DNA of 55,144 nucleotides from an uncultured Bacteroidota bacterium (GTDB lineage Bacteria > Bacteroidota > Bacteroidia > Chitinophagales > Chitinophagaceae). Below, in pieces: positions 1-55,144 of the stretch (its first letter is position 1; every line of letters begins with the position of its first letter). The position numbers and the translations under genes are program-made. Location: assembly GCA_903821465.1 (NCBI GenBank), contig CAIJLK010000242.1, positions 1 through 55,144 of the forward strand. The letters run 5' to 3'. The notes under the pieces were generated by a model. That model searched no databases. It saw nothing but the letters and a program-made list of their open reading frames with translations, and was not told the origin of the DNA.

Positions 1-1
1 T

Positions 2-829
2 GCTTCTGGATTTCAAGCAGAAAAATGTTTGCAGGATACCATGACAAAATACAAAGGAAAATATATCCTTTGCGTTGAAGGCAGTGTTCCAATGGGAGCA
101 GATGGCGTTTATTGTATGATTGGTGGTAAGACCTCACTCCAAATTTTGGAAGAGGCAGCTGAGAATGCTCAAGCAATTATTGCTTGGGGTAGTTGCGCTA
201 GCAACGGTTGTGTTCAATCAGCCAAACCAAATCCTACTAAAGCAACACCAATACATAAATTAGTAAAAGGCAAAACAGTTATTAAAGTACCAGGATGCCC
301 TCCAATTGGTGAAGTAATGGCAGGTGTAATTGTACACTTACTTACTTTCGGACGTATACCTGAATTAGATAAATTAAATCGCCCTAAAGCATTTTACAGC
401 AAGCGTGTTCACGATACTTGTTATCGTCGTCCATTCTATGATGCAGGATTGTATGTAGAATCCTTCGATGATGAAAACGCAAGAAAAGGCTATTGTTTAT
501 ACAAAGTTGGTTGTAAAGGACCTTCTACCTATAATGCATGTGGTGTGATGAAATGGAATAATGGAACAAGTTTCCCTATCCAATCTGGTCACCCTTGTAT
601 TGGTTGTAGTGAAGAGAACTATTGGGATAATGGCAGACTATATGAAAGAGGTTCTTCTTTTGCAGGATTTGGTATTGAAGCCAATGCCGACAATGTTGGA
701 AAAGTTGCATTGGGTGTAACAGCAGCTGCTTTAGCGGGACATGCTGTAATGACCAATGTACGCAAGAAGAAACTGATTCTTGGCCTTGAGGAAGAAGGCA
801 AACAAAGCGAACATGAATTAAAATCTTAA
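2..829 (+). CDS. [NiFe] hydrogenase small subunit (5' truncated by window edge)
   Basis: Frame is open from base 2 ([27 protein letters not shown]), so the TTG at 29 is not the real start. FeS-ligand motifs [29 protein letters not shown]-terminal hydrophobic anchor. Followed by the large subunit. Confidence 0.95.
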
Positions 830-854
830 TAAACTAATTATACAAATACATTGT

Positions 855-2579
855 ATGAGTAAGAGAATAGTTGTAGACCCAATTACCAGAATAGAAGGAC
901 ACCTGCGCATTGAAGCAGATATCGAAAATGGTAAAATCAAAGACGCTTTTAGCAGCGGTACCATGGTGCGTTTGCTAGAAGAAATTTTAAAAGGCCGTGA
1001 TCCAAGAGACGCATGGGCTTTTGTAGGAAGGGTTTGTGGCGTATGTACCTCCACACACTCATTGGCATCTGTACGTTGTGTAGAAGATGCTTTAGGAATT
1101 AATGTTCCAGCTAATGCTGAATTAGTTAGAAACATTATGTTCTGTTCATTATATATGCATGATCACGTAGTGCATTTTTATCATTTGCATGCGATGGACT
1201 GGGTAGATGTGGTAAATGCCCTGCAAGCAGATCCTAAGAAAACATCTGAATTGGCTCAAAGTATTTCAAAATGGCCAAAGAGTTCTCCTGGTTATTTCAG
1301 CGATATTCAAACACGCGTTAAAAAATTTGTAGCGAGTGGTCAGCTAGGAATATTTGCGAATGGCTATTGGGGTCACCCTGCTTACAAATTACCTGCTGAA
1401 GTTAATTTGATTGGACTTGCACACTATTTAGAAGCATTAGAATGGCAGAAAGAAATTGTAAAGGTACACGCGATCTTCGGCGGTAAGAATCCACACCCTA
1501 ACTATTTGGTAGGCGGTATGGCTTGTTCCATTGGAATTGATGATGTAAGTGGTATTAATGCAGAAAGATTAGCAGAAGTAGAACAGTTATTGAAACAAGG
1601 TAAAGAGTTCATTGAGCAAGTATATATTCCTGATTTAATGGCTATTGCTTCATTCTATAAGGACTGGGGTGCAATTGGTGGCGGATTAGGAAACTACCTG
1701 GTTTATGGTGATTTACCAACAAATGGCATTAAGGATGCAAAAGGATATAAATTCCCTGCAGGTGCTATCTTAAACAAAGATGTTAGCAAAGTTCACGAAG
1801 TGGATTTACGTAAAGACGATGAGGTTCAAGAATTTATTACCAACTCTTGGTATGAGTATAAAGGTGGTAATGATGTTGGATTGCATCCTTGGAAAGGGGA
1901 AACCAGTATTAAATACTCAGGTCCAAAACCTCCATTCCAAAACTTAAATACCAAAGAGAAATATAGTTACCTCAAAACTCCAAGATGGAAAGGTCATGCA
2001 ATGGAAGTGGGACCACTTTCTCGTATGTTAGTGGGTTATGCAAGTGGTAGACCAGAATTCAAAGAGGTAGTTGATAAGGCATTGAAAGATCTGAATGTTC
2101 CAATTACTGCATTATTCTCAACATTGGGAAGAACTGCTGCTCGTGGATTGGAAAGTTTATTAACTGCACAATGGTCTTTAGAGTTCTTTGACCAATTGAT
2201 CGCCAACATTAAGAAGGGTGATGTTAAGATGGCAGAGATGACCAATTTTGATCCATCAACTTGGGAAAAACACAGTTTTGGTGTGGGACATTCAGAGGCG
2301 CCTCGTGGAGCGCTGGCACACTGGATTAATATTGATGATCAGAAAATTTCGAATTATCAATTGGTCGTTCCAACAACATGGAATGCTTCTCCAAGAGATA
2401 GTAAGGGACAATTATCTGCTTATGAATCATCATTGATCGATACACCGGTTGCTAACGAACAACAACCTTTAGAAATTCTACGTACCATTCATAGTTTCGA
2501 CCCTTGTATGGCATGTAGTGTACACTTATATGATGAAGATGGTAAAACTATCAGCAGAATTAGTGTAGTGGGTGAATAG
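855..2579 (+). CDS. [NiFe] hydrogenase large subunit
   Basis: N-terminal RVCGVCTSTH and C-terminal DPCMACSVH Ni-ligand motifs, with a 16-aa C-terminal extension expected to be cleaved. Confidence 0.96.
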   Translation: MSKRIVVDPITRIEGHLRIEADIENGKIKDAFSSGTMVRLLEEILKGRDPRDAWAFVGRVCGVCTSTHSLASVRCVEDALGINVPANAELVRNIMFCSLYMHDHVVHFYHLHAMDWVDVVNALQADPKKTSELAQSISKWPKSSPGYFSDIQTRVKKFVASGQLGIFANGYWGHPAYKLPAEVNLIGLAHYLEALEWQKEIVKVHAIFGGKNPHPNYLVGGMACSIGIDDVSGINAERLAEVEQLLKQGKEFIEQVYIPDLMAIASFYKDWGAIGGGLGNYLVYGDLPTNGIKDAKGYKFPAGAILNKDVSKVHEVDLRKDDEVQEFITNSWYEYKGGNDVGLHPWKGETSIKYSGPKPPFQNLNTKEKYSYLKTPRWKGHAMEVGPLSRMLVGYASGRPEFKEVVDKALKDLNVPITALFSTLGRTAARGLESLLTAQWSLEFFDQLIANIKKGDVKMAEMTNFDPSTWEKHSFGVGHSEAPRGALAHWINIDDQKISNYQLVVPTTWNASPRDSKGQLSAYESSLIDTPVANEQQPLEILRTIHSFDPCMACSVHLYDEDGKTISRISVVGE

Positions 2580-2604
2580 TTCATTAACAATTAAAAATTA
2601 ACGG

Positions 2605-3339
2605 ATGAAAACTAAATTTTTGCATATTCATCGGTTGCGTCGTGTATATGTTTGGGAATTGCCAGTGCGATATTACCATTGGTTAAATGCCCTTGCGATT
2701 ATAGTACTGATTTTAACCGGTTTCTTTATTGCCAATCCTTTGGCGATACAAAGTCACCAAGAAGCAACCAACCAATTTACAATGGGTTGGGTACGTCTGA
2801 TACATTTTATCGCATCATATATTTTCTTTTTTAATTTTCTGTTTAGAATTTATTGGGGTTTTGTTGGAAATAAATATGCGAACTGGAAACAGTTCATACC
2901 AACTTCCAAAAAGTTCTTCAAAGAAATGTGGCATGTCTTTAAAATTGACATACTCATGATGCGTGGAAAAGAACATATTAGCATTGGCCACAACGCTATG
3001 GCAGGATTTATTTATTTTTTAACTTTCTTCGCTTTCCTTATACAATGCTTAACAGGATTTGGATTGTATGCTTCAATGGGTACATGGTGGCTTCCAAAAA
3101 TGTTTGCTTTTGTACCTGCTATTCTAGGCGGTGATATTCTAACAAGATCTATTCACCATTGGGCAATGTGGTTCTTTATTTTATTTGCAGTAATCCATGT
3201 ATACCTTGTGTTCTATCACGATTATGTGGAAGGACGTGGTGAAATTAGTAGCATGGGTGGCGGTTGGAAATTTATTGAAGAAGACGTATTTCAGAATGAA
3301 GAACACCACACTCCAAATGAGCCAAAAAGTAAAGCATGA
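2605..3339 (+). CDS. Ni/Fe-hydrogenase b-type cytochrome subunit
   Basis: Multi-TM protein with spaced His residues (YHWLNA, HFIAS, HHWAMWFFILFAVIHVYLVFYHDYVEGRGE), in operon with the large subunit. Confidence 0.9.
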   Translation: MKTKFLHIHRLRRVYVWELPVRYYHWLNALAIIVLILTGFFIANPLAIQSHQEATNQFTMGWVRLIHFIASYIFFFNFLFRIYWGFVGNKYANWKQFIPTSKKFFKEMWHVFKIDILMMRGKEHISIGHNAMAGFIYFLTFFAFLIQCLTGFGLYASMGTWWLPKMFAFVPAILGGDILTRSIHHWAMWFFILFAVIHVYLVFYHDYVEGRGEISSMGGGWKFIEEDVFQNEEHHTPNEPKSKA

Positions 3340-3818
3340 TAAAAATGTCTGAACTATTGATTTTGGGAATTGGTAACTACCTGATGGGTGATGAAGGGGT
3401 GGGAGTGCAAACAGCTCTTGCTTTACAGAAATTACCCATTGCAGGTACTATTGATGTGGTTGATGGAGGAACTGGTGGATTTCATTTATTAGAGTTCTTT
3501 GAAGTGCACAAAAAAGTTATTCTGATTGATGCCACTCTAGATGATAATGAACCAGGAACTATCCGACTCATCAAGCCCCGTTTTGCCAAAGACTTTCCAA
3601 GAGCCATGAGTACGCATGATATTGGGTTGCGCGACATGGTTAATGCTTTGCAGTTAATGGATAAAATGCCTGATATTTATTTGTTTGTGGTAAGTATTGA
3701 ATCAATACAACAGCAGGGCATTGAACTTACAGAAGCTATCGAGAAAGCCATACCAGTTCTTATTGAGAAAGTTATTGAACTAGCTAATCAGTTGCAAGAA
3801 AGCACAGTGTTAGTGTAG
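3336..3818 (+). CDS. Hydrogenase maturation protease (HyaD/HybD family)
   Basis: LGIGNYLMGDEGVGV N-terminus, VDGGTGG, STHDIGL; 4-nt overlap with the cytochrome gene. Confidence 0.93.
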   Translation: MIKMSELLILGIGNYLMGDEGVGVQTALALQKLPIAGTIDVVDGGTGGFHLLEFFEVHKKVILIDATLDDNEPGTIRLIKPRFAKDFPRAMSTHDIGLRDMVNALQLMDKMPDIYLFVVSIESIQQQGIELTEAIEKAIPVLIEKVIELANQLQESTVLV

Positions 3819-3840
3819 CATAACAATTACTCAATTTAAT

Positions 3841-3881
3841 AAAAGCTTCATCTTTTCTTCGGAACAGGATGAAGCTTTTTT
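3841..3881 (+). terminator. Rho-independent terminator after the hydrogenase operon
   Basis: AAAAGCTTCATC ... GATGAAGCTTTTTT inverted repeat with T tract, 22 nt after the protease stop. Confidence 0.85.
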
Positions 3882-3935
3882 AATGCTTATAACTCGACAT
3901 GAGTATCTTTGAGTTTGTTCATTAAACTTTAATAC

Positions 3936-4616
3936 TTGCATCCTCTAGATAATCCAATATGGCATGCGCTGCAAAGCGTAGATAAAAATAAGAATCAAGG
4001 CGACGAAGAAAGCCTGTTCTTTTTTCCCGAAATTTCGCCCTTTGTTGGGCTGAAAGATTGGGATTCCTCCTCTTTACAAAAACTATTTGACATTCTACCT
4101 GCAGGAAGAACGCTGTCTACTTTAATTGCCAATCCATTTGTTTTAAATGATCAATGGGAACTTATATTCTCTTTGACACTTTTTCAAATGGTTTGCACCC
4201 AACAAAAGACATTTAAGTCATCTGACCTGCCATTGGAACCGCTAAGCGACGAGCATATACCCCAAATGATAGATCTTACTGCATTAACAAAGCCGGGTCC
4301 ATTTGTGCAACGAACAATTGATTTTGGCAATTATTTTGGCGTTTTTGAAAATGATCAATTAGTGGCGATGGCAGGAGAGCGCCTACATCTGGCTGACTAT
4401 ACAGAAGTTAGCGCGGTATGCACCCATCCAGCGTATCTAGGAAAGGGATATGCGGTGGCTTTAGTGCATTATCTAACCGAACAAATTCTGGCTACAGGGA
4501 AGACCGCTTTTTTACATGTGCGGCAGGATAATGAACGTGCCATTCAATTATATCAGGGACTCGGGTATGAAATAAGGACAGAAATGTATTTTGCTGTTAT
4601 AAAGCCAAAGAAATAA
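3936..4616 (+). CDS. GNAT family N-acetyltransferase (FR47-like)
   Basis: VSAVCTHPAYLGKGYAVALVHYL acetyl-CoA binding motif and VRQDNERAIQLYQGLGYEIR; TTG start used by the ORF call. Confidence 0.85.
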   Translation: MHPLDNPIWHALQSVDKNKNQGDEESLFFFPEISPFVGLKDWDSSSLQKLFDILPAGRTLSTLIANPFVLNDQWELIFSLTLFQMVCTQQKTFKSSDLPLEPLSDEHIPQMIDLTALTKPGPFVQRTIDFGNYFGVFENDQLVAMAGERLHLADYTEVSAVCTHPAYLGKGYAVALVHYLTEQILATGKTAFLHVRQDNERAIQLYQGLGYEIRTEMYFAVIKPKK

Positions 4617-4695
4617 AACTTTGTGCTTAAATTCGTAAAAGTTGTAAAGATGCGGGAGATTAGACGCATAAAAGTATAAGCCTTCAATTATTAAA

Positions 4696-5229
4696 ATGAC
4701 CCGCATTTATCAAATTATAGCTTTTTTTCTACTATTGGGAATACAAAATGTATCTGCGCAAAGAGACGCAAAGTATCCCACGCCATCTGGAAATATCAAT
4801 GAACTTTTTTTTATTCAAAGAGATCCCAATATTAATACGCTGATTTATGAGTTGAATATGAATAAAGGGGGATTGATAGAGGATGAGCCAGTTCATGTTT
4901 ATTGGATTCGTTACGCAGATAAAGGGCAGAAAGAAGAGCTCAATTATATACAAAGAAATTTTGCATATGGTGTAAAATCGAAATTAATAAGCAAGGATAA
5001 TTATGAAATACGTTTTGTTTCTTACAAAAAGAAACAGATGGTTTTGAAAAAATCTGCAGATAATAATTTTTATATTTTTACCGACATTAACAAAAAGCAG
5101 GCCATTTTAAAACAGGTTTTCATTCGGGTTAATGGAGGTTCTTTTTGGGTTCCCAATATTGAGTATGTTGAATTAAAAGGGATAGACCCAACTACTGGAG
5201 TAGAAGTAGTTGAAAGAATGAAGATTTAA
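4696..5229 (+). CDS. DUF4833-like secreted protein
   Basis: Signal peptide; FFIQRDPNINTLIYELN ... EPVHVYWIRYADKGQKEELN matches my recollection of DUF4833. Confidence 0.65.
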   Translation: MTRIYQIIAFFLLLGIQNVSAQRDAKYPTPSGNINELFFIQRDPNINTLIYELNMNKGGLIEDEPVHVYWIRYADKGQKEELNYIQRNFAYGVKSKLISKDNYEIRFVSYKKKQMVLKKSADNNFYIFTDINKKQAILKQVFIRVNGGSFWVPNIEYVELKGIDPTTGVEVVERMKI

Positions 5230-6148
5230 ACTTTCTAAATAGATTAATAAGGAAAGGCAATCTATTGATTCTAATATGAAAATAGGGTTGGTTTTTTGGG
5301 TGAAAACTTTCATAAAACGTTTGAATGCCCTTTCGTTCAGAACCTTCAAAATCAAATAATATCAGTTCTTCTGAAAACTCTTGTATAATCTGATCTAGTA
5401 GATAATGATTTGCTGCAATGATTCTTCCTTGATTATTCGTGGCATTCATAATAAGATATAATCTTGTCTTACTTTTTAAGAGTAAAGCAGTTGAGCGTAT
5501 ATCTAAATCCGATTCTGAATAGGCTGTTCTTGTTATGCAATTACCTGATTTTGAAAAGGCTAAACATGCTTCTTGAATTCGCGAAAAGTCTGAGTCTTTG
5601 TAATTGGGGAATCGATCTTGGTAATGACTTTTAAATTCCTGAATAGACTTCTCAACCGATAAATCATTCGAATATTTTAGTGTGTGTTTTTTTGATTTGA
5701 GTAAGTTCTTGATCAGGTCATTCGAATAGGTTGCATAGATTTCAGGGTAGTTATTATTCAGATCAATTATGAAATTTGTTTTTTCTATGTAAGTTATATT
5801 CTCAAGTATTTCTCTGTTTGCATAGTTCAAAAATAGGTCCCCAAATTTTGCAAATTCATTGACGGTTTTCCAGATTTCTTGAATTGGTAAATTCACGAGG
5901 TTGCCAAAAAAACCAAGCTGCTGAATAAAAGCCGGTGCATAGAAATATTTGATTCCAAATTTTTTACGCCATGGAAGAGGTAGAATAGTTTCATAATCGC
6001 CTATAATTAAGGCGGACCAGTTATCGCATATTTGATTTAGGAAGTGGTAGTTGGCGTAGATTAATTCGTTCGAGCTGTTTTCTAAACAATTATTCCATTT
6101 TATAGGATTGATCTTTGCCGAATTCAATATCTGAGTTTGTTTTACCAT
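5192..6148 (-). CDS. Hypothetical protein, possibly GNAT/FemAB-like transferase, in EPS region
   Basis: 318-aa ORF with FemAB-like layout (LPLPWRKKFGIKYFYAPAFIQQLGFFG); located next to sugar transferase. Confidence 0.5.
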   Translation of the reverse strand: MVKQTQILNSAKINPIKWNNCLENSSNELIYANYHFLNQICDNWSALIIGDYETILPLPWRKKFGIKYFYAPAFIQQLGFFGNLVNLPIQEIWKTVNEFAKFGDLFLNYANREILENITYIEKTNFIIDLNNNYPEIYATYSNDLIKNLLKSKKHTLKYSNDLSVEKSIQEFKSHYQDRFPNYKDSDFSRIQEACLAFSKSGNCITRTAYSESDLDIRSTALLLKSKTRLYLIMNATNNQGRIIAANHYLLDQIIQEFSEELILFDFEGSERKGIQTFYESFHPKNQPYFHIRINRLPFLINLFRKFKSSFFQLLLLQ

Positions 6149-6175
6149 ACTGGCTCTATATAATTCTTTAATAAC

Positions 6176-7567
6176 CTATTTCCCTTTTCCAGATATAACA
6201 ATACGAATTGTGTGCATCATTATTTTGAAGTCGAGTAATAATGATATGTTCTCAATATACATGAGGTCGTATTTCATTCTTTCGATCATTTCTTGAACAG
6301 AAGAAGCGTATCCAAATTGGATCATTCCCCAGGAGGTAAGTCCGGGTTTTACTTTTAACAGGTACCGATAATAAGGTGCTGTTTTTAAGATATAATCGAT
6401 GTAAATTCTTCGCTCGGGCCTTGGTCCAACAAAACTCATATTTCCAATTAAAATGTTCCATAGTTGTGGCAATTCATCAATTCTCCATTTGCGCATAAAC
6501 TTGCCCCATTTTGTGATTCGTAAATCGTAGTCTGAAGAAAGTGAGGGTCCGTCTTGTTCAGCATGGTCGTACATGCTTCTGAATTTGTAAATAACAAACA
6601 GTTTCCCTTTAAGTCCAACCCTTACTTGTGAATAGATGATATTGCCTGGAGAAGAGTACTTTGTGATAATGGCAACTAATAATAAAAGGGGACTTAAAAA
6701 AAGCAAGTTAAATATGGAGAATCCAATATCGAAAAGCCTTTTAATATTCTTTTGCCAATAAGGAAGTAGTTCGATTTCTAAGTCAATCAATGTGGCTCCA
6801 AAAACATTATTAGTTTTAACTGATCCCGAAATTATATCAATCATACTAGGTGCAATTTTGATATGCACTTCCTTTTCAATTAAAGCATTTATGATATTTT
6901 CTGCTTCTTGATATTGTTTCTTATCAACGGAGAGAATTACCTGGTCAATTTTTTTCTTGTCGATTACTTCATCTATTTCATCTACTGTTCCCAAACAATT
7001 TAGATATTTACTTAGGCCATTTTTAGAGTCATCTTTTGAAGTCAAATAACCAACTGGTTTGAGTCCTAGATAAGAAAAGTTCTTGATTAATTCTTTATAA
7101 ATACTTACCGCATTCGAATTATTGCCAATGAATAGGGTGTTAAAATAGACACGTTGTTTGATAATGTCCCTTTTTACTTTTTCTAGTATCAATGCTCTTC
7201 CAATAAAAATTATAGAAAATTGAATAAGAAGATAAAGGCTAAGTATTGCTAGATTATTATTTGGAAAATTAATCATCCAAATAATGAGAATAAACAAAGA
7301 TGTGTTGATAATGGTATCTGTTAATTCATTCAATCTCGATTTTTGATAAAGCGATTTCTGGTAACTACCTAATAATAAATACCATAAAAGCCATAGCATT
7401 GGAATCAAAAAATAATCTTTTACTAATTCATTGGTTTGAATATTATCAAATGAAAGAAATGCAATTTGATTAGGCAGAGAAATTCGCCGAAATAGTAGCC
7501 AACTGATTAATGAAAATACATAATCGCTGAGGGCATAAATTGCGCTATTCCTGAGTTTTTTTTGCAT
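6176..7567 (-). CDS. Exopolysaccharide biosynthesis polyprenyl glycosylphosphotransferase (WcaJ-type priming enzyme)
   Basis: N-terminal TM bundle plus bacterial sugar transferase domain: RVGLKGKLFVIYKFRSM, DELPQLWNILIGNMSFVGPRPE, KPGLTSWG. Confidence 0.93.
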   Translation of the reverse strand: MQKKLRNSAIYALSDYVFSLISWLLFRRISLPNQIAFLSFDNIQTNELVKDYFLIPMLWLLWYLLLGSYQKSLYQKSRLNELTDTIINTSLFILIIWMINFPNNNLAILSLYLLIQFSIIFIGRALILEKVKRDIIKQRVYFNTLFIGNNSNAVSIYKELIKNFSYLGLKPVGYLTSKDDSKNGLSKYLNCLGTVDEIDEVIDKKKIDQVILSVDKKQYQEAENIINALIEKEVHIKIAPSMIDIISGSVKTNNVFGATLIDLEIELLPYWQKNIKRLFDIGFSIFNLLFLSPLLLLVAIITKYSSPGNIIYSQVRVGLKGKLFVIYKFRSMYDHAEQDGPSLSSDYDLRITKWGKFMRKWRIDELPQLWNILIGNMSFVGPRPERRIYIDYILKTAPYYRYLLKVKPGLTSWGMIQFGYASSVQEMIERMKYDLMYIENISLLLDFKIMMHTIRIVISGKGK

Positions 7568-7571
7568 TCAG

Positions 7572-8546
7572 TTAAACTAGTATACTGGTGCTATTAATTT
7601 TTTCAAGTATCTGATGAGCTACTTCCAGTGCTAGGAATCCATCGATTTCACTTACTATGGTTGGCGTATTATTTTCAATGGCAGCTACAAAAGCTTCCAA
7701 TTCTAGTTTAATTGCATTTTGTGGAATAATTGAGGGGTTGGCAATGGCGATTGTCTTTTTCCCATTTTGGGTTTCAATGTCAAAAGAAAATACATTGGTA
7801 TCCTCGGGTTGTTTCAGTTTTATAATCTCTGTCTTTTTTTCAAGAAAATCAATCCCTATATAAGAATTAGGTTGAAAAAGGCGCATTTTGCGCATTTTCT
7901 TCATACTGATACGGCTACTAGTTAAATTGGCCACACATCCATTATTAAATTCAATTCTTACGTTAGCAATATCAGGCGTATCGGTCATTACTGCCACACC
8001 ACTTGCTGAAATATGTTTGACATCGCTTTTTACTAAGCTTAAAATGATGTCGATATCGTGGATCATTAAATCTAAGATCACACTAACTTCTGTACCTCTT
8101 GGATTAAATTGTGCTAAACGATGAACTTCTATGAACATAGGGTTGAGGTTCATATCTTTCAACGCCAAGAAAGCAGGGTTGAACCTTTCAACGTGGCCTA
8201 CCTGCATTTTAACGTTCGCCTCCCTGACCATATTTACAATATCTTTTCCTTCTTGAATAGTATTCGCCAGAGGCTTTTCAACAAATACATGTTTCCCTTT
8301 TCTGATAGCCTGCATACAAACGGCAAAATGCTGATCTGTTGGGGTAATAACGTCAATTATATCACAGGCGTCCATTAACTTTTCCTCATCCATATAACGC
8401 TTAAGTCCATATTGCTCAATAACTAAATTTGCATTGTCATTGTTGGGGTCGAAAAATCCCACCAATTTAACCCCTTCTATTTCTTTCCAGTTATTGAGGT
8501 GGAATTTTCCTAAATGACCAACTCCAAAAACGCCTACTTTAAGCAT
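7572..8546 (-). CDS. Gfo/Idh/MocA family oxidoreductase
   Basis: GVGHLGKFHLNNW Rossmann motif, VFVEKPLANT, VGHVERFNPA. Confidence 0.92.
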   Translation of the reverse strand: MLKVGVFGVGHLGKFHLNNWKEIEGVKLVGFFDPNNDNANLVIEQYGLKRYMDEEKLMDACDIIDVITPTDQHFAVCMQAIRKGKHVFVEKPLANTIQEGKDIVNMVREANVKMQVGHVERFNPAFLALKDMNLNPMFIEVHRLAQFNPRGTEVSVILDLMIHDIDIILSLVKSDVKHISASGVAVMTDTPDIANVRIEFNNGCVANLTSSRISMKKMRKMRLFQPNSYIGIDFLEKKTEIIKLKQPEDTNVFSFDIETQNGKKTIAIANPSIIPQNAIKLELEAFVAAIENNTPTIVSEIDGFLALEVAHQILEKINSTSILV

Positions 8547-8630
8547 ATCCTTTCCATTTTTAATAACGATAAAGATAGTTATTCAAATGGGCTAAAAGGG
8601 GAATGTTTTGAAGATGTGGATAGATTCGTT

Positions 8631-8761
8631 ATTTCCAAAACGGGAATATTTCGTTCAATTTTAATTATTTTCCCAAATATGGAAAATGTCTTATATTTAT
8701 AAAAAGATCATTTCTTTTCCGAAAATGATACATTTTTTAGGTTATAGCATGTTATCATGCT
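8631..8761. promoter_or_regulatory. Cluster of inverted repeats in the divergent intergenic region
   Basis: ATTTTCC-CAAATAT-GGAAAAT (8667-8687), TTCC-AAAACG-GGAA nearby at about 8633, ATCATTT...AAATGAT around 8707-8729, AGCATG-TTAT-CATGCT (8746-8761). Confidence 0.35.
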
Positions 8762-8800
8762 TGTAAATTGAAGGGTTCATTCGGATATTAAAATAGTGTC

Positions 8801-10162
8801 ATGAAGGCTAACCGAATTTTTAAAATTTACATTCTAGAGGATGATCGATGGTATGGGGCGATGCTTGAGCATCATCTTTCTTTAAATCCTAATTATCAGG
8901 TTAGCAAATTTGAAAACGAACAAGCGTTTTTCAAAGCTATGATCGATGTGCCAGATATTGTAACCTTAGACTACTCTTTGACGGATATGGATGGGAGTCA
9001 GGTTTTGAAAAAAATACAGCAGATAAGCCCTCAAACAGAAGTGATTATTATTTCAGGCCAAGAAGATATTGCTACAGCGGTTAATTTATTAAAGACCGGT
9101 GCGTTTGATTATATCGTAAAGGATGAAGATACCCTCAATCGTTTATGGAAAGTTTTATTGCATTTACAGGAGATCAAAAACCTGAGAAAAGAAGTTGAAG
9201 ATCTGAAAAGTGAACTAAAAAAGAAATACGATTTTTCTAAAATCATAATTGGTCAGAGTGATGCCATCAAGCGGGTTTTTTCTCTAATTGAAAAAGCTAC
9301 GCAAACAAATATCACTGTGTCATTGAAAGGTGAAACAGGTACAGGAAAAGAGATGGTGGCAAAAGCGATTCATTATAATTCAGTCCGCCAAAAATTTCCA
9401 TTTATCGCTATAAATGTTGCCGCAATTCCAAAAGATCTCTTGGAAAGTGAATTATTTGGTCACGAAAAAGGGGCATTTACAGGAGCTTCTGATAAAAGAA
9501 TCGGCAAGTTTGAGGAAGCAAATAAAGGAACCATTTTTTTAGATGAAATTGGCGAGATGGACCCTTTGTTGCAGACTAAATTGTTAAGGGTTTTGCAAGA
9601 AAGAGAGATTACAAGAATAGGAGGAAATGCGGTGATTCCTATTGATATAAGAATTATTGTTGCTACGCATAAAAATTTACTGGAAGAAGTGAAAGCTAAA
9701 CGATTCCGCGACGATCTGTATTATCGATTATTAGGACTTCCTATTGAATTGCCCCCATTAAGAGAAAGAGATAACGACATTTTGATTCTTGCAAAATATT
9801 TTATCAATAGTTTCTGTACTGACAATATGCTTCCTATTAAATCTTTTTCCCCAGAATCCCTACAGCGCCTTCGTTCTTACCACTTTCCGGGGAATGTTCG
9901 TGAATTAAAATCGGTAGTTGAATTGGCGATTGTCATGTCAGACGGAGAGCAGATTGAAGCAAAAGATATTAATTTAGAGGTGTCAGAAAGTACTGCTAGT
10001 TTGTTGATGCAAGAGAAAACTTTGCGAGATTATGAGTTGATGATTATTCAACATTTTATGGAGAAGTATGATAATGATGTTTTAATTGTTGCAAAAAAAT
10101 TAGATGTTGGTAAGTCAACCATTTATAGAATGATTCAAAATGGCGACCTTAAACAAAAGTAA
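8801..10162 (+). CDS. Sigma-54-dependent response regulator (NtrC family: REC-AAA+-HTH)
   Basis: Receiver (DIVTLDYSLTDMDG), Walker A GETGTGKE, GAFTGA loop (HEKGAFTGASDKR), C-terminal HTH (VAKKLDVGKSTIYRMI). Confidence 0.95.
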   Translation: MKANRIFKIYILEDDRWYGAMLEHHLSLNPNYQVSKFENEQAFFKAMIDVPDIVTLDYSLTDMDGSQVLKKIQQISPQTEVIIISGQEDIATAVNLLKTGAFDYIVKDEDTLNRLWKVLLHLQEIKNLRKEVEDLKSELKKKYDFSKIIIGQSDAIKRVFSLIEKATQTNITVSLKGETGTGKEMVAKAIHYNSVRQKFPFIAINVAAIPKDLLESELFGHEKGAFTGASDKRIGKFEEANKGTIFLDEIGEMDPLLQTKLLRVLQEREITRIGGNAVIPIDIRIIVATHKNLLEEVKAKRFRDDLYYRLLGLPIELPPLRERDNDILILAKYFINSFCTDNMLPIKSFSPESLQRLRSYHFPGNVRELKSVVELAIVMSDGEQIEAKDINLEVSESTASLLMQEKTLRDYELMIIQHFMEKYDNDVLIVAKKLDVGKSTIYRMIQNGDLKQK

Positions 10163-10174
10163 ATAGTTCAAAAA

Positions 10175-12919
10175 TTGAGTTTGCAAAAGCTAACATTCGA
10201 TATTGACCAATGGGATAGATTATTTCCTTTTTTCATTCTTATCAATGAACAAATGGAGATTGTAAGTCATGGCAAGTCGATCGGGAAACAAAATAATATA
10301 CATAAAAATCAAAGATTCGAAACAGTCTTTCACATTAAAAATTCCATAAGTAGCGAACTTAGTTTTGAAAATATTAAGTCAAATAAAAGTAAAATATATT
10401 TTCTTGAAACGATCGATATTGCAACGCATCAAAATCTAAAGGGGCAGTTTGAGTATTTAGTAGATTCCAATCAACTTATTTTCATTGGGTCAGCTCTAAC
10501 TGAGAAGGAATTAACTGATGTGCGTCTTGAAACGCAAAGAGATTTTTATGAACGGGTATTGAATCAAATCCCATCTGACATAGCAGTATTCGACAAAGAT
10601 CATCGGTACTTATTTCTGAATCCTGTTGCCATTAAGGATCCCGAACTAAGATTTTGGATGTTGGGTAAAAGAGATGAGGATTATTGCCGCTTTAGAAATA
10701 AGCCAATAGAAATAATGGAAAGCCGTAGAGCTCTATTCAGCCGTGTACTAAAAGAGAAAAAGTTATTTGTATATGAAGAGACATTGATAGATAGGGAAGG
10801 TAATCCTGAATATCATTTGAGAAATATGTATCCTGTTCTTGACGAAAATGGGGAAGTGTCGATAGTAATCGGTTATGGCGTTAATATCACAGAAAGCAGA
10901 AATATTGAGATCCAGATGCGTATCAATGAAAAACGATATCGTGATCTATTTAATTATAGTCAGGCTTTGATTTGTACCCATGATCTGAATGGTATTATGC
11001 TTTCTGTTAATCCTGCTATATGTGATTCTTTAGGGTATTGTAGTGAAGAAATGGTTGGTAAATCTTTGGGCGATTTTATGCATCACAAAGATGCTGAAAA
11101 TCTCAAGAAAGATTATTTAGATATAATCAATAAAGACGGGAAAGGAAAAGGGGTATTCAGGGCCATGAGTAAAAATGGGAAAAAGCTATACTTACTTTTC
11201 CAAAACTATTTATTTGAAGAAAAAGGTATTGCCCCTTATATAATTGGATTCTCCCAAGATATTACTGAAAGAGTGCAGGCAGAAAATGAACTCTTGCTGG
11301 CTAAGCAGTTTACCGAAAATGTTTCTAAGGCAAAAGAGATTTTCCTTGCTAATATGAGTCATGAGATTAGAACTCCCATGAATGGAATTCTTGGTATCGC
11401 AAATTTGATGGCAAAAACGCAACTCGGAGAACAACAAAAAGATTACTTGAAATTGATTCTTGAATCTGCGAACAATCTCTTAGTAATTGTGAATGATGTT
11501 TTGGATATCGAAAAAATTGCATCAGGAAGGATTGAGTTTGAACAGATCCCATTTCTTTTTGAGGATAGAATTCGAACTTCTATGCAATCCTTTCAATATA
11601 AAGTAGAGGAGAAAGGACTCTTTATGAATTATATTTCTCCTTTAGAGGAAGACCTTGTACTAATAGGTGATCCTTATCGATTAAGTCAGATTTTCAATAA
11701 CCTTCTTAATAATGCCATCAAGTTTACCAATGAAGGAAAAATACTTATTGAGATTTCGGTAATTCAAAAGAAGGCTGATAAAATTATTATTCGATTCTCT
11801 ATATCTGATACTGGAATTGGGATAGATATGGGTCGGTTGGAAAATATTTTTGAACCTTTTATTCAAGCATCTACCGATACCACTCGGAAATTTGGTGGAA
11901 CAGGATTAGGACTTTCTATCTGTAAAGATTTAGTTGAAATGCAAGGAGGCCAGATCTCTGTTAATAGTGTTTTGCATCAGGGTACCACTTTCAATTTTCA
12001 ACTCCCATTTACGATTGGGTCAAAAGATATGCTGCTTGCTGAAGATCAGGCTCCGGAAGATTATAGCTTGTTAGGGAATAAGTATATTTTAATTGCGGAA
12101 GATGTGGAATTAAATCAATTCATCGCAAGGCAAATTCTGGAGACTTGGGGAATGAAAGTAGCCATTGCTAATAATGGAAAGGAAGCGGTTGATATGGTTT
12201 CGATAGAGCAATTCGATTTAATTCTTATGGATATTCAAATGCCAGAAATGAATGGTATTGAAGCTACCCAGATTATTCGAAAAATGCAGGAGGATAAAAT
12301 CGCTAAAATCCCAATTGTAGCTTTAACAGCAAATGCTTTAAAAGGTGATAACGTAAGATATCTTCAGGCTGGAATGAACGATTATATCACCAAGCCTTAT
12401 ACAGAAGCAAAACTATATTCTGTGATAAGCAAATTCTTGCAACCTGATCCAATTAAACTAGCTAGAAAAATTTCAAAAAAAGATCATAAATCTATTGAAT
12501 CCAAATCTAAAAGATTACTGGTTGAAGATTCTGATAAAAAGTTAAAAGCCCCTGTTGTGAAATTGTATGATTTAACAATGGTTGAATTAATTGGCAAAGG
12601 AAATCCCGGATTCATACAAAAGATGGTTTCATTGTTTTTAGAGCAAGTCTCTGAAGACTTAGAAAAAATGAATAAATCTGCTGAAATAGGGGATTGGGAT
12701 TTGGTTTCAAAAATTGCACACAGAATGAAATCTTCTATCGAAGGAATGGGAATTAATTTACTAAAAGATTCGATACGTGACATTGAAACAAAAACCCGCT
12801 TGAACAAACCCATCAATGATTCTGAAATTCATGTCCAGGTTCGTTTTGTTACCGCTACAATGGAAAAAGTTCTAGATCAACTTCGCATTGATTTTCCGGA
12901 AAGTTCTGTTCCCCAATAG
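10175..12919 (+). CDS. Hybrid sensor histidine kinase (HNOBA-like, PAS-PAS-HisKA-HATPase-REC-HPt)
   Basis: MSHEIRTPMNGILG (H box), DTGIGID, FGGTGLGLSI (G boxes), REC LILMDIQMPEMNG, HPt AHRMKSSIEGMG. N-terminus WDRLFPFFILINEQMEIVSHGKSI ... NLKGQFEYLVDSNQLIFIGSAL resembles the HNOBA domain. Confidence 0.93.
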   Translation: MSLQKLTFDIDQWDRLFPFFILINEQMEIVSHGKSIGKQNNIHKNQRFETVFHIKNSISSELSFENIKSNKSKIYFLETIDIATHQNLKGQFEYLVDSNQLIFIGSALTEKELTDVRLETQRDFYERVLNQIPSDIAVFDKDHRYLFLNPVAIKDPELRFWMLGKRDEDYCRFRNKPIEIMESRRALFSRVLKEKKLFVYEETLIDREGNPEYHLRNMYPVLDENGEVSIVIGYGVNITESRNIEIQMRINEKRYRDLFNYSQALICTHDLNGIMLSVNPAICDSLGYCSEEMVGKSLGDFMHHKDAENLKKDYLDIINKDGKGKGVFRAMSKNGKKLYLLFQNYLFEEKGIAPYIIGFSQDITERVQAENELLLAKQFTENVSKAKEIFLANMSHEIRTPMNGILGIANLMAKTQLGEQQKDYLKLILESANNLLVIVNDVLDIEKIASGRIEFEQIPFLFEDRIRTSMQSFQYKVEEKGLFMNYISPLEEDLVLIGDPYRLSQIFNNLLNNAIKFTNEGKILIEISVIQKKADKIIIRFSISDTGIGIDMGRLENIFEPFIQASTDTTRKFGGTGLGLSICKDLVEMQGGQISVNSVLHQGTTFNFQLPFTIGSKDMLLAEDQAPEDYSLLGNKYILIAEDVELNQFIARQILETWGMKVAIANNGKEAVDMVSIEQFDLILMDIQMPEMNGIEATQIIRKMQEDKIAKIPIVALTANALKGDNVRYLQAGMNDYITKPYTEAKLYSVISKFLQPDPIKLARKISKKDHKSIESKSKRLLVEDSDKKLKAPVVKLYDLTMVELIGKGNPGFIQKMVSLFLEQVSEDLEKMNKSAEIGDWDLVSKIAHRMKSSIEGMGINLLKDSIRDIETKTRLNKPINDSEIHVQVRFVTATMEKVLDQLRIDFPESSVPQ

Positions 12920-12937
12920 AAAGCCTTTACCTGTTAT

Positions 12938-14743
12938 TTAATTAAATAATTCAAAGTTTTTGATACTTGTTAGTGTGTGCTGATCTTCGAGTGTTGTTGC
13001 ACAGGCTTCTGCATGCGGTAATTCATACTTGAAAAAGAATTCCATCGTATGTATTTTACCTTCATAAAAACTTTGATTATTTGATTGAAAGTCTGACTGA
13101 CTTATTTTCTTTGCAGCTACGACCGACATTTTCAGCCATTGCCAAGCTATGACTATATGCCCAGCCATTTCCATAAATACTGTTGCATCTGATAGATATC
13201 TTTCGAGATCTCCTTTAACAGCATAGCCAGATAAATGTTCTAGAACTTTACTCATTCTCTGTAATTCCTGGCCAAGTTTTTTTGCATAGGGGATTAGTTG
13301 TTCATAGGCACTTGCCTCTTGCATGGTATTGGTTATGGATAAGATTAAGAGCTTGACTGCCTTTCCGTTTTGCAATACCACTTTTCTTCCCAATAGGTCC
13401 ATCGATTGTATTCCAGTAGTTCCTTCATATAATGACATGATCTTTAAATCACGATATAATTGTTGAACAGGGAAATCGGTTGTGAATCCATATCCACCCA
13501 AAGTTTGTATTGCCAATGAGGCAGATCTGCTTCCCTGTTCTGAAGCATAAGTTTTTACAATAGGAGTAAGGAGTTCAAGCAACAATAAATTATTATCCTT
13601 TTCTTCGCCCTCTGTTCCATGCACTTGATCGTAGAGTTTATTACATTCCATTGCCAGCGATAAAGAAGCTTCTGCAATTGATTTTTGTGTAAGCAGCATA
13701 CGCTGTACATCTGCGTGGTTGATGATTAAAGTAGGGGGCTTGCTAGGATCTTTTTCAGAAACCAATCGTCCCTGTGGACGCTCCAGGCAATATTGCAGTG
13801 AAGCCTGATACGCAGCCATAGCAACAGCTGCAGCACATTGTCCCACACTGATTCTTGCACCATTCATCATCTGAAACATATAGGATAGTCCCTTATGCGG
13901 TTCTCCAACTAGGAAAGCCCTACAATCGTCATTGTCACCAAAGGACAAGTGAGTAGTTGCATAACCTCTTTGTCCCATTTTTTGAAAATCGCCAGCACAA
14001 TGAACATCATTGTATCGCATAGTTCCATCAGCTTCCAGCGTGTATTTTGGAATGATAAACAAGGAGATTCCTTTTACACCCGCAGGTGCTCCTTCAATTC
14101 TTGCAAGGGTGAGGTGTACAAAATTATCTACCGCTTCATGTTGCCCGCCTGAGATAAATATTTTTTGTCCCTTTACAAAATAATAACCCTTTTCAGTTGC
14201 TTTTGCACTAGTAATAATATCAGAGAGTGAACTTCCTGCCTGTGGTTCAGTCAAAGCCATGGTACCCTGCCATCGACCTTCATAAATAGGAGGCACATAA
14301 GTTTCTATTTGTTCTTGGTTTCCAAAACTAGTGATGAGATCTGCTGAGCCAGTCGATAGACCAATATAGCCTTGAACACTATTATTTGCGGATTGAAAAA
14401 TGCTTTGTCCAGTATTGAATATCATTTCTGGCAATTGCATGCCACCGTGTTCAAATTTAGCGGCTCCCCCGATCCAACTTTGAGCTGCTGCTGATTGAAT
14501 GATCTTTTTTAATTGGGGATGTGTTTTTACAGCCCCTTTGCCGTCATAAGTTGCTGGATGTTCATCTAATATTTTGAAATAAGGAAACATTTCCTGATCA
14601 GCTAAAAGCTTTGCTGATTCAAGGATCATCCATGTTTGCTCTGCATCTAAATGGGCAAATCTCTCATACTTAAATAAAGTGTCAACTCGATGTGTGTCGA
14701 ATAAAAGAAAGCGAATGAATTCCATGCTTGTATAGCGTGCCAT
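12938..14743 (-). CDS. Acyl-CoA dehydrogenase
   Basis: MALTEPQAGSSLSDI, GQKIFISGG, IQTLGGYGFTTDFPVQQLYRDLKIMSLYEGTTGIQ. Confidence 0.93.
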   Translation of the reverse strand: MARYTSMEFIRFLLFDTHRVDTLFKYERFAHLDAEQTWMILESAKLLADQEMFPYFKILDEHPATYDGKGAVKTHPQLKKIIQSAAAQSWIGGAAKFEHGGMQLPEMIFNTGQSIFQSANNSVQGYIGLSTGSADLITSFGNQEQIETYVPPIYEGRWQGTMALTEPQAGSSLSDIITSAKATEKGYYFVKGQKIFISGGQHEAVDNFVHLTLARIEGAPAGVKGISLFIIPKYTLEADGTMRYNDVHCAGDFQKMGQRGYATTHLSFGDNDDCRAFLVGEPHKGLSYMFQMMNGARISVGQCAAAVAMAAYQASLQYCLERPQGRLVSEKDPSKPPTLIINHADVQRMLLTQKSIAEASLSLAMECNKLYDQVHGTEGEEKDNNLLLLELLTPIVKTYASEQGSRSASLAIQTLGGYGFTTDFPVQQLYRDLKIMSLYEGTTGIQSMDLLGRKVVLQNGKAVKLLILSITNTMQEASAYEQLIPYAKKLGQELQRMSKVLEHLSGYAVKGDLERYLSDATVFMEMAGHIVIAWQWLKMSVVAAKKISQSDFQSNNQSFYEGKIHTMEFFFKYELPHAEACATTLEDQHTLTSIKNFELFN

Positions 14744-14779
14744 ACTATAAATATTTGTATGAATTTATTATATTATTTT

Positions 14780-16294
14780 TTAAAAGATCATACTGATTAT
14801 TTCAGCTACATAAGCTGGTTTTTCTTGCCCCTTTATTTCAATACTACAATTCAAAAAAAGCTTCACGGCCCCATTGGATAATTCTGCTACATCTTGAATA
14901 CTGGCGGTCATTCTAATATCGCTATCGACAGGAACGGGACTAATAAATCTCGCTTTATTTACGCCGTAATTCACAAATGAGTTAATGTTCTCAATTGATA
15001 TAAGTTGATAAAAAAAATGGGAAGCAAGCGACATGGTTAGATAGCCATGTGCGATTGTTTTGCCAGCAGGTAAATATTTCTTTGCTTTTTCAGTGTCAAT
15101 ATGCACCCATTGAAAGTCCATCGTAGCTTCCGCAAATTGGTTGATTCTTTCTTGGGTCATTTTAAGCCATGCTGTTGTGCCCAAGTTCTTCCCAATATGA
15201 TCTTTAAGAACTGACTTGTCTTTGAAGATGCTTGGTATTTGATTACTATCATTTTTAATTGGTTCTTGTTTGGGGATTGACTGTTGGATTGATTTTTCGA
15301 TTTGTTCTTCTACCCAGTCACCAATTTTTATGATTGCTTTTCCGATTACTTTTCTTTCGAGTAAATCTTGTAATGCATCTGCTGCATTTTCTAATGAATA
15401 GATTTTATATCGATGTTGCTTTAATTTTCCAGCAATCATCCAATTCACCAATTCACCCATATTTTTCAGACTTTCTATTGGTTCTTTCTCTGCAAAAGAT
15501 CCCCAGAAAATACCTATGATAGAGCAACCTTTTAGTAATGCAAGGTTTAGCGGAATGGCTGGAATATTGCCGCTTGCAAAACCTACTACCAGATATCTTC
15601 CTTTCCAAGCCATTGATCTGATTGCAGGTTCCGCAAACAAACCTCCAACAGGATCATATACTATGTCTACCCCTTGATTATTTGTGATCTCTTGAATTTT
15701 TTTTCTTAGATCTTCCTGAAGATAATTGATGGTAAAATCTGCTCCTTTCTCTTTGCAGATTGCCAGTTTCTCATTGGTAGATGCACAAGCAATAACCTTA
15801 GCACCCATCAATTTGGCAAGTTCAACTGCTGCTAGTCCCACTCCTCCAGCAGCGCCAAGTATTAAAATAGTTTCTCCAGATTTGATTGCTGCCTTTTGTT
15901 TTAAGGCATAATAAGAAGTTCCATAATTGTATAAAGTACCTGCTGCACTTAAATAGTCAATCTCTTCAGGAAGCGGAAAAACACGATTTGCATCAACTGC
16001 AACTTCTTCTGCAAATCCGCCCCAACCACTGAGTGCCAAAACACGCATCCCCTTAGAAAATTGGGTTACATTTTTGCCAACCGATATAATGGTACCCGAA
16101 AGTTCCCCACCGGGAGCAAATGGTAGTTCCGGTTTGAATTGGTATTTGCCCTCGATAATAAGATTATCAGGAAAGTTAACGCCACAGGCTTTAACAGCAA
16201 TTAGAACTTGATTTTCGTTAATGGTAGGAGAGGCAGTATCTCTTACCATAAGTTGCTTAGGACTTCCAAAATTTTCACATAATAATGCTTTCAT
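14780..16294 (-). CDS. Fusion: zinc-type/quinone-oxidoreductase-like dehydrogenase + C-terminal MaoC-like hydratase domain
   Basis: N-terminal MDR fold (LILGAAGGVGLAAVELAKLMGAKVIA); C-terminal MaoC motifs (FAEATMDFQWVHIDTEKAKK, GKTIAHGYLTMSL). Confidence 0.88.
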   Translation of the reverse strand: MKALLCENFGSPKQLMVRDTASPTINENQVLIAVKACGVNFPDNLIIEGKYQFKPELPFAPGGELSGTIISVGKNVTQFSKGMRVLALSGWGGFAEEVAVDANRVFPLPEEIDYLSAAGTLYNYGTSYYALKQKAAIKSGETILILGAAGGVGLAAVELAKLMGAKVIACASTNEKLAICKEKGADFTINYLQEDLRKKIQEITNNQGVDIVYDPVGGLFAEPAIRSMAWKGRYLVVGFASGNIPAIPLNLALLKGCSIIGIFWGSFAEKEPIESLKNMGELVNWMIAGKLKQHRYKIYSLENAADALQDLLERKVIGKAIIKIGDWVEEQIEKSIQQSIPKQEPIKNDSNQIPSIFKDKSVLKDHIGKNLGTTAWLKMTQERINQFAEATMDFQWVHIDTEKAKKYLPAGKTIAHGYLTMSLASHFFYQLISIENINSFVNYGVNKARFISPVPVDSDIRMTASIQDVAELSNGAVKLFLNCSIEIKGQEKPAYVAEIISMIF

Positions 16295-16303
16295 GGGGTG
16301 GAT

Positions 16304-17161
16304 TTATAAGTCTGTTCTTCCTTCAATAGTCATACCGAGCATCCGCTTGATCCGCTTAATACTACCAAACCAAAGTCCCCCATCCATTTGAATTCTGCGA
16401 TCGGCTGTCCATACCAATGCTTTAGTAGTAGTTACCTGATAGAGTTTGCCAAATTTCTTTTCACGAAGTTTCAAGGCCAGCCACCCGTCTTCATTAGTTC
16501 CAGGAGGATGGTTGAACCCTTCTACTGCAAGTGCTTGTTCTTTTTTGAAACCTGAATTGAATCCATATACATTAACAGCTTCATCTTTGAAAATTTTATT
16601 AAACCAACGCATCAGATCGGCCAGATACTCATAACAAAAATATATCCACCTAGAAGTGCCAGCGGTTGGGATAAAAGAAAATTTGCCGTAAACCGAAGCG
16701 ATATCAGCATTTTCTGCTAAGGGTTTCACCATTTCTTCAATCCAATACATAGGATAGATAGTGTCTGCATCAGCATTAAGAATATATTTTCCATTTGCAG
16801 CATTGAGTCCTGCATTTCTTGCGGCAGTAATACCTTGTACTGTTTCCAAAATACAGCGAATGCCAGCTTCTTTCACAAGGCTTTCGGTACAATCTTTTGA
16901 ATTATTATTCACTACTAGGATCTCTACATTGTAGTTACAACGGTTGTTAGCAAGTGCACTTAAGGTTTTTAAAATATTTGCTTCTTCGTTGTAAGCTGGA
17001 ATAACAACAGAAACTTCGGGCTTGCCTTTTTGAAGTAATGGGTAGACAGATCGTATATCTGAACAGGTTTTTTCAGCAGATTCCGCCAAATAAAACTGCT
17101 TTTTGATATATGCAGGAATCGCAATTGGGCGCATAAAGTGGGACTTGAAATTTGATAACAA
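16304..17161 (-). CDS. Glycosyltransferase family 2
   Basis: VSVVIPAYNEEANILKTLSAL, NADADTIYP (DxD-like). Confidence 0.9.
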   Translation of the reverse strand: MLSNFKSHFMRPIAIPAYIKKQFYLAESAEKTCSDIRSVYPLLQKGKPEVSVVIPAYNEEANILKTLSALANNRCNYNVEILVVNNNSKDCTESLVKEAGIRCILETVQGITAARNAGLNAANGKYILNADADTIYPMYWIEEMVKPLAENADIASVYGKFSFIPTAGTSRWIYFCYEYLADLMRWFNKIFKDEAVNVYGFNSGFKKEQALAVEGFNHPPGTNEDGWLALKLREKKFGKLYQVTTTKALVWTADRRIQMDGGLWFGSIKRIKRMLGMTIEGRTDL

Positions 17162-17468
17162 TAATCTGATATATGAACCTAAGCCATTTCAATTAGCTAA
17201 GTTAGAAAAAAGAGTCAAGATGGGTCATTCCAATTTTGATAATTACCACACTCAAGACCTTCTATTTAAATCAGCATTCCAAACGATACTAGAATATATA
17301 TTTAAATATTGGGTATCAAAATGATATTAATATTTAATTAATACTAATTTGTCGGTGATTTATGAGGTGAAGTCTGTATTTTTACATGTGTTCGTGCAGT
17401 GTATTGATTTTTCAGGAAACCCGAATGAATATTCGGTTTAAAATTCAAAAGAACACTATTTACATTTT

Positions 17469-17870
17469 ATGGCAACTGTTGACTCTAATTCTTTAAAGAT
17501 GTTAATTGTAGAGGATGATAAATTCATGCAATCAATTCTTAGCAAATATTTCAGTAATCATTTTCATTTAGAGGTTTTTTCTGATGGGTTTGAGGCATTA
17601 GCTTATTTACAAGAAGGCAATATCCCTGACTTAATAATAACTGATTTAAATACGCCTAAAATGGGGGGACTTGATTTGATCAAACAGGTTAAGGCTAGTG
17701 ATTTTTTTAATTCCATTCCCATGATGGTTCTCTCAGGTGAGGATAGTTCTGAAATGATTGTAAAGTGTTTGGATGCTGGTGCTGATGATTTTATAGTGAA
17801 GCCCTTTAATCCGAAGGAATTAGAAGCAAGAATTAAAGTAGTTCTGAGAAGAACAGGCAATCTATTATGA
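17469..17870 (+). CDS. Single-domain response regulator (REC only)
   Basis: LIVEDDKFMQ acidic pair, phosphoacceptor in LIITDLNTPKMGG, VKPFNPKEL; no output domain in 133 aa. Confidence 0.93.
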   Translation: MATVDSNSLKMLIVEDDKFMQSILSKYFSNHFHLEVFSDGFEALAYLQEGNIPDLIITDLNTPKMGGLDLIKQVKASDFFNSIPMMVLSGEDSSEMIVKCLDAGADDFIVKPFNPKELEARIKVVLRRTGNLL

Positions 17871-17884
17871 TTCATTAATTTGTT

Positions 17885-19102
17885 ATGACTGATTCAGCTT
17901 CCCCCAATAAATCCAAATTATCGATAGTTGCACTGATTAATTGTGATTCTGTAGTAACAAATATGCTACATCATTTCCAATTGGGTAATGTTAAACTGAT
18001 TTCGTTTAAAAATGGGATTGATTTATTAGACCGATGGGAGCAAGACGATTGGGATTTAACTGCTATAATTAGTCAAAGTGAAGTAATGGCCCCTTCTGGG
18101 GTATCTCTTTTAGAAACGCTAAGAATCAAAAAAAACTTTCAAATTCCTTTCTTTATTATTTGTCAAAATCTGAATGATAAAATTTTAAAGATAGCATTAC
18201 AAGCTGGAGTAGCAGAAGTTTTTAAAATGCCTTTTAATCCCGAAAAATTTGAAACTAGATTTAATTTTATTCATGAATATTGGGCCGATATACGAAACTC
18301 AACAAATATCCTGGGAAATAAATCGGCGATTTATAAAACTCCATTAGTGAAACGATTGTTCGATATTGTAGTTTCCGCAACTGCATTAATCGTACTAGCA
18401 CCTATATTTATAATTGTAGGGATTCTAATAAAATTAGAATCTAAAGGCCCCGTTTTTTACTATGCTTTGAGGGTTGGAAGGGGATACCATATTTTTCGCT
18501 TTTATAAATTTAGGTCCATGCATTTTGATTCAGATAAAAAGTTGAAAGATCTGAAACATCTGAATCAGTATACTATCAAAAAGCGTCATAAGAAAGTGGA
18601 AGATGAGGAGATTTCTTATGAATTTCTTTGTGAAGATTGTAGGGCTAATGGTGCACATTGTCAGTTTCCCGTTTATTCTGATACAGTGCATATGTGTGAG
18701 AAGGAATATATGGAACAAAAGCACCTTAGTAGAGAGTCAACCTTCATCAAAATAAAAGATGATCCAAGAATGACCAAGGTCGGAAAGTTTATAAGAAGAT
18801 CTAGTATTGATGAATTACCTCAATTATGGAATGTTTTGATTGGCGACATGAGTATTGTAGGAAATAGACCATTGCCATTGTACGAGGCCGAAAAATTAAC
18901 TACCGATAAATATGCACTCCGCTTTATGGCCCCAGCCGGAATTACTGGTTTGTGGCAGGTAGAAAAGAGAGGGAATGGAAAGATGTCAGAAAATGATCGA
19001 TTAATCCTAGACAATATTTATGCCAAGAACAATAGCTTCTTGAATGATATTATACTGATATTAAGAACCTTCCCAGCATTATTTCAAAGCGAGAACGTTT
19101 AA
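17885..19102 (+). CDS. Degenerate receiver domain fused to bacterial sugar transferase (priming glycosyltransferase)
   Basis: N-terminal ~130 aa receiver-like without phosphoacceptor Asp; C-terminal PGT motifs RVGRGYHIFRFYKFRSMHFDSD, DDPRMTKVGKFIRRSSIDELPQLWNVLIGDMSIVGNRPLPLYEAE. Confidence 0.9.
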   Translation: MTDSASPNKSKLSIVALINCDSVVTNMLHHFQLGNVKLISFKNGIDLLDRWEQDDWDLTAIISQSEVMAPSGVSLLETLRIKKNFQIPFFIICQNLNDKILKIALQAGVAEVFKMPFNPEKFETRFNFIHEYWADIRNSTNILGNKSAIYKTPLVKRLFDIVVSATALIVLAPIFIIVGILIKLESKGPVFYYALRVGRGYHIFRFYKFRSMHFDSDKKLKDLKHLNQYTIKKRHKKVEDEEISYEFLCEDCRANGAHCQFPVYSDTVHMCEKEYMEQKHLSRESTFIKIKDDPRMTKVGKFIRRSSIDELPQLWNVLIGDMSIVGNRPLPLYEAEKLTTDKYALRFMAPAGITGLWQVEKRGNGKMSENDRLILDNIYAKNNSFLNDIILILRTFPALFQSENV

Positions 19103-19716
19103 CTTACTCTTTCCCATTGGGCTGTTTCAAAATTGTATTGTTTCAATACCTTGGCAGGATTCCCAACTGCTACAGAATAGGCTGGAATATTTTTGGTAAC
19201 TACAGCACCTGCAGCAATTACACTATGTTTTCCAATTGTTACGCCTGCCGTAATTACAGCATTGGCTGCAATCCAACAATCATCTTCGATTACTATCTCA
19301 GCTGTAATGATAGGCTGCAAATGAATGGGAGTAATAGGATTAATATATGCGTGATTTAGTGCGCTAGCCACTATGTTTTGAGCAAAAATCACATTGTTCC
19401 CGATAGAAATAGGACCAATTATGGTATTCCCCATACCGATAAGTGTATGGTTACCGATAATAACATCACCTACTCCATTGTTTACAGTACTAAAATCTTC
19501 TATAACTGATCCTTCGCCTAAGACAAAATTATTAAAAGGCAAAACGTCAATCCTGGTTTGCCAACGAATGGAAGAACCCCTTCCTTTTTGATGAAAAAAT
19601 GGGTTAACAAAAAGCTTTACCCAGAATCGGGGCCTTGCTTCGCCAGATGGCACCAGCATCCAGTGTACAATCTGCTTGATTCTCGGGTTGCTTTTAATCG
19701 TTTCTTTAAGCGACAT
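19099..19716 (-). CDS. Acyltransferase, left-handed beta-helix (hexapeptide repeat) family
   Basis: Hexapeptide repeats VIIGNHTLIGMGNTIIGPISIGNNVI, VTIGKHSVIAAGAVVTKNIPAYSVAVGNPAKVLK. Confidence 0.9.
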   Translation of the reverse strand: MSLKETIKSNPRIKQIVHWMLVPSGEARPRFWVKLFVNPFFHQKGRGSSIRWQTRIDVLPFNNFVLGEGSVIEDFSTVNNGVGDVIIGNHTLIGMGNTIIGPISIGNNVIFAQNIVASALNHAYINPITPIHLQPIITAEIVIEDDCWIAANAVITAGVTIGKHSVIAAGAVVTKNIPAYSVAVGNPAKVLKQYNFETAQWERVS

Positions 19717-19960
19717 GTGTTGATATTCAGACTTTAAAGTTAATTTTTTATGGATTCATTCTGAGATTTTCAAATTTTAAATTGGAAATTGTTTATAAGG
19801 GGGATTTGATGTTGATAAAACCATGTGGTCAGAACCGGATACGACATGGTTAAGTCCTATCTTTAAAATGCTGATTCAAAACCCTTTATTCCATATTTTT
19901 TATGGGAAAGTAAGTATTTGTATTAGCCGTTGTCATGCCATTATAAAATGTAATTAGCTT

Positions 19961-20689
19961 ATGCATATTGTAAATAATAAAACAAGATCATCTCTTTTGG
20001 AACCACGATTGAAAATGATTGTTTTAGTTTTTTCATTTCTCATATTTTCAAGTTCTTTTTCAAAACTACTGGCTCAGGAGTCAATGATCCCAGAACTGTC
20101 GAATAGTTTTTTGAGCCAATTAATTGATACTGCAAAAAAATATTATCCGCTTGTGAAAATCAATCAGAAACGGATCGATATATCCTATATCAATTTTCAG
20201 AAAAGTAAAATGGCTTGGTTTGATGTTTTTTCTTTAACCCTTAATTATAGCCCCAATGGCAACACAACAACCAGCTTAAATCAACCTACATTATCGGGTT
20301 TTCAAATTGGACTTTTCATCAATTTTGGTAGCATTTTACAAAAGCCATATTTAATAAAAGTTGCTAAAGAAGAAGTAGAACTTGCTTATTTGAATAAACA
20401 AGAAATATTGCTTACAACTGAAGCCGAGGTAAAAGCACGATATATAAAGTTTGTTCAAAGCTCTGTATTGTTGCGTATGCAAAGCAAAATAGCTATTGAA
20501 GCAGAAAGTGTAGTAAAAGATGCTCGGTATAAATTTGAAAAAGGGGAAGCTAATTTCGAAACTTTTACTAAGGCATTGATTTATGAGTCAGATAATCGAA
20601 AACTGGTTATTGACGCTGAGGCTAATTTACTTATTGCCAAAGCAAGCCTTGAAACAATTGTTGGCAAAAAACTATCAGAAATTCACTAA
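19961..20689 (+). CDS. TolC-family outer-membrane protein, approximately half length
   Basis: Signal peptide; LSQLIDTAKKYYPLVKINQKRIDISYINFQKSKMAWFDVFSLTLNYS and helical repeat with KFEKGEANFETFTKALI; only 242 aa. Confidence 0.65.
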   Translation: MHIVNNKTRSSLLEPRLKMIVLVFSFLIFSSSFSKLLAQESMIPELSNSFLSQLIDTAKKYYPLVKINQKRIDISYINFQKSKMAWFDVFSLTLNYSPNGNTTTSLNQPTLSGFQIGLFINFGSILQKPYLIKVAKEEVELAYLNKQEILLTTEAEVKARYIKFVQSSVLLRMQSKIAIEAESVVKDARYKFEKGEANFETFTKALIYESDNRKLVIDAEANLLIAKASLETIVGKKLSEIH

Positions 20690-22902
20690 TGGAAGTTGCA
20701 AAATTTATAAAGCTTTTACTTAAGAGAAAATGGTTGATCATTGGTGTTCCTCTGATAATAGTGGCCATTACATTCTATATCGTTAAAAACATGGCCGATA
20801 CCTATGGCTCTCATGCTAGGATGTCGACTGGTTTAGTTGATAAATCACAACAGATACTAAGTTCAGATGGATTTCAGGAAAGTAGAGTCAATAGTGATTT
20901 TGCAAACTTGATGGAAATGATGCGTCTGAATAAAGTGTTTGATCAGATTACTTATAGACTAATTATTCATGATCTTACTGATAGCGTTCCTTTTCGACCG
21001 AAGAGCAAATTGTTGAATGAATTAAATAAGGAAGCAATTAATCATGCTGTATCAGTTTATAGAAAGCATTACCAAGTTCGGGAACCCCTAAATGGGTATA
21101 ATCAAGATGAAATGGGGTTGATTAAATTAATTAGTAGCATGGATTATAATTACGATGCACTAATAAAGAATATTGGTATTTTTCGTCCAAATAATAGTGA
21201 TTTTATTGATGCTACTTTTGATTCGGAAAATCCGAATCTCTCTGCTTTTGTTACAAACACATTGTTTGAAGAATTCATAGCTTATTATTCAGACTTCGTT
21301 AGGGGTAATCAACAAAAAACGGTGAACTTTTTAGACACTTTGTTGCGTCAGAAAGAATCTGAAATGAATAGGCTGAAGGTATTATTGAAAAACTATAAGA
21401 TTCAGAATCGGGTTTTGAATTTAAATGAACAAGCTAAGAGTTTATATGGACAGCTTTCAACTTTTGAAACCATGAAACAATTAGCAGAAAAAGACGTAGC
21501 TGCTTTTACTGGGTCTTTAAAAAATATTGAGGATAAGTTCAACCCGAACGAAAGAAAATATTTTGAAGCTACAATGGTACCTATCAATCAGCAAATTGCT
21601 GCTACCAAGCAATATTTGCTGAATTTGTCGGATGAATATATTAAAAGTAATTACGATGAAAAAATAAAAAAGAAAATTGATTCGGCTAAAAATGTAGCAA
21701 CAATTCAAATTCAACAAGCTACTGATCGGTATATCGTAAACCCACTTGCTGCAAAAGAAAGTTTGATCATGCAGAAAGTTAAACTTGAATTGGACAATGA
21801 CATTGCCAAATTCAGTTTAACTACCATTTCTGATGAATTAATTCGACTGAATAAAAAATTTGATTTACTAGTTCCACATGAAGCGGTGATTCAAAACTAT
21901 GAGGGTGCTATTGATGTGGCGAGTAAAGAATATTTGGATGCACAATTCAGGTACAATAAATCTAGCCTTGAATCAAGTCTTGCTATCTCACTTAGGCAAA
22001 TTGAGTTTGGTATTCCTGGCCCTGCTAGCCCAACCAAAAAAATGTTTTTAGTAATCTTGTCTGGTCTGGTTAGTTTTATTTTGATACTTCTGGGCTTATT
22101 CGTTGTATTCTATCTTGATGATTCTTTGTCGGCTACAAGTGAACTTGCCGATAAAACAAATCAGGTTGTACTCGGCTATATTCCTTTATTGACAAGTTCT
22201 GTTGTTCAGCTGAAATCATTATGGGAAAAACCTTTTGATGATGATCTTAGGCTGCAAAATTTCAAGGAAATGTTGCGGTCTTGCAGATTCGAAATTGCAA
22301 GTGAAATGGGGAAGTCGAAACTTTTAATGGTTAATAGTCTCTGCTATGGTGAGGGGAAAACACTTTTCACAATGAGCTTGGCTTATGCTTTCTTGATGAC
22401 ACGTAAAAGAGTATTATTGATTGATGGCAATTTTGCAAATCCTACTATTAGTGCTGCTACCGGCACTGAATTTTTCCTTGAAGATTATCTTTTAGGTGAA
22501 TCTCAATTGCCTTCATTTAGACCAATTACAGAGATTATGGTAATGGGTACAAGGGGCGGAGATACTAGCTTATTGGAAATAAGTAACTCAGAAAATATTG
22601 TAGCTAAACTTGATTTATTAAAAGATGCATTCGATATCATTATTATTGAATCTGAGGCATTGTCTTCCTTTAATAAGTCGAAAGAATGGGCATTGTTCTC
22701 AGAAAAAGTATTGACCGTTTTTGAGTCCGGAAGGAAAATTAATTATAAGAAAAGGCAAAATGTAATTTATCTGAATGGACTTGAAGGCAAATTCATAGGA
22801 TGGGTATTAAATAGAGATCAAAATGAAACGCTTGTAAATCCTAAAAAAATTAAGAAAAGAGCCACCATTTTCTCAAAAAATATTGAATTGCAATGGGCTT
22901 AA
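20689..22902 (+). CDS. Wzz/Wzc-like chain-length determinant with degenerate BY-kinase-like domain
   Basis: N-terminal TM and Wzz domain, long coiled coil, second TM (KKMFLVILSGLVSFILILLGLFVVFYLDD), P-loop YGEGKTLFTMSLAYAFLMTRKRVLLIDGNF. Confidence 0.85.
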   Translation: MEVAKFIKLLLKRKWLIIGVPLIIVAITFYIVKNMADTYGSHARMSTGLVDKSQQILSSDGFQESRVNSDFANLMEMMRLNKVFDQITYRLIIHDLTDSVPFRPKSKLLNELNKEAINHAVSVYRKHYQVREPLNGYNQDEMGLIKLISSMDYNYDALIKNIGIFRPNNSDFIDATFDSENPNLSAFVTNTLFEEFIAYYSDFVRGNQQKTVNFLDTLLRQKESEMNRLKVLLKNYKIQNRVLNLNEQAKSLYGQLSTFETMKQLAEKDVAAFTGSLKNIEDKFNPNERKYFEATMVPINQQIAATKQYLLNLSDEYIKSNYDEKIKKKIDSAKNVATIQIQQATDRYIVNPLAAKESLIMQKVKLELDNDIAKFSLTTISDELIRLNKKFDLLVPHEAVIQNYEGAIDVASKEYLDAQFRYNKSSLESSLAISLRQIEFGIPGPASPTKKMFLVILSGLVSFILILLGLFVVFYLDDSLSATSELADKTNQVVLGYIPLLTSSVVQLKSLWEKPFDDDLRLQNFKEMLRSCRFEIASEMGKSKLLMVNSLCYGEGKTLFTMSLAYAFLMTRKRVLLIDGNFANPTISAATGTEFFLEDYLLGESQLPSFRPITEIMVMGTRGGDTSLLEISNSENIVAKLDLLKDAFDIIIIESEALSSFNKSKEWALFSEKVLTVFESGRKINYKKRQNVIYLNGLEGKFIGWVLNRDQNETLVNPKKIKKRATIFSKNIELQWA

Positions 22903-24080
22903 ACTTTTCAATGTCACTTTGGGTAATAGTTCAAATATTAATGGGGTATAATCTAGTATTGCCAGTGCTGATCTTTTTAGTTTATCTATTTGTACCAAAA
23001 CCAAAAAAAAAAGAAAAAATATCAGATATCTCAGATTATGCAATTATTGTAACTGCTTATGAAGAGACCCATACTTTAGGTCCAGTTGTTGCGTCTATTT
23101 TAAAATCGACTTATAAGAATTATCTTATTTATATAGTAGCGGATAATTGCGATATTACTGATCTGAAATTTGATGATGAGCGTGTTGTTTTACTGAAACC
23201 AGAAGAGACCTTGTCTAGTAATATCGGCTCACATTTTTATGCTATAAACCGGTTTAAGAGAGCACATAATAGAATTACTATTATAGATAGTGATAATTTG
23301 GTTGATCCTGAATATTTAGCTGAATTAAATGTTTATTTTGATAGCTCTTTTTCCGCTGTTCAAGGGTTAAGAAGTGCCAAGAACATGGATACAGTCTATT
23401 CCTGTTTGGATGCGGCTCGCGATATTTATTATCACTATTATGATGGTAAAATTTTGTTCGGGGTTGGGTCTTCTGCCATGCTAGCAGGTTCTGGAATGGC
23501 ATTTACTACTAGCTTGTATAAAGAATGTCTAGAACATTTAGTTATTACAGGTGCAGGTTTCGATAAGATATTACAAAAGAAAATTGTTGAACTTGGTTAT
23601 CGCATAGCGTTTGCAGAAAAAGCAATTGTATATGATGAAAAAACTTCTCGATCAGACCAATTAGTAAAACAAAGGGCTCGATGGATCAATACTTGGTTTC
23701 GATATTTTAAATTTGGATTTAAGCTTGTTTCAAAAGGAATTACCCAATTTAATTGGAATCAGTTTTTGTTTGGCCTGGTATTGCTACGTCCGCCACTATT
23801 TATTTTTTTATTGATATCGGTACTTTTCATGTTTGTTGATATTATTATTAGCCCAGTTCAGGCTTTAATATGGTTAATAGGGTTTATTGTTTTTATTATG
23901 GGATTCTTATTTGCATTGCTTATGTCAGATACAGATAAACGTATTTACCAGTCACTTTGGGGCATACCAAAATTTATATTCTTCCAAGTGCTCTCGCTAT
24001 TAAAAGTGCATAAGGCAAATGAAATTTCAATTGCTACGCAGCACTATCATGACGAAGAAATTTTTGATCTCAAAAAATAA
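22893..24080 (+). CDS. Membrane glycosyltransferase family 2
   Basis: YAIIVTAYEETHTLGPVVASIL, IDSDNLVDPEYL, QRARWINTW (Q/RxxRW motif), C-terminal TM helices. Confidence 0.88.
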   Translation: MGLNFSMSLWVIVQILMGYNLVLPVLIFLVYLFVPKPKKKEKISDISDYAIIVTAYEETHTLGPVVASILKSTYKNYLIYIVADNCDITDLKFDDERVVLLKPEETLSSNIGSHFYAINRFKRAHNRITIIDSDNLVDPEYLAELNVYFDSSFSAVQGLRSAKNMDTVYSCLDAARDIYYHYYDGKILFGVGSSAMLAGSGMAFTTSLYKECLEHLVITGAGFDKILQKKIVELGYRIAFAEKAIVYDEKTSRSDQLVKQRARWINTWFRYFKFGFKLVSKGITQFNWNQFLFGLVLLRPPLFIFLLISVLFMFVDIIISPVQALIWLIGFIVFIMGFLFALLMSDTDKRIYQSLWGIPKFIFFQVLSLLKVHKANEISIATQHYHDEEIFDLKK

Positions 24081-24083
24081 AAA

Positions 24084-24224
24084 ATGCGTACTAGTCCATC
24101 TGAGAGAATAAAAAAAGAATTAACGGAACAACCTAATCTTGGAATTCAAAGAATTACAAGATTAGTAGCAATTGGTTTTATTGTGCTGATACAATTGGCA
24201 ATCATTTATAAGATGTTATACTAA
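24084..24224 (+). CDS. Putative small membrane protein (46 aa)
   Basis: Own translation: MRTSPSERIKKELTEQPNLGIQRITRLVAIGFIVLIQLAIIYKMLY*; ATG start, fits in the operon gap, one TM segment. Confidence 0.5.
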   Translation: MRTSPSERIKKELTEQPNLGIQRITRLVAIGFIVLIQLAIIYKMLY

Positions 24225-24227
24225 TCA

Positions 24228-25739
24228 TTGGAAGACTTTACATTACATATTGACCCTAATAAAAATCGGCAAAAAACAACAATTGGAAGTTTAATAAGAA
24301 AGTATTTGCTAGTCAAAAAATTTTCTGGTTGGCTAGGCTTTTCATTTTTTTTGATTATTTCTTCTATTCTAGCTTATGCAATAGCAGTATCTGGTTTAAA
24401 AGTAGGGGTAATGATTGCAGCATTATTAGTTGCCCTGCCATTGGTTTATTTTCTGGTAGTAAAGCCGGAATTTGGAATTTTGGTTTATCTAACGCTCGCA
24501 TATACCATAATGTGGTTTTTGAGATATGGAGTGGGGGGCTTTCCTTTAGGTACGCTGATGGATGGAATGCTTGCTTTTTTTATTCTTGGCATGTTTATTC
24601 AAATTAAACAAAATGGCAATTGGTATCTGCTTAAAAGTAAGGTTAGCCTAATGATACTGGTTTGGGTTGTATATACCGGTTTACAATTTGCAAATCCTTC
24701 TGCAGAGTCTAGGCTTGCATGGTTGTATTCGGTTAGAACTGTTGGATTAGTTACTTTAATGTATTTTGTTTTTGTCTATAATATTCGTACTAAAAAATTC
24801 ATAAAGATTATTCTAAAATGGTGGATTTTTTGGTCTTTCATTGCTGCATGTTATGCATTTAAACAGGAATATTTTGGATTTGCTGGGTTTGAACAAAAGT
24901 GGCTTGATGATAGTCCAGAATATGCCGCTCTTCTATTCCTTGCTGGACATTGGAGAAAGTTCTCCATGTTTTCAGACCCTGTAACTTTTGCGTACAATAT
25001 GGTAACAGCTAGTTTTCTTTGTTTGGCTTTAATAACAGGTCCTTTAAAAACTTATTGGAAAGTTATATTAGGATTTCTTTCTGTTTTCTTCTTATACGTC
25101 ATGCTTTTCTCTGGTACTAGAGGGGCTGATCCTTTAGTACCTGCTGGCTTGATACTATATGCAATTCTTAAATTCAGCAGGAAGATTATGATATTTAGTA
25201 CTGCAGCCCTGTTCCTTACGGTTTTCCTAATTTTTTTGCCTACCTCTAATCAAAATATCTTAAGATTCCAAACGGCATTTAGACCAAATCAAGATGCGTC
25301 TTATCAATTGCGAGAGATCAACCAGGCTAGGATCAAACCTTATATTTATACGCATCCTTTTGGTGGGGGATTGGGAGCAACGGGTGAATGGGGAAGGAGA
25401 TTTGCCCCCAATTCTTTCTTGGCAAATTTTCCGCCAGATAGTGGTTATGTTAGAACAACGGTGGAACTAGGATGGATTGGACTTCTCCTATTTAGTTTGA
25501 TGATTTTTACTATTCTTAAAACAGGAATAGATAATTATTATTTAATTAAGGATCCAGAGTTGAAAAGTTATTCATTGGCATTTATATTGGTTGTTTTTAC
25601 TTGGAATCTTGGTAACTTCCCACAACAGGCATTAGTGCAATATCCTTCCAATGTTTTGTTTTTTTTAGCAGTCGCATTAATGGTGGTGATTTTTAGAATT
25701 GATCAGCAACAAAATCTTGAATTCGATGCTAAACTCTGA
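24228..25739 (+). CDS. O-antigen ligase/polymerase-like membrane protein (Wzy_C-like)
   Basis: Many TM segments; LFSGTRGADPLVPAGLILYAIL and the position inside the EPS cluster; TTG start. Confidence 0.82.
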   Translation: MEDFTLHIDPNKNRQKTTIGSLIRKYLLVKKFSGWLGFSFFLIISSILAYAIAVSGLKVGVMIAALLVALPLVYFLVVKPEFGILVYLTLAYTIMWFLRYGVGGFPLGTLMDGMLAFFILGMFIQIKQNGNWYLLKSKVSLMILVWVVYTGLQFANPSAESRLAWLYSVRTVGLVTLMYFVFVYNIRTKKFIKIILKWWIFWSFIAACYAFKQEYFGFAGFEQKWLDDSPEYAALLFLAGHWRKFSMFSDPVTFAYNMVTASFLCLALITGPLKTYWKVILGFLSVFFLYVMLFSGTRGADPLVPAGLILYAILKFSRKIMIFSTAALFLTVFLIFLPTSNQNILRFQTAFRPNQDASYQLREINQARIKPYIYTHPFGGGLGATGEWGRRFAPNSFLANFPPDSGYVRTTVELGWIGLLLFSLMIFTILKTGIDNYYLIKDPELKSYSLAFILVVFTWNLGNFPQQALVQYPSNVLFFLAVALMVVIFRIDQQQNLEFDAKL

Positions 25740-26949
25740 TCATTTAAAAGGTCGTGACATTATAGTTGTTGGACAACAACCTTGGGATATTTCAATTGGA
25801 AGTAATTGTAAGAATATTGCTCTTGAATGGAGCAAGTATAATCGGGTGCTTTATGTGAATTCTCCCTTAGACAGAATTAGTAAATATAGAGGCAAGGATG
25901 ATCCAAAAATCACAAAACGCGTTTCTGTTGTTGAAGGATTTGAATCTGGTTTAGTGCCTATCAAAGACAATTTGTGGAATTTGTATCCAGATGAAATGAT
26001 CGAATCAATTAATTGGATCAAATGGCCCATTTTCTTTGAATTCTTTAATAAAAGAAATAATCGAATATTTTCTAAGTCAATCTTGAAAGCAGTTAAAGAA
26101 TTAGGATTCAAGGACTATATATTGTTTAATGATAATGATATGTTTCGGTCCTTCTATTTAAAATCTTTACTAAAACCTGCAGTCAGTCTTTATTATTCTA
26201 GAGATTATATGTTGGCTGTTGATTATTGGTTTTATCATGGACAGAAACACGAACCTGAATTAATTGCAGATTCAGATATTTGTGTTGCCAATTCTACTTA
26301 CTTAGCAGCGTATTGTAAAAAATATAATAGTAACTCTTTTTATGTTGGACAAGGTTGTGAATTAGACATATTCATGCAAACTAATGGTTTGGCTAAACCT
26401 GATGATATTCTTCCAATTAAAGGGCCAATTATAGGCTATGTGGGTGCCTTACAGAGTATTCGATTAGATATTGTTATCCTGCAATATATCGCTTCAGAAA
26501 GGCCAGATTGGAGTTTTGTACTGGTTGGACCAGAAGATGATGCTTTCAAAGCATCTTCCTTGCATCAATTAGGAAATGTGCATTTTTTGGGATCCAAGGA
26601 TCCTTCAACTCTTCCAGCTTATATCAATTCATTTGATGTTTGTATCAACCCGCAAATTATAAACCAGGTTACTATTGGCAATTATCCAAGAAAGATTGAC
26701 GAATACTTAGCAGTAGGTAAACCTGTTGTGGCTACTAAAACAGATGCCATGAGTATTTTTAAACCATACTGTTATTTAGCAGAAACAAAAGAAGACTATA
26801 TATTAATGATCGAGGATGGATTAAAAAATGACAGTCCAGATTTGAAAATCGAAAGACGCGATTTCGCTTCTGAACATACATGGGAGAACAGTGTATTAGA
26901 AATTGATAAAGCAATTTCTAAATGGGTGTCAACCAAGCATCATTCATGA
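25726..26949 (+). CDS. Glycosyltransferase (GT4/GT1-like)
   Basis: GPIIGYVGALQSIRLDIVILQYIASERPDWSFVLVGPE, KIDEYLAVGKPVVATKT. ATG at 25726 is more likely than the longer ORF start at 25699. Confidence 0.88.
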   Translation: MLNSDHLKGRDIIVVGQQPWDISIGSNCKNIALEWSKYNRVLYVNSPLDRISKYRGKDDPKITKRVSVVEGFESGLVPIKDNLWNLYPDEMIESINWIKWPIFFEFFNKRNNRIFSKSILKAVKELGFKDYILFNDNDMFRSFYLKSLLKPAVSLYYSRDYMLAVDYWFYHGQKHEPELIADSDICVANSTYLAAYCKKYNSNSFYVGQGCELDIFMQTNGLAKPDDILPIKGPIIGYVGALQSIRLDIVILQYIASERPDWSFVLVGPEDDAFKASSLHQLGNVHFLGSKDPSTLPAYINSFDVCINPQIINQVTIGNYPRKIDEYLAVGKPVVATKTDAMSIFKPYCYLAETKEDYILMIEDGLKNDSPDLKIERRDFASEHTWENSVLEIDKAISKWVSTKHHS

Positions 26950-26971
26950 AAAGATCTCTAAACCTTTTTTA

Positions 26972-27865
26972 ATGAAACCAATTACTATAGTTGTTGCATC
27001 TGACGATAATTACTTAGTGCTACTTGCTGCCCTTATTAATTCAATAGAATTGAATTTGAAAGAAGGTTATTCAATTGATCTTTGGGTAATTGAGGACAAT
27101 GTATCGGAGGCTAATAAAGAAAAATTAAAAAATTCAATAAATGCTGCGATAACTCAATTGCATTGGCAATCGATGAATGAAGTGATTCCGAAAGGGATTG
27201 ACTTGCCGCTTGATAGGAGTAGTTATCCATTGAATATTTATATGCGACTCTTCATTCCGTATTTTATTCCTAGCCAAGTTGAAAAAGTGCTATATCTAGA
27301 CGTAGACATGATTGTACAGAAAGACATTTCTACTCTATATGAAATTGATTTAGGTGATACATTGGTTGGTGCTGTCTTAGATCCTAGAATCATCAGTTTC
27401 GATAATTCATGGGGCGGTATTTTGAATTATGAGGAACTGGGTTTAGATGCAAAGACTAGATACTTCAATACAGGGTTGCTATTAATTCCAACGAAGAAAT
27501 GGCTTGAAGAAAATATACCAGTAAGGATCATTAACTGTATCAAGGAAAATAAAAAGTTTGCTAATTATCCTGATCAATACGGCATGAATGTGGTATTAGC
27601 TAACCAATGGCTAGCGTTAGATCCATTATGGAATCATTTCTGTACAATTGACCATCCAAATCCTTATTTAATTCATTTTGTACAAAGAAAACCGATATTT
27701 AAATCATATAGTAACAATCGGGATTATCAAAAAATATTCTATCAATATCTTTGTAATACTGCTTGGAAAAATGAGAGGCCAAGAGGGGAATCAGGAAGGT
27801 ATATGAAAAAAATAAAAAATATCATTGATAAAATTTTGAAACAATTGGGATGGGGATCGCATTAG
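26972..27865 (+). CDS. Glycosyltransferase family 8
   Basis: YMRLFIPYFIPSQVEKVLYLDVDMIVQKDISTLYEIDLG (DxD), YFNTGLLLI, YPDQYGMNVV. ATG at 26972 chosen over the longer ORF. Confidence 0.93.
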   Translation: MKPITIVVASDDNYLVLLAALINSIELNLKEGYSIDLWVIEDNVSEANKEKLKNSINAAITQLHWQSMNEVIPKGIDLPLDRSSYPLNIYMRLFIPYFIPSQVEKVLYLDVDMIVQKDISTLYEIDLGDTLVGAVLDPRIISFDNSWGGILNYEELGLDAKTRYFNTGLLLIPTKKWLEENIPVRIINCIKENKKFANYPDQYGMNVVLANQWLALDPLWNHFCTIDHPNPYLIHFVQRKPIFKSYSNNRDYQKIFYQYLCNTAWKNERPRGESGRYMKKIKNIIDKILKQLGWGSH

Positions 27866-27893
27866 AGTTGCTCAATAATTAAAACAATCATTC

Positions 27894-28754
27894 ATGTTGA
27901 GATCAGTTTTCTTGATATTAGTTCATGCAAATTCGAGTCAGCTTAAAAGGTTGATTGAAAAATTATCTGTTGATGATGCAACTATTTATTTACAGGTAGA
28001 CCTTAAGGTAGACATTTCTATCTTTGCAGAATATCGAAATAACCCCAACCTGATATTTATTAAGAATAGAGTCAAAGTAACCTGGGGTGGGTATAGTATG
28101 GTTCAGGGAATGATTAATAGTTTTAAAGAAATTATTCCTTCATTTCAAAATGACCAGTATGTGTCTGTGATCAGTGGACAAGATTATCCACTCATGCAGA
28201 ATGAAGAAATGAATCAATTTCTGACCCAGAACCCGGGTAAAGCTTTTATGGAATATTATCCCATTTATGAGGTTTGGAAGGAAGCCATTCCAAGGCTTGA
28301 AAAATATCATTTAACAAATTTCAGTTTTCCAGGTAAGTATCGTATCGAGTCTATCTTAAATAAATTGTTGCCAAAAAGAACGCCTCCAAAAAGGTTGAAC
28401 TATATTGGCAGATCGCAATGGTTTACAATCACTATAGAACATTTAAAATATATAGTTGATTTTATGGATACAAATCCGAGTATTAAACGCTTCTTTACAT
28501 TTACCTGGGGTTCTGATGAAGTTGTTTTTCAAACTATATTGTATAGTTCCCATTATAAAGATCAGATGGTAAATAATAATTTGCGTTATATCGATTGGTC
28601 GCAAGGTGGCGCAAGCCCCAAGATATTAACTTTAAGTGATGCTGAGCAATTGAAAAAATCCGGCAAATTTTTTGCCAGAAAATTTGATATGACTGTCGAT
28701 TCGCAGATATTAGATTGGATCGATGAAAATTTATTGACAGAAAAAATAATATGA
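27894..28754 (+). CDS. Beta-1,6-N-acetylglucosaminyltransferase-like (GT14 / core-2 branching family)
   Basis: FLILVHANSSQLKRLIEKL, VTWGGYSMVQGMI, VSVISGQDYPL, GSQWFTIT-like GRSQWFTITIEH, WGSDEVVFQTIL. Confidence 0.85.
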   Translation: MLRSVFLILVHANSSQLKRLIEKLSVDDATIYLQVDLKVDISIFAEYRNNPNLIFIKNRVKVTWGGYSMVQGMINSFKEIIPSFQNDQYVSVISGQDYPLMQNEEMNQFLTQNPGKAFMEYYPIYEVWKEAIPRLEKYHLTNFSFPGKYRIESILNKLLPKRTPPKRLNYIGRSQWFTITIEHLKYIVDFMDTNPSIKRFFTFTWGSDEVVFQTILYSSHYKDQMVNNNLRYIDWSQGGASPKILTLSDAEQLKKSGKFFARKFDMTVDSQILDWIDENLLTEKII

Positions 28755-29665
28755 AACTAGTTTCCATTATAACCGTCAATTATAATCATAGTCATGTTAC
28801 AGATGAATTTCTGGATGCATTTTATAAGACTAATGAGTATCCAAACATTGAAATAATTGTGGTTGACAATGCTAGTAAAATAGACCCGGTTCCAGCTTGG
28901 GTAATTAAATATCCGCAGGTGCAGTTCGTTAGATCGGAAGTGAATCTAGGATTTGCAGGAGGCAATAATGTTGGAATTGGTAAGGCAAAGGGTGATTTGC
29001 TCTTTCTTGTAAATAATGATACGGAATTTACACCTGGATTAATAAAATCGCTGGTAGATAGCTTCAATGAATTCCCCAAAACGGGTATGATTTCTCCTAA
29101 AATCAGGTACTTTCAACAGCCAGATACTTTACAATACGCCGGATATACAAACATGAATTATTTTACTGCTAGAAACTATTGTGTAGGAGCGTTTGAGAAA
29201 GACAATGGACAGTACGATCATTTAAGTGGCCTTACTGGATTTGGACATGGTGCAGCCATGATGGTTTCAAAAGAAGTAATTGAAAAAGTAGGATTAATGT
29301 TTGAGAACTATTTTCTGTATTACGAAGAACTGGATTGGGGAGCTAGGATTAAAAAAGCCGGATTTGAAATAAGACTGAATATGCAGTCGTTGATCTATCA
29401 TAAAGAATCTGTTTCTGTTGGGCAGAAAAGTGCATTAAAAGAATTTTTTATGAATAGAAACAGAATCTTATTCATTAGAAGAAATGCTAGCCTATTTCAA
29501 AGAATTCTTTTTTATTGCCACTTTATTTTTTTGGTTACCCCCAGAAATATATTCAGCTATATCAAAGAAGGACATTCAGATTTTATTCCTATACTATTGC
29601 GTGCCATTTGGTGGAATTTAACCAATAGGGTAGATAGTAAAAATCTGGGTTATAAATTAAAATAA
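28751..29665 (+). CDS. Glycosyltransferase family 2 (rhamnosyltransferase-like)
   Basis: VSIITVNYNHSHVTDEFL, VVDNAS, NLGFAGGNNVGIGKAKGDLLFLVNNDTEF, FLYYEELDWGARIKKAGFEI. Confidence 0.93.
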   Translation: MKLVSIITVNYNHSHVTDEFLDAFYKTNEYPNIEIIVVDNASKIDPVPAWVIKYPQVQFVRSEVNLGFAGGNNVGIGKAKGDLLFLVNNDTEFTPGLIKSLVDSFNEFPKTGMISPKIRYFQQPDTLQYAGYTNMNYFTARNYCVGAFEKDNGQYDHLSGLTGFGHGAAMMVSKEVIEKVGLMFENYFLYYEELDWGARIKKAGFEIRLNMQSLIYHKESVSVGQKSALKEFFMNRNRILFIRRNASLFQRILFYCHFIFLVTPRNIFSYIKEGHSDFIPILLRAIWWNLTNRVDSKNLGYKLK

Positions 29666-29669
29666 GTTT

Positions 29670-30836
29670 ATGCAAATCATATTTTGGATCAGTCTTTTTA
29701 TTATTGTATATACCTATGTAGGGTATGCGGTGGTCCTTTTTTTTATCATTAAAATATTACGCATTTTCAGAAAGAAGAAGACATTTGATCCTAATTATGA
29801 ACTGCCTTCAGTAACGCTAATTGTTGCGGCTTATAATGAGGAATATTGTATTGAAGAGAAAATAAAAAATACAATTGCTCTTGAATATCCTGCTAACAAA
29901 GTGAATTTTATTTTTATTACTGATGGGTCAACCGATAAAACACCCGAAATCATTGCTAGATACCCTTCTATTCAATTAATGCACCAATCTGGGCGGTCAG
30001 GAAAAATTGTAGCAGTGCATAGAGCCATGCAAGAAGTGCATACAGAAGTTGCTGTATTTACAGATGCGAACACTTTGTTGAATAAAGAAGCCTTGATAAA
30101 TATTTGTCGCCATTACCAGGACCCAAATGTTGGCGCTGTTGCTGGCGAGAAAAGAGTACAGATCGACGATAGTGGCGATGCAACAGCGGGAGAAGGGTTT
30201 TACTGGAAGTATGAATCTAAATTGAAGGCTTGGGACTCTGAGTTGTTTTCTGTTGTGGGTGCAGCGGGCGAATTGTTTAGTGTGAAAACTTCCTTATATA
30301 TTCCAGTTCCTGAAGATACACTACTAGACGATTTCATGATTTCAATGCTCATAGCTGAAAAAGGTTATCGAATTGTGTATGAACCTGATGCCTATGCAAC
30401 AGAAACTGCTTCTGCCAATACCAAAGAGGAATTAAAAAGAAAAGTACGTATCGCTGCAGGAGGTATTCAATCATTCTTAAGACTTACGGGGCTATTAAAT
30501 CCATTGAAATATCCGGTATTATTTTTTCAGTATTTGAGTCATCGAATACTTAGATGGACAATCACTCCCTTCTTAATGATCTTTTGCTTTATACTTAATT
30601 TTTATATTGTACTTGCCATGGAAGGCGATTGGAAGTATCAATTAATATTGGTGGTACAAGTTGTTTTCTATGGATTTGCATTGCTTGGATGGATCATGCA
30701 ATCAAGGTCGATCAAAGTGAAGATATTTTTTATTCCCTACTATTTCTGCATGATGAACTATGCTGTTTTTGCCGGAATTAAACGATATATGTCTTCTAGT
30801 CAGTCAGTTTTATGGGAAAAAGCAAAACGAAAATAG
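29670..30836 (+). CDS. Membrane glycosyltransferase family 2 (cellulose synthase/poly-GlcNAc synthase-like)
   Basis: VTLIVAAYNEEYCIEEKI, VFTDANTLLNKEAL, LLDDFMISMLIAEKGYRIVYEPDAYATE, C-terminal TMs. Confidence 0.9.
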   Translation: MQIIFWISLFIIVYTYVGYAVVLFFIIKILRIFRKKKTFDPNYELPSVTLIVAAYNEEYCIEEKIKNTIALEYPANKVNFIFITDGSTDKTPEIIARYPSIQLMHQSGRSGKIVAVHRAMQEVHTEVAVFTDANTLLNKEALINICRHYQDPNVGAVAGEKRVQIDDSGDATAGEGFYWKYESKLKAWDSELFSVVGAAGELFSVKTSLYIPVPEDTLLDDFMISMLIAEKGYRIVYEPDAYATETASANTKEELKRKVRIAAGGIQSFLRLTGLLNPLKYPVLFFQYLSHRILRWTITPFLMIFCFILNFYIVLAMEGDWKYQLILVVQVVFYGFALLGWIMQSRSIKVKIFFIPYYFCMMNYAVFAGIKRYMSSSQSVLWEKAKRK

Positions 30837-30849
30837 ATGTTGAAGTGAC

Positions 30850-31875
30850 TCATCTAAACTTGGTGCATCTCATTTTTTCTGATTCGTTTTTTCTTTTATG
30901 ACAGTTAATATCTAAGGATACATTGCACTCTATGGCATTGTTAAAAACTGTTATTTCCTTCCTTGTTCCAGTATAAATATCATAGCTCATAGATAGAATA
31001 AAGCTGGGCCATTTAAATGAAATAATGGGTGATAGTTCCTGATTGCTATTGTAATAGGCGCCCATATTCAATTCGAACTGTTGGTTCAGTAAATTTTTAT
31101 TTAAAGGGATCCCCAAAATCAATGCAGTATATAGTTTTATATCAGATGCATGAATTCTTAAGTCGCCCATAAATTGGATAGAATAATTATTTTCGCAATA
31201 CTGTAATCCACTGTTTATAACCCATTCTCTTTGAATAGCAGGGATTGTCTGAAATTGCTTTATTATATTTTGTCCAAAATGGTATAAAGCTGCTCCTAAA
31301 TAAATGGAATATTGATTGTTGAGTTCGGAATAATAACTCATACCCGTACTATAATCAAAATAGGTACTACTATTTGAATTCAATATTTGAGGGATTGGAC
31401 TAGCAGGATTAAATGGAATTATTTTAAACTTATTGGTATAGGGCAGATTGTTTGGATCGAATTGCGTTTTAACAATGCTCGCCATAAACGCAAGACTTAG
31501 ATAACTGATTTTTATATCGCTTAAAGATTGATGAAAATTAAGTACAGGTAAAAACTGCGCTCTTTTTAATTTATTTTCCCCAGCTTCCTCATACCTGATC
31601 AAAGCTCCAGCAGTAAACCCATCTTCTGTTTCTCCAATTCTATACCTTGATAATATTTGGGTCTGTACTTTTTTATAAGGTAATAAAATACTTTGATCCT
31701 GATTCTTGTAGCTAAAGTTGAATTGAAGATCCGAAATCGCTATGCCGGCCAATGCAGGGTTTCTACTAAGATTAGAAAATTCTAAAGCTGCATTTAATGG
31801 ATCCTGCGCTATCACGTAGGAATTAAATAAACAAAACAACCAAAGGAACTGGTATCGTTTAATAGGCATTTTCAT
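30850..31875 (-). CDS. PorP/SprF family (type IX secretion-associated) membrane protein
   Basis: Signal peptide then AQDPLNAALEFSNLSRNPALAGIAISDLQFNFSYKNQ; typical PorP/SprF N-terminal motif. Confidence 0.85.
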   Translation of the reverse strand: MKMPIKRYQFLWLFCLFNSYVIAQDPLNAALEFSNLSRNPALAGIAISDLQFNFSYKNQDQSILLPYKKVQTQILSRYRIGETEDGFTAGALIRYEEAGENKLKRAQFLPVLNFHQSLSDIKISYLSLAFMASIVKTQFDPNNLPYTNKFKIIPFNPASPIPQILNSNSSTYFDYSTGMSYYSELNNQYSIYLGAALYHFGQNIIKQFQTIPAIQREWVINSGLQYCENNYSIQFMGDLRIHASDIKLYTALILGIPLNKNLLNQQFELNMGAYYNSNQELSPIISFKWPSFILSMSYDIYTGTRKEITVFNNAIECNVSLDINCHKRKNESEKMRCTKFR

Positions 31876-31876
31876 G

Positions 31877-31912
31877 ATAAAAAAAACTGCATCAATTTTA
31901 AGTGATGCAGTT
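31877..31912 (-). terminator. Rho-independent terminator, minus strand
   Basis: AACTGCATCA-N8-TGATGCAGTT; followed on the minus strand by a T run (A run at 31879-31886 on plus). Downstream of the gene at 31967-32251. Confidence 0.8.
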
Positions 31913-31966
31913 CATAAAATTATCTGTTGGACAAATGCCTCGTATCTAAAACTATTTTATAACAGC

Positions 31967-32251
31967 TTAAAGAATTTTAGATAAAATATCCTGTTTCATT
32001 TCTTTTACTTCTGATTTAGTAAAACCGTGGGCACGAATTTTACCTTCTCCTGTAGTTTCAACTATTATGGTACTATAACCAATTAGTGGAGTCTCAATAT
32101 CTACAGAAGAAATTCTACTCATTGGAATGGTAGTTTCTTTTCCATTGAAAAAACCGGGTATTTTAAAAGTAACAGCCAGCGCATCAATATGAATTACACA
32201 AGGGAATAGTTTATTTCCTTCAGATAATCGGGATGCAGAATAATTACTCAT
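31967..32251 (-). CDS. Small PH-like domain protein
   Basis: 94 aa; VTFKIPGFFNGKETTIPMSRISSVDIETPLIGYSTIIVET resembles bacterial PH-domain strands. Confidence 0.5.
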   Translation of the reverse strand: MSNYSASRLSEGNKLFPCVIHIDALAVTFKIPGFFNGKETTIPMSRISSVDIETPLIGYSTIIVETTGEGKIRAHGFTKSEVKEMKQDILSKIL

Positions 32252-32474
32252 TAGATCAATTTGAATAGTAAAGGTATTATATATGTATCGATTGGGTAGA
32301 AGCCATTTTCGACGAAATAATATAAGTTCATTATTTAATTTTTACATTTTCTGCTCAGTCAGTGTAAATCACCGGATTTAAGCTAGAAAATTGGGTGTTT
32401 TTGCGGTAACAATTTGGGAATACTACTACAAACTAGCCATTTAAACAGGTATACTTTTGAATAAATTAATTAAA

Positions 32475-32714
32475 ATGAATTTCTTTACGATACCGGTTCA
32501 GACAGAAATAAAGGGTAAACGAATCAATGGAATGTTAAGAGGAAATTTTGTCTATTGGGAATTCGAATCTTATTCTAGTTTTTTTGTGCAATATTTCCCT
32601 AATCATATTTTTAGTAGTCGTACTACCTTAAAAGATTGTTCTGAATCATTAGATGTCTTAGTGGAAGGATTGCTAACTGCAATTGATAAAAGTATAGAAC
32701 CTATTATTTCTTAG
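32475..32714 (+). CDS. Hypothetical protein
   Basis: 79 aa from ATG; no family recognised. Confidence 0.45.
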   Translation: MNFFTIPVQTEIKGKRINGMLRGNFVYWEFESYSSFFVQYFPNHIFSSRTTLKDCSESLDVLVEGLLTAIDKSIEPIIS

Positions 32715-32807
32715 TTTGCTCATATTCCTAAAATAATAATTTTTTTATTTCATGAATTGAGTCTTCGGATAAGTTTTGGCCGTAAATTGTACGAACAATT
32801 ACTTACC

Positions 32808-33335
32808 ATGATTATCCATCGTAGATCATTAATAAAACAGATGCTTTTTGTATCTGCAGCTGCGGCTATCGCCCCTTCTTGTTTTTTAGATAAACACAAG
32901 TCAGGTATTTCACTAAAACATATGAAAGTCAGTTCAGATCAGGAAGCTGTTTTTGCTAGCCTGCTGTCAACTATTATTCCAGAAACTGAAACACCGGGTG
33001 CTGCTAGTCTTCATGCCGACCTATTTGCTTGGAAAATGCTCGATGATTGCAGTCCAAAATCAGATCAGGACTTAGTGCTAAACGGCATAAATGAACTGAA
33101 TTTATACAGCCAAACTTCGGTTGGTCAGTTTTTTAATCGGGCTACTGAGGGACAAAGAATTCAAATCTTAACCGAGATTGAATCGAAAAAAGCAAAACAG
33201 AAATCACTCTACACATTCTATCAAAAAGCAAAGGGTTTGGCATTGCATGGGTATACAAGTTCAGAGTTCTTTTTAACTAAAGTGCAGGTATATGAACAAA
33301 TACCCGGACGTTTTCATGGTTGTGTAAAAGCCTAA
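32808..33335 (+). CDS. Gluconate 2-dehydrogenase subunit 3 family protein
   Basis: Tat-like RRSLIKQ and lipobox-like APSC signal; FASLLSTIIPETETPGAASLHADLFAWKMLDDC; immediately before a GMC oxidoreductase. Confidence 0.85.
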   Translation: MIIHRRSLIKQMLFVSAAAAIAPSCFLDKHKSGISLKHMKVSSDQEAVFASLLSTIIPETETPGAASLHADLFAWKMLDDCSPKSDQDLVLNGINELNLYSQTSVGQFFNRATEGQRIQILTEIESKKAKQKSLYTFYQKAKGLALHGYTSSEFFLTKVQVYEQIPGRFHGCVKA

Positions 33336-33365
33336 TTATTTTTAAAAAAAATTGAAACATTTCTT

Positions 33366-35075
33366 ATGGGAGATAATAATACTGGATCTGTTAAAAACAG
33401 AAGCTTTGACGCTATTGTAATTGGTTCTGGAATGAGTGGCGGCTGGGCAGCCAAAGAATTTACTGAGAAAGGATGGAAAACCCTGGTCTTAGAACGTGGT
33501 CGCGATGTGCAACATTTGAAAGATTATCCCACTACCAATATGATGCCCTGGGAATTTGAACATAGGGGGCAAATGCCTTTAGAAGTAACCAGTGCAAATC
33601 CGATCATTAGTCGCTGTTACGCTTTTCGCGAAGACGCGGCCCATTTTTTTGTAAAGGATCAAGAACATCCTTATGTTCAAGGGAAACCTTTTGATTGGAT
33701 CCGTGGTTACCAAGTAGGGGGTAAATCGTTGATGTGGGCTCGTCAGACGCAACGTTGGAGTGATTTTGATTTTACGGGTCCCGCTCGTGATGGTTTTGCT
33801 GTTGATTGGCCAATAAGATATAAAGACATTGCGCCATGGTATAGCTATGTAGAAAAATTTGTGGGCATTTCAGGAAATAAAGATGGGTTAGCAAATTTAC
33901 CCGATGGGGAATTCTTACCCGCACTGGAACTTACCTGTGTGGATCATTATTTTAAGGAAGTATTGCAGAAAAATTATACAGGCCGACATGTGATCTATGG
34001 ACGCTGTGCACATTTGACCAAGCCTAATCCAATTCATTTGGAACAGGGAAGGGCTCAATGTCAGAATAGAAATCTTTGTCAGCGGGGTTGTCCGTTTGGA
34101 GGCTATTTTAGTAGTAATGCCTCAACACTTCCTTGGGCCGCTAAAACTGGCAATTTAACGATGCGCCCTTTTTCTGTCGTACACTCTATTATTTATGATG
34201 AGCAGAAGGGAATCGCTTCAGGGGTTCGAGTAATTGATTCCAATACCAAGGAAATGGTTGAATATTATGCCAAAGTGATATTTGTAAATGCTGGGGCTAT
34301 TAATAGCAATCTCATTCTCTTGAATTCTACCTCTCACCGGTTTCCAAACGGATTAGGAAATGATAATGGACTCCTTGGAAAATATGTTGCATTCCATAAT
34401 TATCGTGCCCGAATTAGTGCATCATATGAAGGTTTTATGGATTCTACCACCGATGGAAGGTCTCCAACAAGTGCGTATTTACCTAGGTTTAGAAATGTTG
34501 AAAAACAAGAGACCGATTTTCTTCGCGGATATGCAGCGGGATTTTCATCGGGTAGATATCACAAACAAAATACCGATGGTTTCGGTAAAGAATTAAAGAA
34601 TCAACTTGCTAAAAAAGAATTGGGGCCTTGGTTTGTTGGTTCTCATATGATGGGAGAAACTATTCCTAAAGAAACAAATTTCGTTAGCCTAGATCCGAGT
34701 CTGAAAGACCCCTGGGGTATGCCACAATTGAATATTCAGGTGGCCTATGATGATAATGACGAGAAAATGGTGAAGGACTTTCAAGAACAGATGACTGAAA
34801 TGTATACCAAGGCAGGATTTAAAAACATTCAGACAACAGATTCTAAGGCAGCACCTGGTTTGGATATCCATGAAATGGGAGGGGTAAGAATGGGAAAAGA
34901 TCCTAAAACATCCTTACTAAACGAATTTAATCAGTTGCACACTTGCAAAAATGTATATGTAACAGATGGGGCTTGTATGACATCTACCTCTACACAGAAT
35001 CCTTCACTGACCTATATGGCAATTACGGCCAGAGCAGTGGATCATGCTGTAAAAGAAGCTAAAAAAGGTAGTTAG
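33366..35075 (+). CDS. GMC family oxidoreductase
   Basis: DAIVIGSGMSGGWAAKEFTEKGWKTLVLERG FAD motif; NVYVTDGACMTSTSTQNPSLTYMAITARAVDHA. Confidence 0.94.
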   Translation: MGDNNTGSVKNRSFDAIVIGSGMSGGWAAKEFTEKGWKTLVLERGRDVQHLKDYPTTNMMPWEFEHRGQMPLEVTSANPIISRCYAFREDAAHFFVKDQEHPYVQGKPFDWIRGYQVGGKSLMWARQTQRWSDFDFTGPARDGFAVDWPIRYKDIAPWYSYVEKFVGISGNKDGLANLPDGEFLPALELTCVDHYFKEVLQKNYTGRHVIYGRCAHLTKPNPIHLEQGRAQCQNRNLCQRGCPFGGYFSSNASTLPWAAKTGNLTMRPFSVVHSIIYDEQKGIASGVRVIDSNTKEMVEYYAKVIFVNAGAINSNLILLNSTSHRFPNGLGNDNGLLGKYVAFHNYRARISASYEGFMDSTTDGRSPTSAYLPRFRNVEKQETDFLRGYAAGFSSGRYHKQNTDGFGKELKNQLAKKELGPWFVGSHMMGETIPKETNFVSLDPSLKDPWGMPQLNIQVAYDDNDEKMVKDFQEQMTEMYTKAGFKNIQTTDSKAAPGLDIHEMGGVRMGKDPKTSLLNEFNQLHTCKNVYVTDGACMTSTSTQNPSLTYMAITARAVDHAVKEAKKGS

Positions 35076-35170
35076 GCAGCTTGAAGCCTGTTTTTTAGAA
35101 GCTTTCAGATGTATTTGTGTTTTTCTTATTAGATTGCGCCCTGAAAGACATTTAAAATTTATCCTGTTTT

Positions 35171-35386
35171 ATGACAATTGAGCAATTTAAGTTATTGACG
35201 CTAGAAGAAAAGTTATCAGAGTTGAAGTATCATGGAGAATTATTGGGATCCTATGAACGCAATGGAGAACCAAATACGCCGAAGATTTCTGGTGATATTT
35301 TCGCCTTATACGAGTTTTGGGCTTATTTAAGTGATGATGAACAAACTGTGATCCCTACAAGAAGAAATCCACTAGTTGTGGAATAA
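35171..35386 (+). CDS. Hypothetical protein
   Basis: 71 aa, ATG start, terminator downstream. Confidence 0.5.
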   Translation: MTIEQFKLLTLEEKLSELKYHGELLGSYERNGEPNTPKISGDIFALYEFWAYLSDDEQTVIPTRRNPLVVE

Positions 35387-35468
35387 AACCTGCGTAGCTG
35401 GTTAAATAGGGTTCATTCAATTTCGAATTAATCTAACGTATTTTATAAATATAAAAACGGTATTGAAA

Positions 35469-35498
35469 TGTCCCCGAATGCTCGGGGACATTTTTTTT
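35469..35498 (+). terminator. Rho-independent terminator
   Basis: TGTCCCCGA-ATGC-TCGGGGACA followed by 8 T. Confidence 0.92.
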
Positions 35499-35556
35499 GA
35501 ATGAATATCCATTGGTTTAACATCTTGCATTACTGGAATTAATTAATTTAGCTTCA

Positions 35557-37959
35557 ATGAGAAAATTATTATTAAATAGTGTTGTTTTTTTAGTATTAAT
35601 CTTTATGGTTAATAAAGTAAATGCACAATTCTATGACTCTGTTTTGACTGCTTATGATGAACAGTTCCCGAAGGAAAAGATGCATATTCATTTCGATAAG
35701 ACAATTTATAATACTAGCGAGACCATTTTCTATAAAATATATATTTTGTCTGGTTCAGAATATACTTCTCTCAGTAAAAACGTTTATGTAGTTTGGTATG
35801 ATACAAGTGGCAATTATATTAAACAAACAGTGGCTCCATTGTTTCAATCTTCCGCAAAAGGAAGTTTTGATGTTCCGTCTAATTATAAAGGTAATTTTCT
35901 TCGGGTGAAAGCATACACAAGGTGGATGTTGAATGATGACACTGTGTTTATGTATGAAAAGAACATCCCGATTAATTCTGGATCAATTACAAAAGTAAAA
36001 GCACCCGCCCCAAAAACAAGGGTAGAATTTTTTCCTGAAGGAGGGGTACTTGTAAATGGTTTAAATAGTAAAATTGCGTTTAAGGCAACCAATGGTTCAG
36101 GGATGCCCGTTTTTGTCAAAGGTTTTTTGTTAAACGATAAAAATAAAATACTTGATACACTTAAAGTGGCACATGATGGTATGGGGATCATTCAATTAAA
36201 ACCCGTGGCTGGAGAAAACTATCAGTTAAGTTGGACAGATGAAAATGCACAAAAAGGAACCACCTCAATAACGCCGCCCCAAAAAGAAGGAGTGATTCTG
36301 AAAGTGAGCATGGATAATGAGAAAGCCTATGCTCAAGTTGAAAGAACGCTTAATGTGCCAAAGAATTATAAAAAATTAAAATTATTGGTTCATCAGAATC
36401 AGCATATTTTATATAACGTTGATTTTAATGGAGAAGAGCGACAAGTACAAAAGGCGGGCTTACCCATTGATGAATTACCTACAGGGATCGTTCAGTTTTC
36501 ATTGTTCACCGAAGATTGGTTTCCACTTGCAGAAAGGATTGTACTTGTAAATAATCGATTGCATGAATTCAATGCAAAAGTGTCGGTAGCACTTACTAAT
36601 TTAAATAAGAGAGGCAAAAATGTAATAGAAGTTTTAGTAACAGATACTGCTTCCACAAATATGTCTGTGTCCATAACCGATGCATCTATTGTAATGCCCG
36701 AACAACAGAATATCTATTCAGATTTTTTATTAAGTAATGACATTCGTGGTAAGGTTTTCAATCCTGCCTATTATTTTTCGAGTGATGCAGACAGTGTTGC
36801 TGCACATCTTGATTTAGTAATGCTTTCCAATGGTTGGCGCAAATTTGATTGGGATAAATTAAGAGCTGGACTGTTGCCAGTACTGAACTTTCCAAGAGAA
36901 ACCGACTTTATGAAAATTACGGGTAAGGTTTTTGGAAGTACTTCCGCAAAATTGTCAAGCAACTTACTTTTGAATTTAATTATTGCAGGGAAAGACAGCA
37001 GTAAAAAGTTCGTATTTGTTCCGGTTACTCGTGATGGTATTTTCGAAGACAAATCGGTATTTTATTACGATACATCTCGGATATTTTATTCTTTTAATGG
37101 AGATAATAAACTTACTAATATTACTCAAGTACATTTTGAAAATGGATTATTGCGACAAGACTTTAAGAAGATTTCATTTGGGAATAGTTTTCAGCAAAAT
37201 TGGAGCGATAGTATGGCTCGCGCAAAACTCAATTACTATTTATTGGAACAGGAGAAGTTGAGAAAGCAAATGGCGGAAGCAACTTTACAAGAAGTAATAG
37301 TAAAGTCGAAGGTCAAATCCCCCATTCAACTGTTAGAAGAAAAATATGTATCCGGCATGTTTCAGGGAGTTGATGGAACTTCTTTTGATTTGAGCAATGA
37401 CCCTAGTGCCATGGGTGCAATGGATATCATCTCTTATTTACAAGGGAAAGTGGCTGGATTGCAAATTTCAGGAACAGGAGCATCAGCATCTGTTTCTTGG
37501 CGGGGATCAACACCGGATTTCTTTTTGAATGAGATCAGTACCCAGATTGATATGATCGTGACTATGCCTATTTCAGATATAGCTTATATAAAAGCGATTA
37601 GACCACCATTCTTTGGGTCGCCCGGAGGTGGAAGTGGAGGAGCTATTGCCATTTATACAAAGAAGGGCAAAAGTAGTAGGGGTGGAAACGAAAATAGTAA
37701 AGGAATGGAATACACGGTTTTAGGTGGATATTCTATTTTTAAAGAGTTCTACAATCCAAATTATGATAAGCCAACTGCCAATTTTGAATCTGATAATAGA
37801 ACCACACTTTATTGGAATCCCTTCGTATTAACTAATAAAAGAAGTCCTAGAATCAAAATAGAATTTTATAATAATGATTCCAGTAAAAAACTGCAACTTG
37901 TATTAGAAGGAATTAATTCAAATGGTAAATTGGCAAGAGTGGTTAAGTTTATTGAATAA
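35557..37959 (+). CDS. MG2-like / TonB-dependent receptor plug domain protein without beta-barrel
   Basis: Signal peptide; EKMHIHFDKTIYNTSETIFYKIYI (MG2-like); plug-like MDIISYLQGKVAGLQIS and SPGGGSGGAIAIYTKKG; ends soon after the plug. Confidence 0.82.
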   Translation: MRKLLLNSVVFLVLIFMVNKVNAQFYDSVLTAYDEQFPKEKMHIHFDKTIYNTSETIFYKIYILSGSEYTSLSKNVYVVWYDTSGNYIKQTVAPLFQSSAKGSFDVPSNYKGNFLRVKAYTRWMLNDDTVFMYEKNIPINSGSITKVKAPAPKTRVEFFPEGGVLVNGLNSKIAFKATNGSGMPVFVKGFLLNDKNKILDTLKVAHDGMGIIQLKPVAGENYQLSWTDENAQKGTTSITPPQKEGVILKVSMDNEKAYAQVERTLNVPKNYKKLKLLVHQNQHILYNVDFNGEERQVQKAGLPIDELPTGIVQFSLFTEDWFPLAERIVLVNNRLHEFNAKVSVALTNLNKRGKNVIEVLVTDTASTNMSVSITDASIVMPEQQNIYSDFLLSNDIRGKVFNPAYYFSSDADSVAAHLDLVMLSNGWRKFDWDKLRAGLLPVLNFPRETDFMKITGKVFGSTSAKLSSNLLLNLIIAGKDSSKKFVFVPVTRDGIFEDKSVFYYDTSRIFYSFNGDNKLTNITQVHFENGLLRQDFKKISFGNSFQQNWSDSMARAKLNYYLLEQEKLRKQMAEATLQEVIVKSKVKSPIQLLEEKYVSGMFQGVDGTSFDLSNDPSAMGAMDIISYLQGKVAGLQISGTGASASVSWRGSTPDFFLNEISTQIDMIVTMPISDIAYIKAIRPPFFGSPGGGSGGAIAIYTKKGKSSRGGNENSKGMEYTVLGGYSIFKEFYNPNYDKPTANFESDNRTTLYWNPFVLTNKRSPRIKIEFYNNDSSKKLQLVLEGINSNGKLARVVKFIE

Positions 37960-37991
37960 ACCTCATTTCAGTTTGAAATAAATAATTTTTT

Positions 37992-38345
37992 ATGACACCC
38001 GAAGAAAGATCTGCCCATTTTAATAAATCAAATGCAACAAAATATATTGGGAAAGATCCGGGTTTCATGAAACAATTTATTGGATTAATGCAGTTAGAGC
38101 TGAATAAGTCCATTCTTAAATTGGAAGAAGCCATTGAATCGGGTAACTTAAAGCAGCTTAAGGAAACGGGACATAGATTAAAGGGAGCTAGTCTTACGGC
38201 AAGTATGACAATTTTAAGCAACTTGGCATTGAAATTTTCAGAAATGAATTCCTTTAATAAAGATTATTCCATTCAATGTCTGAGTGACTTGAAAAAAGAA
38301 GCTGAACTAGTGATAATGTTATTGAATCAGGAAGATCTGATCTGA
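37992..38345 (+). CDS. Stand-alone HPt domain protein
   Basis: FMKQFIGLMQLELNKSILKLEEAIESGNLKQLKETGHRLKGASLTASM with phosphoacceptor His in GHRLKGAS. Confidence 0.85.
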   Translation: MTPEERSAHFNKSNATKYIGKDPGFMKQFIGLMQLELNKSILKLEEAIESGNLKQLKETGHRLKGASLTASMTILSNLALKFSEMNSFNKDYSIQCLSDLKKEAELVIMLLNQEDLI

Positions 38346-38372
38346 TCATTCCAGATTCATTTGTAATTTCCT

Positions 38373-41051
38373 TTAAAGTTTAATGATTCTTAAGTAATCT
38401 AGCATTGCCTGATTAATACTCAAATTCATATTATCGTTATGGTCTTCTAAGCTAAGCTGAATAGTATAATTTCCTTTTTTCAGATCTGTTTGTACACTAT
38501 TACTAAAACCCCAATTACTCCATTCTTTAGTGCCTCTATGAGGTAGTACAACGGTTCCTTTCTTTTCATTATTAATGAGCAAAGTTCTGATGGCACATTT
38601 ATTCTCTGTATTGATAGGTCCATTCCCATTTGCATATCTAAAATCTATTGCATAATTACCATCTTCTTTAATCTCAACTTGGAATATAATTTTTTGGTTG
38701 ATTGTTTTACTGGTTTCAACAAATCCTTTACCAGAGAATCCAAGTGAGGAAAAATTCGATGACATATTTTGATGCTCTGCCTCAACTACCATGGTGCTGC
38801 TCATATCATAAATAGCAATTGGCTCGGATGCAAAAGAAGGAATTTGTTTTTTATCAAGTGCAATTACTTGGTATTCCCCAAACTTGTTTGAAATGAGGGG
38901 ATAATGATTGGCATTGGTACTACCAACTATTTTCCCATTTAGCAATATTTTATAAGATACAGCGCCAGTAATTTCTTTCCATTGCAGTGTATTTTTTTCT
39001 TTGTTAACTATCGGAACATCAACAGTAGTATAATTAGTTGTTTTATTGATTGTTTTGGAAATAAAAGGCTCACTAGTTAACTTAATTTGAATAAAGTGTA
39101 GCCCCGAAATACTTGATGGTATGCTTGAATTAGATTGTGTTTTTCCATCTACAGAAAAAGATAATATTTGATTTCCTATGCCTTCTAATTCAATATCGAA
39201 GATGGCATTTCGGTATTTGAATTTCAACAATTTTAAACCGCCCTTAAAGAGTGATGGTACAAATGGTTTTAAAGAAATACTATCCGCTTGAAAACTAATT
39301 CCGAAAATGATTTTATGAATTAATGCAAGATTCCCAGACAAACTCCATAGCATGTTACTACTATTAATTTGTGTGCCAGCGAAGTCGCCATTATCTGCTA
39401 CAAAATTTTCTTTATTAGTTAGAAAAAGTGCGGCGGGTCTGTAAATACTATTGAATGATTCTATCACTGAATGGGCATTGCCCGTTTTAGCCGAAGCCAT
39501 TGCCCAATAGGTTTGTACAAAGGGCCAGACTGCATTGTTATGATAGGGAGGCATATTAGGAATTTGGGGATAGATACAACTGATACCAAAACTTGTTTGG
39601 GGTACTGATGCTATAATAGTAGCCGATTTTTGTTTGTCAGCAATGCCAAATAAAATACAAAGTGCCTCTCCAAGGGCTTCTGATTTTGGTGATATAATTT
39701 TATTATTTCTTCCATATAAAAACTGGGCATAATATCCTTTATCAGGCATCCATAACCATTTGTTGATTCCTGCTTTTATCTTATCTGCAATAGCATCGTG
39801 TTTGCTAGCAACCTCCACATGCTTCAAGGTCTTGGCCATAAGACTCAGTACTTTGTTTGCCTGATAATGCACTGCATTGGTTCCCAGACATTCGCTTTCA
39901 TAAATGTCGGCTGGTTGCATCCATTTGGGATAAGTTTGTTCACGCCAGTCCAAGAAAGATGACTCGCCTTTTACCATGCCAGTAGTTGGGTCATAACAAT
40001 TAAGCAGATCATCCTCAATACTATTCTTTACAATTTCATAAGCTAGTTCCAACCAATCTTTATCGCCTGTAGCTGTATACACTTCCCATGCGGCAACAGC
40101 CCAAATCATTCTATCAGTGGAAGCTGGATATGCACCACCAGTTCCTGTGTCTTGAATGATCCTTTTTTTCTTGTTTACTTTTTTAAGCAAACTATTTTTA
40201 GCTACCTGAGGTTGTAAATAGGCCATCGATAAAATAATAGAATAGCTTATATCTCTTGTCCACACACCTGCCCATTCTTTACCAGTTCTAAAAGTGCTAT
40301 CTGGTTCAACAGCTTTGATCATTTCTTCGAGCGACATATTATAAACCGCATTTGCTAGCGTAAAGTCGCTTTTAAATTGTGGGAAAGCACTTATGTCTTT
40401 TTGCAAATTCCAATCCGACGCTGTTTTTTTCTGATCTTGCTTTGCATTTAGAATTAATTCGGTTTCGAAAATGCCATCACCATCTAGGTCTTTCATTAAT
40501 AATGCTTCCCTTTGACTCAGATTATCAAAATCCCAAATCATTGGTAGGGTACCGCCTGCAACAAAAATTCCTTTAAAATCCTGTTTATAAATCTTTGTTC
40601 CATTAAAACAAGTAAAGAATCCCTTTTCTGCAAACTGTTTTAAAATTTCTTTCGCATCTAATCTAATTTTCAATCTTGTATTAGGAAGCAACCATTCTTT
40701 TTTTTCTGAGTTTTGTTTGAGCTGATGTCCAAATAAGATCAAAGGAGTTTCAGCAAAACCATTTATTGCATTCACTGTAAAATGATGGTCTTGTCCAGAC
40801 AGCATTTCATTATCTCTTCCGTTAATAGCAAACTTAAAACTGATGTCCGACGATTGGTATTGATTGGCAGGACTTTCATAGTTACTACTGATCTGATGAT
40901 CATTAAGCGCTTGTGCAACAAACTTATCTTGAATTACCTTGTTGTTTTCTATGATATAGCTATGGTTACTATTTTGAGATTGGCAGATAAGTGAACTTGA
41001 AATCAGTGCCATTGCAACCAGATTTAATTTAATGATGTTTGAGAATTTCAT
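38373..41051 (-). CDS. Secreted glycoside hydrolase ((alpha/alpha)6 barrel, trehalase/GH63-like) with FN3-like and CBM-like C-terminus
   Basis: GVWTRDISYSIILSMAYLQP, LDWREQTYPKWM, PYHNNAVWPFVQTYWAMA; C-terminal VEAEHQNM...GNYAIDFRYANG...KKGNYTIQLSL resembles CBM6/35. Confidence 0.8.
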   Translation of the reverse strand: MKFSNIIKLNLVAMALISSSLICQSQNSNHSYIIENNKVIQDKFVAQALNDHQISSNYESPANQYQSSDISFKFAINGRDNEMLSGQDHHFTVNAINGFAETPLILFGHQLKQNSEKKEWLLPNTRLKIRLDAKEILKQFAEKGFFTCFNGTKIYKQDFKGIFVAGGTLPMIWDFDNLSQREALLMKDLDGDGIFETELILNAKQDQKKTASDWNLQKDISAFPQFKSDFTLANAVYNMSLEEMIKAVEPDSTFRTGKEWAGVWTRDISYSIILSMAYLQPQVAKNSLLKKVNKKKRIIQDTGTGGAYPASTDRMIWAVAAWEVYTATGDKDWLELAYEIVKNSIEDDLLNCYDPTTGMVKGESSFLDWREQTYPKWMQPADIYESECLGTNAVHYQANKVLSLMAKTLKHVEVASKHDAIADKIKAGINKWLWMPDKGYYAQFLYGRNNKIISPKSEALGEALCILFGIADKQKSATIIASVPQTSFGISCIYPQIPNMPPYHNNAVWPFVQTYWAMASAKTGNAHSVIESFNSIYRPAALFLTNKENFVADNGDFAGTQINSSNMLWSLSGNLALIHKIIFGISFQADSISLKPFVPSLFKGGLKLLKFKYRNAIFDIELEGIGNQILSFSVDGKTQSNSSIPSSISGLHFIQIKLTSEPFISKTINKTTNYTTVDVPIVNKEKNTLQWKEITGAVSYKILLNGKIVGSTNANHYPLISNKFGEYQVIALDKKQIPSFASEPIAIYDMSSTMVVEAEHQNMSSNFSSLGFSGKGFVETSKTINQKIIFQVEIKEDGNYAIDFRYANGNGPINTENKCAIRTLLINNEKKGTVVLPHRGTKEWSNWGFSNSVQTDLKKGNYTIQLSLEDHNDNMNLSINQAMLDYLRIIKL

Positions 41052-41131
41052 AAAATCTATTTCAGTTAATGCTTTGATAAGTAGTGCGAAAGAATGGACT
41101 GTAATTTAATCAAATTAATGAGGTAGGGTAC

Positions 41132-41164
41132 AAAAAAAGAGCATCGTCATGATGCTCTTTTTTT
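41132..41164 (-). terminator. Rho-independent terminator (A/T-flanked, could act on both strands)
   Basis: AAAAAAAGAGCATC-GTCAT-GATGCTCTTTTTTT, downstream of the minus-strand gene 41182-41745. Confidence 0.85.
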
Positions 41165-41181
41165 GTAAAAATTTCGGCTGC

Positions 41182-41745
41182 TTATTTTTTTGCAGGAAAG
41201 GAAGCCATGATTTCTTTCACTGCATTTTTTATTGCTGTATCTGGATCTTTTGAGGCTTTATCAATTTCTTTGTTGCCAATGCCCTGCCAAACCATTTTAG
41301 TGGTTTTTGTATCAACCATTTCAATGGTTAATGAACCATCTTTATAGCTATAAGTAGCAACAGAAGTATTTGTTGCCAAACCCATGCCGCCATAGTAACC
41401 ATAAGGGCGATATAGGCCACCATAACCATAATAATTAGTACTAGCTGTAACAGTCTGTTTGTCTTTCAATATAGTAATTGCATTAACACTTAAATCAGCA
41501 TTCGATTCAACATATTTTAAACCTTTTTCGATCATTTCTGCTTTAATTGCATTAACAATGCGATCTGCATTTAATTTACTTACACTACCTGTAGTTTTTA
41601 CACTATAAACGCTAAATGTGTGATAATTTGAGAAATTTGCTGATCTATCGTAATCATTTGTCACTTTAAGGGTTGAACCGCAAGAAGCAACAAGAAATGT
41701 TACGATAATTATCAATAAAAATTGGCTTATTCTGCTCGTTTTCAT
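41182..41745 (-). CDS. DUF4136 family lipoprotein
   Basis: Lipobox VASCGS; VTNDYDRSANFSNYHTFSVYSV and C-terminal MVWQGIGNKEIDKASKDPDTAIKNAVKEIMASFP. Confidence 0.88.
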   Translation of the reverse strand: MKTSRISQFLLIIIVTFLVASCGSTLKVTNDYDRSANFSNYHTFSVYSVKTTGSVSKLNADRIVNAIKAEMIEKGLKYVESNADLSVNAITILKDKQTVTASTNYYGYGGLYRPYGYYGGMGLATNTSVATYSYKDGSLTIEMVDTKTTKMVWQGIGNKEIDKASKDPDTAIKNAVKEIMASFPAKK

Positions 41746-41914
41746 CTATTTTTAGTTTTATACAAAGTTAATTGATTTTTATTTTGATAGGGGTAACGAA
41801 AATATATTTTTTTACCTTTTCTGCCGATTAAATTAACTAGTTATTCTAGGGTTTTATGGTAAAATTTAGAATTGTAGAACCTAGTCCGGATTTTGTAACC
41901 GAAATACTGATTTT

Positions 41915-42838
41915 ATGAGAAAATGTTTTTTGCTAAGCCTGCTAATTACTTTTACATTTCCAATGCTCGCCATGAGTGCTGTTTCATTTAGTGATAATGG
42001 GAAGAACTTAATGGCAATTTCCCATGAATCTTCTTTTAGCGATACCATTAATTGGTCCAAGAAAAAAACAGCACCCTGGTTTGTAGATCGTTTTAAAATT
42101 AGTGCTGGCTTATTTGCTGCAACAACAACTACTGATATTAAATTAGGAGCCAGTGGTGGTGGGTCAATTGGAACAGATATAGATTTCGAAAAGGATCTTG
42201 GTCTGAAGAGAAATGTGGAAACCTTTATTGGAAATTTTCAATGGCGTTTATCTCGTAGATGGAGAATGGATTTTAGTTTCTATCAATTGAATAGATCAGC
42301 TACTAAAACTTTAGAGCGTACAGTTATTTTTGGAGATAATACTTATAATGTTACAGCCAATGTAAATACCTTTTTTAATACTACTATTTATCGGGTTTCA
42401 ATAGGGTATGCAATTTTGGCTAAGCCAACCTATGAGCTTGGTTTATTACTAGGCACACATACACTTCAATCTAAAATGGGATTAGGAATTTCTGCAGGAG
42501 GAGCTGGCGTGTCATTTAGCGACAATTTTAAATTCACAGCACCTTTACCTGATTTGGGTATTTGGGGTGGAGTAGTTTTAAGTAAAAAATTATCACTGAA
42601 TGGAGAATTTGATTACTTATCAATTGCTGCTGGTGATGTGAAAGGAAGAATTGTTGGATATAATGCTTCCTTATTATTCAATGTTGCAAAACATTTCGAT
42701 TTAGCCATAGGTTATACAGGTTTCGATTTTTCTCTTGATGAAAATGCCAACAACCAAAGTGCACATATAGGTTGGGGTTATCGTGGACCATCTATCACAG
42801 GAAATTTTCGCTTTGGGCACAACAATTGGAAGCATTAA
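41915..42838 (+). CDS. Outer-membrane beta-barrel protein
   Basis: Signal peptide, alternating beta-strand pattern (WRLSRRWRMDFSFYQLN, GYAILAKPTYELGLLLGTH, FDLAIGYTGFDFSL). Confidence 0.65.
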   Translation: MRKCFLLSLLITFTFPMLAMSAVSFSDNGKNLMAISHESSFSDTINWSKKKTAPWFVDRFKISAGLFAATTTTDIKLGASGGGSIGTDIDFEKDLGLKRNVETFIGNFQWRLSRRWRMDFSFYQLNRSATKTLERTVIFGDNTYNVTANVNTFFNTTIYRVSIGYAILAKPTYELGLLLGTHTLQSKMGLGISAGGAGVSFSDNFKFTAPLPDLGIWGGVVLSKKLSLNGEFDYLSIAAGDVKGRIVGYNASLLFNVAKHFDLAIGYTGFDFSLDENANNQSAHIGWGYRGPSITGNFRFGHNNWKH

Positions 42839-42927
42839 TCTTTTAGGAGCCACAAATTGCATGATATCTCCCAGGCTCATTGAGCATCTTTAAAATATTG
42901 TGCAGCGGTTGTCTACTAAGTTGTTTC

Positions 42928-44787
42928 TTAAATATGTTCTGGTTCCAATCCCCAATGTTCTGGTGAACGCCATAATGCACTCAACAAAAGTTCACGCATG
43001 AAATAGAATTCTTTAGGAAGTCGATCATAGAGTTTTGCAAACAATTCTTCATGAGATAAAAGTTCTTGTTTCCAAGGCTCTCTATCAACTGTCATAATTT
43101 TTGCAAAGTCTTCTTTAGAAAAATCTTCAATACCAGTCCAATCTATATCCTCATATCTAGGCATCCAACCAATTGGTGATTCTGCTGCTCCTGCGCCACC
43201 ATGAACTCTTTGTACGATCCATTTTAAAACACGCATATTTTCGCCAAATCCTGGCCATAAAAATTTACCGTTTTCGTCTTTTCTAAACCAGTTCACACTA
43301 AAAATTCTTGGAGCATTCGGAAGATCTCGGCCAAACTGTAACCAATGGTTTACATAATCGCCCATATGGTATCCCATGAATGGTAACATTGCAAATGGAT
43401 CGCGGCGCACTTTTCCAATTTCGCCGAAAGCTGCAGCGGTTGTTTCACTTCCCATTGTTGCAGCAGTATATACCCCAAAGTTCCAGTTGAAAGATTGACA
43501 AACCAAAGGAACTGCTGTGCTTCTCCTTCCGCCAAAAACAAATGCGGCAATGGGTACTCCATTTGGATTATTCCATTCGCTATCTATACATGGGTTTTGG
43601 TATGCAGGTGCAGTAAAACGACTATTTGGATGTGCTGCAGGTTTTCCAGATGCTGCATCATAGGGAAGACCATGCCAATCGATTAATCCTTCAGGAATTT
43701 CTTTGGTCATTCCTTCCCACCATACATCGCCATCCTTAGTTATCGCCACATTGGTAAATATGGTATTCCCTTTAATGCTTTCCATTGCATTAGGATTGGT
43801 TTTGAAATTGGTTCCCGGAGCAACACCAAAATAGCCTGCTTCTGGATTGATCGCATATAAGTGACCATCCTCAGATTTATGGATCCAAGCTATATCATCA
43901 CCCACTGTAGTTACTTTCCAATCATCTACTCCTTTAGCAGGGATCATCATAGAAAAATTGGTTTTGCCACAGGCACTTGGAAATGCAGCAGCGATATATG
44001 TTTTTTCTTTTGCTGGAGATTCAACGCCTAGAATTAACATATGTTCTGCAAGCCATCCTTCTTCCTTACCCATTACTGATGCAATACGTAAAGCAAAACA
44101 CTTCTTACCCATCAATGCATTTCCACCATATCCACTTCCGTAAGAAATGATTAAACGCTCTTCTGGAAAATGTGAAATATATTTTGTAGTAGGGTTATTA
44201 GGCCATTTTACATCTTTACCGGGACTTGTTATCGGGCATCCAATGGTATGAATGCATTTTACATAAGAATTTCTCTTTAAATAGGGATAAATGCTTTCAC
44301 CCATTCTCGTCATGATATACATATTCACCACCACATATTCCGAATCGGTTAACTGAACACCATATCTAGCAAAAGGCGACCCAACTGGGCCCATGCAAAA
44401 AGGAATCACATAGAGTGTTCTGCCATGCATACTATCCTCCATCAAGCCATTTAATACTTTTTTCATGGCGTTTGGCTCCATCCAATTATTGGTTGGTCCC
44501 GCATTATCTTTCACCCTACTGCAAATAAAAGTTTTGTCTTCTACACGTGCTACATCACTCGGATCTGAGAAACATGCATAACTATTTGGCCTTTTCTCCT
44601 GATTGAGTTTAATGAATGTACCTTTCTTCACTAATAGTTCACATAAGCCATCATATTCTTGCTTTGAACCATCACACCAGTGAATACTCTTGGCGTCGCA
44701 TTGATTTGCTATTGCATTTACCCAATTCTTTAGTTCCGGAATTACCCCAGGCATTTCGTTCATATGCGGTTTTGCTTCTTTTATCAT
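42928..44787 (-). CDS. pckG: Phosphoenolpyruvate carboxykinase (GTP)
   Basis: [16 protein letters not shown]-loop, [44 protein letters not shown]. Confidence 0.96.
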
Positions 44788-44950
44788 CTTAACTATAATT
44801 TATTTGAATAATCTATATTAATTAGTGACTATACAAATTTCCCAACTATTTAGTATATGTAAAAATGACGAATGTTATGTTTGAAAGGTTTCTTTTGCCT
44901 TATTTATAATTATTATAGTTCTAAACTGACTATTTATATTTACTGCCAAT

Positions 44951-46915
44951 ATGAAAACAGTTATATCATTTTGCTTGATCTGTAGTTGCGCTTTATTTTC
45001 TGCGAATGCGCAATTAAGTATTACAAAGCTATTTGGAGATCATATGGTCTTACAACGCAATAAGCCGATTCCTGTTTGGGGTTGGGCTGCAAAGAACGAA
45101 AACATAGAAGTTTCTTTAAACAAAGTAGCCTTACATGCTAAGTCCGATGCAAATGGAAAATGGATGGTTCGTTTTCCAGCGATGAAAGAAGGTGGTCCCT
45201 ATGAACTGCAAGTAAGTAATACCCAACAACGGATTCAGTTAAAGGATATCATGTTAGGGGAGGTATGGTTATGTTCTGGACAATCAAATATGGAATTTGC
45301 CATGCGAGATGCTTTGCATTATGCCAGCTCAATAAACACGGTGAATCAATATGATATTCGCCAGTTCCTCGTGCCAAACGAAGTAAGTCTACAACCAAAG
45401 GAATCAATTTCTGGAGCAAATTGGATGAAGGCTGACGCTGAATCCCTAGGATATTTTACAGCTGTTGGGTACTCTTTTGCTAAAGAATTAGCTAGTCAAC
45501 TACATGTAACAATCGGCCTTATTAAAGATTCCTGGGGTGGATCTCAAATTGAAGGGTGGATCAGCAGAGATGCCATGATGGGGTCGGATGAGTTCAGAGA
45601 TTATGCAGTAGCATTTCCTGAAAATTGGATACAAGCCGATTCGATGTTATTGAAGAATCTACAAAAGAAACTTAGCACAAAAAATAATCGAATTCCTAAT
45701 ACGGCATTACCCTTTCTATTAAATAATGATACAACAGCATTTGAAGGATGGTTGTCTTATGCACCACCTAGTCAGTGGGATTGGCAGGGTATCTGGGCTT
45801 TCAGAGGAGCAGGTTTTATGGAAAGGACATTGACAGTTGCACTAACTGAGGTGAGCAAATCTTCCTTATTAAGCCTTGGCGATAATGATGGAGCTTTTCA
45901 ATTGTATATCAATGGAAAATTAATAAAAGAAGGGAGGGGCAAGAATTCTAGGCTATTTCAGTTGCCCGCAAATACTTGGAAGGAAGGAAGAAATATCTTA
46001 CTCATTCATCAGGAAAAACAGGAAGAACCTGCTTGGTTTGGAAATGGATTTATTGGCGAGCCGGGTACTTTGTTTTTGAAATTTGATGGGGTTGCGCAAA
46101 GTCTTGCTGGCAATGGATGGAAAATGATGCCAGATTTTTCCATGCCTTGGAATTATATACATGCACAAAATAATGCAGGTGCCATTATTTACAACGCCAT
46201 GATTCATCCCATTATACCTTTTGCAATACAAGGAGTTCTATGGTATCAAGGAGAATCGAATGCAGAAAGGGCCTATCAATACAGAAAGAGTTTTCCGCTA
46301 TTAATTGAAAGTTGGCGTAAAGCATGGCAGGAAGAATTGCCATTTTATTTTGTTCAATTATCGAGCTATGGGAAGTTTCCTAATAGCAATCAAGGAAGTG
46401 AATGGGCTGAATTGAGAGAGGCACAAACTAGGGCGCTCAAACTTGCAAATACAGGAATGGCAGTTACGATAGATCTTGGAAATCCAGATAATGTGCATCC
46501 TCGCAATAAAGAAGACGTAGGTAAAAGACTCGCTGCAAATGCTTTAGCCAAGACCTATCATTTACCGATTAAAATTTATGAGGGACCCAGTTTTGAATCA
46601 GTGGAATTTAAGAATCCCTCAGCGATTCTGAGTTTTGATAATATTGGTAAAGGATGGTTGGTAAAAGACCAGTATGGTTATATCAAGGGTTTTGAAATTG
46701 CAGGTGCGGATAAGAAATTTTTCTTTGCTCAGGCAAGAATTGAGAACGATAAGATTGTTGTTTGGAATAGCAATGTAAAGGATCCACAAGCAGTTCGTTA
46801 TGGATGGACAGATTCGCCGATAGATGCGAACCTATATAATTTAGATGGATTTCCCGCTTCTCCATTTCGAACTGATTCTTGGAAAGGAATAACTGAAGAT
46901 GTTAGATTTAAATAA
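44951..46915 (+). CDS. Sialate O-acetylesterase (SASA/SGNH family)
   Basis: GDHMVLQRNKPIPVWGWA, LGEVWLCSGQSNMEF, IQGVLWYQGESNA, catalytic NPDNVHPRNKEDVG; central jelly-roll insertion. Confidence 0.93.
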   Translation: MKTVISFCLICSCALFSANAQLSITKLFGDHMVLQRNKPIPVWGWAAKNENIEVSLNKVALHAKSDANGKWMVRFPAMKEGGPYELQVSNTQQRIQLKDIMLGEVWLCSGQSNMEFAMRDALHYASSINTVNQYDIRQFLVPNEVSLQPKESISGANWMKADAESLGYFTAVGYSFAKELASQLHVTIGLIKDSWGGSQIEGWISRDAMMGSDEFRDYAVAFPENWIQADSMLLKNLQKKLSTKNNRIPNTALPFLLNNDTTAFEGWLSYAPPSQWDWQGIWAFRGAGFMERTLTVALTEVSKSSLLSLGDNDGAFQLYINGKLIKEGRGKNSRLFQLPANTWKEGRNILLIHQEKQEEPAWFGNGFIGEPGTLFLKFDGVAQSLAGNGWKMMPDFSMPWNYIHAQNNAGAIIYNAMIHPIIPFAIQGVLWYQGESNAERAYQYRKSFPLLIESWRKAWQEELPFYFVQLSSYGKFPNSNQGSEWAELREAQTRALKLANTGMAVTIDLGNPDNVHPRNKEDVGKRLAANALAKTYHLPIKIYEGPSFESVEFKNPSAILSFDNIGKGWLVKDQYGYIKGFEIAGADKKFFFAQARIENDKIVVWNSNVKDPQAVRYGWTDSPIDANLYNLDGFPASPFRTDSWKGITEDVRFK

Positions 46916-46981
46916 TTTTTTCTTGGCATGATAAATGTCAAGAAATGCACAGATTGTTTTTGATACTTTGCATTCTTATAA

Positions 46982-47536
46982 ATGCATTTTATGAAAAAAA
47001 TATCCTTTCTTTTTATTGCAATGATTGGATTTATAAGTTTTACTATTGCACAGGAAAAAGGTGAAAATGAAAAAGAGGTTGGATACAAGGGGTTCCATCA
47101 GCTTAGTTTCAAGTTAAGCCATTCCATAATTGGGGAGGGGGTAGTTAATGGTACAAATAAAAGTATTTCAGCACCTTCACTTGGGTTTGATTATAATTAC
47201 TGGGTTCAAAATAAATGGGCAGTTGGACTTCAAACGGATATGATTACTGAGTCATTTAAAATCGAAGATAATGGTGGTGCTTTGATTGAACGATCAACAC
47301 CGGTTGCGGTTGTTCCTGTGATTTCTTTTAAACCCATAAATCACAGTATGTTTATCGTAGGATTAGGAAAAGAATATGCTAAAGAAGGGGATTTCACTTT
47401 AACTAGGGTAGGGTATGAATATTCTTTTGAGTTACCCAAGAAATATGAATTAAGCTTTGGCATTACTTACGATCATAAATGGGAAGCCTATGAAATATGG
47501 ACATTTGGCATCATTGTTTCTAAATTATTTAAGTAG
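46982..47536 (+). CDS. Putative outer-membrane protein
   Basis: Signal peptide and beta-strand-rich repeats (VGLQTDMITESF, YEFSFELPKKYELSFGITYDHKW-like pattern). Confidence 0.55.
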   Translation: MHFMKKISFLFIAMIGFISFTIAQEKGENEKEVGYKGFHQLSFKLSHSIIGEGVVNGTNKSISAPSLGFDYNYWVQNKWAVGLQTDMITESFKIEDNGGALIERSTPVAVVPVISFKPINHSMFIVGLGKEYAKEGDFTLTRVGYEYSFELPKKYELSFGITYDHKWEAYEIWTFGIIVSKLFK

Positions 47537-47555
47537 CTTTAGAGAAAGTGTTTGC

Positions 47556-48056
47556 ATGAGAAAGCTAATTCCAATTGTAGTTTTTTTGTTTTTTGTTAAT
47601 AGTTCTACTGATGCTCAGTGTAAAATTGAACAGAATAAATTCCCAGATGGGACCATGTATTTGGAAACTGAGCCAAGTTTGATGTATCAAACTTCTAAGA
47701 AGAAATTAGTTGAAAAATTAAGCACTGATAAGGAGAATTATTTTGTTGCAATTAGTCCAACTCCATTTCCTCTCAAGCCAGCAGGGAAAAAAGTAAAAAA
47801 AGATTTAATTGTTTTTTTGAGTAATAATAAAACTTATACTTTAAAACATTTTGATTCAAGATATATCGATCAGGATAGCAGCTTTGAAATTCTTTACTTA
47901 TTCAATAAAAAAGACATTCCCGATTTTCAACAAAATACTATTAAGAAAATTGTCCTGAATGATGGACTAGGAGAGGATATAGTTTATAATCTTGTGTTAC
48001 ACACAGATGCTGTAAAAAAACAATTAGGATGCTTTCTGAAAAAGAAAGAAAATTAA
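47556..48056 (+). CDS. Hypothetical secreted protein
   Basis: MRKLIPIVVFLFFVNSSTDAQ signal peptide; ATG at 47556 preferred over the upstream ORF start. Confidence 0.6.
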   Translation: MRKLIPIVVFLFFVNSSTDAQCKIEQNKFPDGTMYLETEPSLMYQTSKKKLVEKLSTDKENYFVAISPTPFPLKPAGKKVKKDLIVFLSNNKTYTLKHFDSRYIDQDSSFEILYLFNKKDIPDFQQNTIKKIVLNDGLGEDIVYNLVLHTDAVKKQLGCFLKKKEN

Positions 48057-48847
48057 TTATTATCTAATGAATGAGTTTCCTTGCTTTTTGATTTGTCTTT
48101 CAATTTCTTAAAGAGATCTGAAAAAGCGAAGTTTATTTGATAAGTATTGTACAACAAATTGCCTGAAGATCTTGGCAGGATTTCATTAGAATACATAAGT
48201 TCAACTTGGGTATTATCTGAAATAGCATAACCTCCTCCAATTGAGAGTTTGTTTCTGTCAAAAAAATCCTTTCCCGTAATTGCAGCTTGTGTTTTGAAGA
48301 ATAGTTCTTCAGAAGCCATTCCATAATAAATTCCTTTGCGAATTATTTTTCCATTAATGGGTTTTGTATACTTCAATTGACTTCTTAATCTATAGTAAGC
48401 CTCAAAGGTTTTTGCATCGTTTTGAATTCTTCTATCTTCTATCCTAAAACGTGTATTAAGCGTATAGCCAATCTTGTTAATATAGTAGATGCCTTGTATT
48501 GCATATCTGATCTCGAAGTTTTTTGCTTGCTCAATATCTGGAATAGCTACATTCCCAAATAAGGCTAAGTAATACGATAGCTTCCACCTAGAACTTGCAT
48601 AATAATGAGCCCACCCCCTTATATAAAATTGTGATGCTTTACCAAACATGCTTTGATTATTGGGAGGTATGCTGCTGTATGATTGTCCGATATTAAACTC
48701 AAGGGTCCATTTTTTCCCAATTGACTCTATATCTGCTATTTCATTTGAGAATTGATTGTATTTAGTAGTTTGACAATTCGAATGAATCGGCAGCCCCATT
48801 AAGTAACCAACTATCAGTAGAAAATAGAAATACTTTGCTGGGGGCAT
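48053..48847 (-). CDS. DUF2490-like protein
   Basis: Signal peptide; KWTLEFNIGQSYSSIPPNNQSMFGKASQFYIRGWAHYYASSRWKLSYYLALF and RIEDRRIQNDAKTFEAYYRLRSQLKY pattern. Confidence 0.75.
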   Translation of the reverse strand: MPPAKYFYFLLIVGYLMGLPIHSNCQTTKYNQFSNEIADIESIGKKWTLEFNIGQSYSSIPPNNQSMFGKASQFYIRGWAHYYASSRWKLSYYLALFGNVAIPDIEQAKNFEIRYAIQGIYYINKIGYTLNTRFRIEDRRIQNDAKTFEAYYRLRSQLKYTKPINGKIIRKGIYYGMASEELFFKTQAAITGKDFFDRNKLSIGGGYAISDNTQVELMYSNEILPRSSGNLLYNTYQINFAFSDLFKKLKDKSKSKETHSLDNN

Positions 48848-48972
48848 TTAAATTAGCATTAATAAATTTGCAGAAATTTCACTTGATCATAAAAATAAAC
48901 TTTAATCATTAAATAGTATAATGTGCTCGTTTTAAAAATCATTGTTTGATTCTGTTTAAACATTGTCAAATA

Positions 48973-49797
48973 CTATTTGTCATCTTCAATCTGTACTACT
49001 TCATACATGTTTTTGCCGTTCTTTTGAATAGGTTGATAATAGGTCTCGCCAACTTTTACATATTTCTGGTCACCCAGAATTACTTCTTCGCCTCCTTCTG
49101 GTAAATTCTCAACTACACAACCTGCTGTTGGGGGCACAACGGTATAGCCTTTTTCGTTTTTCTCATAATAAGCGCCACCATAATAATAATTATTCGTGGT
49201 TTCATTGATAATAACGGTTTCTGATTTTGGAGGAAGTGTTGTTATCGAAGCGCCTACTGGAGCTTGAACAACAGTATAACCACCATTTCCAGCTACATAA
49301 TAAACACCTTGGTCGTAATGGTATTGTTGGTTTTCTATGCTAACAATGATTGCTGTTGTTGCAAGTGCTGCAATAAAGAAACCCCATGGATGCCAAACTG
49401 GTCCCCAATAAAAAGGATGATATGGATGATAGTAGTAAGGTCCATGGCAGTATAACGACATTCCGCCATAGCGATATGGGGGTGCAGCATATGGGCGATA
49501 GTTATTTCTTTTAACAGTAGTATTATGACTATTGTTGACCCTTACATTTTTACTGTTATCGACATTGATATTGACGTTCTTTTTGCTGTTGTCAATATTT
49601 ACTTTATTGCTACGGTTATTATTAGAGGATGGTTTAGAGGATGGTTTAGCGGGGGTTTTTGAAGAAGCAGTTTGCCTAGCCCCGCCACCGCCTCCTTTTA
49701 TTTGTGCAAAACCATTTTCGCCAACAATAATTAGGGTCGCTGCGAAAAATAGTATTCGAATAATATTTGCTCGGTATGAAGAGAAGTTATTTTTCAT
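48973..49797 (-). CDS. DUF6515-like membrane-anchored protein with internal YTVV repeats
   Basis: Low-complexity N/K/S-rich region, Tyr/Pro/His-rich stretch, then GVYYVAGNGGYTVVQAPVGASITTLPP and GAYYEKNEKGYTVVPPTAGCVVENLPEGGEEV. Confidence 0.6.
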   Translation of the reverse strand: MKNNFSSYRANIIRILFFAATLIIVGENGFAQIKGGGGGARQTASSKTPAKPSSKPSSNNNRSNKVNIDNSKKNVNINVDNSKNVRVNNSHNTTVKRNNYRPYAAPPYRYGGMSLYCHGPYYYHPYHPFYWGPVWHPWGFFIAALATTAIIVSIENQQYHYDQGVYYVAGNGGYTVVQAPVGASITTLPPKSETVIINETTNNYYYGGAYYEKNEKGYTVVPPTAGCVVENLPEGGEEVILGDQKYVKVGETYYQPIQKNGKNMYEVVQIEDDK

Positions 49798-49845
49798 AAT
49801 GGTTATAAATAAATGATCAATAGATATTGTTTTTTAAGCTGGGGC

Positions 49846-50598
49846 TTATTTCTCAAGTAAGTTCCAGATTCGAGATAAATCAGGATTAAAAATTATTTCA
49901 ATCCTTCTATTTCTTGCTTTCCCATCGGCTGTGGAATTGTCGCCAACTGGATTGTACATACTTCTGCCTGCTGCAGTTAATCGTTTTGGATCAACATAAT
50001 AACTCAATTCAAGCACTCTCACTACGGCATTTGCTCTCTCTGTACTGAGGGTCCAGTTATCTATATTTCCCTTCATCTCGGTATTGTCGGTATTGCCAAC
50101 AATTATGGTTTGCACACCAGGGTATTTGCGCATTACATCTGCAACAATATTTAAGGCTTCTCTTCCTTTAACACCAATTGTGGCACTTCCAGCTTTGAAG
50201 AAGAATTTATCGTCTAACGTAATATGAATCATGCCATTTTTATAATCAACTGTGGCACCTGCATCCTGAAAATTGGTAATTGATTCCGCTACATGGCTGC
50301 GAATTTCTTCTAAAGAGGTACCCTGAGCGGCAAGGTTTTTATTCAGAGTTTCAAATTTTTGTGCAACTGCATCTTTAATCTGACGGCAATCTGCAGCTTC
50401 CTTACCATAAACCGCATTTTCGGTTTTTAATTGGCCAATCAGCTTTTCGTTTGAAGCAATGGTCTGACTTTGTTCAGCAACCATTTTTTGCAAGCGGGTA
50501 TTTTCTGTATTGGCAGTCTCCAATTTTTTACTTGTTCCGCAGGAAGCCAACAAAATCGTTCCAGCAGTAAGTGCAATAATGTAAATCCGTTTTTTCAT
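49846..50598 (-). CDS. OmpA family lipoprotein
   Basis: Lipobox LLASCGTS; coiled coil; NTDNTEMKGNIDNWTLSTERANAVVRVL and GRSMYNPVGDNSTADGKARNRRIEI. Confidence 0.92.
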   Translation of the reverse strand: MKKRIYIIALTAGTILLASCGTSKKLETANTENTRLQKMVAEQSQTIASNEKLIGQLKTENAVYGKEAADCRQIKDAVAQKFETLNKNLAAQGTSLEEIRSHVAESITNFQDAGATVDYKNGMIHITLDDKFFFKAGSATIGVKGREALNIVADVMRKYPGVQTIIVGNTDNTEMKGNIDNWTLSTERANAVVRVLELSYYVDPKRLTAAGRSMYNPVGDNSTADGKARNRRIEIIFNPDLSRIWNLLEK

Positions 50599-50863
50599 GT
50601 AATTATCATTGATTTGAACGGCTCGAAAATAACCAATTTGGATAATTTGAATTCAAATCAGGAGGGAAGCTTGTATTGATTTTAGAATTTAAACAAATCA
50701 AATCATTGTTAATAGTAAAAATGTAATTGAGGATCCCAATTTCCTGATATATATCATGTTCCTCTGTAACATACATCACTTAGATTTAGGCCTCTAAAAA
50801 TGAGCTTTGCGATAGTTAGCTATTTATTATAAAAATATTAAATTTATACCCTAAATCCACTAC

Positions 50864-52297
50864 ATGTTTTCACATCACGAACATTTGAATGAACCTATAA
50901 CGGAAGGAGAGAGCTATAGAGATCGGATCAACACGGTAGACGAAAATGGGAAACGCAAATGGGTCTTTGCATATAAACCACCCAAGGGAAAATTTTATAA
51001 TATCAGAACATGGCTTAGTATTATTTATTTTGTTTTATTTTTTGGGATGCCATTTGTTTATGTAAATGGCCGACCTTTTTTCCTTTTAAATATTCCACAG
51101 GCTAAATTTATATTTTTTGGAAAAGTGTTTTGGCCACAGGATTTTTTTATTCTGGGTCTGACAATGGTAACATTTGTACTCTTTATTGTTTTATTTACGG
51201 CAGCTTTTGGTAGGCTTTTCTGTGGATGGGCCTGTCCCCAAACTAACTTTATGGAAATGATGTTCCGTAAAGTTGAATTCCTTATTCTTGGAGATGCACC
51301 TGCACAAAGACAATTAAAAGATGCGCCATGGACAGGAAAAAAAATATTTAAAGTAGGGCTAAAACAACTAACATTTTATCTTCTATCGTTTCTCATAGCA
51401 AACACCTTTTTGGCTTATATTATTGGAGTTTATGAGTTAGAAAAAATCATTACAGAACCTGTTACTGCTCACATTGCAGGCTTAACTGCCATCATGATCT
51501 TTAGTGCTGTATTCTTCGCAGTATATAGTTTTTTTAGGGAGCAGGCATGTATTGTAGTATGCCCTTACGGTCGTTTGCAAAGTGTATTGTTGGATAAAAA
51601 TTCAATGATTGTTGCATATGATTATAAACGCGGTGAACCGAGAGGACCTATTAAGAAAGGAGAAGATCAGCCTAAAGGCGATTGTATCGATTGCCACGCA
51701 TGTGTAAAAGTTTGTCCCACCGGTATTGATATTCGGAATGGACTTCAAATGGAATGTGTTGGCTGTACCGCCTGTATCGATGCTTGTAATAATATTATGG
51801 ATCATATTAACAAGCCAAAGGGATTGATTCGATATGCTTCTGAAAATTCAATTGCAAATGGGGAGCCTTTACATTTTACAACCCGAATGAAATTATACAC
51901 AGTATTACTTGGGGTTGTTTTAATCGTGTTGTCGATTCTCTTAATGACCAGAAAAGATGTAGATCCAACGGTAATGAGAACACCTGGTCAGTTGTTTCAG
52001 GAGGTTGGAACAGATAGTATTTCTAATTTGTATAATGTGAAAGTGGTGAATAAGACCATGAAAATGATCCCGCTTACTATTAAGTTGGAGGGTGGCAATG
52101 GACGTATCGAAAATATTGGGAAGGATTATGTAGAAGTAGAGCAGGAAGGCCAGGGTTCGGGAACTTTCTTTGTGGTTTTACCTAAGTCAGCTTTGCACCA
52201 AAGAAAAACATCCATTACTTTAAGTTTTTGGCAGGGAAGTACAAAAATCAGTGAAAGCAAGACCAATTTTTTAGGTCCAATTGTCATCAAAGAATAA
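50864..52297 (+). CDS. ccoG: Cytochrome c oxidase accessory protein CcoG
   Basis: FCGWACPQTNFMEMMFRKVE, CVVCPYGRLQSVLLD-like VVCPYGRLQS, CIDCHACVKVCPTGIDIRNGLQMECVGCTACIDACNNIMD. Confidence 0.95.
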   Translation: MFSHHEHLNEPITEGESYRDRINTVDENGKRKWVFAYKPPKGKFYNIRTWLSIIYFVLFFGMPFVYVNGRPFFLLNIPQAKFIFFGKVFWPQDFFILGLTMVTFVLFIVLFTAAFGRLFCGWACPQTNFMEMMFRKVEFLILGDAPAQRQLKDAPWTGKKIFKVGLKQLTFYLLSFLIANTFLAYIIGVYELEKIITEPVTAHIAGLTAIMIFSAVFFAVYSFFREQACIVVCPYGRLQSVLLDKNSMIVAYDYKRGEPRGPIKKGEDQPKGDCIDCHACVKVCPTGIDIRNGLQMECVGCTACIDACNNIMDHINKPKGLIRYASENSIANGEPLHFTTRMKLYTVLLGVVLIVLSILLMTRKDVDPTVMRTPGQLFQEVGTDSISNLYNVKVVNKTMKMIPLTIKLEGGNGRIENIGKDYVEVEQEGQGSGTFFVVLPKSALHQRKTSITLSFWQGSTKISESKTNFLGPIVIKE

Positions 52298-52326
52298 ATA
52301 TTATTGCCTATGTATCCCCTTGTCAT

Positions 52327-52551
52327 AATTTTATTCCATCACCCATTCATGCAATAGCAGAAGTGATGGGTCAAGCCAAGATTTTAGATGAGGAAGGCGT
52401 TTCTAAAACCATTTTATTTAACTTATATGGTCATGGAAATTTCGACCTTGGCTCTTATGAACAATTCCTTGCTGGAAATTTGGTTGATTTTGAAGTGAGT
52501 CAGGAAGACATTGAGAAATCTCTTGCAGAGTTAAATACAGCAATTATATAA
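52327..52551 (+). pseudogene. C-terminal remnant of a TrpB-like (tryptophan synthase beta, TrpB2-type) PLP enzyme
   Basis: HNFIPSPIHAIAEVMGQAKILDEEGVSKTILFNLYGHGNFDLGSYEQFLAGNL resembles the TrpB2 C-terminus (PAPESxHAI...EEGKEKxILFNLSGHGHFDLxAYxxYLxGKL); the rest of the enzyme is absent. Confidence 0.75.
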
Positions 52552-52579
52552 TTGTATTTAATGAATCAATATTTTAAAA

Positions 52580-52605
52580 GGCAAATCAATTGGTTTGCTT
52601 TTTTT
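52580..52605 (+). terminator. Rho-independent terminator
   Basis: GGCAAATC-AATT-GGTTTGCT hairpin (two wobble pairs) followed by T run. Confidence 0.7.
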
Positions 52606-52656
52606 ATTTGTAAATTGAAAAGGATTGAAAATCATTTTTCATCTTAAAACGATTGT

Positions 52657-53463
52657 ATGAGTCAGATTCTTGGAAAGAAAGCATTGATAACTGGGGGAGC
52701 TTCAGGTATTGGTAAGTTAATGGGTAGATTATTATTACAGAAGGGTCTTGACACCCTTGTTATCTGGGATTTAAACGAAGCGTTGATGCTCAGTACAGAA
52801 GAGGAGCTAAAAGCGGAAGGTTTTAAAGTAAGGTCCTACAAAGTGAATGTAATGGATACTCAATCTGTTATTAGCACTGCAAGGCTAGTAAATGAAGAAA
52901 TTGGAATGATTGATATACTAATTAATAATGCAGGTATTATTGTTGGAAAATATTTTCTTGATCATACACACGAAGACATTGATCGAACCATGGGCATTAA
53001 CAGTAGTGCATTAATGCATATTACTTCAGAATTTTTGCCAGCAATGGTTGCGTCGAAAACGGGGCATATTGTAAATATTGCTTCTGCTGCAGGCTTGGTA
53101 AGCAATCCCAAAATGAGTGTATATGTTGCAAGTAAATTTTCTGTAGTAGGCTGGAGCGATTCTTTATTACTTGAAATGAAAATTGCTCAAACAAATGTTC
53201 AGGTAACCACTGTTACACCATTTTATATTAGCACTGGGATGTTTGATGGAGTTAAAAGCAGTATTGTACCTATCGTAAAACCAGAAGTAGCAGTTCGGAA
53301 AATTATCAAAGGATTAGAAAATAATCGTCGTTATGTACGCATGCCTGGTATTGTTAATTGGGTGCCTTTATTTAAAGGGATTCTTCCAGCATTCTTATTC
53401 GACATCATAGTAGGGCAATGGTTAGGTATGTACCGCTCAATGGATGATTTTAAAGGGAGGTAG
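52657..53463 (+). CDS. SDR family oxidoreductase
   Basis: ALITGGASGIGKLMGRLLLQKG, INNAGIIVG, NIASAAGLVSNPKMSVYVASKFSVVG. Confidence 0.93.
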   Translation: MSQILGKKALITGGASGIGKLMGRLLLQKGLDTLVIWDLNEALMLSTEEELKAEGFKVRSYKVNVMDTQSVISTARLVNEEIGMIDILINNAGIIVGKYFLDHTHEDIDRTMGINSSALMHITSEFLPAMVASKTGHIVNIASAAGLVSNPKMSVYVASKFSVVGWSDSLLLEMKIAQTNVQVTTVTPFYISTGMFDGVKSSIVPIVKPEVAVRKIIKGLENNRRYVRMPGIVNWVPLFKGILPAFLFDIIVGQWLGMYRSMDDFKGR

Positions 53464-53627
53464 TTTATTTTGCTATTATTCGACGATTTAGTTACATATT
53501 ATAAGTCAACACATTTTGGACGCAATATTCAGGGTTCTTTGGCGTTTATTTAAAACCGTAGCTATGACAACAGTTATTTAATATTTAGTGGAGTCCTGTC
53601 ACTATGTATGTTTAAAACTAATTGTTA

Positions 53628-54089
53628 ATGAAACAGATTGTTGTAATCGTTGCTGTCTTTGTGTTTTTCTTTTCTTATAATATTGCGCAAGCACAAACAA
53701 AAGAAGAAACCATTAGCTGGATAAAAGAGAAGATTAATAAATACAAGCGTAAATATGCTTCAGATTATTCTATTCCCTCTATTGAATCAATTAACGAGTG
53801 TGAGATTACTTTGAAATATGATCGTGGGCATGATGAAAATGTTTGGGCAAATTATACAGTCGTCATTCCAACAAGCGGGGTCTTAATAGATGGGGATGGG
53901 GATATTCGTAGTAGAGAAGAATCTATTAGAGTAGAGAAACATTATATTGAAAATGGCAATAGTTTTTCTGAATTCAATAAGCGGTCCTCTATCGATTTAG
54001 CAAAGGGTGAGTATGATTTATATGCAAGATTGGTAAAAGGTTTTGCTTATCTAAACAAATTCTGCCCAGTTAGAAAAGAACCTTTTTAG
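53628..54089 (+). CDS. Hypothetical secreted protein
   Basis: Signal peptide MKQIVVIVAVFVFFFSYNIAQAQ; no family recognised. Confidence 0.6.
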   Translation: MKQIVVIVAVFVFFFSYNIAQAQTKEETISWIKEKINKYKRKYASDYSIPSIESINECEITLKYDRGHDENVWANYTVVIPTSGVLIDGDGDIRSREESIRVEKHYIENGNSFSEFNKRSSIDLAKGEYDLYARLVKGFAYLNKFCPVRKEPF

Positions 54090-54121
54090 TATAAATCTCT
54101 CACTTAGGATTAAATAAAGTT

Positions 54122-55036
54122 TTAAATCTTTCTCAAAAAAGAAATAAAGTACAAACTTAAGCTAGCGCCAAATCTTGGATTAATTTCAATGATAAGTGGC
54201 TTGCCATCTAATTCTTTATAGTTGATACAGCAAATACCCTCAAATTCAATAGATTCCAATATCTCAGAAAAGATTTGATTGAATGGGGATGCAACTATTC
54301 GCCTGTTCATTACTATATCCTGGCCCTTAATTGGTACCTCATTTGAAAAAACGTATTCAATATTTAGAGACGCATCAATTTTTTTATTTCGAAATAAAAT
54401 ATGTGTGGCATATTCTTTATTTCCCAAAACCATTTGTTGACAAAAATAGTCCTGACTGGAAATGAAATTCTCGTACTTCAATTCAGTTTCCCCGTCTGAA
54501 ATGATATAATTATCTACTCCTCTTTCAGTAATTTTCTTTTTTAAAATATAGGTATAAGGAAGATTAGATTCGATTTTCGGTAAGAGATGATCGAATGCCT
54601 TCGATATGAGTGTTTCATAAAACAAATATTTATCATCACAAATATTGATTGATTCTAAAGTTGGAATGGGGATATTATTATTCTTTAGTAAATGTCTTGC
54701 TTTGTCAAGTCGCTTTAGGTCTGGTATGGTTAATGGGATAACAAAATCATTACTTGAAATTCTTTCATCAGTAAATTCATTGAAATCTAATTCTATGTTT
54801 GTAAAGCGTAGTCCCTTTCTTAAATTCGCCTCTTGCACAGGTGCGATTGAAAAGAGAATTTTAGTTTTAGCCCTTGTTTTTAAATTATAAAGTAAGGTTT
54901 CTTGTGTAAGGAAGATAATCTTCTCTAACTGATTATATATATTAAACCCTTCTTGAAACATTCTTAATTGTTTATAAAGCGATCCGGAAATTACGGGATT
55001 AATGTACGAAGAAAACTTATAAGTTTTTTGATTAAA
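54122..55036 (-). pseudogene. ATP-grasp family protein, probably 5'-truncated
   Basis: PLIIEINPRFGASLS is an ATP-grasp metal-binding motif. The frame continues upstream of the ORF-track ATG (54961) as NFNQKTYKFSSYINPVISGSLYKQLR, with no clear start before a stop at 55037-55039. Confidence 0.55.
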
Positions 55037-55066
55037 TTAAACCTACAATTAGTATTCAATCTCGAT

Positions 55067-55144
55067 TGTTATCCCAAAATCTTAACCAAGTTGGCAGAGA
55101 TACCCGCAGAAGAATTTCAGGTGCTCAACCCATCGTTTAATAAA
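55067..55144 (+). pseudogene. Possible fragment of MltD-like lytic transglycosylase / LysM-linker region, cut by window edge
   Basis: Own translation of the frame open from 54968: ...LDCYPKILTKLAEIPAEEFQVLNPSFNK. The end resembles the 'IPxEExxxLNPSFNK' region of Bacteroidota MltD; no credible start upstream. Confidence 0.35.

Follow-up and report, generated by a model that had tools for sequence, protein, structure and literature searches.

How bacteria ration undecaprenyl phosphate among their pathways is an open question. It was not until 2025 that a response regulator was reported to control the priming step, and this was in myxobacteria: in M. xanthus the phosphorylated regulator EpsW stimulates the sugar-phosphate transferase (PGT) EpsZ (PMC12802240, mBio 2025). 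EpsZ is a large monotopic PGT (monoPGT) with a TM bundle and a DUF, and it has no receiver domain. A passage of the same paper, citing O'Toole 2021, notes small monoPGTs that bear receiver domains; within that passage there is no mention of degenerate receivers or of pairing with a single-domain response regulator (SDRR). The fusion of a receiver to a PGT as such is already known. For the pairing of an SDRR with a PGT that carries a pseudo-receiver, no report was found in the literature searched, and searches on pseudo-receivers with glycosyltransferases, on Porphyromonas WbaP with response regulators and on single-domain regulators of Bacteroidetes gave nothing relevant. Atypical receivers and pseudo-receivers of other systems have the receiver fold without the phosphorylation pocket.

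How does the present locus compare with these systems? It lies in a window of 55,144 nucleotides, the whole stretch of DNA that was analysed (contig CAIJLK010000242.1 of an uncultured Bacteroidota bacterium, assembly GCA_903821465.1). Like EpsW and EpsZ, it has an SDRR with an intact pocket that is genetically linked to a PGT. Unlike EpsZ, the PGT of this locus belongs to the small monoPGTs: it has a single hydrophobic segment and a Cys4 insert, is fused to a pseudo-receiver and is encoded next to its regulator. No DUF or TM bundle was found in it, so it is not an EpsZ-type enzyme if by this a large monoPGT without the beta-hairpin of the DUF is meant. With small monoPGTs of the PglC class it shares PF02397 with the D-E motif, the single hydrophobic segment and the receiver fusions noted in the passage mentioned above. 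Its catalytic domain is homologous to that of the large monoPGTs WcaJ/WbaP (PDB 8t53, 9s7s), with E 3e-34 against WbaP (8t53), whereas their TM bundle and PF13727 are absent and a receiver-fold domain stands in their place. From other pseudo-receivers it differs in its output, which is a sugar-phosphate transferase, and in the intact partner encoded next door. The features of the locus are collected in Table 1.

Table 1. Features of the SDRR-PGT locus and related genes in the window
Feature	Position	Strand	Basis
Candidate input kinase, HNOBA-PAS-HisKA-HATPase-REC-Hpt hybrid	10175..12919	+	Pfam; related kinases in other loci
SDRR, 133 aa, all five pocket residues intact	17469..17870	+	Pfam, alignment
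Pseudo-receiver/sugar-phosphate transferase fusion gene	17885..19102	+	ORF call, Pfam
Predicted pseudo-receiver domain, residues 13-140, (beta-alpha)5	17921..18304	+	AlphaFold, Foldseek, profile search, alignment
Asn19-Cys20, place of acidic pair (CheY D12/D13)	17939..17944	+	Alignments
Gln64, phosphoacceptor position (CheY D57)	18074..18076	+	Alignments
Cys93, place of CheY T87	18161..18163	+	Alignments
Met115, place of CheY K109	18227..18229	+	Alignments
Predicted long alpha5 helix, residues 119-144, heading to membrane segment	18239..18316	+	AlphaFold secondary structure
Arg125, nearly invariant among pseudo-receivers; position of PhoB R115	18257..18259	+	Alignment
Single hydrophobic (re-entrant type) segment, residues 153-188	18341..18448	+	Hydropathy scan
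Monotopic PGT catalytic domain (PF02397), residues 156-400	18350..19084	+	Pfam, structure-sequence match
Cys4 insert, C249-x2-C252-x6-C259-x11-C271	18629..18697	+	Four Cys in family alignment
Asp309-Glu310, presumed catalytic dyad, S-I-D-E-L-P-Q motif	18809..18814	+	Invariant in alignment
Exopolysaccharide (EPS) gene cluster	19961..30836	+	Pfam
EPS cluster content: OEP-family gene (19961), Wzz/copolymerase with ATPase (20689), glycosyltransferases, O-antigen polymerase/ligase-like (24228)			

Architecture of the fusion protein

The fusion gene begins with ATG and encodes 405 aa on the + strand, as the initial annotation had described, and 14 bases separate it from the stop codon of the SDRR gene. 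Its transferase part matches Bac_transf (PF02397) with E 9e-57. Besides Asp309-Glu310, which we take to be the catalytic dyad of monoPGTs, it has the G-N-R-P and G-L-W-Q-V motifs. The hydropathy scan of the whole protein gave no membrane segment above the cut-off other than residues 153-188, and no PF13727, DUF or TM bundle was found in it by Pfam and hydropathy. The PF02397 motifs and the single hydrophobic segment thus make it a small monotopic PGT and not a large one of the WcaJ/WbaP type; the complete transferase domain and the missing TM bundle, both proposed at the outset, are borne out. The enzyme probably starts each exopolysaccharide repeat unit. Another priming PGT of the window (6176-7567, - strand) is of the large type, with PF13727. 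A scan for promoters and terminators around the SDRR-PGT pair gave counts no higher than in shuffled sequence.

The Cys4 insert in the catalytic domain had escaped the initial annotation. It is present in 57 of the 67 members of the family, some relatives that have no N-terminal domain share it as well, and its absence amounts to about three changes on the PGT tree. As a guess, it might be a metal or redox site.

Is the N-terminal domain a receiver at all? Support for this is weak from the single sequence and better from profiles. PF00072 gave 15.3 bits in the full protein (residues 24-125) and 18.6 bits with the N-terminal domain alone, below the Pfam gathering score of 30.2, and CheY chains matched the single fusion sequence with E 0.004. 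With orthologues included, 23 of 25 N-terminal domains match PF00072 (best 5e-7), and the profile built from the 25 finds solved receivers at E 7e-5. By these matches the domain is a distant homologue of CheY-like receivers. Its AlphaFold model (residues 1-145; mean pLDDT 84, pTM 0.79) shows the strict (beta-alpha)5 order, and a Foldseek search of the PDB with the model ranks CheY and other receivers at the top (E 3e-7, TM 0.66-0.81). A full-length AlphaFold prediction with five sequences was good in the receiver part and poor in the PGT part, with a mean pLDDT of 49 there. The initial annotation had claimed a receiver fold and had named a different predicted structure as the outcome that would speak against it; the predicted fold is that of a receiver.

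A fused receiver without its pocket

Fusion relatives were collected from the same family, class and phylum (Bacteroidota); ordinary kinases and regulators that also came up in the phylum-wide search with the N-terminal domain (L061, L063-L066, L069) were set aside. In the window fusion the five residues of the phosphorylation pocket, D12, D13, D57, T87 and K109 of CheY, are replaced by N, C, Q, C and M. Since the domain has no phosphorylation pocket, we call it a pseudo-receiver. The substitutions at D57, T87 and K109 had been read correctly before, and the loss of the acidic pair comes in addition to them. The Gln at the phosphoacceptor site holds for the window protein and is not a fixed feature: the 65 fused domains have Q in 24, E in 14, D in 9, Y in 5, K in 4, R in 3, H and N in 2 each, and G and A in 1 each. 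Orthologues with an intact pocket, named beforehand as evidence against a degenerate receiver, are limited to a single case, as the alignment, which is unsure for the most divergent fused domains (L087, L088, L090, L092-L097), shows all five residues in one of the 65.

This one case deserves a closer look. A tree of the SDRRs and the fused domains was built by a quick method, and its branches are long among the latter. It groups the 64 degenerate domains in one clade (SH-aLRT 99) and places the sole intact one (L033/L041, genome G078) inside the SDRR clade (SH-aLRT 99). No separate SDRR orthologue was found in the G078 genome. The simplest reading of these sequences is that in G078 the SDRR gene has been fused to the PGT in the place of the pseudo-receiver, and on this reading the fusion is a Rosetta-stone link between SDRR and PGT. 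It is known from one genome; the other genome of its genus gave no match.

Pairing with an intact single-domain regulator

What stands next to the fused enzyme in other genomes? The SDRR of the window matches PF00072 with E 3e-26, and 68 of 70 REC-PGT loci across Bacteroidota have its orthologue immediately upstream, on the same strand, a count that excludes L099, whose N-terminal domain is unaligned. Of 11 PGTs of the subfamily that have no such domain, 4 have an SDRR next to them (Fisher p 3e-6, with kinship ignored). Conservation of the cluster does not account for the pairing, since pairs also occur outside an EPS cluster (L039, L040, L047, L051 and L053). All five pocket residues are kept in 64 of 64 SDRRs. 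The SDRR is a near-obligatory partner of the REC-PGT. Note that a conserved operon shows functional linkage, not contact. The initial annotation had used the upstream receiver merely as an alignment reference and as an idea for a two-hybrid experiment; it stands at the core of the system.

Some loci deserve mention in their own right. The genome of the window encodes two SDRR orthologues at E <1e-15, and next to each of them lies a pseudo-receiver PGT; the other pair (L039, contig C191 of G000, 12317-13489) has Lys at the D57 position. At L060 (G532) a histidine kinase takes the place of the SDRR immediately upstream of a pseudo-receiver PGT. In three genomes of one genus (L107, L109, L111), and at L106, the SDRR is beside a PGT that has no pseudo-receiver. 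The PGT at L098 (G306), also without the N-terminal domain, has one in-frame TAA in the match.

By which surface could the two proteins meet? The SDRRs carry an alpha4-beta5-alpha5 face of the PhoB/OmpR type, with R/K91, D101, E111 and R115 in PhoB numbering, presumably the positions of the PhoB dimer face, and E111 is kept in 64 of 64. The pseudo-receivers do not keep R91 and E111; in the 36 nearer relatives the D101 position is acidic in all, and the R115 position is R in 34 and K in 2. With the face intact in the SDRR and D101/R115 kept in the pseudo-receiver, a heterodimer through alpha4-beta5-alpha5 is plausible, and the two positions may also be conserved for reasons other than dimerisation. 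On the input side, kinases with the same HNOBA-like N-terminus as the candidate kinase of the window adjoin the pair at L007/L045, L008, L048, L057 and L058, and those at L044, L045 and L048 have its complete domain layout. In other families, SDRR-PGT pairs repeatedly have kinases of the HNOBA type beside them, and the kinase of the window probably feeds the SDRR.

Proposed control of the priming reaction

The locus may be described as a pair of genes that would bring a signal to bear on the step where a polysaccharide pathway begins. We consider it likely that the SDRR, once phosphorylated, controls the priming reaction by docking on the pseudo-receiver. Phosphate would reach the SDRR from a histidine kinase or a phosphorelay, probably from the HNOBA-PAS hybrid with its terminal Hpt. 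The SDRR would then bind the phosphorylation-dead N-terminal domain of the PGT, and the two would probably pair as a heterodimer by their alpha4-beta5-alpha5 faces. From there the long alpha5 helix would relay the signal to the catalytic domain in the membrane, and transfer of the presumed sugar phosphate to undecaprenyl phosphate would be raised (or lowered). The initial annotation had suggested that the N-terminal domain mediates interactions or allostery and in this way couples signalling directly to priming; the SDRR pairing and the natural fusion make this much likelier, and binding and allostery are its presumptive part.

Then why could the pseudo-receiver not act without phosphorylation altogether? 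It might be a structural or dimerisation module that replaces the TM bundle and the CoA-binding-like domain of large PGTs, and the SDRR might regulate another target of the operon or the catalytic domain directly. The sequence of the pseudo-receiver is indeed variable outside the hydrophobic core and beta5, and the M. xanthus model puts the SDRR on both the DUF and the catalytic domain of a PGT that has no receiver (PMC12802240). Because the genus of L107, L109 and L111, together with L106, keeps the SDRR next to a PGT without a pseudo-receiver, the SDRR may be in direct contact with the catalytic domain. However, the near-complete co-occurrence of pseudo-receiver and SDRR, and the replacement of the one by the other in G078, argue for a joint function, and we hold this alternative to be rather unlikely.

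Less probable still, and in our judgement distinctly improbable, is that the pseudo-receiver itself senses a cue other than phosphate, such as a ligand, a redox change or a non-cognate kinase, with the SDRR gene merely co-regulated. Atypical receivers that sense such cues exist, and Cys20 and Cys93 occupy the former pocket of the window protein. A ligand or redox site would be expected to be conserved, whereas in the 34 nearer relatives C20 is found in 11 and C93 in 10, and co-regulation alone does not explain the G078 fusion. Finally, the lost pocket residues and the divergent sequences might be taken for a decaying remnant that has lost its receiver function and is only carried along, an idea that is largely refuted and has hardly any probability left: the domain is not decaying, since near relatives show purifying selection (dN 0.11-0.15 against dS of at least 1 or saturated), its core positions are invariant in the alignment, and it is one ancient clade conserved across many Bacteroidota families.

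Docking of the phosphorylated SDRR on the pseudo-receiver thus stays the preferred reading, by which a two-component signal would turn the synthesis of sugar chains on or off at its very start. It proposes a function for an otherwise orphan SDRR, and the natural SDRR-PGT fusion of G078 offers a ready-made test case. Set beside the myxobacterial system, the locus points to a genetically hard-wired version of priming control across Bacteroidota, in which the enzyme would carry its own dead-receiver dock.
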